The position numbers and the translations under genes are program-made. Shown piece after piece: positions 1 to 64,000 of a DNA stretch of 64,000 nucleotides. Source of the stretch: Draconibacterium orientale. GTDB taxonomy: Bacteria; Bacteroidota; Bacteroidia; Bacteroidales; Prolixibacteraceae. Location: assembly GCF_000626635.1 (NCBI RefSeq), contig NZ_CP007451.1, positions 5,066,501-5,130,500 on the forward strand, read 5' to 3'. Position 1 is the stretch's first letter. Each line of letters starts with the position of its first letter. Under the pieces are notes generated by a model. The model was not told where the DNA came from and made no database searches. It worked only from the letters and a program-made list of their open reading frames with translations.

Positions 1-645
1 TTCCACCTTCAATATATCTTCGCCGGCTGATGTACTGAAACGCAACTTGCTGTCGAACTTTACGGCAAAGCTCAGCGCATCTTTTTTATCAGCACTTAGT
101 TTCACCACCATAACCTGATCGGGATACGAAATAAAATATTCGCGTTTATAAGTTACACCATCTACCTGGTACGATGTGCTTGAAACCGCCTTGTCGATAT
201 CCAGCTCTCTGTAGTAATTCTCCGCATTTCCGTTGTGCTGAAAATCCAAAAACAAAGTACCCAGCGGCGCATACGATTGAGAATAGCTCCCCATCAGATG
301 GTGATTTAATTTATCTGCCAGTTCATAATCCTCGTTGGCCAGTGCCTCACGTATTTGGGGCACATATTTGTAGGCCTCCGGATTCATGTATGGATCAACC
401 GGCTCGCCCGACCAAAGCGTAATATCGTTCAGGTAAATTTTATCCGATTCCACACCACCAAAAACAGAAGCTCCCATTTTGCCGTTTCCGAGCACCAGGC
501 TTTCCTCAAAGTAGGATGCCGGTTTATCGTACCACAACACATGTGTAGAAGTCGCTTTTTCACGGGCAGGTTCGGTAGAGCACGACTGGCCTAAAACCAG
601 CAAACCAAGCAGCATAAAATTTAAAAGATGGTTGAGTTGATTCAT
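1..645 (-). CDS. GH95 family alpha-L-fucosidase-like lipoprotein, partial (3' end beyond the window)
   Basis: The first 215 codons of a minus-strand gene are open from an ATG at 645 to the window edge. Residues 1-22 (MNQLNHLLNFMLLGLLVLGQSC) form a lipoprotein signal with the lipid-accepting Cys22, so the protein is probably on the cell surface or periplasmic. From about residue 37 the text LWYDKPASYFEESLVLGNGK, then the GGV, LND and LWSGEP segments, matches the N-terminal beta domain of GH95 enzymes, which remove alpha-1,2-linked fucose (some act on galactose). The catalytic domain lies outside the window, so the substrate cannot be judged. It follows SusD on the same strand but two terminators and a possible promoter separate them, so it may be expressed partly on its own. 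Family call is fairly sure; specificity is inference. Confidence 0.85.
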   Translation of the reverse strand, partial: MNQLNHLLNFMLLGLLVLGQSCSTEPAREKATSTHVLWYDKPASYFEESLVLGNGKMGASVFGGVESDKIYLNDITLWSGEPVDPYMNPEAYKYVPQIREALANEDYELADKLNHHLMGSYSQSYAPLGTLFLDFQHNGNAENYYRELDIDKAVSSTSYQVDGVTYKREYFISYPDQVMVVKLSADKKDALSFAVKFDSKLRFSTSAGEDILKVE

Positions 646-690
646 AGGATAATTTATTTTCAGAGTAGTGAATATATTTTTTAATCGTGG

Positions 691-720
691 CAAGATACGA
701 AATTATTAAAGTCGCAAAAA
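691..720 (-). promoter_or_regulatory. Candidate Bacteroidota promoter for the GH95 gene
   Basis: On the minus strand a TTTTTG (715-720) is followed after 17 bases by TATCTTG (691-697), close to the Bacteroidota -33 TTTG / -7 TAnnTTTG pattern. It lies about 46 bp before the GH95 start and downstream of two terminators. Pattern match only. Confidence 0.35.
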
Positions 721-723
721 TGA

Positions 724-757
724 TAAAAAAAAGGCCCTGCGCAATTGCAGAGCCCAT
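724..757 (-). terminator. Stem-loop terminator between susD and the GH95 gene
   Basis: Read on the minus strand, GGCTCTGC, a short loop and GCAGGGCC form a GC-rich stem (one G-U pair) followed by a run of seven or more T. It is the second of two terminators in the gap. Confidence 0.7.
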
Positions 758-794
758 TAACCTATCCTTGTTTTTGAAAAAATAAATTCAGAAA

Positions 795-829
795 AAACAG
801 GGAGCCGGTTGGTTTAGTGCCGACTCCCT
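795..829 (-). terminator. Strong terminator directly after susD
   Basis: On the minus strand GGGAGTCGG pairs with CCGGCTCCC (9 bp, one G-U) and is followed by TGTTTTTT. It starts 15 bp after the SusD stop codon. Confidence 0.8.
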
Positions 830-843
830 TGTGGTATTAGGTA

Positions 844-2544
844 TTAGTTGGTTTGGGAATTTCCCTGGTTTGGTACCAACAGAGGATTGGCATTCAATGC
901 TCTTGTTGGAATTGGGAAAACTGTTTTATCTGATGAATCAGTTGGTTTATCCCACCATTCTTGTCCGTAACGCTCCCAGCGAACAAGATCTGTTCTGCGG
1001 TGACGTTCGCCTAAGAACTCACGACCAAGATCATCAACAAATTCATCTTCTGTTAATTTATCAAGATTTGCAGCATAACTTTGTTCTGCCCACATATCGG
1101 CAGGAAAGTTACGTTCACGTACTTCATCCAATAATTCAGCAGCCGCTGCTTTGTCGTTATTACGGAATTTACATTCAGCCAATGCATAATACATTTCAGC
1201 CAAACGAATTTCAGTTGCAGAGTTCGTTTGGAATAAATTTTTTGTAAGCGGCAACCATGGGAATTTTAAGAAACGTACCCCTGTGTTTTCTTCACCAGTA
1301 GTTACGTGTGAACCTTCGTCCCAGCGACCGTCAGGTTTTTCGGAAAAACGTCCACACTGATCAACATATGACAATGGTAAACCGGTGTACTCTTCAGTTC
1401 CTAAAATCATTTTAGTACTATCGAAACCGTATCCTTTTTCGTAATCGAATTCATATTGTTGTCCAATCAGGAAAAATCCTTTGCTGCTTCCGTCATTATC
1501 CGTTACTTCGAAAGGTTGTTTTCTCAGGTCACCATCAACAAATTTTTCGTAAGGTTTACCAAGTTTGTATGGATAAATATCACCTTCTAAATCTCGCGAT
1601 GGAGATAAAACGATACCGTTCCATCCCCCCCAGTCGTTATCCAACGAATAACGTTGCTGATAGTGCATCATAGCATTGTACATCCAGCCAAATTCGTAAA
1701 TATTTTTAGCATGCGGAAATTCCAGGATGTTTTCAGGAGAACGATAGCCGTTAACTCCCGAGCGGAATGGTCCGTTATAGGCAGGATCGAGTGAATACTC
1801 ACCATACTGTCCATCAATTACAGCCTGTGCATATTGAGCACATTCAGTGTATTTCGCAACACCGGTCCACGCCTCAGCATTCAAATACAAACGTACCAGC
1901 AAAGCTGCTGCACCACCTTGATCCCAACGTCCGGCACGGCCGTTTTTAGGCAATCCAGGCAATGCTTCTTTTAGTTCAGTTTCAATAAAAGAGAAAACTT
2001 CTTCAACTGATGACTGACCAACCACATCGTTTACGTTTGTAACAATCGGAATTTCCCTAAAAAAATCGATCAGGAAAAGATAGAACCATGCACGAAGTGT
2101 ACGCAATTCACTAATATGTTGTGCTTTGTCGGCTTCAGTTAAACCAAACGAAGGATAATCAAGCGCTGTGAAATCAGCAATAAACTGGTTACACTGCGCA
2201 ATTCCCTGGTAAGGGCCAACCCAGGCACCATAAACTACACCTTCATTATCGGTCCATTCGTGGCCATGCAAACGCACCCACTGACCACCGTCGTAACCAT
2301 GCTTTCCTTTTTGAGGCCAGGCAAAGTTATCTGCAGTCAACTCTTGTAACAACCAACGGTCGCCGTCCCATCCACACCAGTGACCATGTTCATATGGGCG
2401 CACCAGTGCAGCAATTATCGAATTCTTATCCTGATAGTAAATATCAGTCGTTAAGGTGTCAAAAACTTCCTCATCCAAATTTGTGCATGAAGGAGCTGCC
2501 AGAATTAAGACCAACAGCAAGTATATTATTTTTTTCATTTTCAT
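844..2544 (-). CDS. SusD/RagB family nutrient-binding outer-membrane lipoprotein
   Basis: The protein has 566 residues, normal for SusD. A lipoprotein signal ends in AAPSC with Cys20, anchoring it to the outer membrane. The alpha-helical TPR-type fold typical of the family is suggested by segments such as ELRTLRAWFYLFLIDFFREIP (about residues 145-165), and the C-terminal part ends in the usual RRTDLVRWERYG...FPIP pattern seen in SusD proteins. SusD sits as a lid over the SusC barrel and captures glycans at the surface. It lies 29 bp downstream of SusC on the same strand and ends at a strong terminator, so SusC and SusD are one transcript. The ligand cannot be read from sequence; the neighbouring GH95 suggests a fucosylated glycan (inference). 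Confidence 0.95.
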   Translation of the reverse strand: MKMKKIIYLLLVLILAAPSCTNLDEEVFDTLTTDIYYQDKNSIIAALVRPYEHGHWCGWDGDRWLLQELTADNFAWPQKGKHGYDGGQWVRLHGHEWTDNEGVVYGAWVGPYQGIAQCNQFIADFTALDYPSFGLTEADKAQHISELRTLRAWFYLFLIDFFREIPIVTNVNDVVGQSSVEEVFSFIETELKEALPGLPKNGRAGRWDQGGAAALLVRLYLNAEAWTGVAKYTECAQYAQAVIDGQYGEYSLDPAYNGPFRSGVNGYRSPENILEFPHAKNIYEFGWMYNAMMHYQQRYSLDNDWGGWNGIVLSPSRDLEGDIYPYKLGKPYEKFVDGDLRKQPFEVTDNDGSSKGFFLIGQQYEFDYEKGYGFDSTKMILGTEEYTGLPLSYVDQCGRFSEKPDGRWDEGSHVTTGEENTGVRFLKFPWLPLTKNLFQTNSATEIRLAEMYYALAECKFRNNDKAAAAELLDEVRERNFPADMWAEQSYAANLDKLTEDEFVDDLGREFLGERHRRTDLVRWERYGQEWWDKPTDSSDKTVFPIPTRALNANPLLVPNQGNSQTN

Positions 2545-2573
2545 AGTTTTTTCTTTTTATAAAAGCTTATGAA

Positions 2574-5500
2574 TTAAAACGATACCTGAACACCAATTGT
2601 ATAATTTCTTGTTACAGGATATACGTCCAGACTAAGAATACCCGGCTCCAATCCAGAACTAGCCACTGATGTTGGATCAAGCCCTGAGAATCCGGTGAGT
2701 GTGAATACATTTTTCACAGTTCCGTACACCCTTAAGTTGCGGATGTATTTGCTGAAAACTTTAGGCGACCAACCGATAGTGAGGTTGTCCAGTTTCAGGT
2801 AATCTCCATTTTCAAGGAAATAGTCACAAACTACCTTACCTGATGTAATTTCAGCATTTCGACCATAAGCATCTTTCAAGAGGTTTACTCCAGGCTCTGC
2901 TACCAAACCATAATACATTTGATAAGTATTCAGGATTTGATAATCAAAACGACCGGTAAAATGAAGCATCATGTCAAAATTCTTGTAAGTAAACGAGTTA
3001 CTCCAACCCAACTGTAAACGAGGAGCACCATGTCCGATGTATGTTTTATCGGTTTCTTTACCTTCAGAAGAAGCAATTACTTTCTCTGTTCCAACTTTTC
3101 CGTCTCTCCAGATCATAATTTTGCCTTCTTCGTTAACACCTGCATATTTATAGCCATAGAAACTACCAATTTCAGTGTCATCCTCAAGACGTTGCGCAGG
3201 ACCCGGGTTACCTGGAGAAGGCAGGTGATAACGATCCATATACCCTTTATTAAATGTACCGTTAGAGAACTTATCAAGCTGCGAACGGATATAAGAGGCC
3301 GTAACGTTTGTTCTATAAGTGAAATCCGCTTTATCAACCGCGTTCCAGGTTACTACCGCTTCAACACCTTTTGAGCTGGTAGAAGCAACATTGGTAAAGA
3401 TCTGGTCGTGAAGGAACGGAGGTAACGGTGCATCGTAGTTTGAAATAACGTCTTTACCCTTACGAATAAAGGCATCCAAACTTCCCGACAGTGTATTGTC
3501 GAACAAAGTAAAGTCAACACCAAGGTTATACGACAATTGTTTTTCCCATCTTAAGTCTGGGTTAGGGTTATTGGCAGGGCCATACACCTGAATCCACTCC
3601 CCCTCATCGTTTTGCCATCTTCCAAACCCTTGGTAACGAGCTAACGAAGAATAGCGACCAAATCCTGAACGACCTGTTTCACCGTAAGATAAACGTACTT
3701 TCAAGTCATCAACAAAGTTGGCGTCTTCTAACCACGACATTTTGGATAAACGCCAAGCTGCAGATGCGGATGGGAACATACCCCATTTATTCTGGGCACC
3801 AAACTTAGTGTTTCCTTCGTAACGCAACGATCCCATGAACAATAGTACATCGTCGAAATTATAGTTGGCACGGCCAAAGAAAGCAATTGTTTTTTCTCTT
3901 GATTTCCATGAGTCCATACCTAGACGACCTTCTTCCAGATTCCATTGACCTGCATCAAGGTTGTTGTATAAAAAAGCATCCGATGGGAAATCCATGTTTT
4001 CTGCCCAGAATCCTGTATTATTGAATTCCTGGTACGAATATCCACCCATCAATTTAATGTTGTGCTTGTCGATGGTAGTGTAATAGTTTGCAATCCACTC
4101 CAAAGTATTGTCTTCCCACTTTTCGTTGCTCTGACGAGCACGTCCTGTGCGGTTGTTGTCAACCGACTCTTTTGATGTTGAATAGTAATATTCCTGCCCT
4201 AGTTTATCGTGTTTCTGGCGGGCCAGTTTCAACTCGGTCGTTAAATTAGGCAACAGGTTAAGCTTCACGTTCATGTCGATAATCGAATACTCCTGATCAG
4301 CTCTGTTTATACGTTCTTTCAGGTCTTGAACAGGGTTGTAGGTAGCGTAACCATACATTCTATAATACCCGCCAGGTTCATTCTCATCGTAAACCGGAAT
4401 GGTTGGGTTCAATTTAACCGCTTGCTGGAATACACCATAGTTGGTATAATCTTCATCAGCATCTTTGTATGAAAGATTTCCTGATAATTCAAGAAAGCCG
4501 TCCAACGCAATTTGTTTGAAACTGGCACGTATACCTGTTTCTTTTCGTTGTGATGCAATATCGATAGCAGACTTGTCGCGGTAGTTAACCGAAACACGGA
4601 AAATGGTGTTATCAGTACCACCTGCAGCCGAAATAAAATGATTCTGACCAAAATTGTCTTTATTAATCAGTTGATCATACCAATCGGTACGTGCACCACG
4701 ATCAACATCTATTTCATGCGACAAGAATTCTTCAGGAGATAAAATATCTGGTTTTTTAGCAACTACATCATGATCAATGTAACTATCATAAGTAACAATG
4801 ACATCACCAGATTTACCTTGTTTTGTTTTAACAAGGATTACACCGTTTGCTGCACGCGAACCATAAATTGCAGCAGCCGCACCATCTTTAAGTACAGTCA
4901 TCGACTCGATGTCTTGCTGTGCAATATTTCTCAGGTCACCTCCAGGCATACCATCAATAATTATAAGCGGGCCGTTACCGGCATCGATAGAAGAAGCACC
5001 ACGCACCTGAATATCAGTACCACGGTTTGGATCGGCCGCTGCCACATTCGAGATAGAAACACCAGCGACTTTTCCATCAAGCATTTGAACAGGGCTGTTA
5101 AAAGCACCTTGTAACAAGTCTTTGCTTGAAACACTGGTTACAGCACTGGTAAGTTCTTTTTTCTGTAATGAACCATAACCAACTGCTACCACTTCCTCAA
5201 TACCTATTGCATCAGCTGCTAATTCCACATTAATGTGTGTTTGTGTTCCCACAATGATTTCCTGCGAAAGCATACCTACGAAAGAAAAAACAATAGTGCT
5301 CTCAGGTTTTACATCGTTTAATAAGAACTCACCATCAGGGTTCGTAACTGTTCCACGCGTTGTTCCTTTAATAAAAACTGTTGCTCCGGGTAATGGCATA
5401 CCATTTTGGTCGGTTACTTTACCTGAAACTGAGTTTTGCTGTACAGCTGAAGCTGGATTTTCTCCGTTCATTTCTCCAGGATACAGCATGATGTGCCTGT

Positions 5501-5834
5501 CGCGAACTACATACGATACAGATGTACCTTTGAACAACACATTCAAGCTTTCTTCGATGTCTTTCTCATTAAGGTTTACCGATATTTTTCGATTGATATC
5601 GATCAGTTCGGGACTGTAAGCGAAACGAAACTCCGACTGATTTTCAATCTCATCAAGAACGTCCACTACTTTTTTGTTACGCATCTCAAGCGTAAGTTTT
5701 GTCGATTGGCTGTAAACACTCGCACTTACGTGCATTAAGCCAATCATGAAAAATAGAATTGTTAGTTTCATAAGCTTTAAGCTTTTACTCCAAAAGGAAG
5801 GCATACCTCTTCCCTGGATTAGGATTTTTTTCAT
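2574..5834 (-). CDS. SusC/RagA family TonB-dependent outer-membrane transporter with STN domain
   Basis: A 1086-residue glycan importer. Visible in order: a hydrophobic signal segment (about 20-43), a secretin/TonB N-terminal (STN) domain (about 45-118, LTLEMRNKKVVDVLDEIENQ), a carboxypeptidase-like regulatory domain (136-207, SGKVTDQNGMPLPGATVFIK), the SusC signature IEEVVAVGYGSLQKKELTSA (212-231), a plug to about 335, and a TonB-type beta barrel to the C-terminus. STN-bearing transporters signal to a FecR anti-sigma factor when loaded; a FecR gene lies directly upstream, so trans-envelope autoregulation is likely. The start with MKKILIQGRGMPSFW is plausible because the hydrophobic signal follows it. 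Overall function is sure; substrate unknown. Confidence 0.95.
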   Translation of the reverse strand: MKKILIQGRGMPSFWSKSLKLMKLTILFFMIGLMHVSASVYSQSTKLTLEMRNKKVVDVLDEIENQSEFRFAYSPELIDINRKISVNLNEKDIEESLNVLFKGTSVSYVVRDRHIMLYPGEMNGENPASAVQQNSVSGKVTDQNGMPLPGATVFIKGTTRGTVTNPDGEFLLNDVKPESTIVFSFVGMLSQEIIVGTQTHINVELAADAIGIEEVVAVGYGSLQKKELTSAVTSVSSKDLLQGAFNSPVQMLDGKVAGVSISNVAAADPNRGTDIQVRGASSIDAGNGPLIIIDGMPGGDLRNIAQQDIESMTVLKDGAAAAIYGSRAANGVILVKTKQGKSGDVIVTYDSYIDHDVVAKKPDILSPEEFLSHEIDVDRGARTDWYDQLINKDNFGQNHFISAAGGTDNTIFRVSVNYRDKSAIDIASQRKETGIRASFKQIALDGFLELSGNLSYKDADEDYTNYGVFQQAVKLNPTIPVYDENEPGGYYRMYGYATYNPVQDLKERINRADQEYSIIDMNVKLNLLPNLTTELKLARQKHDKLGQEYYYSTSKESVDNNRTGRARQSNEKWEDNTLEWIANYYTTIDKHNIKLMGGYSYQEFNNTGFWAENMDFPSDAFLYNNLDAGQWNLEEGRLGMDSWKSREKTIAFFGRANYNFDDVLLFMGSLRYEGNTKFGAQNKWGMFPSASAAWRLSKMSWLEDANFVDDLKVRLSYGETGRSGFGRYSSLARYQGFGRWQNDEGEWIQVYGPANNPNPDLRWEKQLSYNLGVDFTLFDNTLSGSLDAFIRKGKDVISNYDAPLPPFLHDQIFTNVASTSSKGVEAVVTWNAVDKADFTYRTNVTASYIRSQLDKFSNGTFNKGYMDRYHLPSPGNPGPAQRLEDDTEIGSFYGYKYAGVNEEGKIMIWRDGKVGTEKVIASSEGKETDKTYIGHGAPRLQLGWSNSFTYKNFDMMLHFTGRFDYQILNTYQMYYGLVAEPGVNLLKDAYGRNAEITSGKVVCDYFLENGDYLKLDNLTIGWSPKVFSKYIRNLRVYGTVKNVFTLTGFSGLDPTSVASSGLEPGILSLDVYPVTRNYTIGVQVSF

Positions 5835-5864
5835 AGTTTTACATTGATTTAAATTATAACTTAA

Positions 5865-5916
5865 TTTACCGTTTGCCGATGGTAAATAAGGACCGGAAGT
5901 GTTGCCGCACTTTCGG
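5865..5916 (-). promoter_or_regulatory. Two stem-loops in the FecR-SusC gap
   Basis: TTTACC at 5865-5870 pairs with GGTAAA at 5881-5886, and CCGGAAGTG at 5893-5901 pairs with CACTTTCGG at 5908-5916 (one wobble). On the minus strand neither is followed by a T run, so they are not ordinary terminators for FecR. They could process or attenuate the transcript between the low-level regulators and the high-level transporter. The role is inferred. Confidence 0.35.
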
Positions 5917-5921
5917 TTTTT

Positions 5922-6923
5922 TTATCTCGACAATTCTCTTACTTTTTCGTCGTCTAGTTCAAATACAATTACATTTTTTTCTTGTTTAGTTTTAATTGGT
6001 GCTATCTTTTCCATAATCTCGATAATCTCGTCGAGCGGCTCGTTTTTAATGGTGAATGTGAAAGGAAAATCCTTCAACTCGTTGGCGTACTCAAACTCCT
6101 GATTGTATCTTTTCTCCAGGCGTTTTACCACCTCAACAAGTGGCTGATTGTAAATATTCAGAATGCCGTCTTTCCACGAGGTGAATTTCATTGTATTTAC
6201 CTCGCTAATCTTTAGTTGATTGTTTGATTTTACAAACGATGCCCTTTCTCCGGGGCTTAGAAAATACTGGAACGAAGCCACTTCTGCGCTTAAAAGCTGC
6301 ACTTTTCCCGATTCCAAAACCACGTCGATATTCTCCGATCCGGGATAAGCCTCCACATTAAATTTTGTTCCATGTACTTTAACCTGAATTTCGCCGCTGT
6401 TTACCACAAACGACAGATCTTCGTTTTTCTGCACTTCAAAATAGGCTTCTCCTTCCAGTTTTACGTCGCGGTTATTCGCTGCAAACAGGTTATTGTAGCT
6501 AATTTTCGATCCGGAGTTTAACCAAACCATCGAACCATCGGGCAGTTTCACTTTTGAAATCTGCCCGTTTTCTGCTTCAATTTCGGAGTACCAAATGTCG
6601 TTTTGTTTAGTTGATGAGAGCATGTAAGCTCCTCCCCCCAAACTCAGCACAAAAAAGAAGATGGCGGCAATCCGAACCATCAGGTTCACCTTATCTGAAT
6701 ACTGCCATCTTTTGAAACTTTTTTGTAACATCTGATCTTGAATATTCATCCAGCTTTGCTCACTTCCTTCAGGAAGCGGTTTATTTTGCTGGCTTTTATT
6801 CCAATCTAACTTAGAACTATTAAAAACTATGCGATTTTCTTTTTTTCGAATCCACTTCAACAATTGCACCTGCTCGCCTGCCGATGCTCTTCCTTCAAAA
6901 TATTTCTCTATTATCTCTTTCAT
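5922..6923 (-). CDS. FecR family anti-sigma factor
   Basis: 333 residues. The N-terminal 80 residues are cytoplasmic and sigma-binding by family analogy. A single membrane segment lies at about 82-103 (MVRIAAIFFFVLSLGGGAYM). The periplasmic FecR domain (about 115-215) shows the typical VKLPDGSMVWLNSGSKISY and LEGEAYFEV text, and a C-terminal DUF4974-like part (LVEVVKRLEKRYNQEF) follows. In this family the periplasmic part contacts the STN domain of the partner transporter, here the downstream SusC. It lies between the sigma factor and SusC on one strand, the standard regulatory order. Confidence 0.93.
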   Translation of the reverse strand: MKEIIEKYFEGRASAGEQVQLLKWIRKKENRIVFNSSKLDWNKSQQNKPLPEGSEQSWMNIQDQMLQKSFKRWQYSDKVNLMVRIAAIFFFVLSLGGGAYMLSSTKQNDIWYSEIEAENGQISKVKLPDGSMVWLNSGSKISYNNLFAANNRDVKLEGEAYFEVQKNEDLSFVVNSGEIQVKVHGTKFNVEAYPGSENIDVVLESGKVQLLSAEVASFQYFLSPGERASFVKSNNQLKISEVNTMKFTSWKDGILNIYNQPLVEVVKRLEKRYNQEFEYANELKDFPFTFTIKNEPLDEIIEIMEKIAPIKTKQEKNVIVFELDDEKVRELSR

Positions 6924-7050
6924 GTTGTAATCTGACAGGAGTACACATAAAGTGAAAAAACCCTACCTGTTTTTTTAATAAATTTGTTTTAAACGATTTT
7001 GCCTATCAACTGAACTGTTGATTTTCAACGAACTGCAAATAGCCAAACTA

Positions 7051-7647
7051 CTATTTTTCGAGCAGCATTGTTACTAGAATAATAAGTGTCGGGTATTGGT
7101 CAATCAATTTTTTCCGGATTTGTTCTTTGGCTTTAGCAATATGCTTTTCCACCATTTTTATGCTGATTCCCATTTCCTCGGCTACCTCTTTTTGCTTTCG
7201 TCCTTCAATTTTACAGAGCTTAAACACCTGTTTCATTTTATCGGGCAGCTCATCCACCGCAACCTGAAACGACTCGACAAGTTGCTCCTCCAGGCTTTTT
7301 TCTTCTTTGCCCAAAAAGTCGATTTGATATAAATACTGCAGTTCGCTCACTTCTTCAATATCAACTGAAGAAGTGGTTTTTTCCAGCTTTTCATTGCGTA
7401 AAAAATTCAGGCAGTTGTTGCGCAGAATGACAAAAAGGTAACTTTCTATTGAACGGTCAGTTTTTATCGAATGACGTTTTTCCCAAAACGTAATAAAGGT
7501 TTCCTGTATGAGGTCTTCAACTTTGTTATCGTCAGCAACAAATAGTTTGCAATATCCTTTTAAACGCGGGTAAAGAATTTGGAATACATCTTTAAATACG
7601 GAGGGATTTCCTTTCTTAAGTTGTACCTTAGTTTGAATGTCGAACAT
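7051..7647 (-). CDS. ECF-type RNA polymerase sigma factor (Bacteroidota sigma-70 family 1)
   Basis: 198 residues. Region 2 is seen at about 25-95, with VEDLIQETFITFWEKR (43-58) as the core-binding and -10 recognition part; region 4 lies at about 133-185 with a helix-turn-helix (QKEVAEEMGISIKMVEKHIAKAKEQIRKKL). It is the first gene of the sigma-FecR-SusC-SusD series and is held by the FecR protein until the STN domain signals ligand. The N-terminal start at MFDIQTKVQ is accepted because region 2 begins soon after; no alternative upstream start is evident. Function sure, regulon unknown. Confidence 0.93.
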   Translation of the reverse strand: MFDIQTKVQLKKGNPSVFKDVFQILYPRLKGYCKLFVADDNKVEDLIQETFITFWEKRHSIKTDRSIESYLFVILRNNCLNFLRNEKLEKTTSSVDIEEVSELQYLYQIDFLGKEEKSLEEQLVESFQVAVDELPDKMKQVFKLCKIEGRKQKEVAEEMGISIKMVEKHIAKAKEQIRKKLIDQYPTLIILVTMLLEK

Positions 7648-7726
7648 TTATAAAATTAGTTAGTTAGGCTCCACAAAATAAATAAAATTATTAATACAGA
7701 ATCCCTTGCGTCAGATTTTAGAAAAC

Positions 7727-7757
7727 AAAAAAAGCCCTGCAAAATTGCAGAGCCTTT
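7727..7757 (-). terminator. Terminator after korB
   Basis: On the minus strand GGCTCTGC, a short loop and GCAGGGCT are followed by seven T. The stem is nearly the same as the one at 724-757, showing a re-used terminator sequence. Confidence 0.75.
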
Positions 7758-7776
7758 CATTATTTTGGTTTAACTA

Positions 7777-8823
7777 TCAAATACATTTTTTACCTGATCC
7801 GTTCGGATTTCCGGTTACTTCCCAGGTATTTCCCGAGTTTAATAACTCATCAACACAAGTCACTTTACGCGTTTGCTGTACTTCTTTAATCTGTGCTTCC
7901 ATTTCCACATCGTAAACAGGAGCAGGTACGGCACGAATTACACCAAATGCAACCGGAAAATCGGGCAAAGCCATATTGATTAGTGCCAAATGCAGCATTG
8001 GATCAACTTCCATTGCATCGTGAACGAGGATGTCATCCTGGGTCACTCCGTTTTCACCAATCTTAACCACTTTAAGTTTACCATTCTCGAATACCAAACC
8101 CTTTTCGTTTTCAGCTCCAAAAAGCATTGGTTTTCCATGTTCCAGAATCAATTGTCGGTCGGCACGGTGATTAGGATCGGTAATCTCATTATGAATACCG
8201 TTGTTAAAAATCACACAGTTTTGAAGCACCTCAACCACAGATGTTCCTTTGTGCTCAGCTGCTTTTTCGAAAATCGACTGACTCAGTTTCAGATTTCCGT
8301 CGATTGAACGGGCATAGAATGAACCCCGTGCTCCAATCACCAGTTGTCCGGGGATGAATGGATCTTCAACAGTACCAAATGGCGATGTTTTACTTACAAA
8401 ACCACGGTCGGAGGTTGGCGAGTACTGCCCTTTGGTCAAACCATAAATACGGTTATTGAACAGCACCACATTTAAATCAATATTGCGTCTGATCAGATGA
8501 ATAAAGTGGTTACCGCCAATAGCCATCGAGTCACCGTCGCCGGTCATTACCCAAACACTCAGTTCAGGGTTCGCAGCTTTCACTCCCGATGCAACGGCAG
8601 TTGCCCTACCGTGAATGGTGTGAAAACCAAAAGTATTCATGTAGTAAGGAAAACGCGACGAACAACCAATACCCGAAATTACGGCAAATTTCTCCTTCGG
8701 AATGCCCATTCCGGCCATGGTGCGTTGTACGGCATTAATAATAGCAAAGTCGCCACAGCCTGCACACCAGCGTACTTCGTTCTCGCTTTTAAAATCTTTG
8801 ATTGTATATTTTACATCAGTCAT
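7777..8823 (-). CDS. korB: 2-oxoacid:ferredoxin oxidoreductase, beta subunit (KorB-like)
   Basis: 348 residues. The thiamine-diphosphate subunit of a 2-oxoacid:ferredoxin oxidoreductase, which oxidatively decarboxylates 2-oxoglutarate (or a related acid) to the CoA ester and reduces ferredoxin. WCAGCGDF with Cys20 and Cys23, GIGCSSRFPYY (about 51-61), and the TPP/Mg motif GDGDSMAIGGNH (95-106) followed by NNRIYGLTKGQYSPTS are all intact. It starts 3 bp after the korA stop on the same strand, so the two are translated together. The 2-oxoglutarate assignment follows from the fused gamma-alpha partner; pyruvate or branched-chain acids are not excluded. Confidence 0.9.
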   Translation of the reverse strand: MTDVKYTIKDFKSENEVRWCAGCGDFAIINAVQRTMAGMGIPKEKFAVISGIGCSSRFPYYMNTFGFHTIHGRATAVASGVKAANPELSVWVMTGDGDSMAIGGNHFIHLIRRNIDLNVVLFNNRIYGLTKGQYSPTSDRGFVSKTSPFGTVEDPFIPGQLVIGARGSFYARSIDGNLKLSQSIFEKAAEHKGTSVVEVLQNCVIFNNGIHNEITDPNHRADRQLILEHGKPMLFGAENEKGLVFENGKLKVVKIGENGVTQDDILVHDAMEVDPMLHLALINMALPDFPVAFGVIRAVPAPVYDVEMEAQIKEVQQTRKVTCVDELLNSGNTWEVTGNPNGSGKKCI

Positions 8824-8826
8824 TGC

Positions 8827-10668
8827 TTAGTCCTCCAAAAGTTTGGTAATACTTTCTTTTAATTCGCTAACGGTAAATGGCAGACCTTTAACTTTATTGG
8901 CCTGGTAATAGTTAAACTCAGGCAACTCATTACGCAAATAGGCCACGAACTGTCCCAGATTCAGCTCGCAAACAATAATCTTTTTGAATTTGCTGAATAC
9001 CTCTTTTGTATTTTTTGGAAGTGGCTTAATGTAGTTAAAATGAGCCAAACTAACACTTTTACCCGCCATACGCATTTCGCGAACAGTGCTTGCAGTGTGG
9101 CCGAAAGTACCTCCCCAGCTTACCACAAGAACATCTCCTCCTTCTTCGTCGCCACAAATTTCAAGTTCAGGAATCATGTCAGCAACACGCTGTACTTTTT
9201 CTTCCCTTATTTCGCTGTTTACCTGGTGGTTTTCCGGATCGTGACTTACCGTACCTGTAATATTCTTTTCCAATCCACCAATGCGGTGCTCAAAACCTGC
9301 CATTCCCGGAATGGCCCACTCGCGTGCCAAAGTTGCGGCATCGCGTTTATAAGCCTGAAATTCGTTACTGTCTTTAGCAACTCGTGGAGTAATGGCTGGC
9401 ATATCGGCCATTGAAGGAATTTTCCAGGGCTCGCTACCGTTTCCTAAGAAACCATCAGTAAGCAAAATAACCGGCACCATTCTTTCCAGCGCAATTTTTG
9501 CTGCCATATAAGCATAATGAAAACAATCGGAAGGTGTGCTGGCTGCCAATACCACCACCGGGCTTTCACCGTTACGTCCGTAAAGTGCCTGCATTAAATC
9601 CGACTGCTCGGTTTTTGTTGGCAATCCGGTTGACGGGCCACCACGCTGAACGTTTACAATAACCAGTGGCAATTCGGCCATAACAGCCAAACCAATCGCC
9701 TCTCCTTTTAATGCCAATCCAGGGCCTGAGGTGGTTGTTACGGCAAGGTCGCCGGCAAACGAAGCTCCGATAGCTGAGCAGATACCTGCTATTTCATCTT
9801 CGGCCTGGAATGTTTTTACACCAAGGTCTTTTCGTTGCGATAATGCGGTTAAAATATCGGTTGCCGGCGTAATGGGGTACGATCCCAAAAACAATTCCAG
9901 CCCCGACTTTTCGGCCGCTGCTAAAAGTCCCCATGCCGTAGCATGGTTACCATTTACATTTCGGTAAGTACCATTTTCAATTTCGGCCGGATTTACCAGA
10001 TAAGTCGGAGTCATGTGCTGCATGTTTAGCCCATAGTTATAACCATCGTGCAACACTTTTATGTTCGAATCAACCACAACCGGTTTTTTCCTGAATTTAT
10101 TTTTTACAAATTCCTCAACGTACTCCAGCGGGCGGTTAAACATCCAGCATACCAAACCCAAAGCAAACATATTTTTACTACGCAGCACACTTTTATTATC
10201 CAAACCAAAATCCTTCAGTCCTTCTTGTGTAAGACTTGAAATTGGCACCGCGATTTTAAAGAAATCCTGGAGGTTGCATTCCGTAAAAGGATCGTCGGTT
10301 TCAAAGTTCGCTTTCTTCAGGTTCTTTTCGGTAAACGAATCAGAATCGTATATAATAGTACCGCCGGGTTCTAAAAAGCGTGCATTTGCCTTAATGGCTG
10401 CCGGGTTCATGGCTACCAATACATTGGCATTATCTCCCGGGGTATTTACTTGTTTTTTTCCAAATTGTACCTGAAAACCCGATACACCCCCAACTGTTCC
10501 CTGTGGGGCACGAATTTCGGAGGGATAATCCGGAAAGGTAGAAATATCATTTCCAAGAATTGCCGTAGTGTCGGAAAACAAGGTTCCGGTAAGCTGCATT
10601 CCATCGCCGGAATCGCCGGAAAACCTAATGGCAACTTCTTCCAGTTCGATAACTTTAGTTTCTTTCAT
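8827..10668 (-). CDS. korA: 2-oxoacid:ferredoxin oxidoreductase, fused gamma-alpha subunit (KorA-like)
   Basis: 613 residues. Residues about 10-200 are the gamma domain (RFSGDSGDGMQLTG, then FPDYPSEIRAPQGTVGGVSGFQV), followed by the alpha pyrimidine-binding part from about 220 (LFLGSYPITPATDILTALS), with TTSGPGLALKGEAIGLA and VNVQRGGPSTGLPTKTEQSD typical of the family. The gamma-alpha fusion is the usual form in Bacteroidota and Archaea. Its 5' leader is shared with an unrelated gene at 33 kb (see the leader entry), which suggests a common post-transcriptional or promoter control. Confidence 0.92.
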   Translation of the reverse strand: MKETKVIELEEVAIRFSGDSGDGMQLTGTLFSDTTAILGNDISTFPDYPSEIRAPQGTVGGVSGFQVQFGKKQVNTPGDNANVLVAMNPAAIKANARFLEPGGTIIYDSDSFTEKNLKKANFETDDPFTECNLQDFFKIAVPISSLTQEGLKDFGLDNKSVLRSKNMFALGLVCWMFNRPLEYVEEFVKNKFRKKPVVVDSNIKVLHDGYNYGLNMQHMTPTYLVNPAEIENGTYRNVNGNHATAWGLLAAAEKSGLELFLGSYPITPATDILTALSQRKDLGVKTFQAEDEIAGICSAIGASFAGDLAVTTTSGPGLALKGEAIGLAVMAELPLVIVNVQRGGPSTGLPTKTEQSDLMQALYGRNGESPVVVLAASTPSDCFHYAYMAAKIALERMVPVILLTDGFLGNGSEPWKIPSMADMPAITPRVAKDSNEFQAYKRDAATLAREWAIPGMAGFEHRIGGLEKNITGTVSHDPENHQVNSEIREEKVQRVADMIPELEICGDEEGGDVLVVSWGGTFGHTASTVREMRMAGKSVSLAHFNYIKPLPKNTKEVFSKFKKIIVCELNLGQFVAYLRNELPEFNYYQANKVKGLPFTVSELKESITKLLED

Positions 10669-10780
10669 CTCATTAAAATTTATAGCTATTAGCGGTATTC
10701 GATGTAACTCGCTTTAAATCTCTCATTCTTGCGCGAAAAATTATAACCGCTCGTTTCATCTCTAAAAATATTTGATTTCA
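10666..10780 (-). promoter_or_regulatory. korA 5' leader, shared with the head-GIN gene at 33.3 kb
   Basis: Read on the minus strand this leader carries, in order, GAAATCAAA, AGATGAAACGA, a variable segment, GAGTTACATCGAATAC, and a block ending in AATTTTAATGAGATGAAA that includes the korA start codon. The same blocks in the same order precede the gene starting at 33322. The rest of this 367-bp gap (10781-11001) holds A/T runs and nothing I recognise. Confidence 0.6.
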
Positions 10781-11001
10781 ATTTCGAAAAAAAAAAACGG
10801 TTGATTATTTCTCAACCCCAAATTTCAAATTCTAGTTATTTTCTCCTAAGTCTGTATAATTCATAAAAAAAACGACTCCAAAACTACTAAATCATAATTT
10901 CAGAACCGGTTTTCATCAAGGTCGATCGAAGAATCTTAAAACAAATGTAACCATTATTTAACAAGATTTCGATGACATCTGTGATAGTTTTTTGGTTTTC
11001 T

Positions 11002-11009
11002 TATTTTTG
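11002..11009 (+). promoter_or_regulatory. -7 promoter box for the gamma carbonic anhydrase gene
   Basis: TATTTTTG fits the Bacteroidota TAnnTTTG box exactly and lies 27 bp before the ATG at 11036. No good -33 TTTG is seen at the expected distance. Confidence 0.45.
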
Positions 11010-11035
11010 TAATCAATTTAAAACCAATTCAGATA

Positions 11036-11548
11036 ATGGCTATTATAAAAGAACTTAAAGACAAGTCTCCTAAAGTAGGCAAAGACTGCTTCCTGGCTGA
11101 AACCGCAACTCTAATCGGAGACGTTGAGCTAGGTGACAATTGTAGTATTTGGTACAACGCGGTAATTCGTGGCGATGTACACTACATAAAAATAGGTAAC
11201 AACACCAATGTGCAGGACAATGCGACCATACACGCTACCTACCAAAAAAGCCCAACCAATATAGGCAATAACGTAACCATTGCGCACGGTGCCATCGTTC
11301 ATGGTTGCACGGTCAAAGACAATGTAATGATTGGAATGAACGCAGTTATACTCGACAATGCAATTATAGAAAGCAATTCGATTATTGCTGCCGGTTCGGT
11401 TGTTACCAAAAATACGCGTGTTGAATCGGGCAGTGTTTACGCTGGTATTCCGGCCAAAAAAGTTAAGGATATCAGCGCTGAACTTTTACATGGCGAGGTG
11501 GAGCGAATTGCCAATGCCTACCACATGTATTCTAGCTGGTATAAGTAA
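11036..11548 (+). CDS. Gamma-class carbonic anhydrase-like hexapeptide-repeat protein (YrdA/PaaY type)
   Basis: 170 residues of left-handed beta-helix repeats (IGDVELGDNCSIWYNAVIRGDV and following). Possible zinc ligands His66 (TIHAT), His84 and His89 (IAHGAIVHG) keep the spacing of the archaeal Cam enzyme. Family members bind zinc or iron as trimers; some hydrate CO2, others have no shown activity. The protein is complete, ends with a short C-terminal helix (LLHGEVERIANAYHMYSSWY), and has its own promoter box. The following gene is 66 bp downstream on the same strand, so co-transcription is possible but there is no clear functional link. Confidence 0.9.
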   Translation: MAIIKELKDKSPKVGKDCFLAETATLIGDVELGDNCSIWYNAVIRGDVHYIKIGNNTNVQDNATIHATYQKSPTNIGNNVTIAHGAIVHGCTVKDNVMIGMNAVILDNAIIESNSIIAAGSVVTKNTRVESGSVYAGIPAKKVKDISAELLHGEVERIANAYHMYSSWYK

Positions 11549-11614
11549 AGAAGGAAGTCGGGAGACGGAAGTTTGAGTCCGGGCTCCGAAGTAATAATAA
11601 ATAAAAATAAAAGA

Positions 11615-12514
11615 ATGAAACCAACCTTACTCATACTGGCTGCCGGAATGGGAAGTCGTTTTGGAGGCCTTAAACAAGTTGAACCTGTTGGCCCCAACGG
11701 AGAAGCAATTATCGACTACACCATTTTCGATGCTATTCGTGCCGGTTTTGGCAAAGTAGTTTTTGTTATTCGCGAAAGTTTTGCCGATGCGTTTAAAGAA
11801 AAGTTTGAAGCCAAATTAAGCGGCAAAATTGATGTGGAATACGTTTATCAGGAGTTGGATAACCTGCCAGAAGGATTTACATTGCCCGAGGGACGTGAAA
11901 AACCATGGGGAACAGCACATGCAATTTTGGTTGCCAAAAATGTAATTAACGAGCCTTTCTGCGCCATCAACGCCGACGACTTTTACGGAGATGGAGCTTA
12001 CCAGATTATGGCCGACTTCCTGAACAACACGGTGCAGGAACAAACGTTTTCGATGATTGGTTACCAGCTTAAAAACACGCTGTCGGAACACGGATCGGTT
12101 TCGCGGGGTATGTGTACCGTAAATGAAAACGACAACCTGGTAAAGATTGTTGAAACCCACAACATCTTCAAAAAAGAAAATGCTGCCGTTGCTATTGCGG
12201 ACAATGGAACGGAAACGCCTTTAACAGGCAACGAGAGGGTATCGATGAATTTCTGGGGTTTTCATCCCTCGGTTTTCAAAACACTGGAAACCAAATTTGT
12301 ACAGTTCCTCGAAACTGAAATCGACAAACCAAAATCGGAGATGTACATTCCTTCGGTAGTTTTCGAAATGATTGAAGACAACGAGGTGGAAGTAAAAGTA
12401 CTGGAAGCCAACTCGCCATGGTTTGGCGTAACTTACCAGGAAGACAAACCAATTGTAGTGAATAAAATTAAAGCCTTAATTAAAGAAGGCGTGTACCCGG
12501 AGAAACTCTGGTAA
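11615..12514 (+). CDS. Sugar-phosphate nucleotidyltransferase
   Basis: 299 residues from the ATG at 11615 (MKPTLLILAAGMGSRFGGLK). An upstream in-frame TTG at 11573 would add 14 residues that do not look like protein and is rejected. The N-terminal nucleotide-binding loop LAAGMGSRFGGLKQ (8-21) and the later INADDFYGDGAY segment, with its metal-binding Asp, mark an NTP-transferase fold that makes NDP-sugars from sugar 1-phosphates. The next gene encodes an anomeric hexosamine kinase homologue, so the pair probably turns a free amino sugar into an NDP-sugar, as MurU does with AmgK (inference from family and order). Confidence 0.85.
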   Translation: MKPTLLILAAGMGSRFGGLKQVEPVGPNGEAIIDYTIFDAIRAGFGKVVFVIRESFADAFKEKFEAKLSGKIDVEYVYQELDNLPEGFTLPEGREKPWGTAHAILVAKNVINEPFCAINADDFYGDGAYQIMADFLNNTVQEQTFSMIGYQLKNTLSEHGSVSRGMCTVNENDNLVKIVETHNIFKKENAAVAIADNGTETPLTGNERVSMNFWGFHPSVFKTLETKFVQFLETEIDKPKSEMYIPSVVFEMIEDNEVEVKVLEANSPWFGVTYQEDKPIVVNKIKALIKEGVYPEKLW

Positions 12515-12535
12515 TCGATCTACATTATACATTAA

Positions 12536-12572
12536 GAAAGAAGTCGGGAGTTGGAACTTCCCGACTTCTTTC
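12536..12572 (+). terminator. Perfect 14-bp stem-loop between the nucleotidyltransferase and kinase genes
   Basis: GAAAGAAGTCGGGA (12536-12549) and its exact reverse complement (12559-12572) enclose a 9-base loop. There is no T run after it, so it may be a weak terminator or an RNA stability element within the operon. A related GAAGTCGGGAGACGGAAGT text occurs at about 11553-11572. Confidence 0.5.
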
Positions 12573-12592
12573 ATATCATAACAAATTCAAAT

Positions 12593-13690
12593 ATGACGGA
12601 TTTAAAAAACATTGCACAAAACTTTCAGCTCGAAGCTGAAATTGAAAACGTAAAACCGCTGGGAGAAGGTTTTATAAACGACACCTTTATAATTACAACA
12701 CAAAACAACGGACCAAAATACATTCTGCAACGCAAAAACAAAAACATCTTCTCTCCCATCCCCGCGATGATGGAGAATATTCAAAAAGTTTGCACCCACA
12801 TTAAAGAGAAAGTTGCTAATGTCGGCGGCGATCCCTTGCGCGAGGCAATGACCATTATTCCGACAAAGGATGAAAAACTGTATTTCCTGGATAACGAAGA
12901 GGAATACTGGGCTGTTTGCCTTTTTATTGAGGATACTATTGCTTACGAAGCCGCCGAAACGCCGGAACTGGCGTATGCAGGAGGAAAAGGAATTGGGAAA
13001 TTCCAATCGCTGGTGGCCGATTTAAAAGAGCCGCTGGTTAATATACTTCCGGGGTTTCACGACATCCGTTACCGCTTTAAACAGTGGGACGAAGTACTGT
13101 CAAACGATCCGGTTGGCAGAAAAGCTGAAGTAAGCGAAGAAATTTCGTGGATTGAAAGCCGGAAAGCAGAAATGCTGGCATTTTGGGAACTGGTGGAAAA
13201 CGGCGAAATCCCAACGCGCATTAGCCATAACGACACCAAAATAAACAACATCCTATTCGATAAAAAGGGCGAAGTGCTTTGTGTGATCGATTTAGACACC
13301 GTACTAAGCAGCACCGTTTTAAACGATTTTGGCGATGCCATGCGTTTTTACACCAACACCGGTTTGGAAGACGACGAGAACCTCGACAATGTTTCGATGG
13401 ACATGGCCATTTTTAAAGCCTTTGCCAAAGGATATTTGGAAGAAACCGTTTCATTTTTAAGCCCGAAAGAAATTGAATACCTGGCATTTTCGGCGCGCTA
13501 CATTACTTACGAGCAGGTACTGCGATTTTTGATGGATTATATTGACGGTGATAATTATTACAAAACCAAATCGCCCGACCATAACCTGGTTCGCGCTCGC
13601 GCCCAATACAAGTTACTGCAAAGCATGGAGGCACAGTTTGCTGAAATGGAGAACTTTGTAAAATCGTATGTTGCTGAATTACAAAATTAG
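12593..13690 (+). CDS. N-acetylhexosamine 1-kinase-like protein (NahK/AmgK type aminoglycoside phosphotransferase fold)
   Basis: 365 residues from the ATG at 12593; an upstream in-frame TTG at 12551 falls inside a perfect hairpin and is rejected. The text GEGFINDTFIITTQNNGPKYILQR (24-47), the catalytic ISHNDTKINNILFD (210-223) and VIDLDT (231-236), then FGDAMRF, follow bifidobacterial N-acetylhexosamine 1-kinase NahK closely along the whole length. The reaction would be phosphorylation of GlcNAc, GalNAc or MurNAc at C1. With the preceding nucleotidyltransferase it forms a two-step sugar salvage route. Exact sugar not decidable from sequence. It meets murI tail to tail with a 10-bp gap. Confidence 0.82.
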   Translation: MTDLKNIAQNFQLEAEIENVKPLGEGFINDTFIITTQNNGPKYILQRKNKNIFSPIPAMMENIQKVCTHIKEKVANVGGDPLREAMTIIPTKDEKLYFLDNEEEYWAVCLFIEDTIAYEAAETPELAYAGGKGIGKFQSLVADLKEPLVNILPGFHDIRYRFKQWDEVLSNDPVGRKAEVSEEISWIESRKAEMLAFWELVENGEIPTRISHNDTKINNILFDKKGEVLCVIDLDTVLSSTVLNDFGDAMRFYTNTGLEDDENLDNVSMDMAIFKAFAKGYLEETVSFLSPKEIEYLAFSARYITYEQVLRFLMDYIDGDNYYKTKSPDHNLVRARAQYKLLQSMEAQFAEMENFVKSYVAELQN

Positions 13691-13700
13691 GAAACAAGCA

Positions 13701-14537
13701 TCAGAGGTGAACCGTTTTTGCGTTCACCTCGCTTCCCATAAATAAAGCCGCTTTGCTTTCGAAAGTGGCCGCCGATTCGGTAGTTTGATACTCCAAACTT
13801 CCTCCTTTGCTTAATCGTTGTTCCATTTCAGGATGGCGCTGCAAATAATCAACAAGTTTTTCGGCAACAATGGCTCCCTGGGTTAAAATATTTACATTTT
13901 CAGGCACATACTTTTTAATCATATCAATCAACAAGGGATAGTGCGTACAACCCAGGATCAGCGTATCCAGCGTATTATCTTTCTGAAATACGGAGTCGAT
14001 ATTTTTCTTCACGAAATAATCGGCTCCCGGATTATCCATTTCATTATTCTCCACCAAAGGCACCCACATGGGGCAGGCTTCCTGTACGGTTGACTTTACA
14101 TGTCCTCCCGACCACTTTTCCAGTTCTATAGGGTACGATTCCGAGGCTACTGTACCAACGGTTCCCAAAACGCCAATATGCCCGTTCTGCGTAATTTCCG
14201 CCACTTTTTCAACACTTGGCCGAATTACACCCAACACCCGGTTATCGGGAGCCATGTGCGGCAAATCCAGCATTTGTATGTTTCGTAACGCCTTTGCCGA
14301 AGCGGTATTACAGGCAATTATTACCAGCGGACATCCTTGTGCAAACAAATATTTTACCGCCTGCAGCGTGTAATCGTAAACCACATCAAACGATCGTGTT
14401 CCGTAAGGTGTGCGGGCGTTGTCGCCAAGGTACAGGAAGTCGTATCCGGGCATCGACTTAATCAATTCTTTCAAAACGGTTAACCCGCCATACCCGGAAT
14501 CAAAAACTCCAATTGGAGAGGATTTCATACTATTCAA
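13701..14537 (-). CDS. murI: Glutamate racemase
   Basis: 278 residues. Makes D-glutamate for peptidoglycan. The text IGVFDSGYGGLTVLKEL with Asp13 and Ser14, the first catalytic cysteine in IIACNTASAKAL (Cys76) and the second in LILGCTHYPLL (Cys197, His199) are all present. Start may be Met1 or the Met at residue 4 (MKSSPIG); both give an intact protein. It stands alone on the minus strand downstream of the glycogen synthase gene (12 bp gap), so the two may be co-transcribed. Confidence 0.95.
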   Translation of the reverse strand: MNSMKSSPIGVFDSGYGGLTVLKELIKSMPGYDFLYLGDNARTPYGTRSFDVVYDYTLQAVKYLFAQGCPLVIIACNTASAKALRNIQMLDLPHMAPDNRVLGVIRPSVEKVAEITQNGHIGVLGTVGTVASESYPIELEKWSGGHVKSTVQEACPMWVPLVENNEMDNPGADYFVKKNIDSVFQKDNTLDTLILGCTHYPLLIDMIKKYVPENVNILTQGAIVAEKLVDYLQRHPEMEQRLSKGGSLEYQTTESAATFESKAALFMGSEVNAKTVHL

Positions 14538-14549
14538 ATGAATTAATCT

Positions 14550-16388
14550 TTAACGCTCAGAAACCAGTTTATAAGCTTCATCATAATATTTACCCAGGTT
14601 CGACCAGTCGAAATGCATAGCCGCTTCCTCGCAACGATAACGCAACGCAATCCGGTCGCGGCGCGATAAGTTCACAAACTCGAACAACATGTTTGCCAAC
14701 TCTTCGGCTGCCCGGTTAAAATTGCCGTCAGTCCGATCAATAATAAACATTCCCTTGTTATCGTGGTCTTCAATGTTGTTTACCACATAGTCGCCAAATC
14801 CGGCCAGATTACTGGTTATCGATGGCAATCCACTGGCCAAACATTCCAATGGCGTATAACCCCACGGTTCGTACATACTTGGGAAAATACCGAGGTGACA
14901 TCCGCGAACAAACTGGGTGTAATCCATTTTAAAAAGCGGGTTCGTTGTGGCTATAAAATCAGGGTGATATACGATTTTCACCTTATCATGGCGGTTGTTC
15001 ACCAGGTTCGAGGTACGCAGGAAATTCAAAATTTCATCTTTTGCATCGTCAACCAACTGGTGCGTAACTACTTTGGGTAAGTTCTGTGTTTTCCAACTTT
15101 GTACGTTGCGTCGCAATTTCAAGCGCAGGTAATCGTCAACCAAAGCACCTAAATCCGGAAACTGATAATTACCTGTTATTGTTGTAATTTCTTTGTATAA
15201 ACGATCGCCCACCTGGTGTTGAATTTCCTCAACCACACGGCCAACATCTTCGATTTGCGCCTTCGATTGCAACACCTCAGGGTTAAATGAATAGAACGGG
15301 CGTTTTGTGATAAAGAAGGAAACAACAGTCATATCCGTTCCGGCTTGCTGCATTTTCCAGTTTAAACGGGCCAGTGCCTCAAGCGTTAAATCGTAACCCT
15401 TGTTTTGGTACTCGTAGCGCCCCGATGTAAAGAAATAAAGGGTTTTATCCAGATCAAACGAATAACTCTGGAAAAAGTGCCCCATTACAAACTCATGGAT
15501 TTTTTTCTTCACCTGAACGTGCTGGTTTTGCACTTCGTGCGTTGCCTCAAAACGTTCTATGTTCAGGCCATTTGGCAGAATCATATCAGGAGTTCGACCT
15601 AATAAATGCGTACACTCACGCGCTGTAACTTCACTTACCGTGGTAAAAACGTGTGCTCCGTGTGCCGATGCCCGCTCGATATTTGCAATAGGTGCCACAT
15701 TAAATTTATTGGCTTCTTCTTCCCAATTGTAAAAGGGCAAATGGCTGTAAAATTCCTGATCATTCATGGCCAGGTAACGCCCCAGCAATGTGGCATGGGT
15801 GGTAAATACCGTTTTTATATTCAGGTTCGATTTTCGTATTCCGGGTATTGGCAAACCGGCCATCCACTCATGAAAGTGTGCAATAATAGTTTCGTTACAG
15901 AAATCGCTTCCGCACAAATAATGGAAAAACTCTTTCACCTGGAATCCAAAGGCGGCAACCTTGTCGAGCAACTCATCGCCATCGGGAATGGCAATATTGT
16001 AATCTTTAAGGAGGAAATATTTTATTTCGCCCAATTTGTCGTAGATCGAATAAGGATTAAAAAGAATCACGTTCGGGCGGCCGGAAACAATCCACTGGCC
16101 GTAATACACTTCAAAGCCGCGCGACTGCATTTCCAGAACAGCTTTACCAATGGGTGTGGAGAAATCCGTTGCCGGATCGAAATGAGCTGCTGCCTGGTCG
16201 GCAAAATAAGGCCCGATAAGAAAATAATTCTCGTTCCCCCACTCTTTAATAACCGATGGTACTTTTGAGCGAATTACCGTGTAAATTCCCCCAACCTGGT
16301 TACAAACTTCCCACGCTACTTCAAAAAGCTTCGTGTTTTCGTTCCTCTCCTTTGTAGAATTCTCCTTATTTATGGTAGCTGCTTTCAT
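14550..16388 (-). CDS. Glycogen synthase, GT3 (eukaryote-like GYS) family
   Basis: 612 residues from the ATG at 16388 (MKAATINKENS); an in-frame ATG at 16436 would add 16 polar residues and cannot be excluded. The text FEVAWEVCNQVGGIYTVIRSK near the N-terminus is the UDP-glucose synthase signature of GT3 enzymes rather than GT5 GlgA. HFHEWMAGLPIPGIRKS, FTTHATLLGRYLA, LPNGLNIERFE and near the C-terminus YEPWGYTPLECLASGLPSITSNLAGFGDYV are all as in the family. GT3 enzymes elongate glycogen with alpha-1,4 links. A -33/-7 like promoter and a short palindrome lie upstream, then the 21-bp-phased array. Confidence 0.93.
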   Translation of the reverse strand: MKAATINKENSTKERNENTKLFEVAWEVCNQVGGIYTVIRSKVPSVIKEWGNENYFLIGPYFADQAAAHFDPATDFSTPIGKAVLEMQSRGFEVYYGQWIVSGRPNVILFNPYSIYDKLGEIKYFLLKDYNIAIPDGDELLDKVAAFGFQVKEFFHYLCGSDFCNETIIAHFHEWMAGLPIPGIRKSNLNIKTVFTTHATLLGRYLAMNDQEFYSHLPFYNWEEEANKFNVAPIANIERASAHGAHVFTTVSEVTARECTHLLGRTPDMILPNGLNIERFEATHEVQNQHVQVKKKIHEFVMGHFFQSYSFDLDKTLYFFTSGRYEYQNKGYDLTLEALARLNWKMQQAGTDMTVVSFFITKRPFYSFNPEVLQSKAQIEDVGRVVEEIQHQVGDRLYKEITTITGNYQFPDLGALVDDYLRLKLRRNVQSWKTQNLPKVVTHQLVDDAKDEILNFLRTSNLVNNRHDKVKIVYHPDFIATTNPLFKMDYTQFVRGCHLGIFPSMYEPWGYTPLECLASGLPSITSNLAGFGDYVVNNIEDHDNKGMFIIDRTDGNFNRAAEELANMLFEFVNLSRRDRIALRYRCEEAAMHFDWSNLGKYYDEAYKLVSER

Positions 16389-16443
16389 ATGTTTATTAAA
16401 GTTAGTTCTCTGGTTACTATTATATTCTGTGTTCACACAAATG

Positions 16444-16457
16444 ACCGTATGTACGGT
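16444..16457. promoter_or_regulatory. Palindromic operator candidate upstream of the glycogen synthase gene
   Basis: ACCGTA-TG-TACGGT is a perfect 6-bp inverted repeat with a 2-bp centre. It lies just downstream of the predicted -7 box and upstream of both start codons, a place where a repressor or a 5' RNA hairpin could act. Function unknown. Confidence 0.35.
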
Positions 16458-16471
16458 ATTTTTGAGATCAA

Positions 16472-16502
16472 TAAATATAGTTTTTATCTATTATCATTGC
16501 AA
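16472..16502 (-). promoter_or_regulatory. Candidate promoter of the glycogen synthase gene
   Basis: On the minus strand TTG (16500-16502) is followed after 20 bases by TATATTTA (16472-16479), near the TTTG / TAnnTTTG pattern. It fits the gene start at 16388 or 16436. Confidence 0.35.
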
Positions 16503-16566
16503 TATGTTTTTTAATAAAAAACAATTACGCAAAAGCATTTTCACTTGCTTCCCGTGTATTTAGCGA

Positions 16567-16776
16567 TTATCACCAATCAAATTACACTTATCACCGGTAT
16601 ATTGCCCTCTATCACCGCACGAAAAGCTCTTATCTCCACCAATACGGGTGTTATCACCCGGTTTTTGATGCTTATCACCTGTTTCCAGGTGCTTATCACC
16701 CACATTTAACGTCTTATCACTTACAATCAGCGCATTACCACTTACTATTTTCCGGTTATCACCGGAGATGGCTTAC
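16567..16776. repeat. Array of ten 21-bp units: TTATCACC plus unrelated 13-bp spacers
   Basis: The octamer TTATCACC starts at 16567, 16588, 16609 (C first), 16630 (TTATCTCC), 16651, 16672, 16693, 16714 (last base T), 16735 (TTACCACT) and 16756: a spacing of exactly 21 bp nine times in a row. The 13 bases between copies share no sequence. Units before 16567 and after 16776 match in 4 of 8 or fewer positions, so the array has sharp edges. It lies in gene-free DNA about 65 bp upstream of the glycogen synthase -33 box. 21 bp is two turns of B-DNA, which puts every octamer on the same face. The only frame giving a seven-codon repeat (L-S-P-x-x-x-x) has a TGA in unit 5 and a TAG just upstream. DNA from 16777 to 16940 shows nothing I recognise. 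Confidence 0.9.
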
Positions 16777-16940
16777 ATTTTGTCGGTTTTATTCGATTAT
16801 TTTATCATTATTTCTATACTAGACGATAAAAAGCAGATAAATCGTCCTGAAAAATTGGGAAAGTTTAAAAGGCTGCTCAACTTGGGATCACCCGTAAAAT
16901 CCGGTGGAATAAAAATTTTATAGAAGCAAGAGAAGAACTG

Positions 16941-17339
16941 TAACTTTCTGCCTGCCGGCGGCTTTCATCTTTGCCTTGAAGCAAAGACGAAACAGAAAAT
17001 TCAAGGCTGCTTTTGATCCTTTCCCTGCGTTTTCATAAAACCTAAGTTCGGACGGGTGATCTCCTCGATTCCTCGGAGCTTCCCGCTCTCACTAAGGTTT
17101 CATTTCAACTCCGGGCAACGACCAAAAGAGGCCGTCCACTTATGCAACGAAAGCTACATCAGAGCGTGGCCTCGTCCGGTGAACCGGAAAACAAGTGGTG
17201 CCGGCGTTAAAAAATTACTGATGTTTGAGGAGGTACGACGAGTTTCAGGAATTTTAGCTGGCATCACGTAGATTTTCCGAGTGAAGTGGGCGCAGCCTTG
17301 GGTTTTCTGTCTACTCTTTGGGCTAAACCAAAGAGTAGA
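16941..17339 (+). repeat. About 400-bp intergenic repeat, copy 1 (inverted copy at 32 kb)
   Basis: The block matches the reverse complement of 32055-32452 over its whole length with scattered changes. Near its ends are inverted CAAGGCTGC / GCAGCCTTG sequences, flanked outside by small hairpins (CTTTGCCTTGAAGCAAAG at one end, CTCTTTGG with CCAAAGAG at the other). Short open frames inside look like by-products. This is a MITE-like, non-autonomous repeat; no transposase is present. The following 17340-17557 holds nothing recognisable. Confidence 0.75.
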
Positions 17340-17557
17340 ATCCGGCTGATAAGCCAAAAGAATGTTGCTTATACTTGGTCGCTTTTATTCAATATTGAAA
17401 CTTCTGAGTGAGATATTTTTTTCTTCTCCACCTACTTTTCAATGTGATGCTCAACTTGTGCCCCTGCAGTCTATACAATCAGGTGGATTTATGTTTATAG
17501 CACTTAAATTTTAGCGAAAGCCTTCTGCGATTAACCGTTTTACCACAAAATATAAGA

Positions 17558-17594
17558 CATAAAAAAACCGCTTATCTTTCGACAAGCGGTTTTT
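17558..17594 (-). terminator. Terminator after the ompH pair
   Basis: AAAAACCGCTT and AAGCGGTTTTT form an 11-bp stem with a 10-base loop; on the minus strand it ends in a T run. It lies 23 bp after the OmpH stop. Confidence 0.85.
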
Positions 17595-17616
17595 ACTATT
17601 GTAGTAAATCAATTTC

Positions 17617-18141
17617 TTACTGAATACCCAATTTAGCTTTTACCAACGGTAAAACGTCAACACTTTGGTTCGACTTGTAAAGGATAGTTCTGTTTCCTGC
17701 TCCTGAATCGAAAACATAAATCAGACCTTGTTCTTTAGCTACGTCTTCAATTGCTTTTTCAGCTTTGTCAAAAACAGGGCCTAAAAGTTCGGCTTGTTTT
17801 TGTTGAACCTGCTGTTGTGCAGTTACCTGGTAATTCTGAATGCGTTGTTGTACGTCCTGAATTTCGGCAATCTTTGCATTTCTTTTAATATCAGAAACCT
17901 CTTCTCCCATTGCTTCAAATTCGCCTAATTTTACCTGGTAGTCTTTTTGCATTTCACCAAGAATTTCTTCCAGTTCTCCCTGGAAAGTATTAAACTCGGC
18001 TTCAGCAGCAGTTCTTTCCGGCATAACCTGAACCAAGGCCTGCAGGTCGATGTGTCCGAATTTCAAAGATTGCGCATTGGCAGCAGTATATGATGCTACA
18101 GTGAACATTAGCACTGCCATAATTTTCAATAAATTTCTCAT
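17617..18141 (-). CDS. OmpH/Skp family periplasmic chaperone (second copy)
   Basis: 174 residues from the ATG at 18141 (MRNLLKIMAVLMFTVASYTAANA, a signal peptide cleaved near ANAQ). An in-frame upstream start at 18171 would put 10 extra residues before the signal and also overlaps the promoter box, so it is rejected. The mature part is a long coiled coil (AEFNTFQGELEEILGEMQKDYQVKLGEFEAMGEEV) flanked by the short beta body, as in Skp, which holds unfolded outer-membrane proteins in the periplasm. It follows ompH-1 and bamA on the same strand but carries its own -7 box. Confidence 0.9.
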   Translation of the reverse strand: MRNLLKIMAVLMFTVASYTAANAQSLKFGHIDLQALVQVMPERTAAEAEFNTFQGELEEILGEMQKDYQVKLGEFEAMGEEVSDIKRNAKIAEIQDVQQRIQNYQVTAQQQVQQKQAELLGPVFDKAEKAIEDVAKEQGLIYVFDSGAGNRTILYKSNQSVDVLPLVKAKLGIQ

Positions 18142-18168
18142 AGTCAATGTAGTCTTAATTTTTGCTTG

Positions 18169-18176
18169 CAAATATA
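18169..18176 (-). promoter_or_regulatory. -7 promoter box for the second ompH gene
   Basis: TATATTTG on the minus strand matches TAnnTTTG exactly and lies 28 bp before the start at 18141. Confidence 0.45.
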
Positions 18177-18254
18177 GTATTTAATACCAATTATTGGTTA
18201 AAATGAACAATTGAATTAGATGGAATCATTCTAATTAAAAGCTACCACTTTTTT

Positions 18255-18767
18255 CTATTTGTAGCCCAGCTTTCTAAGCACTTCGTCGCTCAGATCGTAA
18301 CGTGGGTTGGTGTAAAATAAAGTAGCATCTCCGGCCTTATCAAAAATAACGGCATAACTACCATCGGTAGCTATTTCCTGAACGGCGTTAAAAATATCAT
18401 CCTGAATAGGCTTAATCAATCCCTGACGCTTTTTGAAAAGGTCGCCACTTGGTCCGAAATACTTTCGTTGCAATGTTTTATAATCTTTCTCTTTTGTAAT
18501 AATTACATCTTCGCGTTTGCGTTTCATGTCTTCTGAAAGCAGTACGCTTTCGGCCTGAAAATCCTGGTACATCTGTTCGATTTCAGCATGCATCGATTCC
18601 AGTTCTTTCTGGTACTGCGACGACAACTGATTCAGTTGTTCCTGTGCAGCGTTAAACGACGGAATGTTTTCCATAATGTATTCCGAATCGATAAACGCGT
18701 ATTTCTGAGCACTTGCAAATAACGTTACTGAAAACAGTATTGCAATTGATAAAATAATTTTCTTCAT
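18255..18767 (-). CDS. OmpH/Skp family periplasmic chaperone (first copy)
   Basis: 170 residues with a signal peptide (MKKIILSIAILFSVTLFASAQ). KYAFIDSEYIMENIPSFNAAQEQLNQL starts the domain, a charged coiled coil covers about residues 40-110, and the C-terminal YAVIFDKAGDATLFYTNPRYDLSDEVL closes the beta body. The tandem pair of ompH genes behind bamA is a conserved Bacteroidota arrangement. It starts 64 bp after the bamA stop and is likely in the same transcript. Confidence 0.92.
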   Translation of the reverse strand: MKKIILSIAILFSVTLFASAQKYAFIDSEYIMENIPSFNAAQEQLNQLSSQYQKELESMHAEIEQMYQDFQAESVLLSEDMKRKREDVIITKEKDYKTLQRKYFGPSGDLFKKRQGLIKPIQDDIFNAVQEIATDGSYAVIFDKAGDATLFYTNPRYDLSDEVLRKLGYK

Positions 18768-18831
18768 GGCAAATTCTTTTTTAGTTCAACTGGTTTTTGT
18801 CTATCATATTTTATGCCAAAGCTATTTTCTA

Positions 18832-21546
18832 CTAGAATTGCTGACCGATTACGAAGTGGAACTGGCTACCTGCAGCATCTGCCACACCCGGTACTTCATC
18901 AAATCCATATCCCCAGTCGATTCCCATTAATCCGAACATTGGCAGGAAGATACGAACGCCCAAACCGGCTGACCGGTGCAATTTAAACGGTACGTAGTTC
19001 TGGAAACTGGTTCCGGCGTTACCTGCTTCCATGAAAGCCAATGCATAAATTGTTGCACTTGGTTTCAAGGTAATCGGGAAACGAAGTTCTGTGGTGAACT
19101 TGGAATACATATTCGAGCCGTTTCTCGGACTCAAACTATAGTCTTGATAACCACGCAGTGCAATATAATCGGTACCATAAATGTTGTAGCCCGACATACC
19201 TGAACCACCCACAATAAAGCCTTCGAAAGGTGATTTACGTCCTGAATCGAAATAACCAAGGAATCCCATTTCAAGCGCAGTTCTCAACACCAGTGTGTGT
19301 TCTCCTCCCGGGTTTGTTAACGGGGTGTACCAATCGCCCTTTAACAACCATTTATGGTATTCAATCCATTTGTATCGCTCGTCATTCGAGATACTCTCAT
19401 CCGAATAATCTTTACCATTGATTAACGAATAAGGTGGTGTCATTTTTAATGCCAGCGAAAGGTTTGAACCTCTTCGCGAGTAAAGTGGATTATCTACTGA
19501 ACTACGCCCGAAAACGGTTTTAAAACTCAGGTTATTAAATGTTCCGTTTACCTGACCGTTTTCGTCGGCCATAAAGTAGAACATACTTCCCATGTTCCGC
19601 AGGTTATAATGCTCTAACGATAATTCGTGATAAACAGTAAAGTAGTCATCGGGCCACGATAAACGATAGCCATAGCCTAAAGCCAATGCAGTGGTTTCCC
19701 ATATCTGATCATCATCTTCGTTTTCATTTTCCGAATCGTAGTTATACTGGTATTGCGGATACGAATTATAACCACCGTAACCGTAAGGAGAATAACCTCC
19801 GTAGCCATAAGGCGAATAACCTCCGTAACCGCTATATCCTCCGTAACCATAGCCGCTGCCATAACCGCTACCATAACCGTAAGGATTATAACGCTGCGTA
19901 TAGCGGTTAGCACTGTAGTTTATACGCGAGTGCGATAAGGATACCGAGAATGAATTCGGCTTTTTACCACCTAACCAGGGCTCAATAAACGACAAACTTA
20001 CGGTACGATAATATTTTCCACTTGTTTGATAACGTAAACTCAGTGTTTGTCCGTCGCCGGTAGGCAGCGGTCGCCAGGCTTCTTTATTAAAGATGTTACG
20101 AACCGAGAAGTTGGCAAATTTTAAACCTACCGAACCTACAAACATTCCGGCTCCCCAACCTCCGGAAAGCTCTATCTGGTCGTTTGCTTTTTCCTGAAGC
20201 TGATATTCAATATCCACTGTTCCATCTTCAGGGTGAGGCTGAACATCAGGGTTAATGGATTCCGGATCAAAGTGTCCGAGTTGCGCCAGTTCCCTGTACG
20301 AACGCATCAGCAGTGTTTTACTGAAAAGGTCTCCCGGATAGGTACGCAGTTCACGACGGGCAACATGTTCGTGCGTTTTGGTGTTACCCACAATACGCAC
20401 TTCGTTAATTGTTGCCTGTTCCCCCTCGATAATACGCATTTCGTAATTAATGGTATCGCCGTTTACATTCACCTCAACCGGATCGAGATCAAAAAACAGG
20501 TAACCTCTGTCGAGATAAAGGTTGTTCAATCCTTCTTCGTTATCGAACAGGCGTTTATCCAGAATCTTTTGGTTAAATATGTCTCCTTTTTTAATTCCCA
20601 AACGCAAATCGAGATAATCGGAAGGATAAACGGTGTTACCCACCCAGCGTATGTCGCCGAAGTAGTATTTATCGCCTTCTTCCACATCTATATCGATATT
20701 CACACGGGGTTTGTTTTTTCGTCCTACTTCTACCTGGTAAACCGAATCATCAACAATAATGGCGTCGCGGTAACCTTTCTCGTTGTATTTATCGATTACG
20801 TTCGCCTGATCGTTCTCGTATTCTTCCTGAAGGAATTTTTTGGTTTTAAAGAAATTGCGCAACGACTTTTCGTTGGTTTTTTTCATGGCGCGTTCGAGTG
20901 TAACATCCGAAAGCGCCTCGTTGCCATCAATGTCGATATTATTAACCTTTACCTTTTCTTTTTTGTCAACGTAAATATCAAGTATTACGCTGTTGTTTTG
21001 GGTGGTATCGTCGCGCTGTACAATGTTAACCTCGGTATTCAGGAATCCCTTTCCGTGAAAGATATTCTTAATTGTCCGTTCGGCACTGTTTACCTGGTGA
21101 TCGGTGATCTGACTTCCGCGTAAGAGTAGAACCTTTTCGGTAATGTCGTCCTTTTCCGACTTTGAAACACCATAAAAGTTTACATCTCCCAACCGAGGTC
21201 GTTCCTGCAGGTAGATATCCAACCAAATCTGACTTCCGATAATTTTTGTTGCCTGTATTTTTACGTCAGAAAACAGGCCTTGTTGCCAAAGCTTTTTTAT
21301 TGCAAGTGTTATTGCATCTCCCGGCACCATTATTTCATCGCCGGCTTTTAAACCCGACAGCTGGATAAGCACATTTTTATCCAGATAACGTATTCCTGAA
21401 ACCTGTACATCGGCAATGGTATACTTGCGTGCACTTGAATAATAGATTGAAAAGTTTGTACTGTCGGCTTCCTGTGCAAATAGCTGTGGTACAAACGCTA
21501 CAAAAAGGAATAAAAAGGCGACTAATGGTCTTTTGATTCTAGTCAT
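18832..21546 (-). CDS. bamA: Outer-membrane assembly factor BamA (Omp85), with a Gly/Tyr-rich loop insertion
   Basis: 904 residues. Signal peptide (MTRIKRPLVAFLFLFVAFVPQLFAQ), five POTRA domains (about 35-450), and a C-terminal Omp85 barrel ending in the aromatic QQF. BamA inserts beta-barrel proteins into the outer membrane. An unusual stretch at about residues 546-605 consists of Gly/Tyr repeats (YGYGGYSPYGYGGYSPYGYG) followed by an acidic run (ENENEDDD); it sits between barrel strands and so is probably a surface loop. The DNA there is a degenerate 24-bp repeat at about 19740-19905. The gene lies 4 bp after uppS. Confidence 0.95.
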   Translation of the reverse strand: MTRIKRPLVAFLFLFVAFVPQLFAQEADSTNFSIYYSSARKYTIADVQVSGIRYLDKNVLIQLSGLKAGDEIMVPGDAITLAIKKLWQQGLFSDVKIQATKIIGSQIWLDIYLQERPRLGDVNFYGVSKSEKDDITEKVLLLRGSQITDHQVNSAERTIKNIFHGKGFLNTEVNIVQRDDTTQNNSVILDIYVDKKEKVKVNNIDIDGNEALSDVTLERAMKKTNEKSLRNFFKTKKFLQEEYENDQANVIDKYNEKGYRDAIIVDDSVYQVEVGRKNKPRVNIDIDVEEGDKYYFGDIRWVGNTVYPSDYLDLRLGIKKGDIFNQKILDKRLFDNEEGLNNLYLDRGYLFFDLDPVEVNVNGDTINYEMRIIEGEQATINEVRIVGNTKTHEHVARRELRTYPGDLFSKTLLMRSYRELAQLGHFDPESINPDVQPHPEDGTVDIEYQLQEKANDQIELSGGWGAGMFVGSVGLKFANFSVRNIFNKEAWRPLPTGDGQTLSLRYQTSGKYYRTVSLSFIEPWLGGKKPNSFSVSLSHSRINYSANRYTQRYNPYGYGSGYGSGYGYGGYSGYGGYSPYGYGGYSPYGYGGYNSYPQYQYNYDSENENEDDDQIWETTALALGYGYRLSWPDDYFTVYHELSLEHYNLRNMGSMFYFMADENGQVNGTFNNLSFKTVFGRSSVDNPLYSRRGSNLSLALKMTPPYSLINGKDYSDESISNDERYKWIEYHKWLLKGDWYTPLTNPGGEHTLVLRTALEMGFLGYFDSGRKSPFEGFIVGGSGMSGYNIYGTDYIALRGYQDYSLSPRNGSNMYSKFTTELRFPITLKPSATIYALAFMEAGNAGTSFQNYVPFKLHRSAGLGVRIFLPMFGLMGIDWGYGFDEVPGVADAAGSQFHFVIGQQF

Positions 21547-21550
21547 AAAA

Positions 21551-22294
21551 TTAGCTCGTTAACTGTTCACTTGTTTTTCCAAATCTTCTCTCTCTGTTCT
21601 GATAATCAATAATGGCTTCAAATAAATCGTCTTTTCTAAAATCGGGCCATAATTTGCTCGTAAAATACAATTCAGAGTAAGCTATCTGCCACAACAAAAA
21701 GTTGCTAATTCGATATTCGCCACTGGTTCTTATCATCAGCTCCGGATCAGGTAATTCTGAAGTGGACAAATAATTTTGGAACAGTTCGTTATTTATTTTT
21801 TCTTGTGTAATCTTTTTGTTGGCCAAATCGTCGGCCAGGTTTTTTACGGCATTCAGCACATCCCATCTTCCGCTGTAACTTAATGCCAGCACCAGGTTTA
21901 ACCCGGTATTATTTTTTAAGGCATCAACACATCCCTGAAGTTTTGCCTGTACATTTTCGGGCATTACATGTACACATCCGATAACGCTAAGCCTCACATT
22001 GTTTTTGTTCAGCTCCTGTGTTTCGGCTTCAATGGCATGTACTAAAAGTGCCATAAGCGCTTCAACTTCTTCTTTTGGGCGCTCCCAGTTTTCGGTAGAA
22101 AATGCATAAAGAGTAAGGTGTTTTACGCCTATTTCGCCGGCACCCTTAACTACGGAACGAACAGACTCAACGCCGCTTTCGTGTCCCATAACACGGGGTT
22201 TGCCATGTTTGGCGGCCCACCTTCCGTTGCCATCCATAATAATGGCAATATGCTTTGGAATATTATTTCTATCTAATCTGTCAACTGTTTTCAT
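21551..22294 (-). CDS. uppS: Isoprenyl transferase (undecaprenyl diphosphate synthase)
   Basis: 247 residues from the ATG at 22294, which overlaps the stop of the preceding gene as ATGA; an upstream TTG at 22300 is not needed. The catalytic IAIIMDGNGRWA with Asp21, the GHESGVESVR box, LTLYAFSTENWERP and the C-terminal PDPELMIRTSGEYRISNFLLWQ and SELYF motifs are complete. The enzyme extends farnesyl diphosphate with cis-isoprene units to the lipid carrier for peptidoglycan and O-antigen. Translational coupling with the PorG-like gene and adjacency to bamA is the usual Bacteroidota order. Confidence 0.95.
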   Translation of the reverse strand: MKTVDRLDRNNIPKHIAIIMDGNGRWAAKHGKPRVMGHESGVESVRSVVKGAGEIGVKHLTLYAFSTENWERPKEEVEALMALLVHAIEAETQELNKNNVRLSVIGCVHVMPENVQAKLQGCVDALKNNTGLNLVLALSYSGRWDVLNAVKNLADDLANKKITQEKINNELFQNYLSTSELPDPELMIRTSGEYRISNFLLWQIAYSELYFTSKLWPDFRKDDLFEAIIDYQNRERRFGKTSEQLTS

Positions 22295-23082
22295 CACCAA
22301 TTTTTAGCATCGTAGGCCGGACAAGCCTTTTTGCCTGTAAAAATCATATATGTGAGATGTACCCCCAAATATCCTGCCCAGTCGTTGTTGTGCGAACCAT
22401 CGTTATAAGTAACGGTCTCCGCTCCTTTGACATACGCCAGCGGATCATCCAAATCATCCAGTTTATCGCTCATATATTTGCGCATCTGGTATTCAACTCC
22501 CAATCCCAAACGCTCGCCAATGGTATATTTAAAACCCATTCCAAACGGAATAGTAAGCGTTGTTATCGATTCTTCATAGTCGCCAACAACCCCACCATTT
22601 AGCTCCGGATGATCGGGATTAAACCCCATAATGCCGGCCGGTCCATCAGGATCTGTAGCAAGTCTCCCTACCGTAAAGTTGTATGGGAAATACGCTACTC
22701 CAATTCCAAAGGTAACATACGGACTAAACCGTAGTTTCTTTTTACCCAAAATATACCTCAGGTAATTAATTTCTGCCTGCAAGGTTAAATCCTGTACCGA
22801 TTTATCAAACTCCCATGGTGCACCTTCCACTGTTCCTTCGCTGGCAAATGTACCGGTTAAAAACATAGCACGCATGGCTACGCGGGCATTAAAATTATAC
22901 CTGAAATAAGCTCCAAAATTTAAATTGAACGATTGAAACGGGGCATCCTCATCCATGTCGCCATGTACCGATGTTAATGTACCTCCCCAGATTCCGATGT
23001 CAGCTGTTTTTTGTGCATGTACTGAAACAGTCAGCAAAACTGTAACAAACACCAATAATAATTTTCTCATCTTGGTATTCAA
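22294..23082 (-). CDS. DUF6089 family outer-membrane beta-barrel protein (PorG-like)
   Basis: 262 residues, signal peptide MNTKMRKLLLVFVTVLLTVSVHAQ, then alternating polar/hydrophobic barrel strands (ADIGIWGGTLTSVHGDMDED, FNLNFGAYFRYNFNARVAMR, FSPYVTFGIGVAYFPYN) and GERLGLGVEYQMRKYMSDKLDDLDDP. In Porphyromonas gingivalis the gene at the same place, directly before uppS and bamA, is porG, a component of type IX secretion. The role here is inferred from family and order; in many relatives the protein is annotated only as DUF6089. ATGA overlap with uppS. Confidence 0.75.
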   Translation of the reverse strand: MNTKMRKLLLVFVTVLLTVSVHAQKTADIGIWGGTLTSVHGDMDEDAPFQSFNLNFGAYFRYNFNARVAMRAMFLTGTFASEGTVEGAPWEFDKSVQDLTLQAEINYLRYILGKKKLRFSPYVTFGIGVAYFPYNFTVGRLATDPDGPAGIMGFNPDHPELNGGVVGDYEESITTLTIPFGMGFKYTIGERLGLGVEYQMRKYMSDKLDDLDDPLAYVKGAETVTYNDGSHNNDWAGYLGVHLTYMIFTGKKACPAYDAKNW

Positions 23083-23377
23083 TTTCGTTTATTTAACAAT
23101 GGTTTCAGACATGTTATTTTTATCACTTTCTTCATTTTGAAATGAAAAGATTGTTGCAGGTTTCCACCGTGGTTTTTCTGTCTTGAAAAAGTGACAAAAA
23201 CACACGAGTTAACGAACAAAAACCAATCTCATAACAAACTGAATATCAATGAACTTAAACGCTTAAAAACGTTTTATCTTTTGCTTTCAAAAGCTACAAA
23301 AGTAATATAATTCTAAAAATAACATGCTCCTTTGTTATTATAAAACCGAAACAAAGATTAAAAATTGTTAAGTAGGC

Positions 23378-24268
23378 CTATGAATTGTAGTTTCTGCGGT
23401 CCATGCCCCACATTAGCTTATTGCGTAAGGTATAAAAAAACGGTTGCTCGGGCAATTGCAGTGTTTTGAGTTTAAACCCGGCTTTTTTCACCTTTATTTT
23501 TGTAGAAAACTCAACGGCAACCGAACGCGAATCGAGCGAAGTTAAGTAGTTGGTTCCCCGGCCTTCAACACTTAGTTCTATTTCGCAGGTGTCGGGCACT
23601 ACAATGGGGCGTATGGTTAAGTTGTGCGGTGCCAGTGGTGTAATTACAAAATTGGCCGAATTGGGTGTTAAAATGGGACCTCCAACACTTAGCGAATAAG
23701 CCGTTGATCCGGTTGGTGTGGCAATTATCAAACCATCGGCCCAGTAATTATTCAGAAATTCGCCATTAACCCGCGCCGTAACATTTAACATCGATGAGTT
23801 ATCGGTTTTCAGCACGGTCATTTCATTCAGTGCATAATTAAAGTCGAGGTTTTCCTGGTTCGAGAATTCAATCTCCAGCATCGAACGCTCAACGATTTTA
23901 TAGTTTTTGCTGAAAATACTTTCAAGGGCATTATGCACCTGATCTTCCGAAATATCGGCCAGAAATCCCAAACGGCCACCATTAAGTCCTATTACGGGGA
24001 TATCGAAATTACGAATATTCAACACCGACTGAAGGAATGTTCCGTCGCCTCCAACACTAAAAACAAAATCATTGTTGGGATCAAAATCGGAATACGAATG
24101 AAAAAACGAGGTATAATAAGTCGAGCTGTTCAACTCTTCAACCAGGTGAGTATAAAACGGTTTATACAATTGTACTTCGATATTTTTTGATCGCAAAAAA
24201 GCAAAAAACTCCTGCAAAACAGGAACAAAATCATCGGAAACCAGCGTGCCAAATACTGCAACTTTCAC
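23378..24268 (-). CDS. nadK: NAD kinase
   Basis: 296 residues. Phosphorylates NAD to NADP. FVFSVGGDGTFLQSVL carries the catalytic GGDG, followed by VIGLNGGRLGFLADI, the substrate motif FNYALNEMTVLK, and GLIIATPTGSTAYSLSVGGPI, all in family order. It lies 13 bp after the CBS protein gene on the same strand, and 295 bp before the PorG-like gene; the gap shows no clear terminator. Confidence 0.95.
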   Translation of the reverse strand: MKVAVFGTLVSDDFVPVLQEFFAFLRSKNIEVQLYKPFYTHLVEELNSSTYYTSFFHSYSDFDPNNDFVFSVGGDGTFLQSVLNIRNFDIPVIGLNGGRLGFLADISEDQVHNALESIFSKNYKIVERSMLEIEFSNQENLDFNYALNEMTVLKTDNSSMLNVTARVNGEFLNNYWADGLIIATPTGSTAYSLSVGGPILTPNSANFVITPLAPHNLTIRPIVVPDTCEIELSVEGRGTNYLTSLDSRSVAVEFSTKIKVKKAGFKLKTLQLPEQPFFYTLRNKLMWGMDRRNYNS

Positions 24269-24281
24269 TATTCGAATGGAT

Positions 24282-24947
24282 TTAAATATTCATAAATTTC
24301 ATAAACTGATCGAACCTATCCTGGTACAAATCATTCAGCATCGACCGATCCTGATAAATGGCTTTTACCTTATAATCGTAACGCATCAGTGCCTGAACAA
24401 CACCTGACAATTCATCCGAATCGAGTTTCAGAATCACATCCAGCACATTCGATCCGGGTTTACGATCGATAAAAAAGCTGAGTATTTTTACATCGTTACT
24501 TTCAACAATCTGGCTGATCTGCGCAACGGAATAATCGCTCACATTCATTTCTATTACCAGCACACCGCCCACTTCCTGCAACGAAAACAGGCTGGCAAAA
24601 CGCCGTGCTAAATCATATAGTGTAATGGCTCCCAAATAATAATGGTCTTCGTCGAGCACCGGCAACACACTTATTTTCAACTTATACATTACAATGGCCA
24701 GCTCGAAAATGTGCTGATCGCTGTGTGCATGCGTGGTGTTCAGTTTATCGATTGCTGTAGAAAGCTGCGCTTCTACCAGGTTCAAGTCGTAAATCAATTT
24801 ATCCGAAACAAGTCCGAGGTATTTGGCTTCGTCAACCACCGGGATATGCGAAACACGGTAAACATCCATATGGCTCAGCGCTTTACGCCCCGTTTCGGAA
24901 CTGCTTACCGATGGAATTACATCTGATATTAGTTTTTCTGCCAACAA
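24282..24947 (-). CDS. CBS domain-containing protein
   Basis: 221 residues. Two CBS motifs form a Bateman pair: about 1-60 (MLAEKLISDVIPSVSSSETGRKALSHMDVYRVSHIPVVDEAKYLGLVS shape) and about 75-125 (AIVMYKLKISVLPVLDEDHYYLGAITLYDLARRF), followed by an ACT-like tail (VLVIEMNVSDYSVAQISQIVESNDVKILS). Such modules sense adenine nucleotides. The gene precedes nadK in many Bacteroidota, so it may tune NAD(P) metabolism, but that is inference. Confidence 0.88.
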   Translation of the reverse strand: MLAEKLISDVIPSVSSSETGRKALSHMDVYRVSHIPVVDEAKYLGLVSDKLIYDLNLVEAQLSTAIDKLNTTHAHSDQHIFELAIVMYKLKISVLPVLDEDHYYLGAITLYDLARRFASLFSLQEVGGVLVIEMNVSDYSVAQISQIVESNDVKILSFFIDRKPGSNVLDVILKLDSDELSGVVQALMRYDYKVKAIYQDRSMLNDLYQDRFDQFMKFMNI

Positions 24948-25013
24948 AACTTTAGTGTTTAATGTTAATCGTTCAGCCTGAAAATAGTAACTTGCGTCTT
25001 TAAATTTTTAGTT

Positions 25014-25727
25014 ATGACCAGACTTAGTGTAAATATAAATAAAATTGCAACACTGCGAAACTCTCGCGGTGGCAAAATGCCCAGCGTTAAAGACGCTGCT
25101 ATTAATTGTCAAAAATTTGGAGCTCAGGGAATTACCATCCATCCACGCCCCGACGAGCGACACATTACGCGTAAGGATGTTTACGAGATAAAACCACTGA
25201 TAACCACCGAGTTTAACATTGAAGGTTACCCCAGTGAAGATTTCCTGAAAATGGTTATTGAAGTGCAGGCCGATCAGGTAACATTGGTGCCCGATACTGA
25301 TGCGCAATTAACCAGCGATCATGGCTGGGATACCTGGAAACATCTTGGTTTTCTGAAAGATGTGATTGCCCGCTTGCAGGAAGCCGGTATTCGCACGTCA
25401 ATTTTTGTCGATCCGGATGAAAAAGCCGTTGAAGGAGCCGCCGAGATTAAAACCGACCGCATTGAATTATATACCGAACCTTATGCAACCCTCTACCCGA
25501 TTAACCATGCAAAAGCAATTGAACCATTTGTTGCGGCGGCAAAAATGGCGGCAAATTTAGGTATCGATGTAAATGCGGGCCACGATTTAAGTTTGGAGAA
25601 CCTGAATTACATGTACCACAAGATTCCGAATTTAAAAGAAGTTTCAATCGGGCATGCGCTTATTGCTGATGCACTTTATTTAGGATTGGAAACTACCATA
25701 CAGAAATACCTCGACTGCCTGAAGTAA
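25014..25727 (+). CDS. pdxJ: Pyridoxine 5'-phosphate synthase
   Basis: 237 residues. Condenses 1-deoxyxylulose 5-phosphate with 3-amino-2-oxopropyl phosphate in vitamin B6 synthesis. LSVNINKIATLRNSRGG, ITIHPRPDERHI, EFNIEGYPSEDF, QVTLVPD and the C-terminal GIDVNAGHDLSLENL and EVSIGHALIADALYLG motifs are intact. It is transcribed away from the CBS/nadK genes from the shared 66-bp gap; a TAACTTGC at about 24988 may be its -7 box. Confidence 0.96.
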   Translation: MTRLSVNINKIATLRNSRGGKMPSVKDAAINCQKFGAQGITIHPRPDERHITRKDVYEIKPLITTEFNIEGYPSEDFLKMVIEVQADQVTLVPDTDAQLTSDHGWDTWKHLGFLKDVIARLQEAGIRTSIFVDPDEKAVEGAAEIKTDRIELYTEPYATLYPINHAKAIEPFVAAAKMAANLGIDVNAGHDLSLENLNYMYHKIPNLKEVSIGHALIADALYLGLETTIQKYLDCLK

Positions 25728-25731
25728 TCTT

Positions 25732-25845
25732 TGCAATAAAACGCCAAATGCTGCGTTACTCTCGGTTTGAAACCGGTCGATTACGAAAGTAAACTCCCTA
25801 ATTTTCAAACCTTCGAAAGCCTTGCCTTTGACGTTTTCTTATTCA
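25732..25845. repeat. Imperfect palindromic intergenic repeat
   Basis: The left arm (AATAAAACGCCAAATGC, then CTCGGTTTGAAA) is matched on the opposite strand by the right arm (AAAACGTCAAAGGC, then AAGGTTTGAAAA). The whole could fold as one long hairpin after pdxJ. It looks like a small non-autonomous repeat; only one copy is in this window. Confidence 0.55.
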
Positions 25846-25915
25846 AAGAGGCAGAAATTAATGAGTTTGCTTTCAGACCTAAATAAAGCAACGAACGAAC
25901 AACAATTAACACGCT

Positions 25916-26719
25916 ATGGATTTATATTACAGAAAAACAGGCAGTGGATCGCCACTGGTAATTATACACGGGCTTTACGGATCGTCGGACAACTGGATGA
26001 ACATCTCGAAACGTTTGGCTGAAAAGCACACGGTTTATATGATCGACCAGCGAAACCACGGACGATCGGGATTTACCGAAACGCATACTTACAACGACAT
26101 GCGCGACGATCTGGCCGAGTTTTTTGAAAAGCACAACATCGAAAAAGCAACAATACTTGGCCACAGTATGGGCGGAAAAACAGCTATGTGGTTTGCTGCC
26201 GATTATCCCGAAAAGGTGGAGAAACTTGTTATTGCCGACATTGCCCCCAAAGATTATCTGCAACTAAAAGACGAAGGCCAGTTTTACCTGCATCAGAATA
26301 TTCTTCTGGCCATGCAGGATATTGATTTCTCGATGGTAAAATCGCGTAACGATGTGGATGATTTTCTGGCGGAAAAGATCGACGACGAACGAATCAGAAT
26401 GTTTCTGTTAAAAAATGTGGAGAAAAACAAAAATACCAAACAGTTTCAATGGCGCGTTAATGCCGAAGTGTTGTACGATTACCTGGAAGAAATTGTGAAC
26501 GGTGTAAATATTCACTGGCTCGACGACCGGATTCCGATAACCGCTTACCCGGTAATTTTTATCCGAGGCCTGCTTTCGAAATACATCCAGGACGAGGACA
26601 AAGAGCTGATAAAAGAAATTTACCCGGAAGCCCGGATTGTTGATATTCCCGATGCAGGGCACTGGCTGCACGCCGAACAACCACAAAAGTTTGCTGAAGC
26701 GGTGTTTTTGTGTTGCTAA
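25916..26719 (+). CDS. Alpha/beta-hydrolase (YbfF-like esterase)
   Basis: 267 residues. PLVIIHGLYGSSDNWMNISKRLAEKHTVYMIDQRNHGRS holds the oxyanion HG and the conserved NHGRS; the nucleophile is in LGHSMGGKTAMWFA, an Asp lies in the strand-6/7 area, and the His is in DAGHWLHAEQP. The order matches the small esterase/epoxide-hydrolase group whose E. coli member is YbfF. The chemical substrate is not known. It stands alone and is followed by repeat-rich intergenic DNA. Confidence 0.88.
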   Translation: MDLYYRKTGSGSPLVIIHGLYGSSDNWMNISKRLAEKHTVYMIDQRNHGRSGFTETHTYNDMRDDLAEFFEKHNIEKATILGHSMGGKTAMWFAADYPEKVEKLVIADIAPKDYLQLKDEGQFYLHQNILLAMQDIDFSMVKSRNDVDDFLAEKIDDERIRMFLLKNVEKNKNTKQFQWRVNAEVLYDYLEEIVNGVNIHWLDDRIPITAYPVIFIRGLLSKYIQDEDKELIKEIYPEARIVDIPDAGHWLHAEQPQKFAEAVFLCC

Positions 26720-27054
26720 CTTACAAGATTGAATCAGATTGAATCAGATTGATTATAGATTGAGGAAAATTGAAGGAGATTGAAGGAGATTGAAAAAATT
26801 GCCAAACTGACAAATTGTAAAATTGTATCTGAAACACTCAACTTCTCCGTGTTACTCTGTGTATGCTTTGTGTAACTCTGTGGTAAAGAATTCAGATTTT
26901 CTATAAACATGAAACAGATTCCTCCTCGTTCCACGTCGAAATGACAGCCAATCTCAACTTTTGCTCCCGACGCTGCGGTCGGGATTTCGTCAGGCAAAGC
27001 CCTCCTCAACTTTTGCCTTTTGCCTTTTGCCTTTCTACTTTTGCCTTGAAATAT
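26720..27054. repeat. Gene-free stretch of short tandem repeats
   Basis: Contains near-tandem decamers built on AGATTGAATC and AGATTGAAGG (about 26725-26800), a CTCTGTGT-type segment (about 26845-26885), a CCCGAC-GCTGC-GTCGGG hairpin (about 26967-26984) and heptamers TTTTGCC (about 27012-27050). The same three kinds of text recur at 44.7-44.9 kb. Confidence 0.7.
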
Positions 27055-28533
27055 TTACCGATTATACTTCTCGGTAGTTTCCTTCAAAAACTTCTTCTGC
27101 CCTGCTTTTAATTGTTTCCACTGAAAACGCCATTCCCAGTTTCCGTTTGGCGTTCCGGGCGTATTCATCCGCGATTTTTCGTCCAGCTCCAACACATCCT
27201 GCATGGGCAAAATTGCCGTATCGGCCACCGATGCCAAGGCCATTTCCATTAGTTGCTTTGCTGCATTCTCTTTTGAAACATACTTTTCCAGCAGTTCCTT
27301 TTCTTCCGCATCAACAGCATTCAGCCAGCCCAAAGTAGTGTTGTTATCGTGTGTACCTGAATAAACCACGTAGTTTCGTTCGTAGTTGTGAGGCAGATCT
27401 TTATTTGCCGCATCGGTGGTAAAAGCAAATTGCAGTACTTTCATTCCGGGCAGATTAAAACGCTCGCGCAAATGGTCAACTTCCGTTGTAATAATCCCCA
27501 AATCCTCAGCAATAAACGGCAAAACTCCGATCTGGCTTTTTATCAAACTCAGCATTTCGTAGCCGTGTGCCGGTAGCCATTTCCCGTTAATGGCAGTTTC
27601 CTCATCTGCCGCAACCGACCAAAACGATTCCAGTCCGCGAAAATGATCGATGCGCACCCGATTAAACATATTCAGGTTAAAATGCAGGCGTGCCATCCAC
27701 CAATCGTATTCACGCTCTTTCAGGCGCTGCCAGTCAAAAACCGGGTTGCCCCACAACTGGCCGGTTTCCGAGAAATAATCGGGTGGTACTCCACCCACTT
27801 CTGTCGGATTCAGCTCATCATCCAAAAGAAAAATATCGGTATTGGTCCAAACATCCGAGCTGTCGCCCGAAACGTAAAGCGGCACATCGCCAACAATCTG
27901 AATGCCTTTTTCGTTGGCATAATTTTTTAGCCGGTGCCACTGCCTGAAAAACATAAACTGCACAAATTTTTCGAAAGCAATCTGCTGCTCCAGTCTTTCT
28001 GAGAGACTTTTTAGAGCTTCCGGTTCCCTGAATTTTATTCCACGATCCCATTCACTCCAGTGCAAACCACCAAAATAGTTACGTGCTGAAATAAACAACG
28101 CATAGTCGTTTAACCACCAGCCGTGTTCATCTAAAAAGTGGAAATATTCATCGCGGAAACGATCAAATTTATTCTTTTGAAATTGCTGAAAAGCCTTTTT
28201 CAAGTGCACATTTTTCCATTCTGAAACTTTAGCGAATTCTACTTTTGATTTTTTGAAAACCGGTACCGTTTTTAAATCATCAACATTCAGCAGCTGCTCA
28301 TCCAAAAGTAGCTCCAAATCAATCAACATCGGATTTCCTGCAAAAGCAGAGTAGCACTGATAAGGTGAATTTCCTGCACCAACAGGCCCAAGCGGAAGTA
28401 TCTGCCAGAGTTTCTGACCGCTCTCCTTCAGGAAATCAACAAAGGCATACGCCTCTTTCCCCAATGTACCAACCCCCTCCTGCCCCGGAAGCGAAGTTAT
28501 ATGCAGCAGAATTCCACTTTTTCTAGTTGTCAT
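27055..28533 (-). CDS. malQ: 4-alpha-glucanotransferase (GH77, DPE1-type)
   Basis: 492 residues, the short DPE1-like form. Transfers alpha-1,4-glucan segments between maltodextrins. GILLHITSLPGQEGVGTLG, QILPLGPVGAGNSPYQCYSAFAGNP, the nucleophile region VRIDHFRGLESFW, IAEDLGIITTEV and YSGTHDNNTTLGW are intact. Its start overlaps the end of the upstream oxidoreductase by 11 bp, so they are translationally linked. Fits with the glycogen synthase at 14.5 kb. Confidence 0.95.
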   Translation of the reverse strand: MTTRKSGILLHITSLPGQEGVGTLGKEAYAFVDFLKESGQKLWQILPLGPVGAGNSPYQCYSAFAGNPMLIDLELLLDEQLLNVDDLKTVPVFKKSKVEFAKVSEWKNVHLKKAFQQFQKNKFDRFRDEYFHFLDEHGWWLNDYALFISARNYFGGLHWSEWDRGIKFREPEALKSLSERLEQQIAFEKFVQFMFFRQWHRLKNYANEKGIQIVGDVPLYVSGDSSDVWTNTDIFLLDDELNPTEVGGVPPDYFSETGQLWGNPVFDWQRLKEREYDWWMARLHFNLNMFNRVRIDHFRGLESFWSVAADEETAINGKWLPAHGYEMLSLIKSQIGVLPFIAEDLGIITTEVDHLRERFNLPGMKVLQFAFTTDAANKDLPHNYERNYVVYSGTHDNNTTLGWLNAVDAEEKELLEKYVSKENAAKQLMEMALASVADTAILPMQDVLELDEKSRMNTPGTPNGNWEWRFQWKQLKAGQKKFLKETTEKYNR

Positions 28534-29623
28534 CCTTAAAGTTTTCTCTGAATTGTTTTAAATGATCGGCAGTTTCGCGAACAATGCGCTGCACGGCCAG
28601 TCCGTGTTTTAAGTCGGCAATTGCCGCCTCCGCATCATCGCCGGTAAAAAACTGGTAATGCGCGTGTACCATCGAGCGCAACCATCCCGGTGGAACATGC
28701 CCCGAAGGAAAACTGGTAACCGGTTTGTAGTTGCTGCCAACCACCTGTTTCACCCACTGATCCGAACCTTCAATATAATATTCAAAATATTCAGGATTTT
28801 GCGATGAGTAACGAAATGCACCTTTTTCGGCATAAATCTCCAGCGACACCAAATCGCCGGAACCCGAGCTAATCCGACTTGCCGACATGTTTCCTACGGC
28901 ACCCGTTTTGGGTTCGTACAACGAAAGTGAACTAAACAAGTCGGATCCGGCCGGAACGCCATCAAAGTCGCCTGCCTGCAAACCACTTGTTATTTGCAGT
29001 TCCTCGCCCATAAAAGCCATTAAAAGGCTAATTCCGTGCGATCCCAGATCGGCCATTGCCCCACCATCAGGCGCAAGAGTTAAACGGGTAACACGTTTTT
29101 TGCGGTAGCTTTCCTGCAGGTAGTCGCCGTGATAATATTTCAGATCGAAATGAATGGGCTTCCCGATTTTTCCTGAACGCCAGAATTTTAATCCCTCACG
29201 CACCGATGATGTTTGCAAATACTGAAACCCGACCTGAATACGAACATCCTGACCGGCCGTTTGCAGTAATTCCTTCATTTTTTCTTCCTCTTCCAACGAA
29301 GAACAAACCGGTTTTTCCAGGTAAATATATTTTACATTTGGCATTTGCAGTGCCCTATTAAAATGCTCGAAATGCACTTTATTCGGCCCCAAAATAAATA
29401 CTGCTTCAATTTTATCGTTCTTTGCAAAATCCTCTACCGACTGTGCCTTTTCAAATCCCATTTGTTTGGCAAACGCTTCGCGACTTTCTGCTCTTGCCGA
29501 AGCGACCGACTCCAAAACAATTTCGGGAACTTCGTTATAATAAAACTTCAGGGCCTGAATCGCATAAACATGTGCCCGGGCAATTCCGCCTGCACCAATA
29601 AAACCTACGTGTATTTTTTGCAT
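28523..29623 (-). CDS. Gfo/Idh/MocA family oxidoreductase
   Basis: 366 residues from the ATG at 29623 (MQKIHVGFIGAGGIARAHVYAI); 29 extra upstream codons in the open frame are not protein-like and cross the terminator of the neighbouring gene. The N-terminal Rossmann fold binds NAD(P); IYLEKPVCSSLEEEEKM gives the conserved EKP lysine, and DLGSHGISLLMAFMG the catalytic-domain His. These enzymes oxidise or reduce sugars and related compounds. Substrate unknown; overlap with malQ suggests a sugar role (inference). Confidence 0.9.
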   Translation of the reverse strand: MQKIHVGFIGAGGIARAHVYAIQALKFYYNEVPEIVLESVASARAESREAFAKQMGFEKAQSVEDFAKNDKIEAVFILGPNKVHFEHFNRALQMPNVKYIYLEKPVCSSLEEEEKMKELLQTAGQDVRIQVGFQYLQTSSVREGLKFWRSGKIGKPIHFDLKYYHGDYLQESYRKKRVTRLTLAPDGGAMADLGSHGISLLMAFMGEELQITSGLQAGDFDGVPAGSDLFSSLSLYEPKTGAVGNMSASRISSGSGDLVSLEIYAEKGAFRYSSQNPEYFEYYIEGSDQWVKQVVGSNYKPVTSFPSGHVPPGWLRSMVHAHYQFFTGDDAEAAIADLKHGLAVQRIVRETADHLKQFRENFKDDN

Positions 29624-29685
29624 CTGCTCGCTTAATAATGTTTTGTCAAAAATAGTGTTTTGTGGAAAAGAATCCGTTCTATTTG

Positions 29686-29724
29686 AAAAACAAAGTGCCA
29701 CCTGAAACAACCAGGCAGCACTTT
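29686..29724 (-). terminator. Terminator after the S9 peptidase gene
   Basis: On the minus strand AAAGTGCTGCCTG pairs with CAGGTGGCACTTT with one wobble and a 7-base loop, followed by GTTTTTC. Confidence 0.75.
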
Positions 29725-29747
29725 TAATTCAATAATGTTTTACAGTC

Positions 29748-31832
29748 TTATTTCAACCACTTATCCAACCAGTTGAAAAATACACGCTGCCACAAAATGC
29801 CATTTTGCGGTTGCAGCACCCAGTGGTTCTCTTCCGGCAGGTATAACATTTGGGCCGGAACGCCACGCAAAACAGCTGCATTAAACGCTGCCATTCCCTG
29901 CTCCGCCGGCACACGGTAGTCCTTTTCACCCTGAACGATTAAAATTGGAGTATCCCAGTTTTGAACGTATTTATGTGGCGAGAATGAGTACGAACGCTGC
30001 GCTGCGGCATTGTCTTTATCCCAGTAAGCACCGCCGTAATCAAAGTTCACAAACCACATTTCTTCGGTTGTGGTGTACATGTGCTCGAAGTTAAAAATAC
30101 CATCGTGGGCAATAAATGCTTTAAAACGTTTTTCATGGTTTCCGGCCAGGTACATTACCGAAAAACCGCCGTAACTAGCCCCAACGGCACCCAGTTTTGT
30201 CTCGTCAACAAAAGGTTCTTTAGCCATTTCGTCGATGGCAGTCAGCAAATCTTTAATATTCTGACCGCCGTAGTCTTTCGATATTTGCTCGTTCCACTCT
30301 TGTCCGAAACCGGGTAAACCACGACGGTTTGGTGCCACAATAATATAATCGTTGGCAGCCATCATCTGAAAATTCCAGCGGTACGACCAAAACTGGCTAA
30401 CCGTTCCCTGCGGACCTCCCTGGTTGTAAAGCAGTGTCGGATATTTTTTGTTCGGATCGAAATGCGGCGGATAAATCACCCAAACAGCCATTTGTTTGCC
30501 GTCGGTGGTTTCCATCCAGCGTTTTTCCACTTTCCCCATGGTTAGCTGATCAAGAATACCTTTGTTTACTGTGGTTAACGCCTTGTCTTTTCCGTTGGCC
30601 GGATCAACTAAATAAAGCTCGGCCGGTTGCGACATGGATACTTTTTGCGCCAACAACTGGTTACCAACCGGAACAGCACTTTGGTAATTGTGAACCCCAT
30701 CGGTTAAACGCACAATCGAATTGTCGGCTAATTCCAGTTTATAAATCTCGTCGGTTGCATGAATATCGCTGATGAAATAGATTGATTTTGAGTCGGCACT
30801 CCAACTCAGAGAAGCCGCATTCTGATCGAAATTGGCCGAGTAATCTTTCTTTTCGCCGGTTTCCAGATCGGCAACAAACAAACGGTTTTTATCAGCTTCG
30901 TAACCATCGCGCTCCATACTTTCCCAGGCCAGGTATTTTCCGTCGGGCGAGTAAAACGGATTTTGATCGTAGCCCATCATTCCTTCGGTAAAATTGCTGG
31001 TTTCGCCACTTACCACATCATACAAGTAAATATCCGAATTGGTAGAAACAGCATATTCGCGACCCACTTTTTTCTTACAAACATAAGCCAGTGTTTTTGA
31101 ATCGGGACTCCAAACGATTTGTTCGGTTCCGCCAAAAGGTTTCATGGGCGAATCAAAACGTTCGCCGGCCATTATGTCTTTTCCTTCGCCTACCTTTCCA
31201 TCTGAATAGTCGGCAATAAAAATATGGTTATAAGTGTAATCGTGCCAGGTATCCCAGTGGCGGTACATAATATCGGTTTCCAGTCGCGCATTGGCTTTTG
31301 GCAAATCGGGGAAAAGATCGTGAATATCGTTATCGAGCTTAACGGTTTGCAGGTAATAAATTTTCGATAGATCCGGTGCATACTGAAACCCGAAAATTCC
31401 ACCTTCGATTTCAGAGACCTGTTGTTTATTACTGCCGTCAGGATTCATTTCCCACAACTGAACGCTGCCGGAAGCCGATGACAAATAACCGATCTTTTTG
31501 CCATCGGGGCGCCAAACCACATTGTATTCGTTACTGGCGGTGTTGGTAATATTTTTGGCTTCGCCCCCCGCAACCGGAATGGTGTAAATATCGCGGTACG
31601 ACTTATTCTCCTCAATATTGTAATAGGTTACCGTGTAAAGAACGGTAGAGCCATCGGGTGAGACCTGTGCTCCACCAAGCCGGCCAAACGACCACAAAAC
31701 TTCGGGAGTCATTACGTCTGAACTTAATTTCGGCGTTTCAGGCACATAGTTTTTAGCAACCTGCCCCGACTCCTTTTGCGTACAACTAACTATCGTCATA
31801 ACAATTAAAATAAAAAGTGCAATTTTCTTCAT
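29748..31832 (-). CDS. S9 family prolyl oligopeptidase-type peptidase, lipoprotein
   Basis: 694 residues from the ATG at 31832 (MKKIALFILIVMTIVSC, lipoprotein Cys17); a longer open frame to 31871 is rejected. The N-terminal half is a TolB/WD40-like propeller with repeated SPDG, RPDGK and SPDSK blades. The C-terminal hydrolase carries the serine in GAVGASYGGFSVMYL, Asp in IVQGEKDYRVP and His in EENHWVL. Such enzymes release dipeptides or acyl amino acids in the periplasm. Monocistronic by its terminator. Confidence 0.92.
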   Translation of the reverse strand: MKKIALFILIVMTIVSCTQKESGQVAKNYVPETPKLSSDVMTPEVLWSFGRLGGAQVSPDGSTVLYTVTYYNIEENKSYRDIYTIPVAGGEAKNITNTASNEYNVVWRPDGKKIGYLSSASGSVQLWEMNPDGSNKQQVSEIEGGIFGFQYAPDLSKIYYLQTVKLDNDIHDLFPDLPKANARLETDIMYRHWDTWHDYTYNHIFIADYSDGKVGEGKDIMAGERFDSPMKPFGGTEQIVWSPDSKTLAYVCKKKVGREYAVSTNSDIYLYDVVSGETSNFTEGMMGYDQNPFYSPDGKYLAWESMERDGYEADKNRLFVADLETGEKKDYSANFDQNAASLSWSADSKSIYFISDIHATDEIYKLELADNSIVRLTDGVHNYQSAVPVGNQLLAQKVSMSQPAELYLVDPANGKDKALTTVNKGILDQLTMGKVEKRWMETTDGKQMAVWVIYPPHFDPNKKYPTLLYNQGGPQGTVSQFWSYRWNFQMMAANDYIIVAPNRRGLPGFGQEWNEQISKDYGGQNIKDLLTAIDEMAKEPFVDETKLGAVGASYGGFSVMYLAGNHEKRFKAFIAHDGIFNFEHMYTTTEEMWFVNFDYGGAYWDKDNAAAQRSYSFSPHKYVQNWDTPILIVQGEKDYRVPAEQGMAAFNAAVLRGVPAQMLYLPEENHWVLQPQNGILWQRVFFNWLDKWLK

Positions 31833-32054
31833 TTTACTTTTTTGAAAAATTAGTGAATTCAAAATAAACACAATTAATGAGCTCGGGCAATAATTTTAAT
31901 ACAAAAACCATAATTACCGCTTCAAAAACAATGTAAATCCTGATTGGTTTGTTATTGCTGTTTGCGAATACAAAAGAGCAGCATATCGGAAGTGTCAGAT
32001 GGAAGACTACGTTCAAGTAACTTAATATTGCTTTTGCCCTATCGGGCCGATTTT

Positions 32055-32452
32055 ACTTTTTGTCTTGAGACAATAAGTAAACAAAAAACTCAAGGCTGCG
32101 CCCACTTCACTCGCAAAAGCTACGTGATGCTGGCTAAAATTCCTGAAACTCGTCGTACCTCCTCAAACATCAGTAATTTTTTACGCCATCACCACTTGTT
32201 TTCCGGCTCATTGGCCGAGGCCGACGCTACGAAGTATCTTTTGATATGCTTCCGACACATAAGTGGAACGGCCTCTTTTGGTTATTGCTTGGAATTGAAA
32301 TGAAACCTTAGAGAGAGCGGGAAGCTCCGAGGGAACGAGGAGATCACCCGTCCGATCTTTGGTTTTATGAAAATGGAGGGCAAAAGCCAAAAGCAGCCTT
32401 GATCTTTTTGCTTCGTTTTTGCATCAAAGCAAAAATGAAGGCCTCCGGCAGG
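32055..32452 (-). repeat. About 400-bp intergenic repeat, copy 2 (inverted relative to copy 1)
   Basis: Reverse-complement match to 16941-17339, including the inverted CAAGGCTGC / GCAGCCTTG ends. The two copies flank 14.7 kb in opposite orientation. The remaining parts of this 797-bp gap (31833-32054 and 32453-32534) show nothing recognisable. Confidence 0.75.
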
Positions 32453-32534
32453 AAATAAATACTTTACGATCATTTCACAGGTGCTTCCAAAATAGCTTAA
32501 TTGTTACTATTTCCTTGCAAAAGGAGAGAAAAAC

Positions 32535-32566
32535 AAAAGAAAAAGGCCACCCAATGATAGCCTTTT
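32535..32566 (-). terminator. Terminator after the head-GIN gene
   Basis: On the minus strand AAAAGGC, a 12-base loop and GCCTTTT are followed by a T-rich tract (TTCTTTTGTTTTTC). Confidence 0.7.
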
Positions 32567-32629
32567 AACCCAAAACCAAACCTAAGAAAATTTGTACCCT
32601 TTGTAGTAGTTAGGTACGAGTTGTATTTT

Positions 32630-33322
32630 TTAGTCTCTTTTTACGCTTCCCAACCCTTCAATATCGCGCGTAACTTTTGGATTTCCTTTGTAGCGAACTT
32701 TACCAACGCCTTCAATTTTAGCGTGCAGTGTTTCAACGGCATGTACCGATCCGGTTCCAACACCCTCAATTTCAAATCGGGCATCGTTCACGCGAAGATC
32801 TTCAGCATCAACGTGTCCGGCACCAGATAGTTTTACATCCAAACTCTCGGCCACTCCACTCAACTGAACCAGCACACCTCCTTCGCCAACCAACTCAATA
32901 TCATCGGCTTTCACTTCCAAATCAATCTTAGCACCACCTTCAACATGCACATATAAATTATTCAAATCGAGGTAACCATCGGTGCTCAAATTTAATCCGC
33001 CCTGTACTTTAATTTCATTCAGCTTTTTAAAAGTAACATACAAATGAATGCGCTCGTAATTAATAAAGTTTCGATCGACAACCACCCGCAGCTCATCGCC
33101 CCGGTTTTCAATATCCAGTTCATCCAACACATCGTTATCCGGAGTTTTTACCGTTAATGTACTTTGGTTTCCCTGCGACAAAAACACTTTGTAACTGCCT
33201 TCAAGGTAAATGGCCGAAAAATTGTCGAGATCAAACCGACGCGAATCCCAATCGGTATCGTTTTGTGCCGTAAGGTTTAACGCAAATAAAATTGATAAGC
33301 TGAACAGAAATAATGTTTTCAT
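32630..33322 (-). CDS. Head-GIN domain (DUF2807) secreted protein
   Basis: 230 residues with a signal peptide (MKTLFLFSLSILFALNLTAQN). The rest is a right-handed beta-solenoid of the DUF2807 type: DLDNFSAIYLEGSYKVFLSQGNQSTLTV, then repeating turns such as LVGEGGVLVQLSGVAESLDVKLSGAGHVDAEDL and GVGTGSVHAVETLHAKIEGVGKVRYKG. Family role is not established, though adhesion has been suggested. It shares its 5' leader with korA, a gene of quite different function. Confidence 0.85.
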   Translation of the reverse strand: MKTLFLFSLSILFALNLTAQNDTDWDSRRFDLDNFSAIYLEGSYKVFLSQGNQSTLTVKTPDNDVLDELDIENRGDELRVVVDRNFINYERIHLYVTFKKLNEIKVQGGLNLSTDGYLDLNNLYVHVEGGAKIDLEVKADDIELVGEGGVLVQLSGVAESLDVKLSGAGHVDAEDLRVNDARFEIEGVGTGSVHAVETLHAKIEGVGKVRYKGNPKVTRDIEGLGSVKRD

Positions 33323-33570
33323 CTCATTAAAATTGTTTATTTCATTTGTATTCGATGTAACTCTCGATGAATTTTAATTCTTCTTGCCTGCCTGCGAAAG
33401 GCAGGTTTGTGAACCTGAAGAATAAAAATTCATGTTCGTTTCATCTGTTTAAAATTTTTTGATTTCTGAATGTTCAAAAAATTTGAAGACATTCAGGAAC
33501 TCACATAAATTTTAATCATTCTTGTTTTTGAATTTAGAATGAAGAAAATTCATGTTCGTTTCATGACTTT
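33319..33570 (-). promoter_or_regulatory. 5' leader of the head-GIN gene: one full and one partial copy of the korA-type leader
   Basis: On the minus strand the full copy (33319-33467) has GAAATCAAA, AGATGAAACGA, a 17-bp arm ATGAATTTTTATTCTTC pairing with GAAGAATTAAAATTCAT, GAGTTACATCGAATAC and AATTTTAATGAGATGAAA with the start codon. Upstream a partial copy (about 33498-33565) repeats ATGAAACGAACATGAATTTT and TTAAAATTTATGTGAGTT. A third hairpin (CTGAATG ... CATTCAG, 33466-33497) lies between them. The remaining bases to 33680 are unexplained. Confidence 0.6.
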
Positions 33571-33680
33571 ATTTTTTAAAACGATTCAAAGGTAGAATCT
33601 TATACATTGATATTCGTACTTATTTCGATGAATACGTGATTTTTCAAGATAAATGGAAGATTTAAGAACAACTTCTGTTT

Positions 33681-34268
33681 TTAGTTTCGGGCATTTCTCA
33701 GCATAAAAATCAGTCCATAAAAGATTAAACCGGCAAGAACTAAAACCAGAAAAAAATCCATTAAAACAGTGGTCTGCGAAGAAATGAGCCGATAAAAAAT
33801 GTACGATACTCCAAGAACCGTTCCGCTCATTAAGCACCTTATAAAAAGTACATGAAATACTTTAATGAGTTGTGCTGAACAAAACAACCACAGCAATCCA
33901 AAAAGTAAGATCCCCGCTCCTTCCCACCTGCTTCCGTTTTTCATTTCTATTAAACCATAAACTACCGGAAGCACGGAACAAATGACCATACTGCGTGCAA
34001 TACTTCTTCTGATTTTTATTCGGTTTCGATCCTTTTTAATTTTTGGAAAAAGCGAAAACCGCATCTCGTGGCACCGGTATTCTTCAGAAAACAGATCCTG
34101 TTCCGAATGAATGATGCCGCGTTTCAGGGCTTCCTGAATGGCCAGCTTTGCTGCTTCCGGCTGATAATGGTCGCGCATTTTCAGCACCTCAATTAATTGT
34201 TCGTCGGAATAGTTCGGAATATCTTCCCGGAAATCAAGCTCTCGTTTCGAATATCTTTTCTGCCACAT
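33681..34268 (-). CDS. Hypothetical membrane protein
   Basis: 195 residues from the ATG at 34268 (MWQKRYSKRELDFREDIPNYSDEQL). I do not recognise the family. The N-terminal 90 residues are charged, with YSDEQLIEVLKMRDHYQPEAAKLAIQEALKRGII resembling a short helical motif often found before membrane parts in Bacteroidota proteins. Four hydrophobic segments follow (SMVICSVLPVVYGL, GAGILLFGLLWLFCSAQLIKV, LMSGTVLGVSYIFYRLI, FFLVLVLAGLIFYGLIFML). It is transcribed away from yqhD. Confidence 0.65.
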   Translation of the reverse strand: MWQKRYSKRELDFREDIPNYSDEQLIEVLKMRDHYQPEAAKLAIQEALKRGIIHSEQDLFSEEYRCHEMRFSLFPKIKKDRNRIKIRRSIARSMVICSVLPVVYGLIEMKNGSRWEGAGILLFGLLWLFCSAQLIKVFHVLFIRCLMSGTVLGVSYIFYRLISSQTTVLMDFFLVLVLAGLIFYGLIFMLRNARN

Positions 34269-34339
34269 TTTATATCTTTGAACAACAAACAGGCACACCC
34301 TGTTTCAGATGACAGTTGAAATAACCAAAAATAAATTTC

Positions 34340-35493
34340 ATGTACAATTTTGAATTCAAAAATCCGGTTAAAATTCTTTTTGGAAAAGAATCAATTTCGA
34401 AACTTGCCGGTGAAATTCCGGCTGATGCGAACATTTTAATGATTTACGGTGGCGGAAGCATAAAACGCACCGGAGTTTACAACCAGGTAATGGCAGCATT
34501 AAAAGGTTGCACGGTTGCAGAGTTTAGCGGAATTGAGGCGAACCCGCATTACGAAACCTGTATGAAAGCCGTTGATGTTGTAAAAGAAAAAATATTGATT
34601 TTCTGCTGGCAGTTGGTGGAGGTTCGGTGCTCGATGCCACCAAATTTATTGCAGCTGCTGCCTTATATGAAAATGGCGATCCGTGGGATATTCTTGCAGC
34701 TGGCGTATCCGTTGAAAAAGCCTTGCCACTGGGAGCTGTTTTAACGCTGCCGGCAACAGGATCGGAGATGAACGGGAATTCTGTAATTACCCGTGCCGAA
34801 AGACAAGAGAAAAAGGCTTTTGGTTCGCCGCTGGTAATGCCGCAGTTTTCGGTGCTCGATCCGGAATGTGTGTTTACCTTACCCGACCGTCAGGTAGCCA
34901 ACGGCGTTGTTGATGCTTTTATACACGTAATGGAGCAATACCTGACTTTTAAAGTAAATTCGCCGCTTCAGGACAGGCTGGCAGAAAGTATTCTGACCAC
35001 ACTTATTGAAGAAGGTCCGAAGGTTTTGGCCGACCGTAAAAACTACGACGCGGCAGCCAACTTTATGTGGTGCGCAACAATGGCATTGAACGGAATGATT
35101 GCCGTTGGTGTTCCGCAAGACTGGTCGACACACGTTATAGGCCACGAACTGACTGCTTTCCACGGAATCGACCACGGACGAACACTGGCCATTGTATTGC
35201 CAGGTGTAATGAATATTAAACGCGCCAATAAAAAAGACAAGATTTTACAATATGGCGAACGCATTTGGGGAATTACAGAAGGAAATGAGGAGGAAAGAAT
35301 TGACGCCGTTATTGCACGAACAGTTGAGTTCTTCGAATCGTTAGGCGTACCATGCCGCCTATCGGATTACGATGTACCTGAAAGCACCATCGCTAAAATT
35401 GTTGACCGCTTTAAACAAAGCGAAGCAAAACTGGGCGAGAAGCAGGATATGGATTATGTTGAGATTGAAAAGATTTTAAGAGACCGGTTGTAA
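34340..35493 (+). pseudogene. yqhD: YqhD-like NADPH-dependent alcohol/aldehyde dehydrogenase, frameshifted
   Basis: Two overlapping frames together follow E. coli YqhD end to end: MYNFEFKNPVKILFGKESISKLAGEIP up to AVDVVKEK in frame 1, then IDFLLAVGGGSVLDATKFIAAAALYENGDPWDIL to the end in another frame. The break lies at an A6 run (34587-34592); one more A would restore a 384-residue enzyme with the cofactor GGGS, the NADPH-side TLPATGSEMN and the metal ligands (DAFIHVMEQY, GHELTAFHGIDHG). The rest is free of damage, so this is either a recent loss or a base missed in assembly. Confidence 0.75.
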
Positions 35494-35512
35494 TATCTCT
35501 ATCAGATAATAA

Positions 35513-35567
35513 AAGGTTGTCAGGCAAGATGTTTAATTAACCGCTTTTCCTGACAATCTTTTTTTTA
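35513..35567 (+). terminator. Terminator between yqhD and the aminotransferase gene
   Basis: AAGGTTGTCAGG and CCTGACAATCTT pair with one wobble around a 24-base loop and end in a T run on the plus strand. The 3' arm lies inside the last codons of the convergent aminotransferase gene. Confidence 0.6.
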
Positions 35568-36360
35568 TGTCTTCCTGAATAATTTTATCGTATTCAATCA
35601 TCAGACTTCGTAATACTTTATTGTCGACATCAAAACAATGCCCGTCCACTTCGTTTACCGGAAGTACTTTTGGCGAAGTACCGGTTATAAAAGCGGCATC
35701 AAAACCAGTTAATCCATCCAGTTGTATTTCATCCTCAACTACTTTTAGCTTGAGGCGATTAGCACAGGCAATTGTTTTTTGCCTGGTGATTCCCAACAAC
35801 ACCTGCTTGCCCGGAGGTGTAATTATTTCATTGCCTCTTATAAAAAACACATTACTTCGGCTTCCTTCGGTAATTCGCTCTTCATGATCAACCAACAGCA
35901 CTTCGTAAAAACCTAAGGTTTCCATCAGTCGGTTGGCTTGTTTGCGTACTTCGGTTTGAAAAACTTTGGCGTTTGGATTCATACGTTCAGCGTGTAACAA
36001 TCCGCAACGAATTCCAAGTTTGTACTGTTCTGCCGAAGGATAATTATGCGCGATAAAAAAAGCTTTCAGGTTGGTTTTGCACGAAATCAGCACATTCCCC
36101 TCATCCACCTCATTTCGTACAATTAGCTGATTTAAAAAGGCCTCCAACTGCGCACAGGTATAACGGATTTCTTTTCCGGCCAATTCTGCCGATAACTGCA
36201 TACGTTGCAAATGTTCATCTAAAAACAGTGGAATTCCGTTAACAACACGTAAAACTTCGTAAATGCCGCCTTCGTTTTCGGCCGGCACAAAAGTGGAAAC
36301 CGGCAAAAGCCGATCGTTAAAAACAAAATATTTATGGAGTGGATAAAGTGCCATGTTCAT
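35533..36360 (-). CDS. Class IV PLP-dependent aminotransferase/lyase (PabC or IlvE-like)
   Basis: 275 residues. The fold-type IV signature ERITEGSRSNVFFIRGNEIITPP and LLGITRQKTIACA, then FITGTSPKVLPVNEVDG, is clear, and EVRKQANRL holds the likely PLP lysine. The branch includes branched-chain aminotransferase, D-amino-acid aminotransferase and aminodeoxychorismate lyase (PabC); the short length and divergent N-terminus favour a PabC-like role, but the choice is not certain. Confidence 0.82.
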   Translation of the reverse strand: MNMALYPLHKYFVFNDRLLPVSTFVPAENEGGIYEVLRVVNGIPLFLDEHLQRMQLSAELAGKEIRYTCAQLEAFLNQLIVRNEVDEGNVLISCKTNLKAFFIAHNYPSAEQYKLGIRCGLLHAERMNPNAKVFQTEVRKQANRLMETLGFYEVLLVDHEERITEGSRSNVFFIRGNEIITPPGKQVLLGITRQKTIACANRLKLKVVEDEIQLDGLTGFDAAFITGTSPKVLPVNEVDGHCFDVDNKVLRSLMIEYDKIIQEDIKKRLSGKAVN

Positions 36361-36402
36361 CTTTTATGGTAAATTTATTGAAATGTTTCAAAAGCAATTC
36401 AA

Positions 36403-36983
36403 ATGCCGCCTGAAATTCCGTTACCGATCCAATATAATCCTTACAAACATCATTTCAGTTTTCTGCTGAGCGAAATGGCTGAATGGCAAAAAAGCGACTG
36501 GAGCGTTACCGAAAAAACAATGCTTTTGATTGGGAATAACCTTTTCGATTTTTACCTCGGAGAATTAACGCCCGAGCAAATTTGCAAGGCTACCCTCACC
36601 TACTTCGAAACAAAAAACATTACCACCAAAACCGCTTTCAACAAGTGGATGGGAACCGCGGAGTGGAAAAAAATTACTTTACCCGACGAATCGAAATGGC
36701 TGATAAAAAAGGAATTCAGGCCAATCGTTTCATTCATATTCATCCGGCAAAATTCTCGAAACACACCATTCGGGTACGCGCCACAACTTTAAAAACGGTG
36801 TTAACTTTATGTGTGCATAAAATTCCGATTCTGGATGACACAGAACTCAACTTAATGGCTGTTAATCAACAACGAAGTTCGTATCTGCAACTTTCGCCAA
36901 TAAAATCGTTGGATGATGAAAATTCGGGAATTTTAAAACTCTGGCAACTATTTGTAAATGCCGGAGCACTTGCTCAGCCCTGA
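36403..36983 (+). pseudogene. Unknown conserved-looking protein, frameshifted at an A6 run
   Basis: Frame 1 from 36403 (MPPEIPLPIQYNPYKHHFSFLLSEMAEW) stays protein-like to ESKWLIKK; the continuation GIQANRFIHIHPAKFSKHTIRVRATTLKTVLTL to NAGALAQP is in the next frame. One extra A in the A6 run at about 36706-36711 would join them into one 193-residue protein. I do not recognise the family; there is no signal peptide or membrane segment. It is divergent from the aminotransferase and its end overlaps the LytTR gene end by 10 bp. Confidence 0.6.
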
Positions 36984-37696
36984 AGCTGCAAAACTTCAAG
37001 CACCGCATTTTTATAACTGCGTCCAATCGGCAATTCTTTTCCCGGCACTTCGATACTGGTTGAGGTAAATGCTTCGATTTTCGACAGCGACACAATAAAC
37101 GATTTATGGATGCGCATAAAACCACTGTCGGGCAGTTTTTGCGACATGTGGGTCATGCTGGTTTTTGTGATGATCTTTTTGTCGGTGGTGTAAATCTGCA
37201 CGTACTCGCTTAACCCCTCAACGTAAAGTATTTCGTTTAAATGCACTTTCAAAACCTTTTTATTCTCCTTCACATATATAAAGGCTTCGTCGGTTTTTCC
37301 ATTGGTTGACGGGATGGGTTGAGCGGCCGGCGCATCGTCCTGAACCGACTGGTAATATTTATTTACCGATTTTAAGAAACGCTCGAACGTAATTGGTTTC
37401 AGCAAGAAATCAACCACGTCCAGTTCGAAACCTTCCAGGGCATATTCGCGGTAGGCGGTGGTAATAATTACTTTTGGCGGATTTTTTAATGTTCGCAGAA
37501 ATTCGATCCCGGTTATCTGGGGCATCTGAATATCCATAAACATCAGATCAATTTTGTGATTATGAAGTTCCTGCAAGGCTTTCATGGCATCGCCGCATTC
37601 GGCACAAATTTCAAAATTATCTAATTTTTCAATGTGAGAGCGCATCAAGTCGCGTGCAAGAGGCTCATCATCAATAATGAGGCACTTAGTTTTCAT
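36974..37696 (-). CDS. LytTR-family response regulator
   Basis: 240 residues. The receiver has acidic CLIIDDEP, phospho-acceptor Asp55 (LMFMDIQMPQITG), Thr80 and Lys100 (FLLKPI). The C-terminal LytTR DNA-binding domain (about 138-238) shows FIYVKENKKVLKVHLNEILYVEGLSEYVQIYT and GFMRIHKSFIVSLSKIEAF. It is the output protein for the kinase genes directly upstream (109-bp gap). Confidence 0.95.
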   Translation of the reverse strand: MKTKCLIIDDEPLARDLMRSHIEKLDNFEICAECGDAMKALQELHNHKIDLMFMDIQMPQITGIEFLRTLKNPPKVIITTAYREYALEGFELDVVDFLLKPITFERFLKSVNKYYQSVQDDAPAAQPIPSTNGKTDEAFIYVKENKKVLKVHLNEILYVEGLSEYVQIYTTDKKIITKTSMTHMSQKLPDSGFMRIHKSFIVSLSKIEAFTSTSIEVPGKELPIGRSYKNAVLEVLQLQG

Positions 37697-37804
37697 GGTA
37701 ATACGAAATTAGCTTTTGTTTTCTGTTAAATCCGAAGCACAAGCTTCAGTCTGTTTTCAATCTGTTAGTAAAATAGTACGAAAAACAGGTATAGTGTTAC
37801 ACTT

Positions 37805-38842
37805 TTACGGGTAAATTTCTATACTAAATTCTCTAAAATTGTCATCAATGTTCTCTACCAACCGGTGTTTTCCGGGGAAATTATAGTTTAAACGCCGGTA
37901 GGTAATTTTATTGTCTTCGTTATCGGCAATCGTAAAACTGTTGTCGCACCAAAAGGTAAACGAAAACAGCAAATACTTTCGCTCCGCTTTTATTATGACT
38001 GTACTTTCATAGGTTTCGTTACACTCGTAGGCCATTTTTATTGCCGAATTTATAAACGGAAGCAGTAAAAGTGGCGGAACGACGTACGATTTCAGGTTTC
38101 CGCTAACGATAAAATTACTTTTTAACCGCTCGCCCAAAGCATGGTTATGAATGGTCATAAACTCCTCCAGCAACTTTACTTCCAACTCCAGCGGTATTAG
38201 TTCTTCTTTTCCTTCGTAGAGGAAACGATTCAGGAAATTCGAGATATTTATTATCATTTCCGGTGCCGTTTCTTCCTTTTTTAACGACTGAACTTCCAGC
38301 TCTTCAATCAGTTCCAAAACAATGCGGGGTTGTAATTGATAGCGGTAAATTTCCAGTTCGGTTTCCAATTTCGAACGTAGCAATTCTTCTTTCTGATATT
38401 CGGCCCGGTACCACGAACTACCGGCTTTTATAGCCAGAAATACCAAAATAATATAATGATTACCAACTCCGCTGATCACTATATTTTTAAGATTCAGAAA
38501 TCCGGGAGCAAACATCCTGCTTTTATCAAAAAGCCAAAATACAAGGTAGTTGCTTACCACTAATTCAATTACCGAAAATACAATGAGGAGGACGAAAATA
38601 CCTGCTGCAAACAGTAAATAACGCCCTTTGAAGAATGTTCTGGGTAAAAGCCAGTAAGCAATTAAATAAGTGTGTGTTACAAAAACAGGCAAAGTAAGCA
38701 GGTAATACATGAGCCATATATGCAAGGAACCAATTCCTTCATTCAAAGTTTGAATAAAAGTGAATGCTATTACCCATGCCAGCCAAAAAACGACATGCAA
38801 AATATAATTCCGTTTAGCGATATGTAAGATGCCTGTCTTCAT
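37805..38842 (-). CDS. LytS-type membrane histidine-kinase homologue without catalytic residues (pseudokinase)
   Basis: 345 residues. Four hydrophobic segments lie within residues 15-140 (HVVFWLAWVIAFTFI, LMYYLLTLPVFVTHTYLIAYWLL and others), followed by a helix and a part aligning with His_kinase (PF06580). Where active members read NPHFLFN, this protein reads QPRIVLE, with Arg173 in place of the phospho-accepting His. The ATP-binding N box is altered (LLLLPFINSAIKMA) and the glycine-rich G boxes are missing. It overlaps the active kinase upstream by 29 bp, so both are made from one mRNA. A role as sensory or scaffold partner is inferred. Confidence 0.85.
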   Translation of the reverse strand: MKTGILHIAKRNYILHVVFWLAWVIAFTFIQTLNEGIGSLHIWLMYYLLTLPVFVTHTYLIAYWLLPRTFFKGRYLLFAAGIFVLLIVFSVIELVVSNYLVFWLFDKSRMFAPGFLNLKNIVISGVGNHYIILVFLAIKAGSSWYRAEYQKEELLRSKLETELEIYRYQLQPRIVLELIEELEVQSLKKEETAPEMIINISNFLNRFLYEGKEELIPLELEVKLLEEFMTIHNHALGERLKSNFIVSGNLKSYVVPPLLLLPFINSAIKMAYECNETYESTVIIKAERKYLLFSFTFWCDNSFTIADNEDNKITYRRLNYNFPGKHRLVENIDDNFREFSIEIYP

Positions 38843-39905
38843 GTGTACTTTTTAACTCGAGGCGCACTTTAAATCGGTCGCCCAAATCTTTCACTTTCAA
38901 ATCATAGCCCTGTCCGTTGTAAATAATGTTCAGGCGCCTTTTTAAGGCGCTGTAGCCACTTCCGCGTTCAATTTCTTTGGTCTTTTTCTGCAATCCTTCG
39001 GGCTTGCTGTTTTCGGTTTCAATAATTATTTTTTCATTAGTTGCTTGTACCAAAATGGAAATCCAGGGTGCGCCTGCATCTAAACTGCTGCCGTGTTTAA
39101 AACTATTTTCAATAAGCAGAAACAATACCATTGGAGGAATTTGCGCATTGGTTAAGTCTCCCTCGGTTGTGTAACTTACCTTTAAGCGTTTCCCGTAACG
39201 CAATTTCTCCAGCTGAAGGTAATTCTCCACCAGCTCCACTTCATCTTTTAGCGTTACAAATTCTTTCAGGCTTTCGTTAATTATATAGGTGAGTACAATT
39301 TTCATGCGGCTGATTACCTCGCTGGTTTTAACGGGATTAAGCAACGACAAAGCATACAAATTATTAATGGTATTAAACATGAAATGCGGATCGAACTGCG
39401 ATTGCAAAAGTGTTGTTTGCGCTTTCCGGTGCTGTTGTTCCAGTTTTTTCCGCAGGTTTTCAGTAAGGATGTAATCTTTAACATATTTGGCAATACAAAA
39501 CAGAGCCACAATAAAGGTCATGTCTTTTGTATTCATCACAATTAAACGAAGATTAAAAACTCCGTTTCCGGAAATATTTTCGGGGGCAATTGAGGCGTAG
39601 AAAATATAATCGGAGAACAATAATTTTAGTGCCGACAATCCAATTCCCACCAGTAAAAAAACAATGATAAACCAAAGTGGCTTAGCCTTTAACAACAGCT
39701 CGGGAACCAAAAGAAAAATAGTGATGTATGCATAGCCAAAAAAGAAAAAGGCATTGCCCAATGTGATTTCAAAAATATGGAGCAGACTATCGTTTTCGCT
39801 TTGAACAAATAAAATACCCGTAAACAATACCACGGTAACCACAAAGAATAAAAGATGCCTTGTTCCCCGGTAAAGCACACTGTTATTGTACATTAATTTG
39901 TTCAT
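38814..39905 (-). CDS. LytS-type sensor histidine kinase
   Basis: 363 residues. Four membrane segments (about 17-35, 46-70, 78-99, 125-140), a linker helix, then LQSQFDPHFMFNTINNLYALS with His174 as phospho-acceptor, LENYLQLEKLRYGKRL-type text, the N box VLFLLIENSFKHGSS and a C-terminal GSGYSALKRRLNIIY G box. It phosphorylates the LytTR regulator two genes downstream. The signal is unknown. Confidence 0.92.
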   Translation of the reverse strand: MNKLMYNNSVLYRGTRHLLFFVVTVVLFTGILFVQSENDSLLHIFEITLGNAFFFFGYAYITIFLLVPELLLKAKPLWFIIVFLLVGIGLSALKLLFSDYIFYASIAPENISGNGVFNLRLIVMNTKDMTFIVALFCIAKYVKDYILTENLRKKLEQQHRKAQTTLLQSQFDPHFMFNTINNLYALSLLNPVKTSEVISRMKIVLTYIINESLKEFVTLKDEVELVENYLQLEKLRYGKRLKVSYTTEGDLTNAQIPPMVLFLLIENSFKHGSSLDAGAPWISILVQATNEKIIIETENSKPEGLQKKTKEIERGSGYSALKRRLNIIYNGQGYDLKVKDLGDRFKVRLELKSTHEDRHLTYR

Positions 39906-40043
39906 ACCATTAACTCCCCTATCATAAAGGTAAAAACATTTATAAAAGCACTTTGGAGTTTAACATCAGACTGGCGGCGAAATCCTGCCGTTGACTGACA
40001 GAATTTGTCGTTTTGCAGCAAAAAAACTTCTATTCATTGAAAA

Positions 40044-40068
40044 GCCCTGCATTGCAACAACGCAGGGC
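40044..40068 (-). terminator. Possible terminator or hairpin upstream of the kinase gene
   Basis: GCCCTGC (40044-40050) and GCAGGGC (40062-40068) form a perfect 7-bp stem; on the minus strand it is followed by TTTTC. It uses the same GCCCTGC stem as the terminators at 724 and 7727. The surrounding gene-free region 39906-40240 holds this and the next terminator only. Confidence 0.45.
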
Positions 40069-40163
40069 CTTCGAGCAAACTACTCACTAATTTTATATTA
40101 CCCTTTCATATTCTACTCACTCTGTCTTTTCAATGTTTTCTGTTTTTTATTTTCTGTTGAGAG

Positions 40164-40191
40164 AAAAAACCCCCGCCCCTCTGGCGGGGGT
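40164..40191 (-). terminator. Strong terminator after the secreted protein gene at 40.2 kb
   Basis: CCCCCGCC (40070 series shifted: 40170-40177) and GGCGGGGG (40183-40190) pair over 8 bp with a 5-base loop; the minus strand ends in TTTTTTC. Confidence 0.8.
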
Positions 40192-40240
40192 CATCTTTTC
40201 ATACTTCTATGAAAAAAATTGCGCTGTACTGTAATTCGTT

Positions 40241-40738
40241 TTAAAAGCTGGCCTGATATTCGTCTTTCACCAAATCAGGGAAATAACAGGCAATCAAGCC
40301 CAGCAAATCGTCCTGCGATTTTTTGTTCTGGCAAATTACCCGCTGAGCGTAGTAGGCAACTCTATCCAGTTTCAAATCCATTTCTTCTTTTGGCAGTTGC
40401 TGGAAACGAGCCTCCATTTTCTTCACTCCAAACACATGGTTTCTGCAGGCATATTCAATTTCAAACTCGTCGGTGCGAACGATAAATGTTGTACATTTTT
40501 TTTCATCTTCGCACAAAACACCAATTCGAACAGGATTGCTGATATTTTCGTACGTTAACTCGTAAGTTTCCAACACCTGATCTTCGTAAACCATTGGTGT
40601 ACTTGAATTAACAATAGTATACCTACCAAATTCGGTAAGTGAGTTTCCGGTCATTGCCTTTCCGTCTTTAATTTTTGCGGTGGCGCCCATGCTTAATAGT
40701 GCAAGGCAAATGCTTAATAGAACTAGTTTTGTTTTCAT
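40241..40738 (-). CDS. Hypothetical secreted protein
   Basis: 165 residues with a clear signal peptide (MKTKLVLLSICLALLSMGATA). I do not recognise the family. The mature part is mixed charge with four cysteines (LCEDEKKC, YACRNH, VICQNKK, LIACYF), which could form disulphides in the periplasm. A terminator separates it from the kinase genes downstream. Confidence 0.7.
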   Translation of the reverse strand: MKTKLVLLSICLALLSMGATAKIKDGKAMTGNSLTEFGRYTIVNSSTPMVYEDQVLETYELTYENISNPVRIGVLCEDEKKCTTFIVRTDEFEIEYACRNHVFGVKKMEARFQQLPKEEMDLKLDRVAYYAQRVICQNKKSQDDLLGLIACYFPDLVKDEYQASF

Positions 40739-41006
40739 CGTGGTACTGTTTTAATTGTTTTTACACTTCAAATTTACGTAACTACCTGATGCAATGCTTT
40801 TTAATTCAGCATTCAGTAAATAACCACCAACCAACGTCAGGTTTTACTCTGCAAAATTCGTTAACTGTTATTCACCTGCATTCAAATACCGTTACCCCTG
40901 AAATTGTGTTGTTGGCTGTTCTACGAAATCAAACATTACTGATCTTAGGTAAAAGTTTTAGCCAGTGTTTCGCATAAAAAGAAAGTTTTAGGTTAATTTG
41001 CAGGCT

Positions 41007-41477
41007 ATGGAAATTGCCTCGCTGAGCAACATAAAAAAAGAACTAAAGAACCTGCCGCCCGAGGTTTTGCAAGATGTAATAACGCGGCTGGCCAAGTACA
41101 AAAAAGATAATAAAGAACTACTGAGCTATCTTTTGTTTGAAGCTTATAACGAGGACGAATACATCAGGCAGGTGAAAGAAGAAATCGATCTGGAATTTAT
41201 GAGCCTGAACCGAAGCAGCTTTTACCTGGCCAAAAAAACAATTCGGAAAGTTTTAAAAACCACCAAAAAGCACATTCGTTTTTCGGGTAAAAAAGAAACG
41301 GAAATTGAACTCTTACTGTATTTCTGCAAAAAGCTAAAAGACTCGGGCCTGAATTACAAACGCAGCCGGGTTGTTTTTAATATGTACCTTACCCAGGTAA
41401 AACGCATACAAAAAGTAATTTCCATGCTTCACGAAGATTTGCAATACGATTACCGCGAAGAACTGGAAGCCCTGTAA
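41007..41477 (+). CDS. DUF6155-like hypothetical cytoplasmic protein
   Basis: 156 residues from the ATG at 41007 (MEIASLSNIKKELKNLPPEVLQDVITRLAKYKKDNKELLSY); a TTG three codons earlier is also possible. The all-helical, Lys/Glu-rich text resembles DUF6155 proteins of Bacteroidota (family call from memory, moderate). No signal or membrane segment. It precedes the SDR remnant and photolyase with a 102-bp gap. Confidence 0.65.
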   Translation: MEIASLSNIKKELKNLPPEVLQDVITRLAKYKKDNKELLSYLLFEAYNEDEYIRQVKEEIDLEFMSLNRSSFYLAKKTIRKVLKTTKKHIRFSGKKETEIELLLYFCKKLKDSGLNYKRSRVVFNMYLTQVKRIQKVISMLHEDLQYDYREELEAL

Positions 41478-41579
41478 ACTATAATTCTTATTTATTCTGA
41501 AAAATCGCCCCGAACATCCTTTTAACAAATACGTTACTGTTTTAAGGTTTATAAACAATTCTGTTTAACGATTAGCGCC

Positions 41580-41738
41580 ATGCGAATTCTATTAACCGGA
41601 GCTACCGGACACATAGGAAAAAGACTATTGCCTGTGTTGCTGCACAAAGGACTTTGGGGAAGAATGTATTGGTACCTTTACAAGCCGCTTCGTTCACTTG
41701 TTTTTAAACGAATGCTAGCGAACATTGTTAAAGGATGA
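41580..41738 (+). pseudogene. 52-codon remnant of an NAD(P)H-binding SDR gene with an in-frame internal deletion
   Basis: The reading frame starts MRILLTGATGHIGKRLLPVLLHKG, the N-terminal Rossmann text of an atypical SDR, and continues without a break as LWGRMYWYLYKPLRSLVFKRML, which looks like the extreme C-terminus of the DUF2867-type SDR proteins (GLWGRLYWY...). The whole catalytic middle is missing, yet the frame is kept to the TGA at 41736-41738. That stop overlaps the first photolyase ATG as ATGA. It is most simply an internally deleted gene kept because it couples translation of the photolyase. Confidence 0.65.
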
Positions 41739-43048
41739 AAACTTACATTTGCAAAAAGAAAATGAATATGATTAACATCGCTTGGTTACGACGCGATTTA
41801 CGACTGACTGATAATACCGCACTACAACATGCCCTGAAAAATGGCAACAAAACAGCGGTGCTTTTTATTTTCGACACCAATATTCTGGATGAGCTGGATA
41901 AAGACGACGCCCGCGTAACTTTTATTCACCAGCAACTTACAAAAATTGATCGGCAACTGCGTGAAATGAACTCGGGATTGCTGGTTAAAACCGGCGATCC
42001 GTTCAAAATCTGGCAAGAACTGATCAGCGGTTTTGAAATTAGCGAAGTACACTTCAACCGCGATTACGAACCCTATGCCACTAAACGCGATGAGCAGGTA
42101 CAGCAACTTCTGCAGAAAAACAATATTTCAGCGTTCGCGCATAAAGACCAGGTAATTTTCGAGCCTCACGAAGTATTAAAAGCCGACGGAACGCCTTACA
42201 CCGTTTTTACGCCCTACAAAAATAAATGGCTTGAGCATTTTAATCCACAGCAAATAAAAATTGAGGAGAAATTGAAAAAGAATGCATTCGCGGCCATTGA
42301 ATCGTCAGTGCCTACTTTGGAAGATATCGGTTTTCAAAAATCCGATATCGAGGTTGAAGACTACGATTTATCAGTGGTTAAAAATTACAGGAAAACACGA
42401 AACTTTCCGGCAGTTCACGGTACCAGCAACTTAAGTGTTCATCTTCGTTTTGGAACAGTAAGTATCCGGCAAATTGTGCAGCAGGTGTATCAACAATCGC
42501 CCGATTTTTTGAGCGAGCTGGTATGGCGCGAGTTTTTTATGCAGATCCTCTTTCATTTTCCTCGCGTGGTGAACGAGAATTTCCGTACCAAATACAACGG
42601 CATTCAGTGGCGTAATAACGAGAAGGAATTCGAGCGCTGGTGTAAAGGCGAAACCGGCTACCCCATTGTGGATGCCGGAATGCGCGAGCTAAATAAAACC
42701 GGCTACATGCACAACCGCGTACGAATGATAACAGCCAGCTTTTTGTGCAAACACCTGCTAATCGACTGGCGATGGGGAGAGGCCTGGTTTGCCAAAAAAC
42801 TGCTTGATTTTGAACTCTCGTCGAACAACGGCAACTGGCAATGGGCCGCAGGAACCGGTTGCGATGCAGCACCCTATTTCCGCGTTTTTAATCCAACCGA
42901 ACAGGTGAAAAAGTTCGATAACGAAATGCTTTACATCAAAAAATGGGTACCCGAATTTCAGGATCTTAGCTACCCCGCTCCGATGGTTGACCATAAAATG
43001 GCCCGTAACCGGGCACTGGAAACCTACAAAAAAGGCATTGCTGAATAA
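41735..43048 (+). CDS. phrB: Deoxyribodipyrimidine photolyase (cryptochrome/photolyase family, class I)
   Basis: 437 residues counted from the ATG at 41735; ATGs at 41762 and 41768 (MINIAWLRRDLRLTDNTALQ) are equally good starts by homology. The N-terminal antenna domain ends at about 135, followed by the FAD domain: NLSVHLRFGTVSIRQ, LVWREFFMQILFHFP, RWCKGETGYPIVDAGMREL, GYMHNRVRMITASFLCKHLLIDWRWGE and NNGNWQWAAGTGCDAAPYFRVFNP. The enzyme splits UV-induced cyclobutane dimers with blue light. Confidence 0.94.
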   Translation: MKTYICKKKMNMINIAWLRRDLRLTDNTALQHALKNGNKTAVLFIFDTNILDELDKDDARVTFIHQQLTKIDRQLREMNSGLLVKTGDPFKIWQELISGFEISEVHFNRDYEPYATKRDEQVQQLLQKNNISAFAHKDQVIFEPHEVLKADGTPYTVFTPYKNKWLEHFNPQQIKIEEKLKKNAFAAIESSVPTLEDIGFQKSDIEVEDYDLSVVKNYRKTRNFPAVHGTSNLSVHLRFGTVSIRQIVQQVYQQSPDFLSELVWREFFMQILFHFPRVVNENFRTKYNGIQWRNNEKEFERWCKGETGYPIVDAGMRELNKTGYMHNRVRMITASFLCKHLLIDWRWGEAWFAKKLLDFELSSNNGNWQWAAGTGCDAAPYFRVFNPTEQVKKFDNEMLYIKKWVPEFQDLSYPAPMVDHKMARNRALETYKKGIAE

Positions 43049-43124
43049 TTCCGTTCACTGCTCATCGATAACATAAAAACTTCAAACAAATTATTAACTT
43101 TAGCAACCAACTAAAAATTCTGCG

Positions 43125-44054
43125 ATGAACAAAAAACTTTATTTGCTTACTTTATTATTACTCCCTTTAGTCACTTTTGCACAACAATCAGGAAATATAA
43201 AATCCACTCTGGAAATTTATAATATTGAGACGGATGAACGCGAGATAGTCCTAATTGAAGAAGACCATTTTGAAGCCCCCAACTGGAGTCGCGACGGCAA
43301 TTTCCTGATTATCAACCAGCATGGCAAATTGTATAAAGTAGATCTGAAAACAAACAATAAGACACTGATAAACACCGGCTTTGCCGACCGTTGCAATAAC
43401 GACCACGGCATTTCATTCAATGGCAAATGGCTGGCAATTAGTCATCAGGCCGAATCTGAGCCGGTTAACGGAGAACCAGCAAAACAAGGTTCGCGAATTT
43501 TTGTATTACCGATAGAAGGCGGAACACCAAAAGCGGTAACCCCAAACGTTCCTTCGTACTGGCATGGCTGGTCGCCCGATGGAAAACGACTGGCCTATTG
43601 TGCCGAGCGCAATGGCGAATACGACGTGTATACCATTTCGGTTGATGGCGGCGAAGAAAGCCGCTTAACCACTGAGCCCGGTTTGGACGACGGACCGGAA
43701 TATTCGCCCGACGGGAAAACGATTTACTATAACTCAATGGCCTCAGGTAAAATGGAGATTTGGCAAATGGATGTCGACGGAGCGAATAAAAAACAACTAA
43801 CCAATGACAAGTATTCCAACTGGTTTGCACACCCGTCTCCCGATGGAAAAAGTTTTGTGTATATCAGTTATCACGAAGACCAGGGAAGTGCACACCCGGG
43901 CATGAAAGATGTGTCGTTGCGCCTGATGAACCTCGCCAACGGATCGGTAAAAACCCTGTGCTCGTTCACCGGCGGACAGGGAACCATTAACGTACCTTCG
44001 TGGTCGCCCGATGGCCAACGTTTTGCTTTTGTTAGCTACCAGTACATAAAATAA
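43125..44054 (+). CDS. TolB-like WD40/PD40 beta-propeller secreted protein
   Basis: 309 residues, signal peptide [20 protein letters not shown]. Repeating propeller blades with the PD40 motif: [76 protein letters not shown]. Such proteins bind periplasmic partners or serve as propeller parts of S9 peptidases; no catalytic domain is attached here. Function open. Confidence 0.88.
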
Positions 44055-44172
44055 TATACACCGATACATAACTAATTTTCAGCCCCTCGTACTAATTGCT
44101 TTACCTGATTGGCTGCAAAAGGTTGAAACTTTTCCGCATATAACAAAAATCAAAATTACCTAACAATAAAAA

Positions 44173-44691
44173 ATGAATACCGAAAAAACCTTTAACGAAG
44201 AAATACTTCCAACAGAGAACCAAGCGGAAGTTAAACCTGCCTTACTTGAACTTACTGAAGAAATTAACCACAACCTGCACAGTGCCGGAAAATGGAGCCA
44301 GTTTTTGTCCATCCTCGGATTTATAGGAACCGGATTTATGGTATTGGGAGGAATCAGTGTGAGTATCATGGCGGCATTTGTTCCTGTAGCAAAACCAGGC
44401 ATACTCCCGTTTCCTATGGCTTTATTCGGATTTTTATACATCGTTTTTGCGGGTGTATATTTCCTTCCCATTTATTATTTGTTTCGTTTTTCAAGCAGCA
44501 TAAAACAGGCCGTTGCTCTAGGAAAACAGGATCAACTGTCCGTTGCTTTCAACAACCTGAGGGCACATTACAAAACCTTTGGCATTATCATGATTGTTGC
44601 TATGTGTCTCTACCCCATAATGATAATTGGAATGATTCTGTTCGGAATATTCTCGGGTTTTGGAGCCGCTGGTGGTGGCATTCCGATGTAA
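44173..44691 (+). CDS. DUF5362-like membrane protein
   Basis: 172 residues. A 45-residue hydrophilic N-terminus is followed by three hydrophobic segments (LSILGFIGTGFMVLGGISVSIMAAF, MALFGFLYIVFAGVYFLPIYYLF, IIMIVAMCLYPIMIIGMILFGIF). The HSAGKWSQFLSILGFI part resembles DUF5362 proteins (moderate). Ends in a Gly-rich tail. Function unknown. Confidence 0.65.
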   Translation: MNTEKTFNEEILPTENQAEVKPALLELTEEINHNLHSAGKWSQFLSILGFIGTGFMVLGGISVSIMAAFVPVAKPGILPFPMALFGFLYIVFAGVYFLPIYYLFRFSSSIKQAVALGKQDQLSVAFNNLRAHYKTFGIIMIVAMCLYPIMIIGMILFGIFSGFGAAGGGIPM

Positions 44692-44955
44692 AAGGGATTG
44701 AGGGACGGACTGAAGGATTGAAGGATTATGGAATTGAAGGACATACTGAATTCTATTCATTGGATGTTAGTCATTATTCATTGAACATTGATTATTGTAA
44801 TATTGAAACTTTTGCCTTTTTTGTCTTTTGTCTTTTGCCTTTTGCCTCTTTTGCCTTTCTCTCCGCGTAACTCTGAGCCTTCTTTGTGCAACTCTGTGGT
44901 ACAAATTGAAGAAGATTTTGACAACAAAAATGCTGACTATACACGAAAACCAGCA
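44692..44955. repeat. Gene-free short tandem repeats resembling 26.7-27.0 kb
   Basis: GGATTGAAGGA-type decamers (about 44695-44750), TTTTGCC/TTTTGTC heptamers (about 44812-44855) and a CGTAACTCTGAGCC / GCAACTCTGTGGT pair (about 44866-44902). The same three motifs follow the alpha/beta-hydrolase gene. Confidence 0.6.
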
Positions 44956-44959
44956 CTAA

Positions 44960-45083
44960 TACCGATTTAACAACAAAATGTCGCATACTTTCACTTCGTT
45001 CAGTCTCCTCCTTTGCTGTATTATCGGAATAAACCATTGTAAACTCTCTTATTGCCATGCGGCAAAATAAAGTACAATTGGTA
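44960..45083. repeat. Hairpin MITE-like element, diverged shorter copy C
   Basis: 124 bp with inverted ends TACCGATTT ... AATTGGTA and inner AAAATGTCGCAT / ATGCGGCAAAAT, as in copies A and B, but the middle is unrelated. It is bounded by TAA on both sides. Confidence 0.6.
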
Positions 45084-45140
45084 TAACAAAAACTCGTTGC
45101 TAGCAACTCGCGGCACGTAGCTTCTCTTTAAACAATTTCG

Positions 45141-45148
45141 TACTTTTG
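45141..45148 (+). promoter_or_regulatory. -7 promoter box for ettA
   Basis: TACTTTTG matches TAnnTTTG exactly and lies 23 bp before the ATG at 45171. Confidence 0.5.
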
Positions 45149-45170
45149 CGGCAGAACAAAAACAAACAAA

Positions 45171-46856
45171 ATGAGCGACGACAAGAAAATAATTTTTTCG
45201 ATGTATAAGGTGAGTAAAACCTACCCACCAAGTAAAACAGTAATCAAAGACATTTCGCTTTCGTTTTTCCTTGGAGCCAAAATCGGTATCATCGGTTTAA
45301 ACGGATCGGGAAAATCGACCCTGCTAAAAATTATTGCCGGACAGGATGAAGCTTTTAACGGCGAATTGGTTTTTGCACCGGGCTATTCGGTTGGCTTGCT
45401 CGAACAGGAGCCTCAACTCGACGAAAGCAAAACCGTTATTGATGTGGTAAAAGAAGGTACGCAGGAAACCGTTGACATACTGAACCGCTACGAAGAAATC
45501 AACCAGCAGTTCGGATTGCCGGAGGTGTATGAGAACCCGGATAAAATGGATGAGCTGATGAAAGAACAGGCCGAGTTGCAGGAAAAAATGGATGCACTGG
45601 ATGCCTGGAACCTCGACAGCAAACTGGAACGAGCCATGGATGCGTTGCAGTGTCCGCCAAACGATCAGCCTATAAGCGAGCTTTCGGGTGGTGAGCGCCG
45701 CCGTGTTGCACTGTGCCGTTTATTGTTACAGGAACCTGATGTACTTCTTCTGGATGAGCCTACCAACCACTTGGATGCCGAAAGTATTTTGTGGCTGGAA
45801 GCCCACCTCGATCAGTATAAAGGAACGGTTATTTGCATTACGCACGACCGTTATTTCCTGGATAATGTTGCCGGCTGGATTCTGGAACTCGACCGCGGCC
45901 AGGGAATTCCCTGGAAAGGAAACTACACCTCGTGGCTGGAGCAAAAATCGAAACGTCTGGAGCAGGAAGAAAAAGGCAGCCAGAAACGTAAAAAGACACT
46001 GGAACGCGAGCTGGAATGGGTTCGAATGGCACCGAAAGCGCGTCATGCAAAAAGTAAAGCCCGTTTAAGTGCTTACGATAAAATGCTGAATGAAGATGCC
46101 AAACAGAAAGAAGAAAAACTGGAGATCTTTATTCCGAACGGTCCGCGCCTGGGCGACAAAGTAGTTGAAATGGAAGGAGTGAAAAAAGGTTTTGGCGATA
46201 AACTGTTGTTTGAAGACCTAAGCTTTAAACTACCCCCTGCCGGAATTATCGGTGTTATTGGGCCAAACGGTGCCGGAAAAACCACACTCTTCAAACTGAT
46301 TATGAAACAACTGGAAGCCGACGCCGGAAGCATCGACATTGGCGAAACCGTAAAAGTAAGTTACGTCGATCAAACCCACGCAGCCATCGACCCGGAGAAA
46401 ACAGTTTACCAGGTTATTTCAGGCGGAACGGAAACCATAATGCTGGGCAACAAACAAGCCAATGCCCGTGCTTATGTAGGGCGTTTTAATTTTAATGGTG
46501 CCGATCAGGAAAAGAAATGCGGCGTACTTTCAGGTGGTGAGCGTAACCGTCTGCACCTGGCACTGGCTTTAAAATCGGAAGGTAACCTGTTGCTGCTTGA
46601 TGAGCCCACCAACGATATCGATGTAAACACACTGCGTGCGCTGGAAGAAGGTTTGGATAACTTTGCAGGCTGTGCCGTTGTAATTTCGCACGACCGCTGG
46701 TTCCTCGACCGCATTGCCACGCATATTCTGGCGTTTGAAGGCGATGGACATGTGCATTTCTTTGAAGGTTCGTTCTCGGAATACGAAGAAAACCGCAAAA
46801 AACGCATGGGTAACGAAACTCCAAAACGTTTTAAATATAAAAAGCTGATGGCATAG
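45171..46856 (+). CDS. ettA: Energy-dependent translational throttle protein EttA (ABC-F ATPase)
   Basis: 561 residues, soluble. Two ABC domains: Walker A GLNGSGKST and GPNGAGKTT, signatures LSGGERRRVALCRLL and LSGGERNRLHLALAL, Walker B LLLDEPTNHLDAES and LLLDEPTNDIDVNT. The first domain carries the EttA arm (QFGLPEVYENPDKMDELMKEQAELQEKMDALDAWNLDSKLERAM) and KMVRMAPKARHAKSKARLSAY-type linker text. EttA gates the first elongation step at the ribosomal E site according to energy state. Ends at a strong terminator. Confidence 0.95.
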   Translation: MSDDKKIIFSMYKVSKTYPPSKTVIKDISLSFFLGAKIGIIGLNGSGKSTLLKIIAGQDEAFNGELVFAPGYSVGLLEQEPQLDESKTVIDVVKEGTQETVDILNRYEEINQQFGLPEVYENPDKMDELMKEQAELQEKMDALDAWNLDSKLERAMDALQCPPNDQPISELSGGERRRVALCRLLLQEPDVLLLDEPTNHLDAESILWLEAHLDQYKGTVICITHDRYFLDNVAGWILELDRGQGIPWKGNYTSWLEQKSKRLEQEEKGSQKRKKTLERELEWVRMAPKARHAKSKARLSAYDKMLNEDAKQKEEKLEIFIPNGPRLGDKVVEMEGVKKGFGDKLLFEDLSFKLPPAGIIGVIGPNGAGKTTLFKLIMKQLEADAGSIDIGETVKVSYVDQTHAAIDPEKTVYQVISGGTETIMLGNKQANARAYVGRFNFNGADQEKKCGVLSGGERNRLHLALALKSEGNLLLLDEPTNDIDVNTLRALEEGLDNFAGCAVVISHDRWFLDRIATHILAFEGDGHVHFFEGSFSEYEENRKKRMGNETPKRFKYKKLMA

Positions 46857-46960
46857 GAAGCTAAGTGATTCTCCATTTTTGTGAGCCTGGCGAAGCGAAA
46901 ATGCGAAGTATCACTAGTCCCGACCAACGCGTCGGGATCGAAGACCGAAGACGGAAGTAA

Positions 46961-47007
46961 AGCCCCGCTCTGTATAATTCAAACAAATACAGAACGGGGC
47001 TTTTTAT
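46961..47007 (+). terminator. Strong terminator after ettA
   Basis: AGCCCCGCTCTGTAT and ATACAGAACGGGGCT pair (one mismatch) around a 10-base loop, followed by TTTTATTTG. Confidence 0.85.
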
Positions 47008-47009
47008 TT

Positions 47010-47315
47010 GCGACTGGTTTAGTACCGTCCTTCAGGGCGGTGATTTTAGAGATAATACCAATTTGATGATAAAATGCCGTATTGGATATGCCGGTTATTT
47101 TCCGTTTGTACAAGGCGAAAAATTTTAGCATAGCCGAGCTACGTTATAATTTTTCAACGCAGTAGAAACGGAAAAGAACAAATTCATATGCGGCATTTTG
47201 TGGTCAATTTGGTATTAATGGCTAAAGCCTTTTTGTCTATTCACATTACAGTCACTGGGCTTAAGCCACGGTGAAAAAATAGCAAGGCTTGCTAAAAATA
47301 ATCAGAAGCACTTTT
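47010..47315. other. Gene-free region with a hairpin repeat interrupted by element A
   Basis: Left part (47010-47052) holds ACCGTCC-TTCA-GGGCGGT, the right part (47215-47295) GGCTAAAGCC and GGGCTTAAGCC texts that look like the two sides of one older intergenic repeat; the 159-bp element A sits between them. Confidence 0.4.
47056..47214. repeat. 159-bp hairpin MITE-like element, copy A
   Basis: Nearly the same sequence as 54509-54667. Ends are TACCAATTTGA ... TCAATTTGGTA; inner arms (AAAATGCCG, TTTTCCGTTT, CGAAAAATT) are all mirrored, so the single strand folds into one long hairpin with CCGAGCTACG at its tip. No coding capacity. Confidence 0.8.
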
Positions 47316-48452
47316 CTAATACTTCTGCAATAACTCCAGCAATTTTCTATCCAGTTTGTGTCCGTGCCAGTCTTCGTATTCAATGTCTTTTCTTCCGGAA
47401 TCGAGCAATCCAAAATCGCCCCTGAAATTCCATAAGGCAAAACCTATTTTGTTTTCGGCCAACACGCTAAGCACATCTCCGAACCAACTCAGAAAAACAT
47501 CGTGTGGTGTTTCGCGCCAGCAACCGCATTCGCCACAATGTACACCTACTCCGTTTTTCACGGCATCAATCCAGGGTTTGTAAAACTCCTCAATGCTTTC
47601 GCGGCTGAATTGATTTCCATCGATTTCGCCCGGCCAAACCGGCATTGGTGCATCATCCAGATTTTCCCATACCCACGGAGCGCGGTAATGCGACACATAA
47701 TGCGGATAATAACCCCGGCAACTCTGACCGATTTCCAAATCAAATAGCTCAGGAATCACATCGGCTCCCACATTGTTTCCATCGGCCACTACCAAATGCC
47801 CAGGATTATGGCTACGGATGGTTTCCAACGCTGTTTTGGCCACTTTGCGATACAACGCCCCGGGTATTGGCCCGCGCTGCGAAAACTGGTCGTTCATATC
47901 CTCGCGGCTACAAGGCTCGTTCACCAAATCGAAACTGATTTGCTTGCTGGAATACGAGGCAAAACGTTTGGCCCACATTCCCCAGTGCATGTAAAAAGCT
48001 TCCTGCGCCTTTTCGTCCTGCCACAAGTTATAAGGCTCATTAAAGCCGGCATTTACGCAAAATCCCGGGGCGCGGTGCAGGTTCAAACTTACATGCAGTC
48101 CGTATTTATTGGCTGTATCAACTAATTGCTGAATATTATCGACTTCTTTCTCATCGAAATTCAAAACCTCATCGGGCGTAATGTTCTTTGAAGGATCAAA
48201 TTTTAAGTATCGCGGATACGCCATCGGAATACGGACAAAATTAAACCCCCAGTCGGCCATCCATTTAAAATCCTCTTCGGTGGAACCGCCGGCGCTACTG
48301 CCTTTCGCCGGTGAAAAATAATCGAGCAGGTTAAATCCGCGCCAGTGAGGTAAAGCGTTTGTAATTTGCGATTGTGAGGCGGACAAAGGTCCAGCCATAC
48401 TTACTCCGACAGTTACCAGCCCGGTAGTTTTAATAAAGTTTCGTCGTTGCAT
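47316..48452 (-). CDS. Glycoside hydrolase family 5 (cellulase superfamily) with Tat-like signal
   Basis: 378 residues from the ATG at 48452; 33 extra open codons upstream are rejected because MQRRNFIKTTGLVTVGVSMAG is a typical twin-arginine signal. The barrel shows FNFVRIPMAYP, VSLNLHRAPG, acid/base Glu in SFDLVNEP, and nucleophile Glu in GVHCGECGCW, then FALWNFRG. GH5 enzymes cut beta-linked glucans, mannans or related chains; which is not readable. Confidence 0.92.
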   Translation of the reverse strand: MQRRNFIKTTGLVTVGVSMAGPLSASQSQITNALPHWRGFNLLDYFSPAKGSSAGGSTEEDFKWMADWGFNFVRIPMAYPRYLKFDPSKNITPDEVLNFDEKEVDNIQQLVDTANKYGLHVSLNLHRAPGFCVNAGFNEPYNLWQDEKAQEAFYMHWGMWAKRFASYSSKQISFDLVNEPCSREDMNDQFSQRGPIPGALYRKVAKTALETIRSHNPGHLVVADGNNVGADVIPELFDLEIGQSCRGYYPHYVSHYRAPWVWENLDDAPMPVWPGEIDGNQFSRESIEEFYKPWIDAVKNGVGVHCGECGCWRETPHDVFLSWFGDVLSVLAENKIGFALWNFRGDFGLLDSGRKDIEYEDWHGHKLDRKLLELLQKY

Positions 48453-48539
48453 AATTGGTTTAAATTGGTTGTGATTCAAAGATATCAGATTTTGTTCTAT
48501 TCCTTGTTGTTCTGTATTGTTAAATACCTTCTCCACCTC

Positions 48540-48645
48540 ACCGCTGTACACGCGGTTCTCTTCCCCACGAAGAGTCGGGCCAGGCTCTCTTTTAAGGAGG
48601 AGTACATCCCGATTAATCAGGATGGGAGGAGATCTTACTTCTGAT
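48540..48645. other. Inverted-repeat-rich intergenic segment
   Basis: Holds CCGCTGTACACGCGG and a near-palindrome ATCCCGATTAATCAGGAT next to AAGGAGGAG-type text, similar in kind to other intergenic repeats of this genome. No coding signal. Confidence 0.35.
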
Positions 48646-48727
48646 CAAAAAAATCAGGCATTGCAGTTACATAAGTTTACCAAAAAAAACTAACTTAGAA
48701 ACCTAAACAAAACTAAACTACCTAATT

Positions 48728-49600
48728 ATGAGAACTACGATTATTCTCCTGTTAAGCTTTTTTTTCGTTTTTGCTACGCACGCACAGCAATCAAAAATAA
48801 ACGTTGTTGTAATTGGCGCCCACCCCGATGATGCCGATGTGGATGTTGGAGGCACCGCTTATCAGTTTGCACAAATGGAGCATAATGTATTGTTTGTATC
48901 ACTTACCAATGGCGATGCCGGACATTTTAACAAGGGCGGCGGTGCGCTGGCCAAAATACGAATAAATGAAGCCGAAGAAGCGGGGAAACGGATTGGCGTA
49001 AGCTATAAAGTGCTTGACAACCACGATGCAGAGTTGATGCCAACACTTAAATTACGCCACGATATTATACGTATTATCCGAAACTGGAATGCCGATGTGG
49101 TAATTACACACCGTCCGTACGATTACCACCCCGACCACAGAAATACGGCCAATGCCGTTCAGGATGCTGCCTTTCTGGTGACTGTACCGAATGTGGCTCC
49201 CGATGTTCCGGCGTTAAAAATGAATCCGGTATTTTTGTATTCGCACGATAATTTTCAAAAACCCAATCCTTTTCAACCCGATATTACTGTAGATATTTCA
49301 GCCGTGTACGATAAGAAAATATATGGTATGGCAGCGCACGAATCGCAATTCTTCGAGTGGCTTCCCTGGTTGAACGGAATACTTGATGACGTTCCGGCCA
49401 ACGAGCAGGATCGCCTGAAATGGCTGGGTAAAATGCGTTTAAACGCCCCCTCTCCTGCCATGCGTAAATCGCTGGAGAAATGGTACGACACCGAAACAGC
49501 GGAAAAAGCCACAGCAGTAGAAGCCTTTGAAATTTGCGAATTTGGCCGGCATCCTTCCGATGAAGATATACAGATTTTGTTTCCGATGTTGGGCAAATAA
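48728..49600 (+). CDS. PIG-L (LmbE-like) family deacetylase
   Basis: 290 residues with a signal peptide (MRTTIILLLSFFFVFATHAQ). The zinc-binding AHPDDADVD (31-39) and YDYHPDHRNTANAV (about 136-149) are intact, followed by the C-terminal HESQFFEWLPW. The family removes acetyl groups from GlcNAc-type sugars. Secretion and the GH5 next door suggest a role in glycan handling, by inference. Confidence 0.92.
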   Translation: MRTTIILLLSFFFVFATHAQQSKINVVVIGAHPDDADVDVGGTAYQFAQMEHNVLFVSLTNGDAGHFNKGGGALAKIRINEAEEAGKRIGVSYKVLDNHDAELMPTLKLRHDIIRIIRNWNADVVITHRPYDYHPDHRNTANAVQDAAFLVTVPNVAPDVPALKMNPVFLYSHDNFQKPNPFQPDITVDISAVYDKKIYGMAAHESQFFEWLPWLNGILDDVPANEQDRLKWLGKMRLNAPSPAMRKSLEKWYDTETAEKATAVEAFEICEFGRHPSDEDIQILFPMLGK

Positions 49601-49617
49601 TACTTTTTAAATTCTTT

Positions 49618-50661
49618 CTACTGTGGACTAACATAGTTGGGATCAACCACACTGCGATAATAGTCGCGAAAACCTATAACAGCCTGGTCAAGTCCGGGTA
49701 CACCAAGCATTACATCCCCTTCGGTGTAATAATCGCGGGAGTAATAAGTTTGTGTTGTGCCCTCAACAAACTTTACAATCGACATGCCCGGAGCACTAAA
49801 AGCAGCCCCGTTAAATTCTCCCGACATGGTCCATGTTGCCATATAAATATCATCAGCAATGGCCTCCTCCTCTATCACGGTGTACAAGTCTGACGATCCG
49901 GCAAACAAACGCCCCAGAAACATAGCCATTGTGTCGGGGCCGTATATATCTACAATGGGATCGTGATACTCATAGTTGCTTTCCAGATGAGAAAGCACAT
50001 TCATCCAGTTTTCGGCATTAAGTTCTACCAGTTGACGCCCCACAACAACCTGATCATTGTTTATCTCATCCTGCGAACTCAACTGGCTTTTTACCATGCT
50101 TACAGGCTCCTGAGGTGGAAGCGGACAGTCGAAAGTTGGATCAACAGCACACTTGTAATACGTTCTGAATCCCATTATCGCCTCATCTAAACCGGGCGTG
50201 GTAGCCATTATATCGCCCTCGGTATAATAATCCCGCTGATAATAAACCTGCGACGAGTTGGTCATGAATTTAAAAATAGAGATGCCTTTGGCCTGGTAAG
50301 GAACACCGTTGAAAGAGCCAGACATACCCCATGTTGCAGAATAGGTATCATTCATCAGGATTTCGTCCTCGACAGTTGTAACGAGATTTGGCGAAGCACC
50401 AATAATAAGCTGATTCAGAAATGCAGTCATATCCTGAATGCCGTTAATATCCACAATCGGATCGTGGTACTCTACATCATCGGTGTAGTACGGAAGCAAA
50501 TCAGCTACATCAGATGCCTGCATTTCGAGCAAAGCCCGCCCAACTTCCAGTCGTTCCTGCTCGAGCGAACCGTCGTTTGAATCTACGTCTGAACAGGCCT
50601 GGGGAATTAGAATTGCAATGATGCCAACAAGCATCGCCAATAATTGAATAGACTTTTTCAT
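49618..50661 (-). CDS. Lipoprotein with two tandem SnoaL-like (NTF2-fold) domains
   Basis: 347 residues from the ATG at 50661 (lipoprotein signal MKKSIQLLAMLVGIIAILIPQAC). Two homologous halves: first LEVGRALLEMQASDVADLLPYYTDDVEYHDPIVDINGI..., second VVVGRQLVELNAENWMNVLSHLESNYEYHDPIVDIYGP.... Each repeats EYHDPIVDI, TATW/ATW-type MSG.FNG and YYxRDYYTEGD then PGLD.A..GFR.YY. SnoaL folds host small-ligand enzymes or binding proteins. Function unknown; the tandem copy is a clear internal duplication. Confidence 0.85.
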   Translation of the reverse strand: MKKSIQLLAMLVGIIAILIPQACSDVDSNDGSLEQERLEVGRALLEMQASDVADLLPYYTDDVEYHDPIVDINGIQDMTAFLNQLIIGASPNLVTTVEDEILMNDTYSATWGMSGSFNGVPYQAKGISIFKFMTNSSQVYYQRDYYTEGDIMATTPGLDEAIMGFRTYYKCAVDPTFDCPLPPQEPVSMVKSQLSSQDEINNDQVVVGRQLVELNAENWMNVLSHLESNYEYHDPIVDIYGPDTMAMFLGRLFAGSSDLYTVIEEEAIADDIYMATWTMSGEFNGAAFSAPGMSIVKFVEGTTQTYYSRDYYTEGDVMLGVPGLDQAVIGFRDYYRSVVDPNYVSPQ

Positions 50662-50759
50662 GTGTGACCTCCTTATTTTCTGGTTAATTATAATTCGAAC
50701 TGCCAACTTTATTTCAGCCACTGCTACAAGTGACTGCCAAAACGTTGCAGGTTCAATTG

Positions 50760-50816
50760 TTTTATAAGTTATGGAAAATACAGTTCTTATAAAATACTAA
50801 GACACACTTTTATAAG
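50760..50816. promoter_or_regulatory. Three TTTTATAAG-type motifs upstream of the SnoaL gene
   Basis: TTTTATAAG at 50760-50768, its reverse complement CTTATAAAA at 50786-50794, and TTTTATAAG again at 50808-50816, in the gene-free region 50662-50972 that otherwise shows nothing recognisable. Confidence 0.3.
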
Positions 50817-50972
50817 ATTTTAGCCAATTAAAAACGCTCCTCGCGACATATTTATACAAGCTATGCCTCTCCTCCTTTCAATTTGCGGGAATAATCCCGT
50901 TCGGTGTGCCAGGTATCTCTATCATAGCTCTGCGTATTTATTGTGCGATGTCTTTCGAAGCACATTTTTAAG

Positions 50973-51008
50973 CACAAAAAAAGGATTCAGGCAAAGCCAG
51001 AATCCTTT
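50973..51008 (-). terminator. Terminator after the cold-shock gene
   Basis: AAAGGATTC (50980-50988) and GAATCCTTT (51000-51008) pair over 9 bp; the minus strand continues with TTTT and more T. Confidence 0.85.
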
Positions 51009-51031
51009 CATTTCGTATAGTGTTTTTACTC

Positions 51032-51223
51032 TTAAACAAGCTCAACATTCACGGCGTTTTCGCCTTTTTTGCCCATTTCTTTGTTATACTTTACCTTGTC
51101 GTTCTCGGTAATTTCATCAATCAAACCTGTGTGGTGAACAAAAATATCTTCACCTGTTTCGTTTGCTGTGATAAAACCATAACCTTTGTCGTTGTTAAAA
51201 AACTTTACTGTTCCTTCAATCAT
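51032..51223 (-). CDS. Cold-shock domain protein (CspA family)
   Basis: 63 residues, a single cold-shock domain: GTVKFFNNDKGYGFITANETGEDIFVHHTGL with RNP1 KGYGFIT and RNP2 DIFVHH. Binds single-stranded RNA or DNA and melts structure. It lies 48 bp after the DEAD-box helicase stop on the same strand, which suggests one cold-response transcript. Confidence 0.95.
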   Translation of the reverse strand: MIEGTVKFFNNDKGYGFITANETGEDIFVHHTGLIDEITENDKVKYNKEMGKKGENAVNVELV

Positions 51224-51271
51224 AATCGTAATCTTAAAAATTCTATTAATATATATTTGCTTGCTTGTTAA

Positions 51272-52435
51272 TTAATTAACAAACGTGTAAGCCATTCCTT
51301 TTTTCCCGGCGCGACCGGTTCTTCCTATGCGATGGATATAACTATCCATTGTTTGCGGAAGCTGATAATTGATAACATGCGTTACGCCATCCACATCAAT
51401 ACCACGGGCTGCCACATCGGTAGCCACTAAAACCCGCGTTTTACCCATTTTAAACATGCGTATAGCTTTTGTGCGGTAGTTTTGCGATTTATTCCCGTGT
51501 ATTACGTCCGAATTGATGCCCACTTTGCGGAGCTGCTGACTAATTTTATCGACATTACGTTTTGTTTCGGCAAATAGAATCACCTTTTCAAAACCATCCC
51601 CATTCAATAAATTATAAAGCACCTGGAATTTATTTTCGTTATCTCCAACCCTGATAATATCCTGCTCAACCGTATCGGCCGCATTATTCAACCTACTTAC
51701 GTTTATCCGTACAGGGTTTTGAACAAATTGTTTTATAAGATTTTGCTGTGCTTTTTCGTAGGTAGCCGAGAACAACATGGTTTGCTTACGGTTTTTCATC
51801 AGCGCAATAATTTTCTTAATGTCGTTAATGAATCCCATATCAAGCATGCGGTCGAATTCGTCGAGCACCAAAATCGGTGTGTTTCCGAGGCGCAGCGTCC
51901 CCCTCGAGGTTAAATCGTTTAGCCGTCCGGGTGTTCCCACTATCAGGTTTTGTTTTCTTCGTGCTTTGCCCATGTCGGTGTTAACACTGGTTCCGCCAAT
52001 AAAACAGGCCGAAAACAGTTTGTGCCCCCTGGTTAACGATTTAAATTCATCTTCAACTTGCTGGGCAAGCTCCCTGGTTGGAACCACCACCAAACACGTG
52101 GTTGTGTTATCGGCCAGCATTTTTTCAATTACCGGAATTAAAAAAGCACCGGTTTTACCCGTTCCGGTAGCCGCAATGCCAATCATGTTCCGTCCCGCAA
52201 TCAAATCGCTTATCGATTTTTGTTGAATTTCGGTTGGTTCAATATAGCCTTTCATGCGGATATTGTTTTTTAACGTTTCGCTAAGCGGCATTTCTTCAAA
52301 GGTTTGTTCGGCTATAAATGGAACCGTTTCAACCTTAACAGCCTGTTTTACCAGCAAAGCAGGATCTATTGTAGAAACCACTTTCTTTCGTGGAGTACGT
52401 TTTCTGGTATTGTTTTTATATCTGTTGTTATTCAT
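51272..52435 (-). CDS. DEAD-box ATP-dependent RNA helicase with DEFD motif II
   Basis: 387 residues. A basic N-terminus (MNNNRYKNNTRKRTPRKKV) is followed by motif I ATGTGKT, Ia PTRELAQQ, II VLDEFDRMLDMGF, III SAT, V ARGID and VI HRIGRTGRAGKKG. Motif II has Phe instead of Ala, giving DEFD. No C-terminal extension is present. RNA unwinding at low temperature is likely from the cold-shock partner downstream. Confidence 0.93.
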   Translation of the reverse strand: MNNNRYKNNTRKRTPRKKVVSTIDPALLVKQAVKVETVPFIAEQTFEEMPLSETLKNNIRMKGYIEPTEIQQKSISDLIAGRNMIGIAATGTGKTGAFLIPVIEKMLADNTTTCLVVVPTRELAQQVEDEFKSLTRGHKLFSACFIGGTSVNTDMGKARRKQNLIVGTPGRLNDLTSRGTLRLGNTPILVLDEFDRMLDMGFINDIKKIIALMKNRKQTMLFSATYEKAQQNLIKQFVQNPVRINVSRLNNAADTVEQDIIRVGDNENKFQVLYNLLNGDGFEKVILFAETKRNVDKISQQLRKVGINSDVIHGNKSQNYRTKAIRMFKMGKTRVLVATDVAARGIDVDGVTHVINYQLPQTMDSYIHRIGRTGRAGKKGMAYTFVN

Positions 52436-53210
52436 GTATTCGTTAATTTGTTATCCGGCCCATCCGGACAATCGTTTTTGTATTCATTATTTTTTTTTGA
52501 ATATGCTTCAGAAGGAAATTTTAAAGCCTTAGCTGTTGGAGCTAAGCGGCTTAAACAATGGCTGCGAAGTTTTAATTTCCGCACATTGTACTGTAATTAA
52601 AATGTTTTCTGAAACATTGTGGCCCAATAAACTTTTAAGAATATATAAAGGCCGGAGATTCAACATATTGCCATAGTTATACTTACGACAATTGCTTTTT
52701 ATGCTGTATAATTTGTTAACCTGCTTTAATGCTGCGAAATAAAGGGAAACGGGTGATGGTAAGTGTGATAATTTTTTAATAATTCAACTAATTAATTTCT
52801 ATAATTTCAATTTCAAAGAAATAAGTAAAATTGAAACGTCTTCAGAAAATTATTGTGAACAATTAAACCTGGAACGGATACTGTTGTGCCTTTTTAGTGG
52901 CAGAATATTTTACTAAACTATGAACTGCTGAATAAATATCAGCGCTGCAAAGCTACTCAAATAAAACTAACCACCAAATTAAAAAGCATTTAGCCTAAAA
53001 ATAGCTGCTAAAATGCATCATTATTGGCATTTAATTGATAAAGCAACTACCAATGTTAATTATTTCGGCCCTTCGAATATTGGTTTTGCGCTATTATATT
53101 TACATTTATTGCGCCAAAGCTATAAACCGCTGAATACCTGCGGAAATAACATTTCGCCTTTTGAATAATTAAATACGAAAGGTTGACAATGGTACCATAA
53201 ACGATAAATT
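52436..53210. other. Gene-free 775-bp region between the DEAD-box and TPR genes
   Basis: The divergent genes at both sides need promoters here. On the helicase side TCCGG-ATGGG-CCGGA (about 52454-52468) and CTTAGCT-CCAAC-AGCTAAG (about 52530-52548) are stem-loops in the probable 5' leader. No open frame or repeat of note elsewhere. Confidence 0.4.
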
Positions 53211-54404
53211 ATGAAACTAAAACTTACACTGATTCTGCTATTTTGCGTCACCATTTCCTTTGCCCAAAAAGACGTAATAGACGCAGCGAATAAGCTTATT
53301 GAATTAAAAAAATACGAATCGGCCTATAAACTGTTGGATAGTGCTGATCCGAATAATGAAAAACCGGAAATTGCAATTGCAAAAACCAGACTGCTAGTAA
53401 ACTACTATGTTACAACCGAGATGCACCAGATTTTTGCATTAAAAGACTTAAACCCGGGCGAGGAACTGGCAGCTGTTCGTGATAGTGAAGGTAATTTTTC
53501 CAGCTACAAATTTTCGCCGAATACGGTATTGCCCGACCTGATTGAGAAATACCCCGATAATTATGAGTTGCAAAAAGAATTGGGGAACTTCTATCACGAG
53601 ATTCATTTAAAATACGACAATAACTGGTTAGTTGCAGATTCGGTGTTGGTAGATAAATTTAAAAGCTATTATCTGAGTGCCTATGAAAAAGGAGTATTTG
53701 ATTATTGGTCGGCCTATGGTATTGGATATGCCTGTCTGATCAATCTCGATTATGAAGCATCCATTCCATTCTTTAAAAAATCGGTTGAACTAAACAACAA
53801 GGACCCTTACAGCAATTATAACCTTGCCTATGCCTACTTATACACCGATCAAACTGAGAAGGGTATAGAAAGTGCCAAAAAAGCACTGGACCTGTATGAC
53901 GATTCGGAATATAAAACAAATGCCGCCAGAATGATTGCGGTAATGTACCTCGAACTTGAGGATACGGTAAATGCCGTGGAGTATTACCAAAGAGCTGATG
54001 CCATTGAACCCAACAATTATTCAACGGTAAAAGCACTGCTTGAGTTGGAAATGGCGCTGAATATGGAAGCCTACAAGGAGCGGACCAGGCAGTTTTTCTT
54101 ACTGGCACCGGAAGCTCCAACCGTTTACCAGGATTTGATGAGATTTTATTGGACCGTTAATAAACCCGACGAGTTGATTCAATTCCTATCAGCGCAAACC
54201 GGAAACTATTCTGCCGATTATACGGTGAGTGGAAATTTAAAATTCTATACCGCTTTAGTTCAACACGACAAAAAAGATTTTAAGAATGCCAAACTGAATT
54301 TCCGGTTAGCAAAAGAAGCTTACGAAAAAGTGCTGCCTTCCGATCATCAGGTGTTTAAAGTAATTGAATCGTATAACAATAAGCTGGCCAACTACGGTTC
54401 CTAA
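53211..54404 (+). CDS. TPR-repeat secreted or periplasmic protein
   Basis: 397 residues, signal peptide MKLKLTLILLFCVTISFAQ. Helical repeats match TPR in several places (YWSAYGIGYACLINLDYEASIPFFKKSVELNN, YSNYNLAYAYLYTDQTEKGIESAKKALDLY, AARMIAVMYLELEDTVNAVEYYQRADAIEPNN). A protein-binding role is likely; no partner is evident. Confidence 0.85.
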   Translation: MKLKLTLILLFCVTISFAQKDVIDAANKLIELKKYESAYKLLDSADPNNEKPEIAIAKTRLLVNYYVTTEMHQIFALKDLNPGEELAAVRDSEGNFSSYKFSPNTVLPDLIEKYPDNYELQKELGNFYHEIHLKYDNNWLVADSVLVDKFKSYYLSAYEKGVFDYWSAYGIGYACLINLDYEASIPFFKKSVELNNKDPYSNYNLAYAYLYTDQTEKGIESAKKALDLYDDSEYKTNAARMIAVMYLELEDTVNAVEYYQRADAIEPNNYSTVKALLELEMALNMEAYKERTRQFFLLAPEAPTVYQDLMRFYWTVNKPDELIQFLSAQTGNYSADYTVSGNLKFYTALVQHDKKDFKNAKLNFRLAKEAYEKVLPSDHQVFKVIESYNNKLANYGS

Positions 54405-54508
54405 AATATCATACAACAACCTCGCCCTTACGAACGATGCTGTTATTTACTATTTTAAGTCTGAAAGTACTGTATTTTAAGACATCGTACGTTAGGCTGC
54501 GAGAATAA

Positions 54509-54667
54509 TACCAATTTGATGATAAAATGCCGTATTGGATATGCCGGTTATTTTCCGTTTGTACAAGGCGAAAAATTTTAGTATAGCCGAGCTACGTTAT
54601 AATTTTTCAACGCAGTAGAAACGGAAAAGAACAAATTTACATGCGGCATTTTATGTTCAATTTGGTA
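54509..54667. repeat. 159-bp hairpin MITE-like element, copy B
   Basis: Same length and orientation as copy A (47056-47214), with a handful of base differences, and bounded by TAA on both sides. Not coding. Confidence 0.8.
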
Positions 54668-54785
54668 TAATTATTGGTTCGCCAACGCGTACATTCTGCA
54701 TGAAACGATTGCCTGACTTCAATTGTTAGTTTCTTGTCTTCAAGCGCTCATTTCTTAACTTGATGCGCTCATTGATAAAATCCAC

Positions 54786-55246
54786 AAAAAACATTCATGA
54801 TTCCCGGAAATCACCAACAGTGATGAAAGTGAGGCCTAACGACAGCATTTCATAAAAAAATCAGATTACAAGGCGCATACATCAGTTGTGCGTTGAATAA
54901 CTGATTATTTGCGCCTTTAATTTACTTTCTCATCACCCCCGGGTTTCACCCGAGGTTAGTTACATTTTATCCCTTCGGGATATTGAATTTGAATACCAAG
55001 TTAAGACGACTTTATTGGCCAGCTATGTCGGAATTGCCAATTTTTCATGACGCTAAAAGCGTCTAATGTGATTAACCCGGTGCGTAGCGCCGGGAAGAAA
55101 TGACCAAAGCGAAATCGTCCGGCGAAGAAAGCAGATCGAAGCCAGATGGTGCTTCCGGACGAAACACAAAAGGCAATACACCTAAAAAGATGGAGACTTT
55201 CAGAAAAAACATTCATGATTTATGGAATCACCAACAGGGATGAAAG
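54786..55246. repeat. Stem-loop-rich block bounded by 45-bp direct repeats
   Basis: Direct repeats at 54786-54830 and 55204-55246 share AAAAAACATTCATGATT and AATCACCAACAG. Between them lie CGGGT/ACCCG (about 54940-54953), ATCCC/GGGAT (54969-54981), TTGGC/GCCAA (55015-55040), GACGC/GCGTC (55049-55063), CCCGG/CCGGG (55077-55094) and CGTCCGG/CCGGACG (55116-55161) hairpins. No open frame is kept. It may be a mobile non-coding repeat or a structured RNA. Confidence 0.5.
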
Positions 55247-55254
55247 GACATCAA

Positions 55255-55380
55255 TATTGTTTCACGCAAAGAAAAGAAGAAGCGCAAAATTCGCAAAGGT
55301 ATAGAATCTGTTTTGCGTGCTTTGCGAAAACTTAGTGATCTACTCTGCGTGAACTTTTTTGTTTTTACCAAAGTGATTTG
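55255..55380. repeat. CGCAAAG-type intergenic repeat
   Basis: TTTCACGCAAAG, GCGCAAAATTCGCAAAG, TTTTGCGTGCTTTGCGAAAA and CTGCGTGAAC are mirrored about the middle; similar in kind to the CTCTGTG texts at 26.85 and 44.87 kb. Confidence 0.45.
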
Positions 55381-55446
55381 CAGAAAAAAAAACCTCCCCG
55401 ATCAACTCAGGGATGCTTTTGCTATTTCATTACTTAAAGCGGCTGA

Positions 55447-57099
55447 TTATGCCTGCTCTAATTTTAATGTTTCAGTTGTTTGGTCGCAAACCTCGGTTGG
55501 CCCGAAATACTGAATAGGACCAGGATAAACAAACTCGGTTCCTGTTGCCCACTCACCACGTTTTGTTACGAAATATTTGTATGGAGCGCCATCCAGTTCA
55601 ACCAGTGCTTTTTGAATTACCGGCTTCATGTGCCCGTGACGTTTTTCCATGTTCATCATCATGGTTACAGGTACACCACCTGCAATCCACTCATCGGCAG
55701 CTGCAGTTGTGTTACGTACCGATGCCATATAACCGGTTTTGCCTTCAGAAATAAGAACAGAAGCCGTGTAACCCAGCGAGTAACAGTAGTCGGCATCGAA
55801 GTTTGATGGAGCGGCACAACGTCCTTCGTAACCAAAGAAGTGGTACTGCGTGCCGAATTTACCGGCGAAATCACCTGCTTCTTTCATTTCATCCAAACGT
55901 GTTTTTACCATTTCGCCCAACAGCTTTTCAGTTTCGATTAACGATACCTGAACGTTTCCGTGCGGATCGCGATCTAAAGTTAACTGAGTAGCAATACCCG
56001 ATGGTAACGAGCTGAATACATTTGAAGAAGTTTCGGAAAGATGACCGGCCACCCACTCGTTACGGTGACTTTTCTTCAGCATTTTAAATTCTTTCTCGCT
56101 TTCTGTTCCTTCAGCAAGCAGGTCGTTCAATTCCGAAATCAACGTTTTCATTTCAGGAATGAATTCGATCAACCCTTCAGGAATAAGGGCAACACCAAAG
56201 TTGTTTCCATCGGCTGCGCGGTTGGCAACAATACCGGCCATATAATCTACCACCTCGCCCAGGGTTTGTTTTTTCTCGGCAACTTCTTCCGAAATTAAGG
56301 TAATGTTTGGCTGCGTTTTTAAAGCACACTCTAAACCAATGTGCGATGCCGAACGTCCCATTAACTTAATAAAGTGCCAGTATTTTTTTGCTGAATTGGC
56401 ATCGCGCTGGATGTTACCAATCAGCTCTGAATAAACTTTAGTTGCCGTGTCGAAACCAAACGAAGTCTCGATCATTTCGTTTTTCAGGTCACCATCAATG
56501 GTTTTCGGACAACCGATTACCTGAACACCTGAATTGATTTTTGCGTAGTACTCGGCCAATACGCAGGCGTTTGTATTTGAGTCGTCGCCACCAATAATTA
56601 CAAGCGCGTTCAAACCAAGGTCTTTTGCAATTTCCAAACCTTTATCAAACTGTGCTTCTTCTTCCAGTTTTGTACGGCCCGAACCAATGATATCGAAACC
56701 ACCGGTGTTACGGTACTCGTCGATAATATCAGCAGTAAGCTCCATGTATTTGTGGTCAACCAATCCACCGGGACCACCTAAGAAACCATACAGTTTACTA
56801 TCAGGATGGATGTTTTTAATACCATCGAAAATTCCTGAAATTACGTTGTGTCCGCCCGGTGCCTGACCTCCTGAAAGGATAACACCCACGTTAACCGGCT
56901 GTCTGTCGGTTGCAGCATCGGCAGCTTCAAAAGTAATCAAAGGCATTCCGTATGTATTTGGAAACAGTTCGGCAATTTCTTTTTGGTCGGCAACCGATTC
57001 GGTTTTTGCTCCCTCAACCAATTTTACATTGCCTTTTAACGATTTAGGAAGTTTTGGCTGATATTTAGCCCTTTCTTTTTGTAATGCGCTAATACTCAT
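55447..57099 (-). CDS. pfp: Diphosphate-dependent 6-phosphofructokinase
   Basis: 550 residues, the long PPi-PFK form. [18 protein letters not shown], the phosphate-donor motif [12 protein letters not shown] (GGDD, Asp in place of Gly marks PPi use), [10 protein letters not shown], and [18 protein letters not shown] are all in place, as are the C-terminal [17 protein letters not shown] segments. It reversibly converts fructose 6-phosphate and PPi to fructose 1,6-bisphosphate. Monocistronic; no ATP-type PFK is in the window. Confidence 0.95.
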
Positions 57100-57318
57100 G
57101 TCTGTTTATTTTTTAGCCGGAAATTGAAAACAATATTCCGGGACTATACTTTTACCGGAAAAACCGGCTTCAGTAATTATTAATTATTGATTTCTAATTT
57201 TTTAAGCAGACCAAAAATAAGGGAATTTGTGGTGAAATCCTATGTTAAAAAAACAGGATGAAAGGATTTAAAGTAAAGTTAAAAGGGAATTGGCAATTGC
57301 ACCACTAATTGGCTTTAT

Positions 57319-59099
57319 AATGAGGCTGTCCAAAAAGGCGGTCTCTTTTTTTATGCTGCAATTTCAGAATAGTAGTTTTTCATCCAGATTTTAGATTGTT
57401 GCTTTTTCAAGTTGTTGTTTTTTGTGCTTACTACTTCAAAAACAACAATAATGGCCCAAAAGACTGTTTTTTCCCGTTTTGAGGACATAATTATAGCTAT
57501 TATCTTCCTCAGGTTATGCCCGATTGCCATTAAACCAAACTCGATTTCAACTTTGCTCAATCCCCGGAGGGTAAACCGGTTAAATTTGTTGTTCGATTTC
57601 AGCTGTCCGAATACAGCTTCGGGCTCAATGGGACGTTTGCTCCGATGGTAAAGTCCTTCATCGCTCAACAGTTTATCGCGTGCAATTTGTCGTAAACGAT
57701 TCAGGTTGTGGTTAACTTCGATTTTCCGATCTCCTTTGGCTTTGTGGCATTGCCCCCGTAGCGGACAGCCCGTGCAGTTTTGTGCCTGGTAAATACTCAC
57801 CTGGTAATCGAATCCCAGCTCTGATTTCCGTTTTCCTTTACCTGCGTTATGCAGGTGTTGTCCCATGGGGCATACATAATAGTCCTGCTCCTGGTTGTAG
57901 TACAGGTTTGCCTGCAGAAAAACATTGTTCCTGTAGCTTCTTTTTTGTTCTTTATGAAAGTAGTTATACTTGACAAAAGCCTGGATATCTTTATTTTCCA
58001 GGTGCTGGTAATTTTCTTCGCTTCCATAGCCTGAGTCGGCCACAACGGTAGATGATTGTTTGTTGTAGAGTGCTTCAAACTGGTCGAGATGCGGAATTAG
58101 TGTAGCTGTATCGCCGGGGCGCTGGTGAAGTGAAAAGCCTGTAATAAACTGGTTTTCGGTACTGATTTGCGTGTTGTAAGCCGGCTTTAACTGGCCGTTT
58201 TTCATATGGTCTTCTTTCATGCGCATGAAAGTGGCATCGGTATCGGTTTTCGAGTAACTGTTACGGGTGCCCAGTGTTTCCAATTGCTGTTCATACTTTT
58301 GAAGTCGTGGCAATGCATCTTCTTCCAGTTGTTTTACCTGTTTTTGCTGTTTCTTATCCAGTTTCGACCGTTGCTCGTTTAGTTGACCGATTTTCTTCTT
58401 AAGCAACACTGCATTAACTGGTTGCGGCTGGTCGTCTTCTGTTTGTTCAGCAGAATCGACATCAATACTTGCCTCAATATCTTTTAAAACAGTCTGGATT
58501 TTATGTTCAAGTTTCTCCTTGTATTTTTCAACCGACCCACGCCAAACAAAAGTATAGCGGTTAGATGCTGCCTCGATTTTCGTCCCATCTATGTACTGAA
58601 CATCGAGGCTCACATAGCCCATCTCTGCCATTAGCTGTACCATTTGGGCAAACAAGGTTTGGATCTGGTGTTTCAGTTTCTGACTGCGAAAGTTGTTGAT
58701 CGTTCGGAAATTAGGCGTTGCCTCGCCTGAAAGCCACATGTAATGGATGTTTTCTTCCAACTGGCGTGCAATCTTCCGGCATGAATAAACATTGTTCAGA
58801 TAGCTGTAGAACAGGATCTTAAGCATGATCCGAGGGTGATAAGAACTGGTGCCACCACCTTTGTAGGTCGATAAAATATCGTCGATGTTTAAACCATCAA
58901 CTAGCTGGTTAACAAGACGAACAGGGTGATTAGCCGCTATTTTATCGCTTAAATTACTTGGAAACAGCATCGATTGCTGGGAAGTAACGCTTTTAAATCG
59001 TACGTTTGATCTTATTGTCATATCCACCTTTAAGATACAAATCTTAAAGGGACAATAAAAACAAAGGCTGTCCAATTTTACTTTTTGGACAGCCTCATT
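57319..59099 (-). mobile_element. IS1182-like insertion sequence
   Basis: 1781 bp with perfect 19-bp inverted ends AATGAGGCTGTCCAAAAAG (57319-57337 and, inverted, 59081-59099). A second inner copy of GGCTGTCCA at 59066 makes the right end a hairpin. It carries one transposase gene and sits inside a GNAT acetyltransferase gene. No clear target duplication can be seen because the outer part of the left flank does not continue the GNAT gene. Confidence 0.9.
57351..59021 (-). CDS. IS1182 family DDE transposase
   Basis: 556 residues from the ATG at 59021 ([28 protein letters not shown]). The DUF772-type N-terminus ([44 protein letters not shown]) and the DDE residues in [29 protein letters not shown] and [17 protein letters not shown] are intact, with a zinc-knuckle-like CPMGQ / [10 protein letters not shown] between. 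No frameshift, so the IS may still move. The open frame continues upstream without stop into the split GNAT gene. Confidence 0.93.
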
Positions 59100-59234
59100 C
59101 TCCTTTAAATCAGCCTCGCTTACCGAGCCGGGATGAAAAGTAGCTGTTGAATTAGCGATGTAATAATTGTAGATGTCTTTAATCAGACCTAAGTCTTTCT
59201 TCTCCAGCACTTCGAGGCGAATCGCATTATTCAT
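59100..59234 (-). pseudogene. 5' fragment of a GNAT N-acetyltransferase gene, cut by the IS
   Basis: The first 45 codons ([46 protein letters not shown]) match the start of phosphinothricin-acetyltransferase-like GNAT proteins. The IS1182 end begins right after, and no 3' half exists beyond the left IS end, so the rest is deleted. It continues in frame into the transposase. Confidence 0.85.
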
Positions 59235-59243
59235 TCGATAAAA

Positions 59244-59621
59244 CTACTTTACGGCAATCGTTTCAATTTCAATCATCAGCCCCAGCGGCAGTTCTTTTAC
59301 GGCAAAAGCTGCTCTTGCCGGTGGAGTTTCGCTGTAATATTTTCCGTAAACTTCGTTCATGGCTTTAAAATTGGCCATGTCGCTTAACAGGCAAGTCGAT
59401 TTTACCACATCAGAAAAAGAATAACCGGCCTCTTTTAAAACTTCGCCAATATTTCTCATTACCTGCTCGGTTTGTTCTGTTATCCCACCTTCAACAACTT
59501 TCATCGTTGCCGGATCGAGTGGTACCTGACCTGAAATATAAAGTATTCCGTTTACTTCAACAGCCTGGCTGTAGGGGCCAATGGCTGCAGGTGCTTTTTC
59601 TGTAGCTATAATACGTTTCAT
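59244..59621 (-). CDS. ridA: RidA family reactive imine/enamine deaminase
   Basis: 125 residues from the ATG at 59621 (MKRIIATEKAPAAIGPYSQAVEVNG). GPYSQAV, LYISGQVPLDPATM, TEQVMRNIGEVLKEAGYSFSDVVKSTCLLSDM and the catalytic Arg in PPARAAFAVKELPLGLMIEIE are intact. It hydrolyses toxic 2-aminoacrylate released by PLP enzymes. The open frame upstream to 59921 comes from the tandem array and is rejected as part of the protein. Confidence 0.95.
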   Translation of the reverse strand: MKRIIATEKAPAAIGPYSQAVEVNGILYISGQVPLDPATMKVVEGGITEQTEQVMRNIGEVLKEAGYSFSDVVKSTCLLSDMANFKAMNEVYGKYYSETPPARAAFAVKELPLGLMIEIETIAVK

Positions 59622-59724
59622 CGTGTAAATTTTTCGTGTGAAGATACAAGAATATGCCCCAATTTTCAAGATCGGCAAAGAAGCAATAAAACTTATTAAT
59701 GGAAAGTAAACAAATACATATTCC

Positions 59725-60018
59725 CGATTATTGTTAAATGCGGAAGAAGCCATTTTTCTGCAAAAATGCATCTCTCCGCACTTAAAGAGCCTCATTTTTT
59801 TGCAAAAATGCATCTCTCCGCACTTAAAGGGCCTCATTTTCTTGTAAAAATGCATCTCTCCGCACCTGGAGGGGGGCATTATTTTGTAAAAACACTGCCT
59901 TCCGCGATTAAAGGGGGCCATTTTTTTATAAAACCGCGGCTCTCCACATGCGGAAGGATACGCTTTTAGACAAAAACGCTGCCCTTTAACTACAGAAACA
60001 AACGTTTTTGCAATGTAA
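59725..60018. repeat. Seven 42-bp units of a degenerate tandem array between ridA and lptD
   Basis: Unit starts at 59725, 59767, 59809, 59851, 59893, 59935 and 59977: spacing exactly 42 bp throughout. Units 59767 and 59809 are nearly identical (TGCATCTCTCCGCACTTAAA core, then CATTTTTT and GCAAAAA or GTAAAAA); outer units keep only CTCTCCGC- or AAAGGGGCC-type positions and the closing A run. Both strands stay open in a frame with a 14-residue repeat (MHLSALKGPHFLVK on plus), but there is no start or signal, so it is treated as non-coding. The stretch fills most of the 404-bp gap. Confidence 0.8.
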
Positions 60019-60025
60019 TTATCGC

Positions 60026-62698
60026 TTAGAACCGGAAGTTGTCGTAGTGGCTTTGCTGTTTCTGGATTTTCAGATCCTGTAGCATCGATGAAGAGGCGCT
60101 AATGGTAAAGCTGTAACTTTTACGGTAGCCAAAAGGCACAAAGTTAAACGACATGTTCCAGCAGTGCAGGTCGCGGTTCAGGCGGAACGAGGTTAATGCA
60201 AACTCGCCTTCCTGAATATCGAAGTTCGTCATGGCGCTCATTTGCCACTTACTGGTGATACTAACATTACCACGTAAACCTAAAGTTTGTGTCACCCGCC
60301 CATTCGGGTTACTGGCGCTGGTTGCTCCGGTATAATTTAAACTGTAGTCGAAACCAAAATCCCAGGGCATACTAAAATCAAGATAATCATCAAAAATAGG
60401 CGGCAGCACTTCTTCTTCAGGCCCGGGAGTTTCTTCCTGGTCGCTTCCTTCGTTGTTTTCGCCCTTTTTCTTGTCCTTCGAATTAAAATTCATTCCAAAC
60501 GAAAGGTTGGCCCGGGTTACACGCCCCAGTTTGCCCAAACCATTGCGTTCGTTCCAGGCATATTTATGAATGCGCCGATAGTTCTCGTCCACCATATACG
60601 GATCGAGCGTGGTTCCCATGTTAATACTAACACCAGCCACAGTAGTACGTGCACGGATAGAAAACGGCGCCAGGTTTAAGGAGTCGCGAATCAGGTCGTA
60701 GGATGAAGAAATACTCAGGTTGTCAATAATTTTTACCTTCTTGTATTGCTGTTCTTCATCGGTTTTGGTTGAATCGCGCACATCCAGCTTTTTCATTTCC
60801 AGGTTGTTGTTCAGCGAGAAATTAATCGATCCCGATTCTCCCCTTCCGGGCGAGCCACCATAAATACCACCCAAGTTGGTATCGAAGTAGCGGGTATTAC
60901 CTTCGTCATCAACCTGCACCTCCTGCCAGTATTCGTAATGTTCCTTACCAAAATCGGGGCGGTAACTAAACGATACCGATGGCGACATTTTGTGGCGAAT
61001 GCGCTGAATTTTGGAATTGGGATTCCGAGGGGTGTAAAAACCATAAATATTGGTTGATGCACTAATACTGTACGAATAATCGTAAACGCGGTTTAAACCG
61101 GTAATCGTATCAATTCTAATATTATCGGGAATGTTTGAAGGATTGTCGGTAAACTCACCATCTTCAACATAGTTGTAATTGTATTTTTTGAAATACCATT
61201 TTTCGTTGTAACTAATGCCCGGACTAAAATTAATAGTACCCAGGTTAAAACTCGGGAACGAAATAGGCAAATTATGGCGAATACCGTTTTTCCAGTCGGT
61301 AGCAAACGAGCTGCTAAGTATTTCGCTTTCTTTGGCGTTAATCGAGTTTCTGAAGTTGGCCGTATAATTAATACCAAATTTTTCGTAAAACTTTACCGAT
61401 CCGCTACGGTTCTTTTTCCTGAACGGATAGACTTTTGCCATGTTAAAGGTCATTTCGGGTAACGACAACGACATGGTGCTGTCTTTTGTGTTTTGCGAAT
61501 GACGCAGGTTCATCGAAAAGTTGAAAGGCGTATTCTCAAAATTTCGCGAATACGATATACTCGACGATTTTGTGGTCGTCAGGTAATCGTTCATGTTGTA
61601 GGCATTTTGCTTATCATATCCGCTCGACGAAACGTTCACACTTGCCGAGAAGGTTTGGTTAGGATTCGCTTTTGCATCTTGCGAGTGCGACCACAAAATT
61701 TTATATTGTGTACCTACCGAATAATTCGCCAAACCTTGTTCTCCGTATTTGTTTTTGGCATATTCAAACCCGAAGTTACCACCAAACTTGTAACGTTTTT
61801 TATAATTTGTTCTAATACGTGTACCCCACGAACCACGCGAATAAATATCGCCCTGAACGGCTAAATCGAAATATTCGCTTGCTGCCCAGTAATAACCTCC
61901 GTCGCGCAAAAAGAATCCACGGTTTTGCTCTTCACCGTATTTCGGAATAAGAATACCCGACGAGTACGTTGGCGAATTAGGGAAATACCCAAACGGCAGA
62001 ATGGGAAAGTAAATCGGAAAATCTTCCAGAACCATGTAGGCCGGTCCGGTAATAATTTTATTGTTCGATACTACTTTTGCCTTGGTTAAATGCAGGTAAA
62101 AGTGCGGATGATCGGCATCGCAGGTGGTATATTTGGCATCTTTGGTTATAAACACTTCTTTGCCAATCTTTTTGGTTCGGTCGCTGTGAATAAATCCTTC
62201 GCCCTGTGCCGATACCACTTTGGTAATAAACGCTTTCTCTGTTTCGAAATTATAGCGCATCGTTTCCGACTCGTATTCTTCAGAACCTTGCCGGAACAAG
62301 GGTTTTTGCGTCATCTCTCCCAACGAATCCGGAATTCCTTCGGCATAAATTTCCTTGGTTTCCAAATCCAGCTCAATATAGTAGGCCTCCAGTTCAATAT
62401 TTTGGTAAGTAACTTTTGCCTGGTTATATAAATACACCTTTTGCCCGTCGAGCGAAACAATCATCGAGTCGGCGGCGGTGTAATCAATAGGCGCATCAAT
62501 TACGGGCTTTTCCTCGTTTGCCATTCCCATTGTATCAGTACTGGTACTATCAATTACAGTGGTGTCCTGTAAGCTGTAATACTCTGTCAGAATAGAATCG
62601 GGTTCCTGCTGCTGCGGAGCCACACTAATGGTTGGTTCCTGAGCCAGAATTAAAAAAGGAGCTACCAGGAATATATATGTGATGATTATTTTATACAA
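60026..62698 (-). CDS. lptD: LPS-assembly protein LptD
   Basis: 890 residues, signal peptide MYKIIITYIFLVAPFLILAQ, an unusual acidic linker (about 28-75), an OstA-like periplasmic part (about 75-215) with QKVYLYNQAKVTYQNIELEAYYIELDLETKEIYAEG and a large C-terminal barrel from about 220 (LPFGYFPNSPTYSSGILIPKYGEEQNRGFFL onward). LptD places lipopolysaccharide in the outer leaflet with LptE. It is divergent from the amidase, a common Bacteroidota order. Confidence 0.93.
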   Translation of the reverse strand: MYKIIITYIFLVAPFLILAQEPTISVAPQQQEPDSILTEYYSLQDTTVIDSTSTDTMGMANEEKPVIDAPIDYTAADSMIVSLDGQKVYLYNQAKVTYQNIELEAYYIELDLETKEIYAEGIPDSLGEMTQKPLFRQGSEEYESETMRYNFETEKAFITKVVSAQGEGFIHSDRTKKIGKEVFITKDAKYTTCDADHPHFYLHLTKAKVVSNNKIITGPAYMVLEDFPIYFPILPFGYFPNSPTYSSGILIPKYGEEQNRGFFLRDGGYYWAASEYFDLAVQGDIYSRGSWGTRIRTNYKKRYKFGGNFGFEYAKNKYGEQGLANYSVGTQYKILWSHSQDAKANPNQTFSASVNVSSSGYDKQNAYNMNDYLTTTKSSSISYSRNFENTPFNFSMNLRHSQNTKDSTMSLSLPEMTFNMAKVYPFRKKNRSGSVKFYEKFGINYTANFRNSINAKESEILSSSFATDWKNGIRHNLPISFPSFNLGTINFSPGISYNEKWYFKKYNYNYVEDGEFTDNPSNIPDNIRIDTITGLNRVYDYSYSISASTNIYGFYTPRNPNSKIQRIRHKMSPSVSFSYRPDFGKEHYEYWQEVQVDDEGNTRYFDTNLGGIYGGSPGRGESGSINFSLNNNLEMKKLDVRDSTKTDEEQQYKKVKIIDNLSISSSYDLIRDSLNLAPFSIRARTTVAGVSINMGTTLDPYMVDENYRRIHKYAWNERNGLGKLGRVTRANLSFGMNFNSKDKKKGENNEGSDQEETPGPEEEVLPPIFDDYLDFSMPWDFGFDYSLNYTGATSASNPNGRVTQTLGLRGNVSITSKWQMSAMTNFDIQEGEFALTSFRLNRDLHCWNMSFNFVPFGYRKSYSFTISASSSMLQDLKIQKQQSHYDNFRF

Positions 62699-62911
62699 AA
62701 TGTTTTCTGCGTTTCAAAATCTACTTGGCTGCACAAAAATATAAATATGGCGAATACTGAAGTGCTATAAAATGTAAAATATTACTAATATTTCTATTTT
62801 TACGTTCATAAGCTGTTAGCGGGGCAAAACAAATAAATAAAATGGTACCGAACAAATACTAACACTTTGCTTTTATGTGTTTATATATAAAAATACTGAC
62901 CAGTTATTTAC

Positions 62912-64000
62912 ATGACACAACAAGGTTTAAAATTACTTCTGTTCATTTGTAGCGTTTGTTGGGCAATAACATCTTTTTCCGACAACCTGATTTCAGCTGA
63001 AAACCAAAAAGAAGGCGTTTCAGTTGTGGTTATCGACCCTGGACATGGCGGCCGCGACCTTGGTGCATCGTTTGGCAACGCCGTTGAAAAAAACATTGTG
63101 CTCGATATTGCCTTAAAACTTGGCACCACAATAAAAGAGAACTACCCCGATGTAAAAGTAATTTACACCCGCACCACCGATGTTTTTATACCATTATATA
63201 AGCGGGCCGAAATTGCCAATAAAAACGAGGCCGATCTTTTTATATCAATCCATGTAAATGCAGTTGGCGCCCGAAGTGTGCAGGGAACCGAAACGTTTGT
63301 GCTGGGGCTTCACCGAAACGAGGATAACCTGGAAGTAGCCAAAAAGGAAAATGCTGTAATTCTTTTAGAAGACGATTACAACACCACGTACGAAGGTTTT
63401 GACCCGAATCTTCCCGAGTCGTACATTATGTTTGAAACCATGCAGGAAGAATTTCAGGGACAAAGTGTTATGCTGGCATCGAGTATTCAGAATGAATTTC
63501 GCGATTATGCCAAACGCCTCGACCGAAGTGTAAAAATGGCCGGTTTTTTGGTTTTACGCCAAACAACCATGCCCAGCGTTTTAATCGAAACCGGTTTTAT
63601 AAGCCATAACGGCGAGCGGCAATACCTTACCAGCGAAGCCGGCAGAACACGACTTGCCTATGCCATTTTCAGGGCTTTTCGCGAATATAAATCGGATATC
63701 GAGCAGCGCAGTAGTTTTCACCTGGTAACCGAAAACAACACGAAGCCTGTTAACAATCAAAATACCGGTTCAGCGCCATCGGAATTACCGCTGGCACAAT
63801 CAGCTGGCCGGGCGCAGCAACAAAAGACTGATGATGTATTTTATTCGGTGCAAATAATGGCCTTAACACGAAAACTGGAAACTACGCCCGATAATTTCAA
63901 GGGCGAACAAAATATCTTTCGCCTGGAAGGGCAAAACCTCAACCGTTACTTTTCGGGAAACTTTAAATCGCTTGAAGAAGCCGAGCAGGAACAACATCGG
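62912..64000 (+). CDS. N-acetylmuramoyl-L-alanine amidase, partial (3' end beyond the window)
   Basis: 363 codons from the ATG at 62912 to the window edge. A signal peptide (about 1-29), then the Amidase_3 zinc fold: VVVIDPGHGGRDLGA (metal His), the RADLFISIHVNA-type text (NKNEADLFISIHVNAVG) and the C-terminal Glu in PSVLIETGFISHNGERQYL. After residue 250 a linker rich in Asn/Gln/Ser, then a VFYSVQIMALTRKLETTP segment that looks like the start of a SPOR domain, which targets septal peptidoglycan. The enzyme cuts the MurNAc-L-Ala bond at division. Confidence 0.93.
   Translation, partial: MTQQGLKLLLFICSVCWAITSFSDNLISAENQKEGVSVVVIDPGHGGRDLGASFGNAVEKNIVLDIALKLGTTIKENYPDVKVIYTRTTDVFIPLYKRAEIANKNEADLFISIHVNAVGARSVQGTETFVLGLHRNEDNLEVAKKENAVILLEDDYNTTYEGFDPNLPESYIMFETMQEEFQGQSVMLASSIQNEFRDYAKRLDRSVKMAGFLVLRQTTMPSVLIETGFISHNGERQYLTSEAGRTRLAYAIFRAFREYKSDIEQRSSFHLVTENNTKPVNNQNTGSAPSELPLAQSAGRAQQQKTDDVFYSVQIMALTRKLETTPDNFKGEQNIFRLEGQNLNRYFSGNFKSLEEAEQEQHR

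Follow-up and report, generated by a model that had tools for sequence, protein, structure and literature searches.

The region upstream of the glycogen synthase gene of Draconibacterium orientale holds an array of ten 21-bp units that is real, far beyond chance, and that is a member of a family of intergenic elements in Draconibacterium. Across this family the spacer letters are nearly free apart from their composition, and the short repeated word and its pitch look selected. Within the window (the whole 64,000-nucleotide stretch analysed here), the array and its surroundings are laid out as follows:

16567..16776, plus strand: array of ten 21-bp units, each a 7-8 bp word (TTATCACC, exact in 6 of 10) followed by a 13-bp spacer
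16645..16660, plus strand: spacer end and next word, a possible small hairpin (CGGGTG-TTAT-CACCCG) and then a T-run, terminator-like by consensus only
16756..16790, plus strand: element centre, made of the last word and GGAGATGGCTTACATTTTGTCGG, resembling the array of G029 at the same locus
14550..16436, minus strand: glycogen synthase gene (PF05693), context outside the element, the array lying 5' of the gene
17563..17594, minus strand: terminator-like site after the OmpH-like gene, context
17617..18171, minus strand: OmpH-like gene (PF03938), context, its 3' end facing the array

All ten units lie where the first-pass annotation had placed them, with a unit-to-unit distance of exactly 21 bp in 9 of 9 steps. 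The octamers, which had been described as identical, are exactly TTATCACC in six cases only (16567, 16588, 16651, 16672, 16693 and 16756), and the other four are variants that differ from it by one or two substitutions (CTATCACC at 16609, TTATCTCC at 16630, TTATCACT at 16714 and TTACCACT at 16735). Across the 1180-bp intergenic region, the top score for 8 columns in 10 units was 75 out of 80, reached at period 21 and start 16567, whereas 60 dinucleotide shuffles scored no higher than 51 (periods 12-40). The right end is not sharp, contrary to the initial description: the trailing GGAGATGGCTTACATTTTGTCGG, to about 16790, belongs to the element, the match of profile model R1 reached 16777-16787 in two runs, and the inverted right arm known from other copies is decayed in the window copy.

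Exact TTATCACC-N13-TTATCACC pairs occur 11 times forward and twice in reverse in the 5.13 Mb single-contig genome to which the window belongs (none for a control pattern), and were found in 5 of 61 genomes searched. Five TTATCACC arrays lie in this genome, near 1.224, 1.439, 2.502, 3.930 and 5.083 Mb (the last being the window array), and the same architecture recurs at 3.192 Mb in a sixth element, whose word is TTCTCCC. Among 37 genomes of the genus, a profile built from 9 TTATCACC elements matched 15 (E up to 0.01) and one built from 12 TTCTCCC elements matched 18 (E up to 0.001), the two lists overlapping and including some weak matches (L066, L098) that do not look like arrays. The spaced word recurs in relatives, with period and word constant while spacers and copy number vary between them, an outcome in favour of the first-pass annotation, which had proposed these checks. 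No array at 20-22 bp was seen in 400 kb of G031, a genome placed in Draconibacterium. At wider levels, where the profile searches favour similar words at the same pitch, profile R2 matched 6 of 295 genomes of the order, including that of D. orientale (in the other five the matches are 21-bp tandem arrays, of which one is broken up by unread bases), and profile R1 matched 3 of 296 genomes of the phylum, namely D. orientale, L271 (a genuine array of TTGTCAC at 21 bp) and L272 (apparently coding). A 20-letter pattern run against the species genome collection returned 18 stretches, 6 of them from Draconibacterium; only L143 among six pattern-matched stretches examined is an array.

Some of these loci carry further features. 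A group II intron match (Rfam RF00029, L003 1719-1809) comes shortly after the array near 1.224 Mb, and a frame there resembles a reverse transcriptase by eye. A 245-aa protein (L019 1735-2472, minus strand, with ...FWKNEARLKGYRNIYKNKHKK... at its end) accompanies arrays in several genomes, G003 having two copies of it linked to arrays (L048 and L064), and gave no match in Pfam.

The anatomy of the elements was drawn from 37 extracted copies, two of which are weak (G008 with 2 units, G012_1804 with 1). The general plan is a word and 13-bp spacer repeated in up to about ten units, and 227 of 257 steps in the wider family measure 21 bp, with 24 of 20 bp and 6 of 22 bp. One unit is often 20 bp long with an A tract, and another carries TACATTT. 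At the centre, the word abuts half of a word in inverted orientation (TTCTCCCGCGGGAGA; TTATCACCGGAGAGA; TTATCCGAGGGGATAA), beyond which the better copies continue with inverted words, two or three in number and spaced by 20-21 bp. Words differ between arrays: TTATCACT is the word of the G029 array at the window's locus (7 of 8 units, the eighth being CTATCACT), TTATCCG is that of the G025 array (8 of 8 units), and mixed arrays occur in G006 and G028. The spacers, thought at first to be unrelated, do share a composition profile across the family (GC-rich beside the word and A/T-rich at unit positions 12-16 in both main word types, with G or C at unit position 21 in both) and hold A/T tracts one turn from the word; their letters are otherwise nearly free.

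Substitutions were counted in orthologous arrays, which comprise 26 of the 37 extracted and fall into 7 locus groups. With the array taken to start at the first unit matching at 6 of 8 letters, and with the inverted right arm included in the flanks, differences amounted to 162/2273 in word letters (0.071; 0.051-0.156 by group), 789/3144 in spacers (0.251; 0.214-0.573 by group) and 2033/8518 in flanks (0.239), so that spacers, which evolve at about the rate of the flanks, change 3.5 times as fast as word letters. Word letters 4 and 5 are nearly fixed (0.004 and 0.011), letter 8 is free (0.237), and the base preceding the word is partly kept (0.142). A like result came from 24 arrays with a match filter. 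Between the window and G029 copies at the same locus, 10 of 64 word letters and 51 of 89 spacer letters differ; the contrast is weak in the FWK TTATCACC pair (8/55 in words vs. 20/76 in spacers). Indels follow the unit as well: in pairwise counts, where shared ancestry leaves the pairs non-independent, 25 of the 33 indels inside 24 arrays were 21, 22, 42, 62 or 83 bp long and the other 8 were 1-2 bp, while the 159 gaps outside arrays were spread over most lengths, with 21 bp in only 12. Predicted curvature, as given by one wedge-parameter model for 31 arrays that share ancestry, lay above the spacer-shuffled mean in 30 (mean 0.315 vs. 0.192), although only 9 reached the top 5% singly, and the window array was outside it (16 of 100 shuffles as high). 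Taken together, the conservation of the word, the mostly whole-unit indels and the curvature bias make word and pitch look selected: sites are kept in sequence and in helical phase, and the spacer sequence is nearly free apart from its composition.

A scan without any assumed word, run on the first 1.6 Mb of the D. orientale genome for arrays of at least 5 units at periods 14-32, returned 12, 17 and 11 arrays at periods 20, 21 and 22 (one array often being counted at neighbouring periods), as compared to 0-7 at every other period and to 0-2 in one block-shuffled copy of the same 1.6 Mb. Further words appeared in this way (CCCTGTT, TCCTGC, TTCCTTA and GTCCTAC), along with CATTTCCGG at two loci and TTCACTTGACA at two loci with a 22 bp period. 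Several scan arrays have inverted arms around a palindromic centre (e.g., CCTGTTCAACAGG, CCTGCAGGA), and at least two phased inverted words were present in 6 of 17 arrays at period 21 vs. 3 of 28 at periods 14-19 and 23-30. All 17 period-21 arrays, a few of which are by eye simple tandem or low-complexity repeats outside the class described here, lie between genes of at least 100 aa in a crude ORF-based gene call, one being overlapped by a doubtful 101-aa frame, and they occur in all four gene orientations.

Evolutionarily, a tree of 30 elements (words included) grouped them by locus and by word type. With all groups taken together, locus labels changed 11 times along this tree vs. 20.0 when shuffled (0 of 200 shuffles as low), the DUF and sec groups singly being not clearly clustered. 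The window and G029 copies formed a clade in this tree (99/96). In a tree of 28 elements based on spacers only, these two copies came apart within the TTCTCCC arrays: that of the window grouped, by a long branch, with those of FWKNE (94/84), and that of G029 lay in another part. Their orthology therefore rests on locus and centre. At the FWKNE locus, spacers of the TTATCACC arrays are 0.61 identical to those of other TTATCACC arrays and 0.39 to those of FWKNE TTCTCCC arrays, which means that an element was replaced there as a whole; in-place conversion of the word was rejected on the same identities.

The glycogen synthase neighborhood of the window array looks incidental. The gene is present in 36 of 37 genomes of the genus, and at least five relatives (G009, G024, G002, G030 and G034) have no array upstream of it, the hairpin corresponding to 17563..17594 sitting close after the glgA upstream region in these five. 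We thus rejected a regulation specific to glycogen synthase, and a constant association of array and gene, which the first pass had proposed to test, is not supported, as other arrays adjoin unrelated genes. Arrays have been gained or lost between relatives and are therefore not essential. No consistent regulator gene was noticed beside arrays when neighboring ORFs were read by eye and five proteins scanned with Pfam. The window array is also adjoined by a ~300-bp intergenic repeat (CCTAAGTTCGGACGGGTGATCTCC..., window 17000-17310), near-copies of which lie upstream of a U32-peptidase-like gene in G024 (L173) and G005 (L175).

A period of 21 bp corresponds to two helix turns. Conserved words, free spacers of fixed length, sites on one helix face, curvature and mirrored arms together fit a cooperative DNA-binding rail, and we give an even chance to the array being the row of binding sites of a cooperative, sequence-specific protein on curved DNA, with all sites on one face of the helix. 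Of the readings proposed in the first-pass annotation, the cooperative DNA-binding array is the best supported. The array would then act in cis as a double-stranded DNA element offering equal sites to a putative sequence-specific protein, which would sit on one helix face every two turns and bind cooperatively along a pre-curved segment; in intact copies, it would load from two sides towards the palindromic centre. The contacted sequence would be the 7-8 bp word, in effect G+TTATCAC or G+TTCTCCC, and the spacer would matter only through its length and an A/T tract roughly a helix turn away from the word. Binding and oligomerisation of such a protein may serve a nucleoprotein boundary or a regulatory rail between genes. 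As different arrays carry different words, several proteins, or one changing its specificity, would be implied. It is tempting to speculate, if only tentatively, that each locus has its own 7-8 letter word on a two-turn, curved and palindrome-mirrored track read by paralogous proteins, i.e., a multi-word, address-like nucleoprotein system, which may have a role in Bacteroidota chromosome organisation, insulation or the control of replication or recombination. If the words are indeed read by proteins, one genome carries, between ordinary genes, a large number of phased sites in parallel that differ in specificity, which would provide a testable handle on Bacteroidota chromosome organisation or intergenic regulation: the word would predict the binding site, the pitch would predict cooperativity, and the differently worded arrays of a single genome would serve as natural controls.

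Other readings have to be weighed against this cooperative row of binding sites. Copies that are dispersed and fall into subfamilies, arms inverted about a centre, presence or absence at the window locus and alike copies at the FWK and pep loci in G000 could also point to foldback or MITE-like non-autonomous mobile elements, with the arrays as (sub)terminal inverted repeats recognised by a transposase and the word as the specificity of a transposase family; there is a precedent in Bacteroidales in BrickBuilt, described in the available part of its report as 23-nt repeats within a MITE (PMC4596501). We consider this origin unlikely, as the elements cluster by locus and are mostly vertical, and word letters are constrained at fixed loci, which is unexpected for dead MITEs. 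Array-less sites exist for the window locus, but the ends there cannot be placed to the exact base, and neither a terminal repeat nor a target-site duplication could be defined. Even if these were foldback elements, the constraint on word and helical pitch would need explaining. A decaying minisatellite without function, in which a 21-bp unit expanded and its spacers mutated with words still present, is improbable and disfavoured: under neutrality, letters of words and of spacers should be lost equally, when word letters in fact change far less, and arrays hold their pitch although indels of most lengths occur in the flanks, even though near-perfect 21-bp tandem arrays in other genomes of the order (L161, L162, L163 and L165) show what a young array could look like. 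The relic of a gene with a 7-codon repeat, another early proposal, can be dismissed with near certainty. It would account for 21 bp as 7 codons and for the two frames open across the window array, yet relatives share no frame that stays open in every array: of the 34 arrays examined, 6 are closed in all six frames, and 20-bp units put successive repeats out of frame. The GDK-type minus frame of the window, judged by eye, is bounded by stop codons at either end and lacks an ATG, the first GTG in it falling within the array.

A structured non-coding RNA, in which words would pair with spacer ends and inverted words to form hairpins along a transcript, is in our opinion rather improbable. Folding z-scores are strong for the CCCTGTT array (-5.06) and lower for the window array (-3.45 and -2.57 on the minus and plus strands) and G000 3930k (-1.92), and stems are in slight excess within spacers, but a strong score would follow from inverted words alone. 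One centre pair is changed on both sides across word types (C-G to A-U, 8 of 21 rows), as would equally be expected of a DNA palindrome; with this single pair across types, and two-sided changes in 0 of 24 and 0 of 15 predicted pairs within each type, covarying RNA helices were rejected. Spacers moreover evolve like flanks, pairing needs no identity of all words in an array, and orientation relative to genes is not constant. A covariance search against Rfam (7 loci, E up to 5) gave three matches, all outside arrays, and none to the arrays themselves, which leaves the guide-RNA reading of the first pass unsupported. The elements do not fit a CRISPR array (the word has 7-8 bp vs. repeats over 20 bp, and spacers align position by position between orthologues), and we also rejected a plasmid or phage iteron origin (at least six arrays lie on one 5.13 Mb contig, and searches of phages and plasmids with one whole element, the L019 copy, gave no match). 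These tests covered 34 arrays for frames, 31 for curvature, and 30 or 28 (spacers only) for trees, out of the 37 extracted.

Several known systems share part of this organization. AraC half-sites, LytTR boxes and plasmid iterons are direct repeats ~21-22 bp apart on one helix face, with DNA bending; AraC and LytTR operators consist of two sites beside a regulated promoter, and iterons occur at plasmid origins with a Rep gene, whereas the Draconibacterium arrays are chromosomal and have up to ten sites and an inverted arm. The REP/BIME of enterobacteria are likewise intergenic and dispersed, with a palindromic arrangement and subfamilies, but REP units are long hairpins with no short word at a fixed pitch. 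The nearest published relatives found are BrickBuilt and the TAACTGA heptamers, which differ, as far as the available text of these reports goes, in unit conservation, period or word diversity. BrickBuilt and the PgRS/464 MITEs are also intergenic elements of Bacteroidales with many copies, a fixed short period, conserved and variable sites, and positions common to strains (PMC4596501, available part). The 23-nt repeats of BrickBuilt in Porphyromonas gingivalis differ by 0-11% within an element, follow one consensus for 19 elements, and come with IS5-like terminal repeats and a non-repetitive leader and tail (same source, same part). By comparison, the Draconibacterium arrays keep only 7-8 of 21 positions, unlike a BrickBuilt-type minisatellite MITE with most of the unit conserved, and have inverted arms, a period of 20-22 and array-specific words. 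The TAACTGA heptamers of Beggiatoaceae, Cyanobacteria and some Bacteroidetes (five of the latter among the hosts) are likewise 7-letter words arrayed between genes, but here a single heptamer is directly repeated, for the most part immediately ahead of start codons in the main genome, and the available portion of that report mentions neither 13-bp spacers nor phased inverted arms (PMC4679880). A full-text literature search of partial coverage found no description of the helix-phased word arrays of Draconibacterium.

Other repeats of related length were seen in passing. The window holds a 42/84-bp tandem repeat (CATTTTTTTGCAAAAATGCATCTCTCCGCACTTAAAGGGCCT, 59750-59933; 42 = 2 x 21) and two to three 21-bp units of the TTCTTAACTTGATGCGCTCAT type (54600-54780), the latter beside a dispersed sequence ending in TCAATTTGGTAT, which is likewise found next to the 1.224 Mb array (L003). 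Finally, 21-bp GTTCCTT arrays with two alternating spacer types, and hence a 42-bp higher order, lie upstream of a U32-peptidase-like gene in L176 and L177. They may represent a young array; the genome of the window has a TTATCACC array at that locus.
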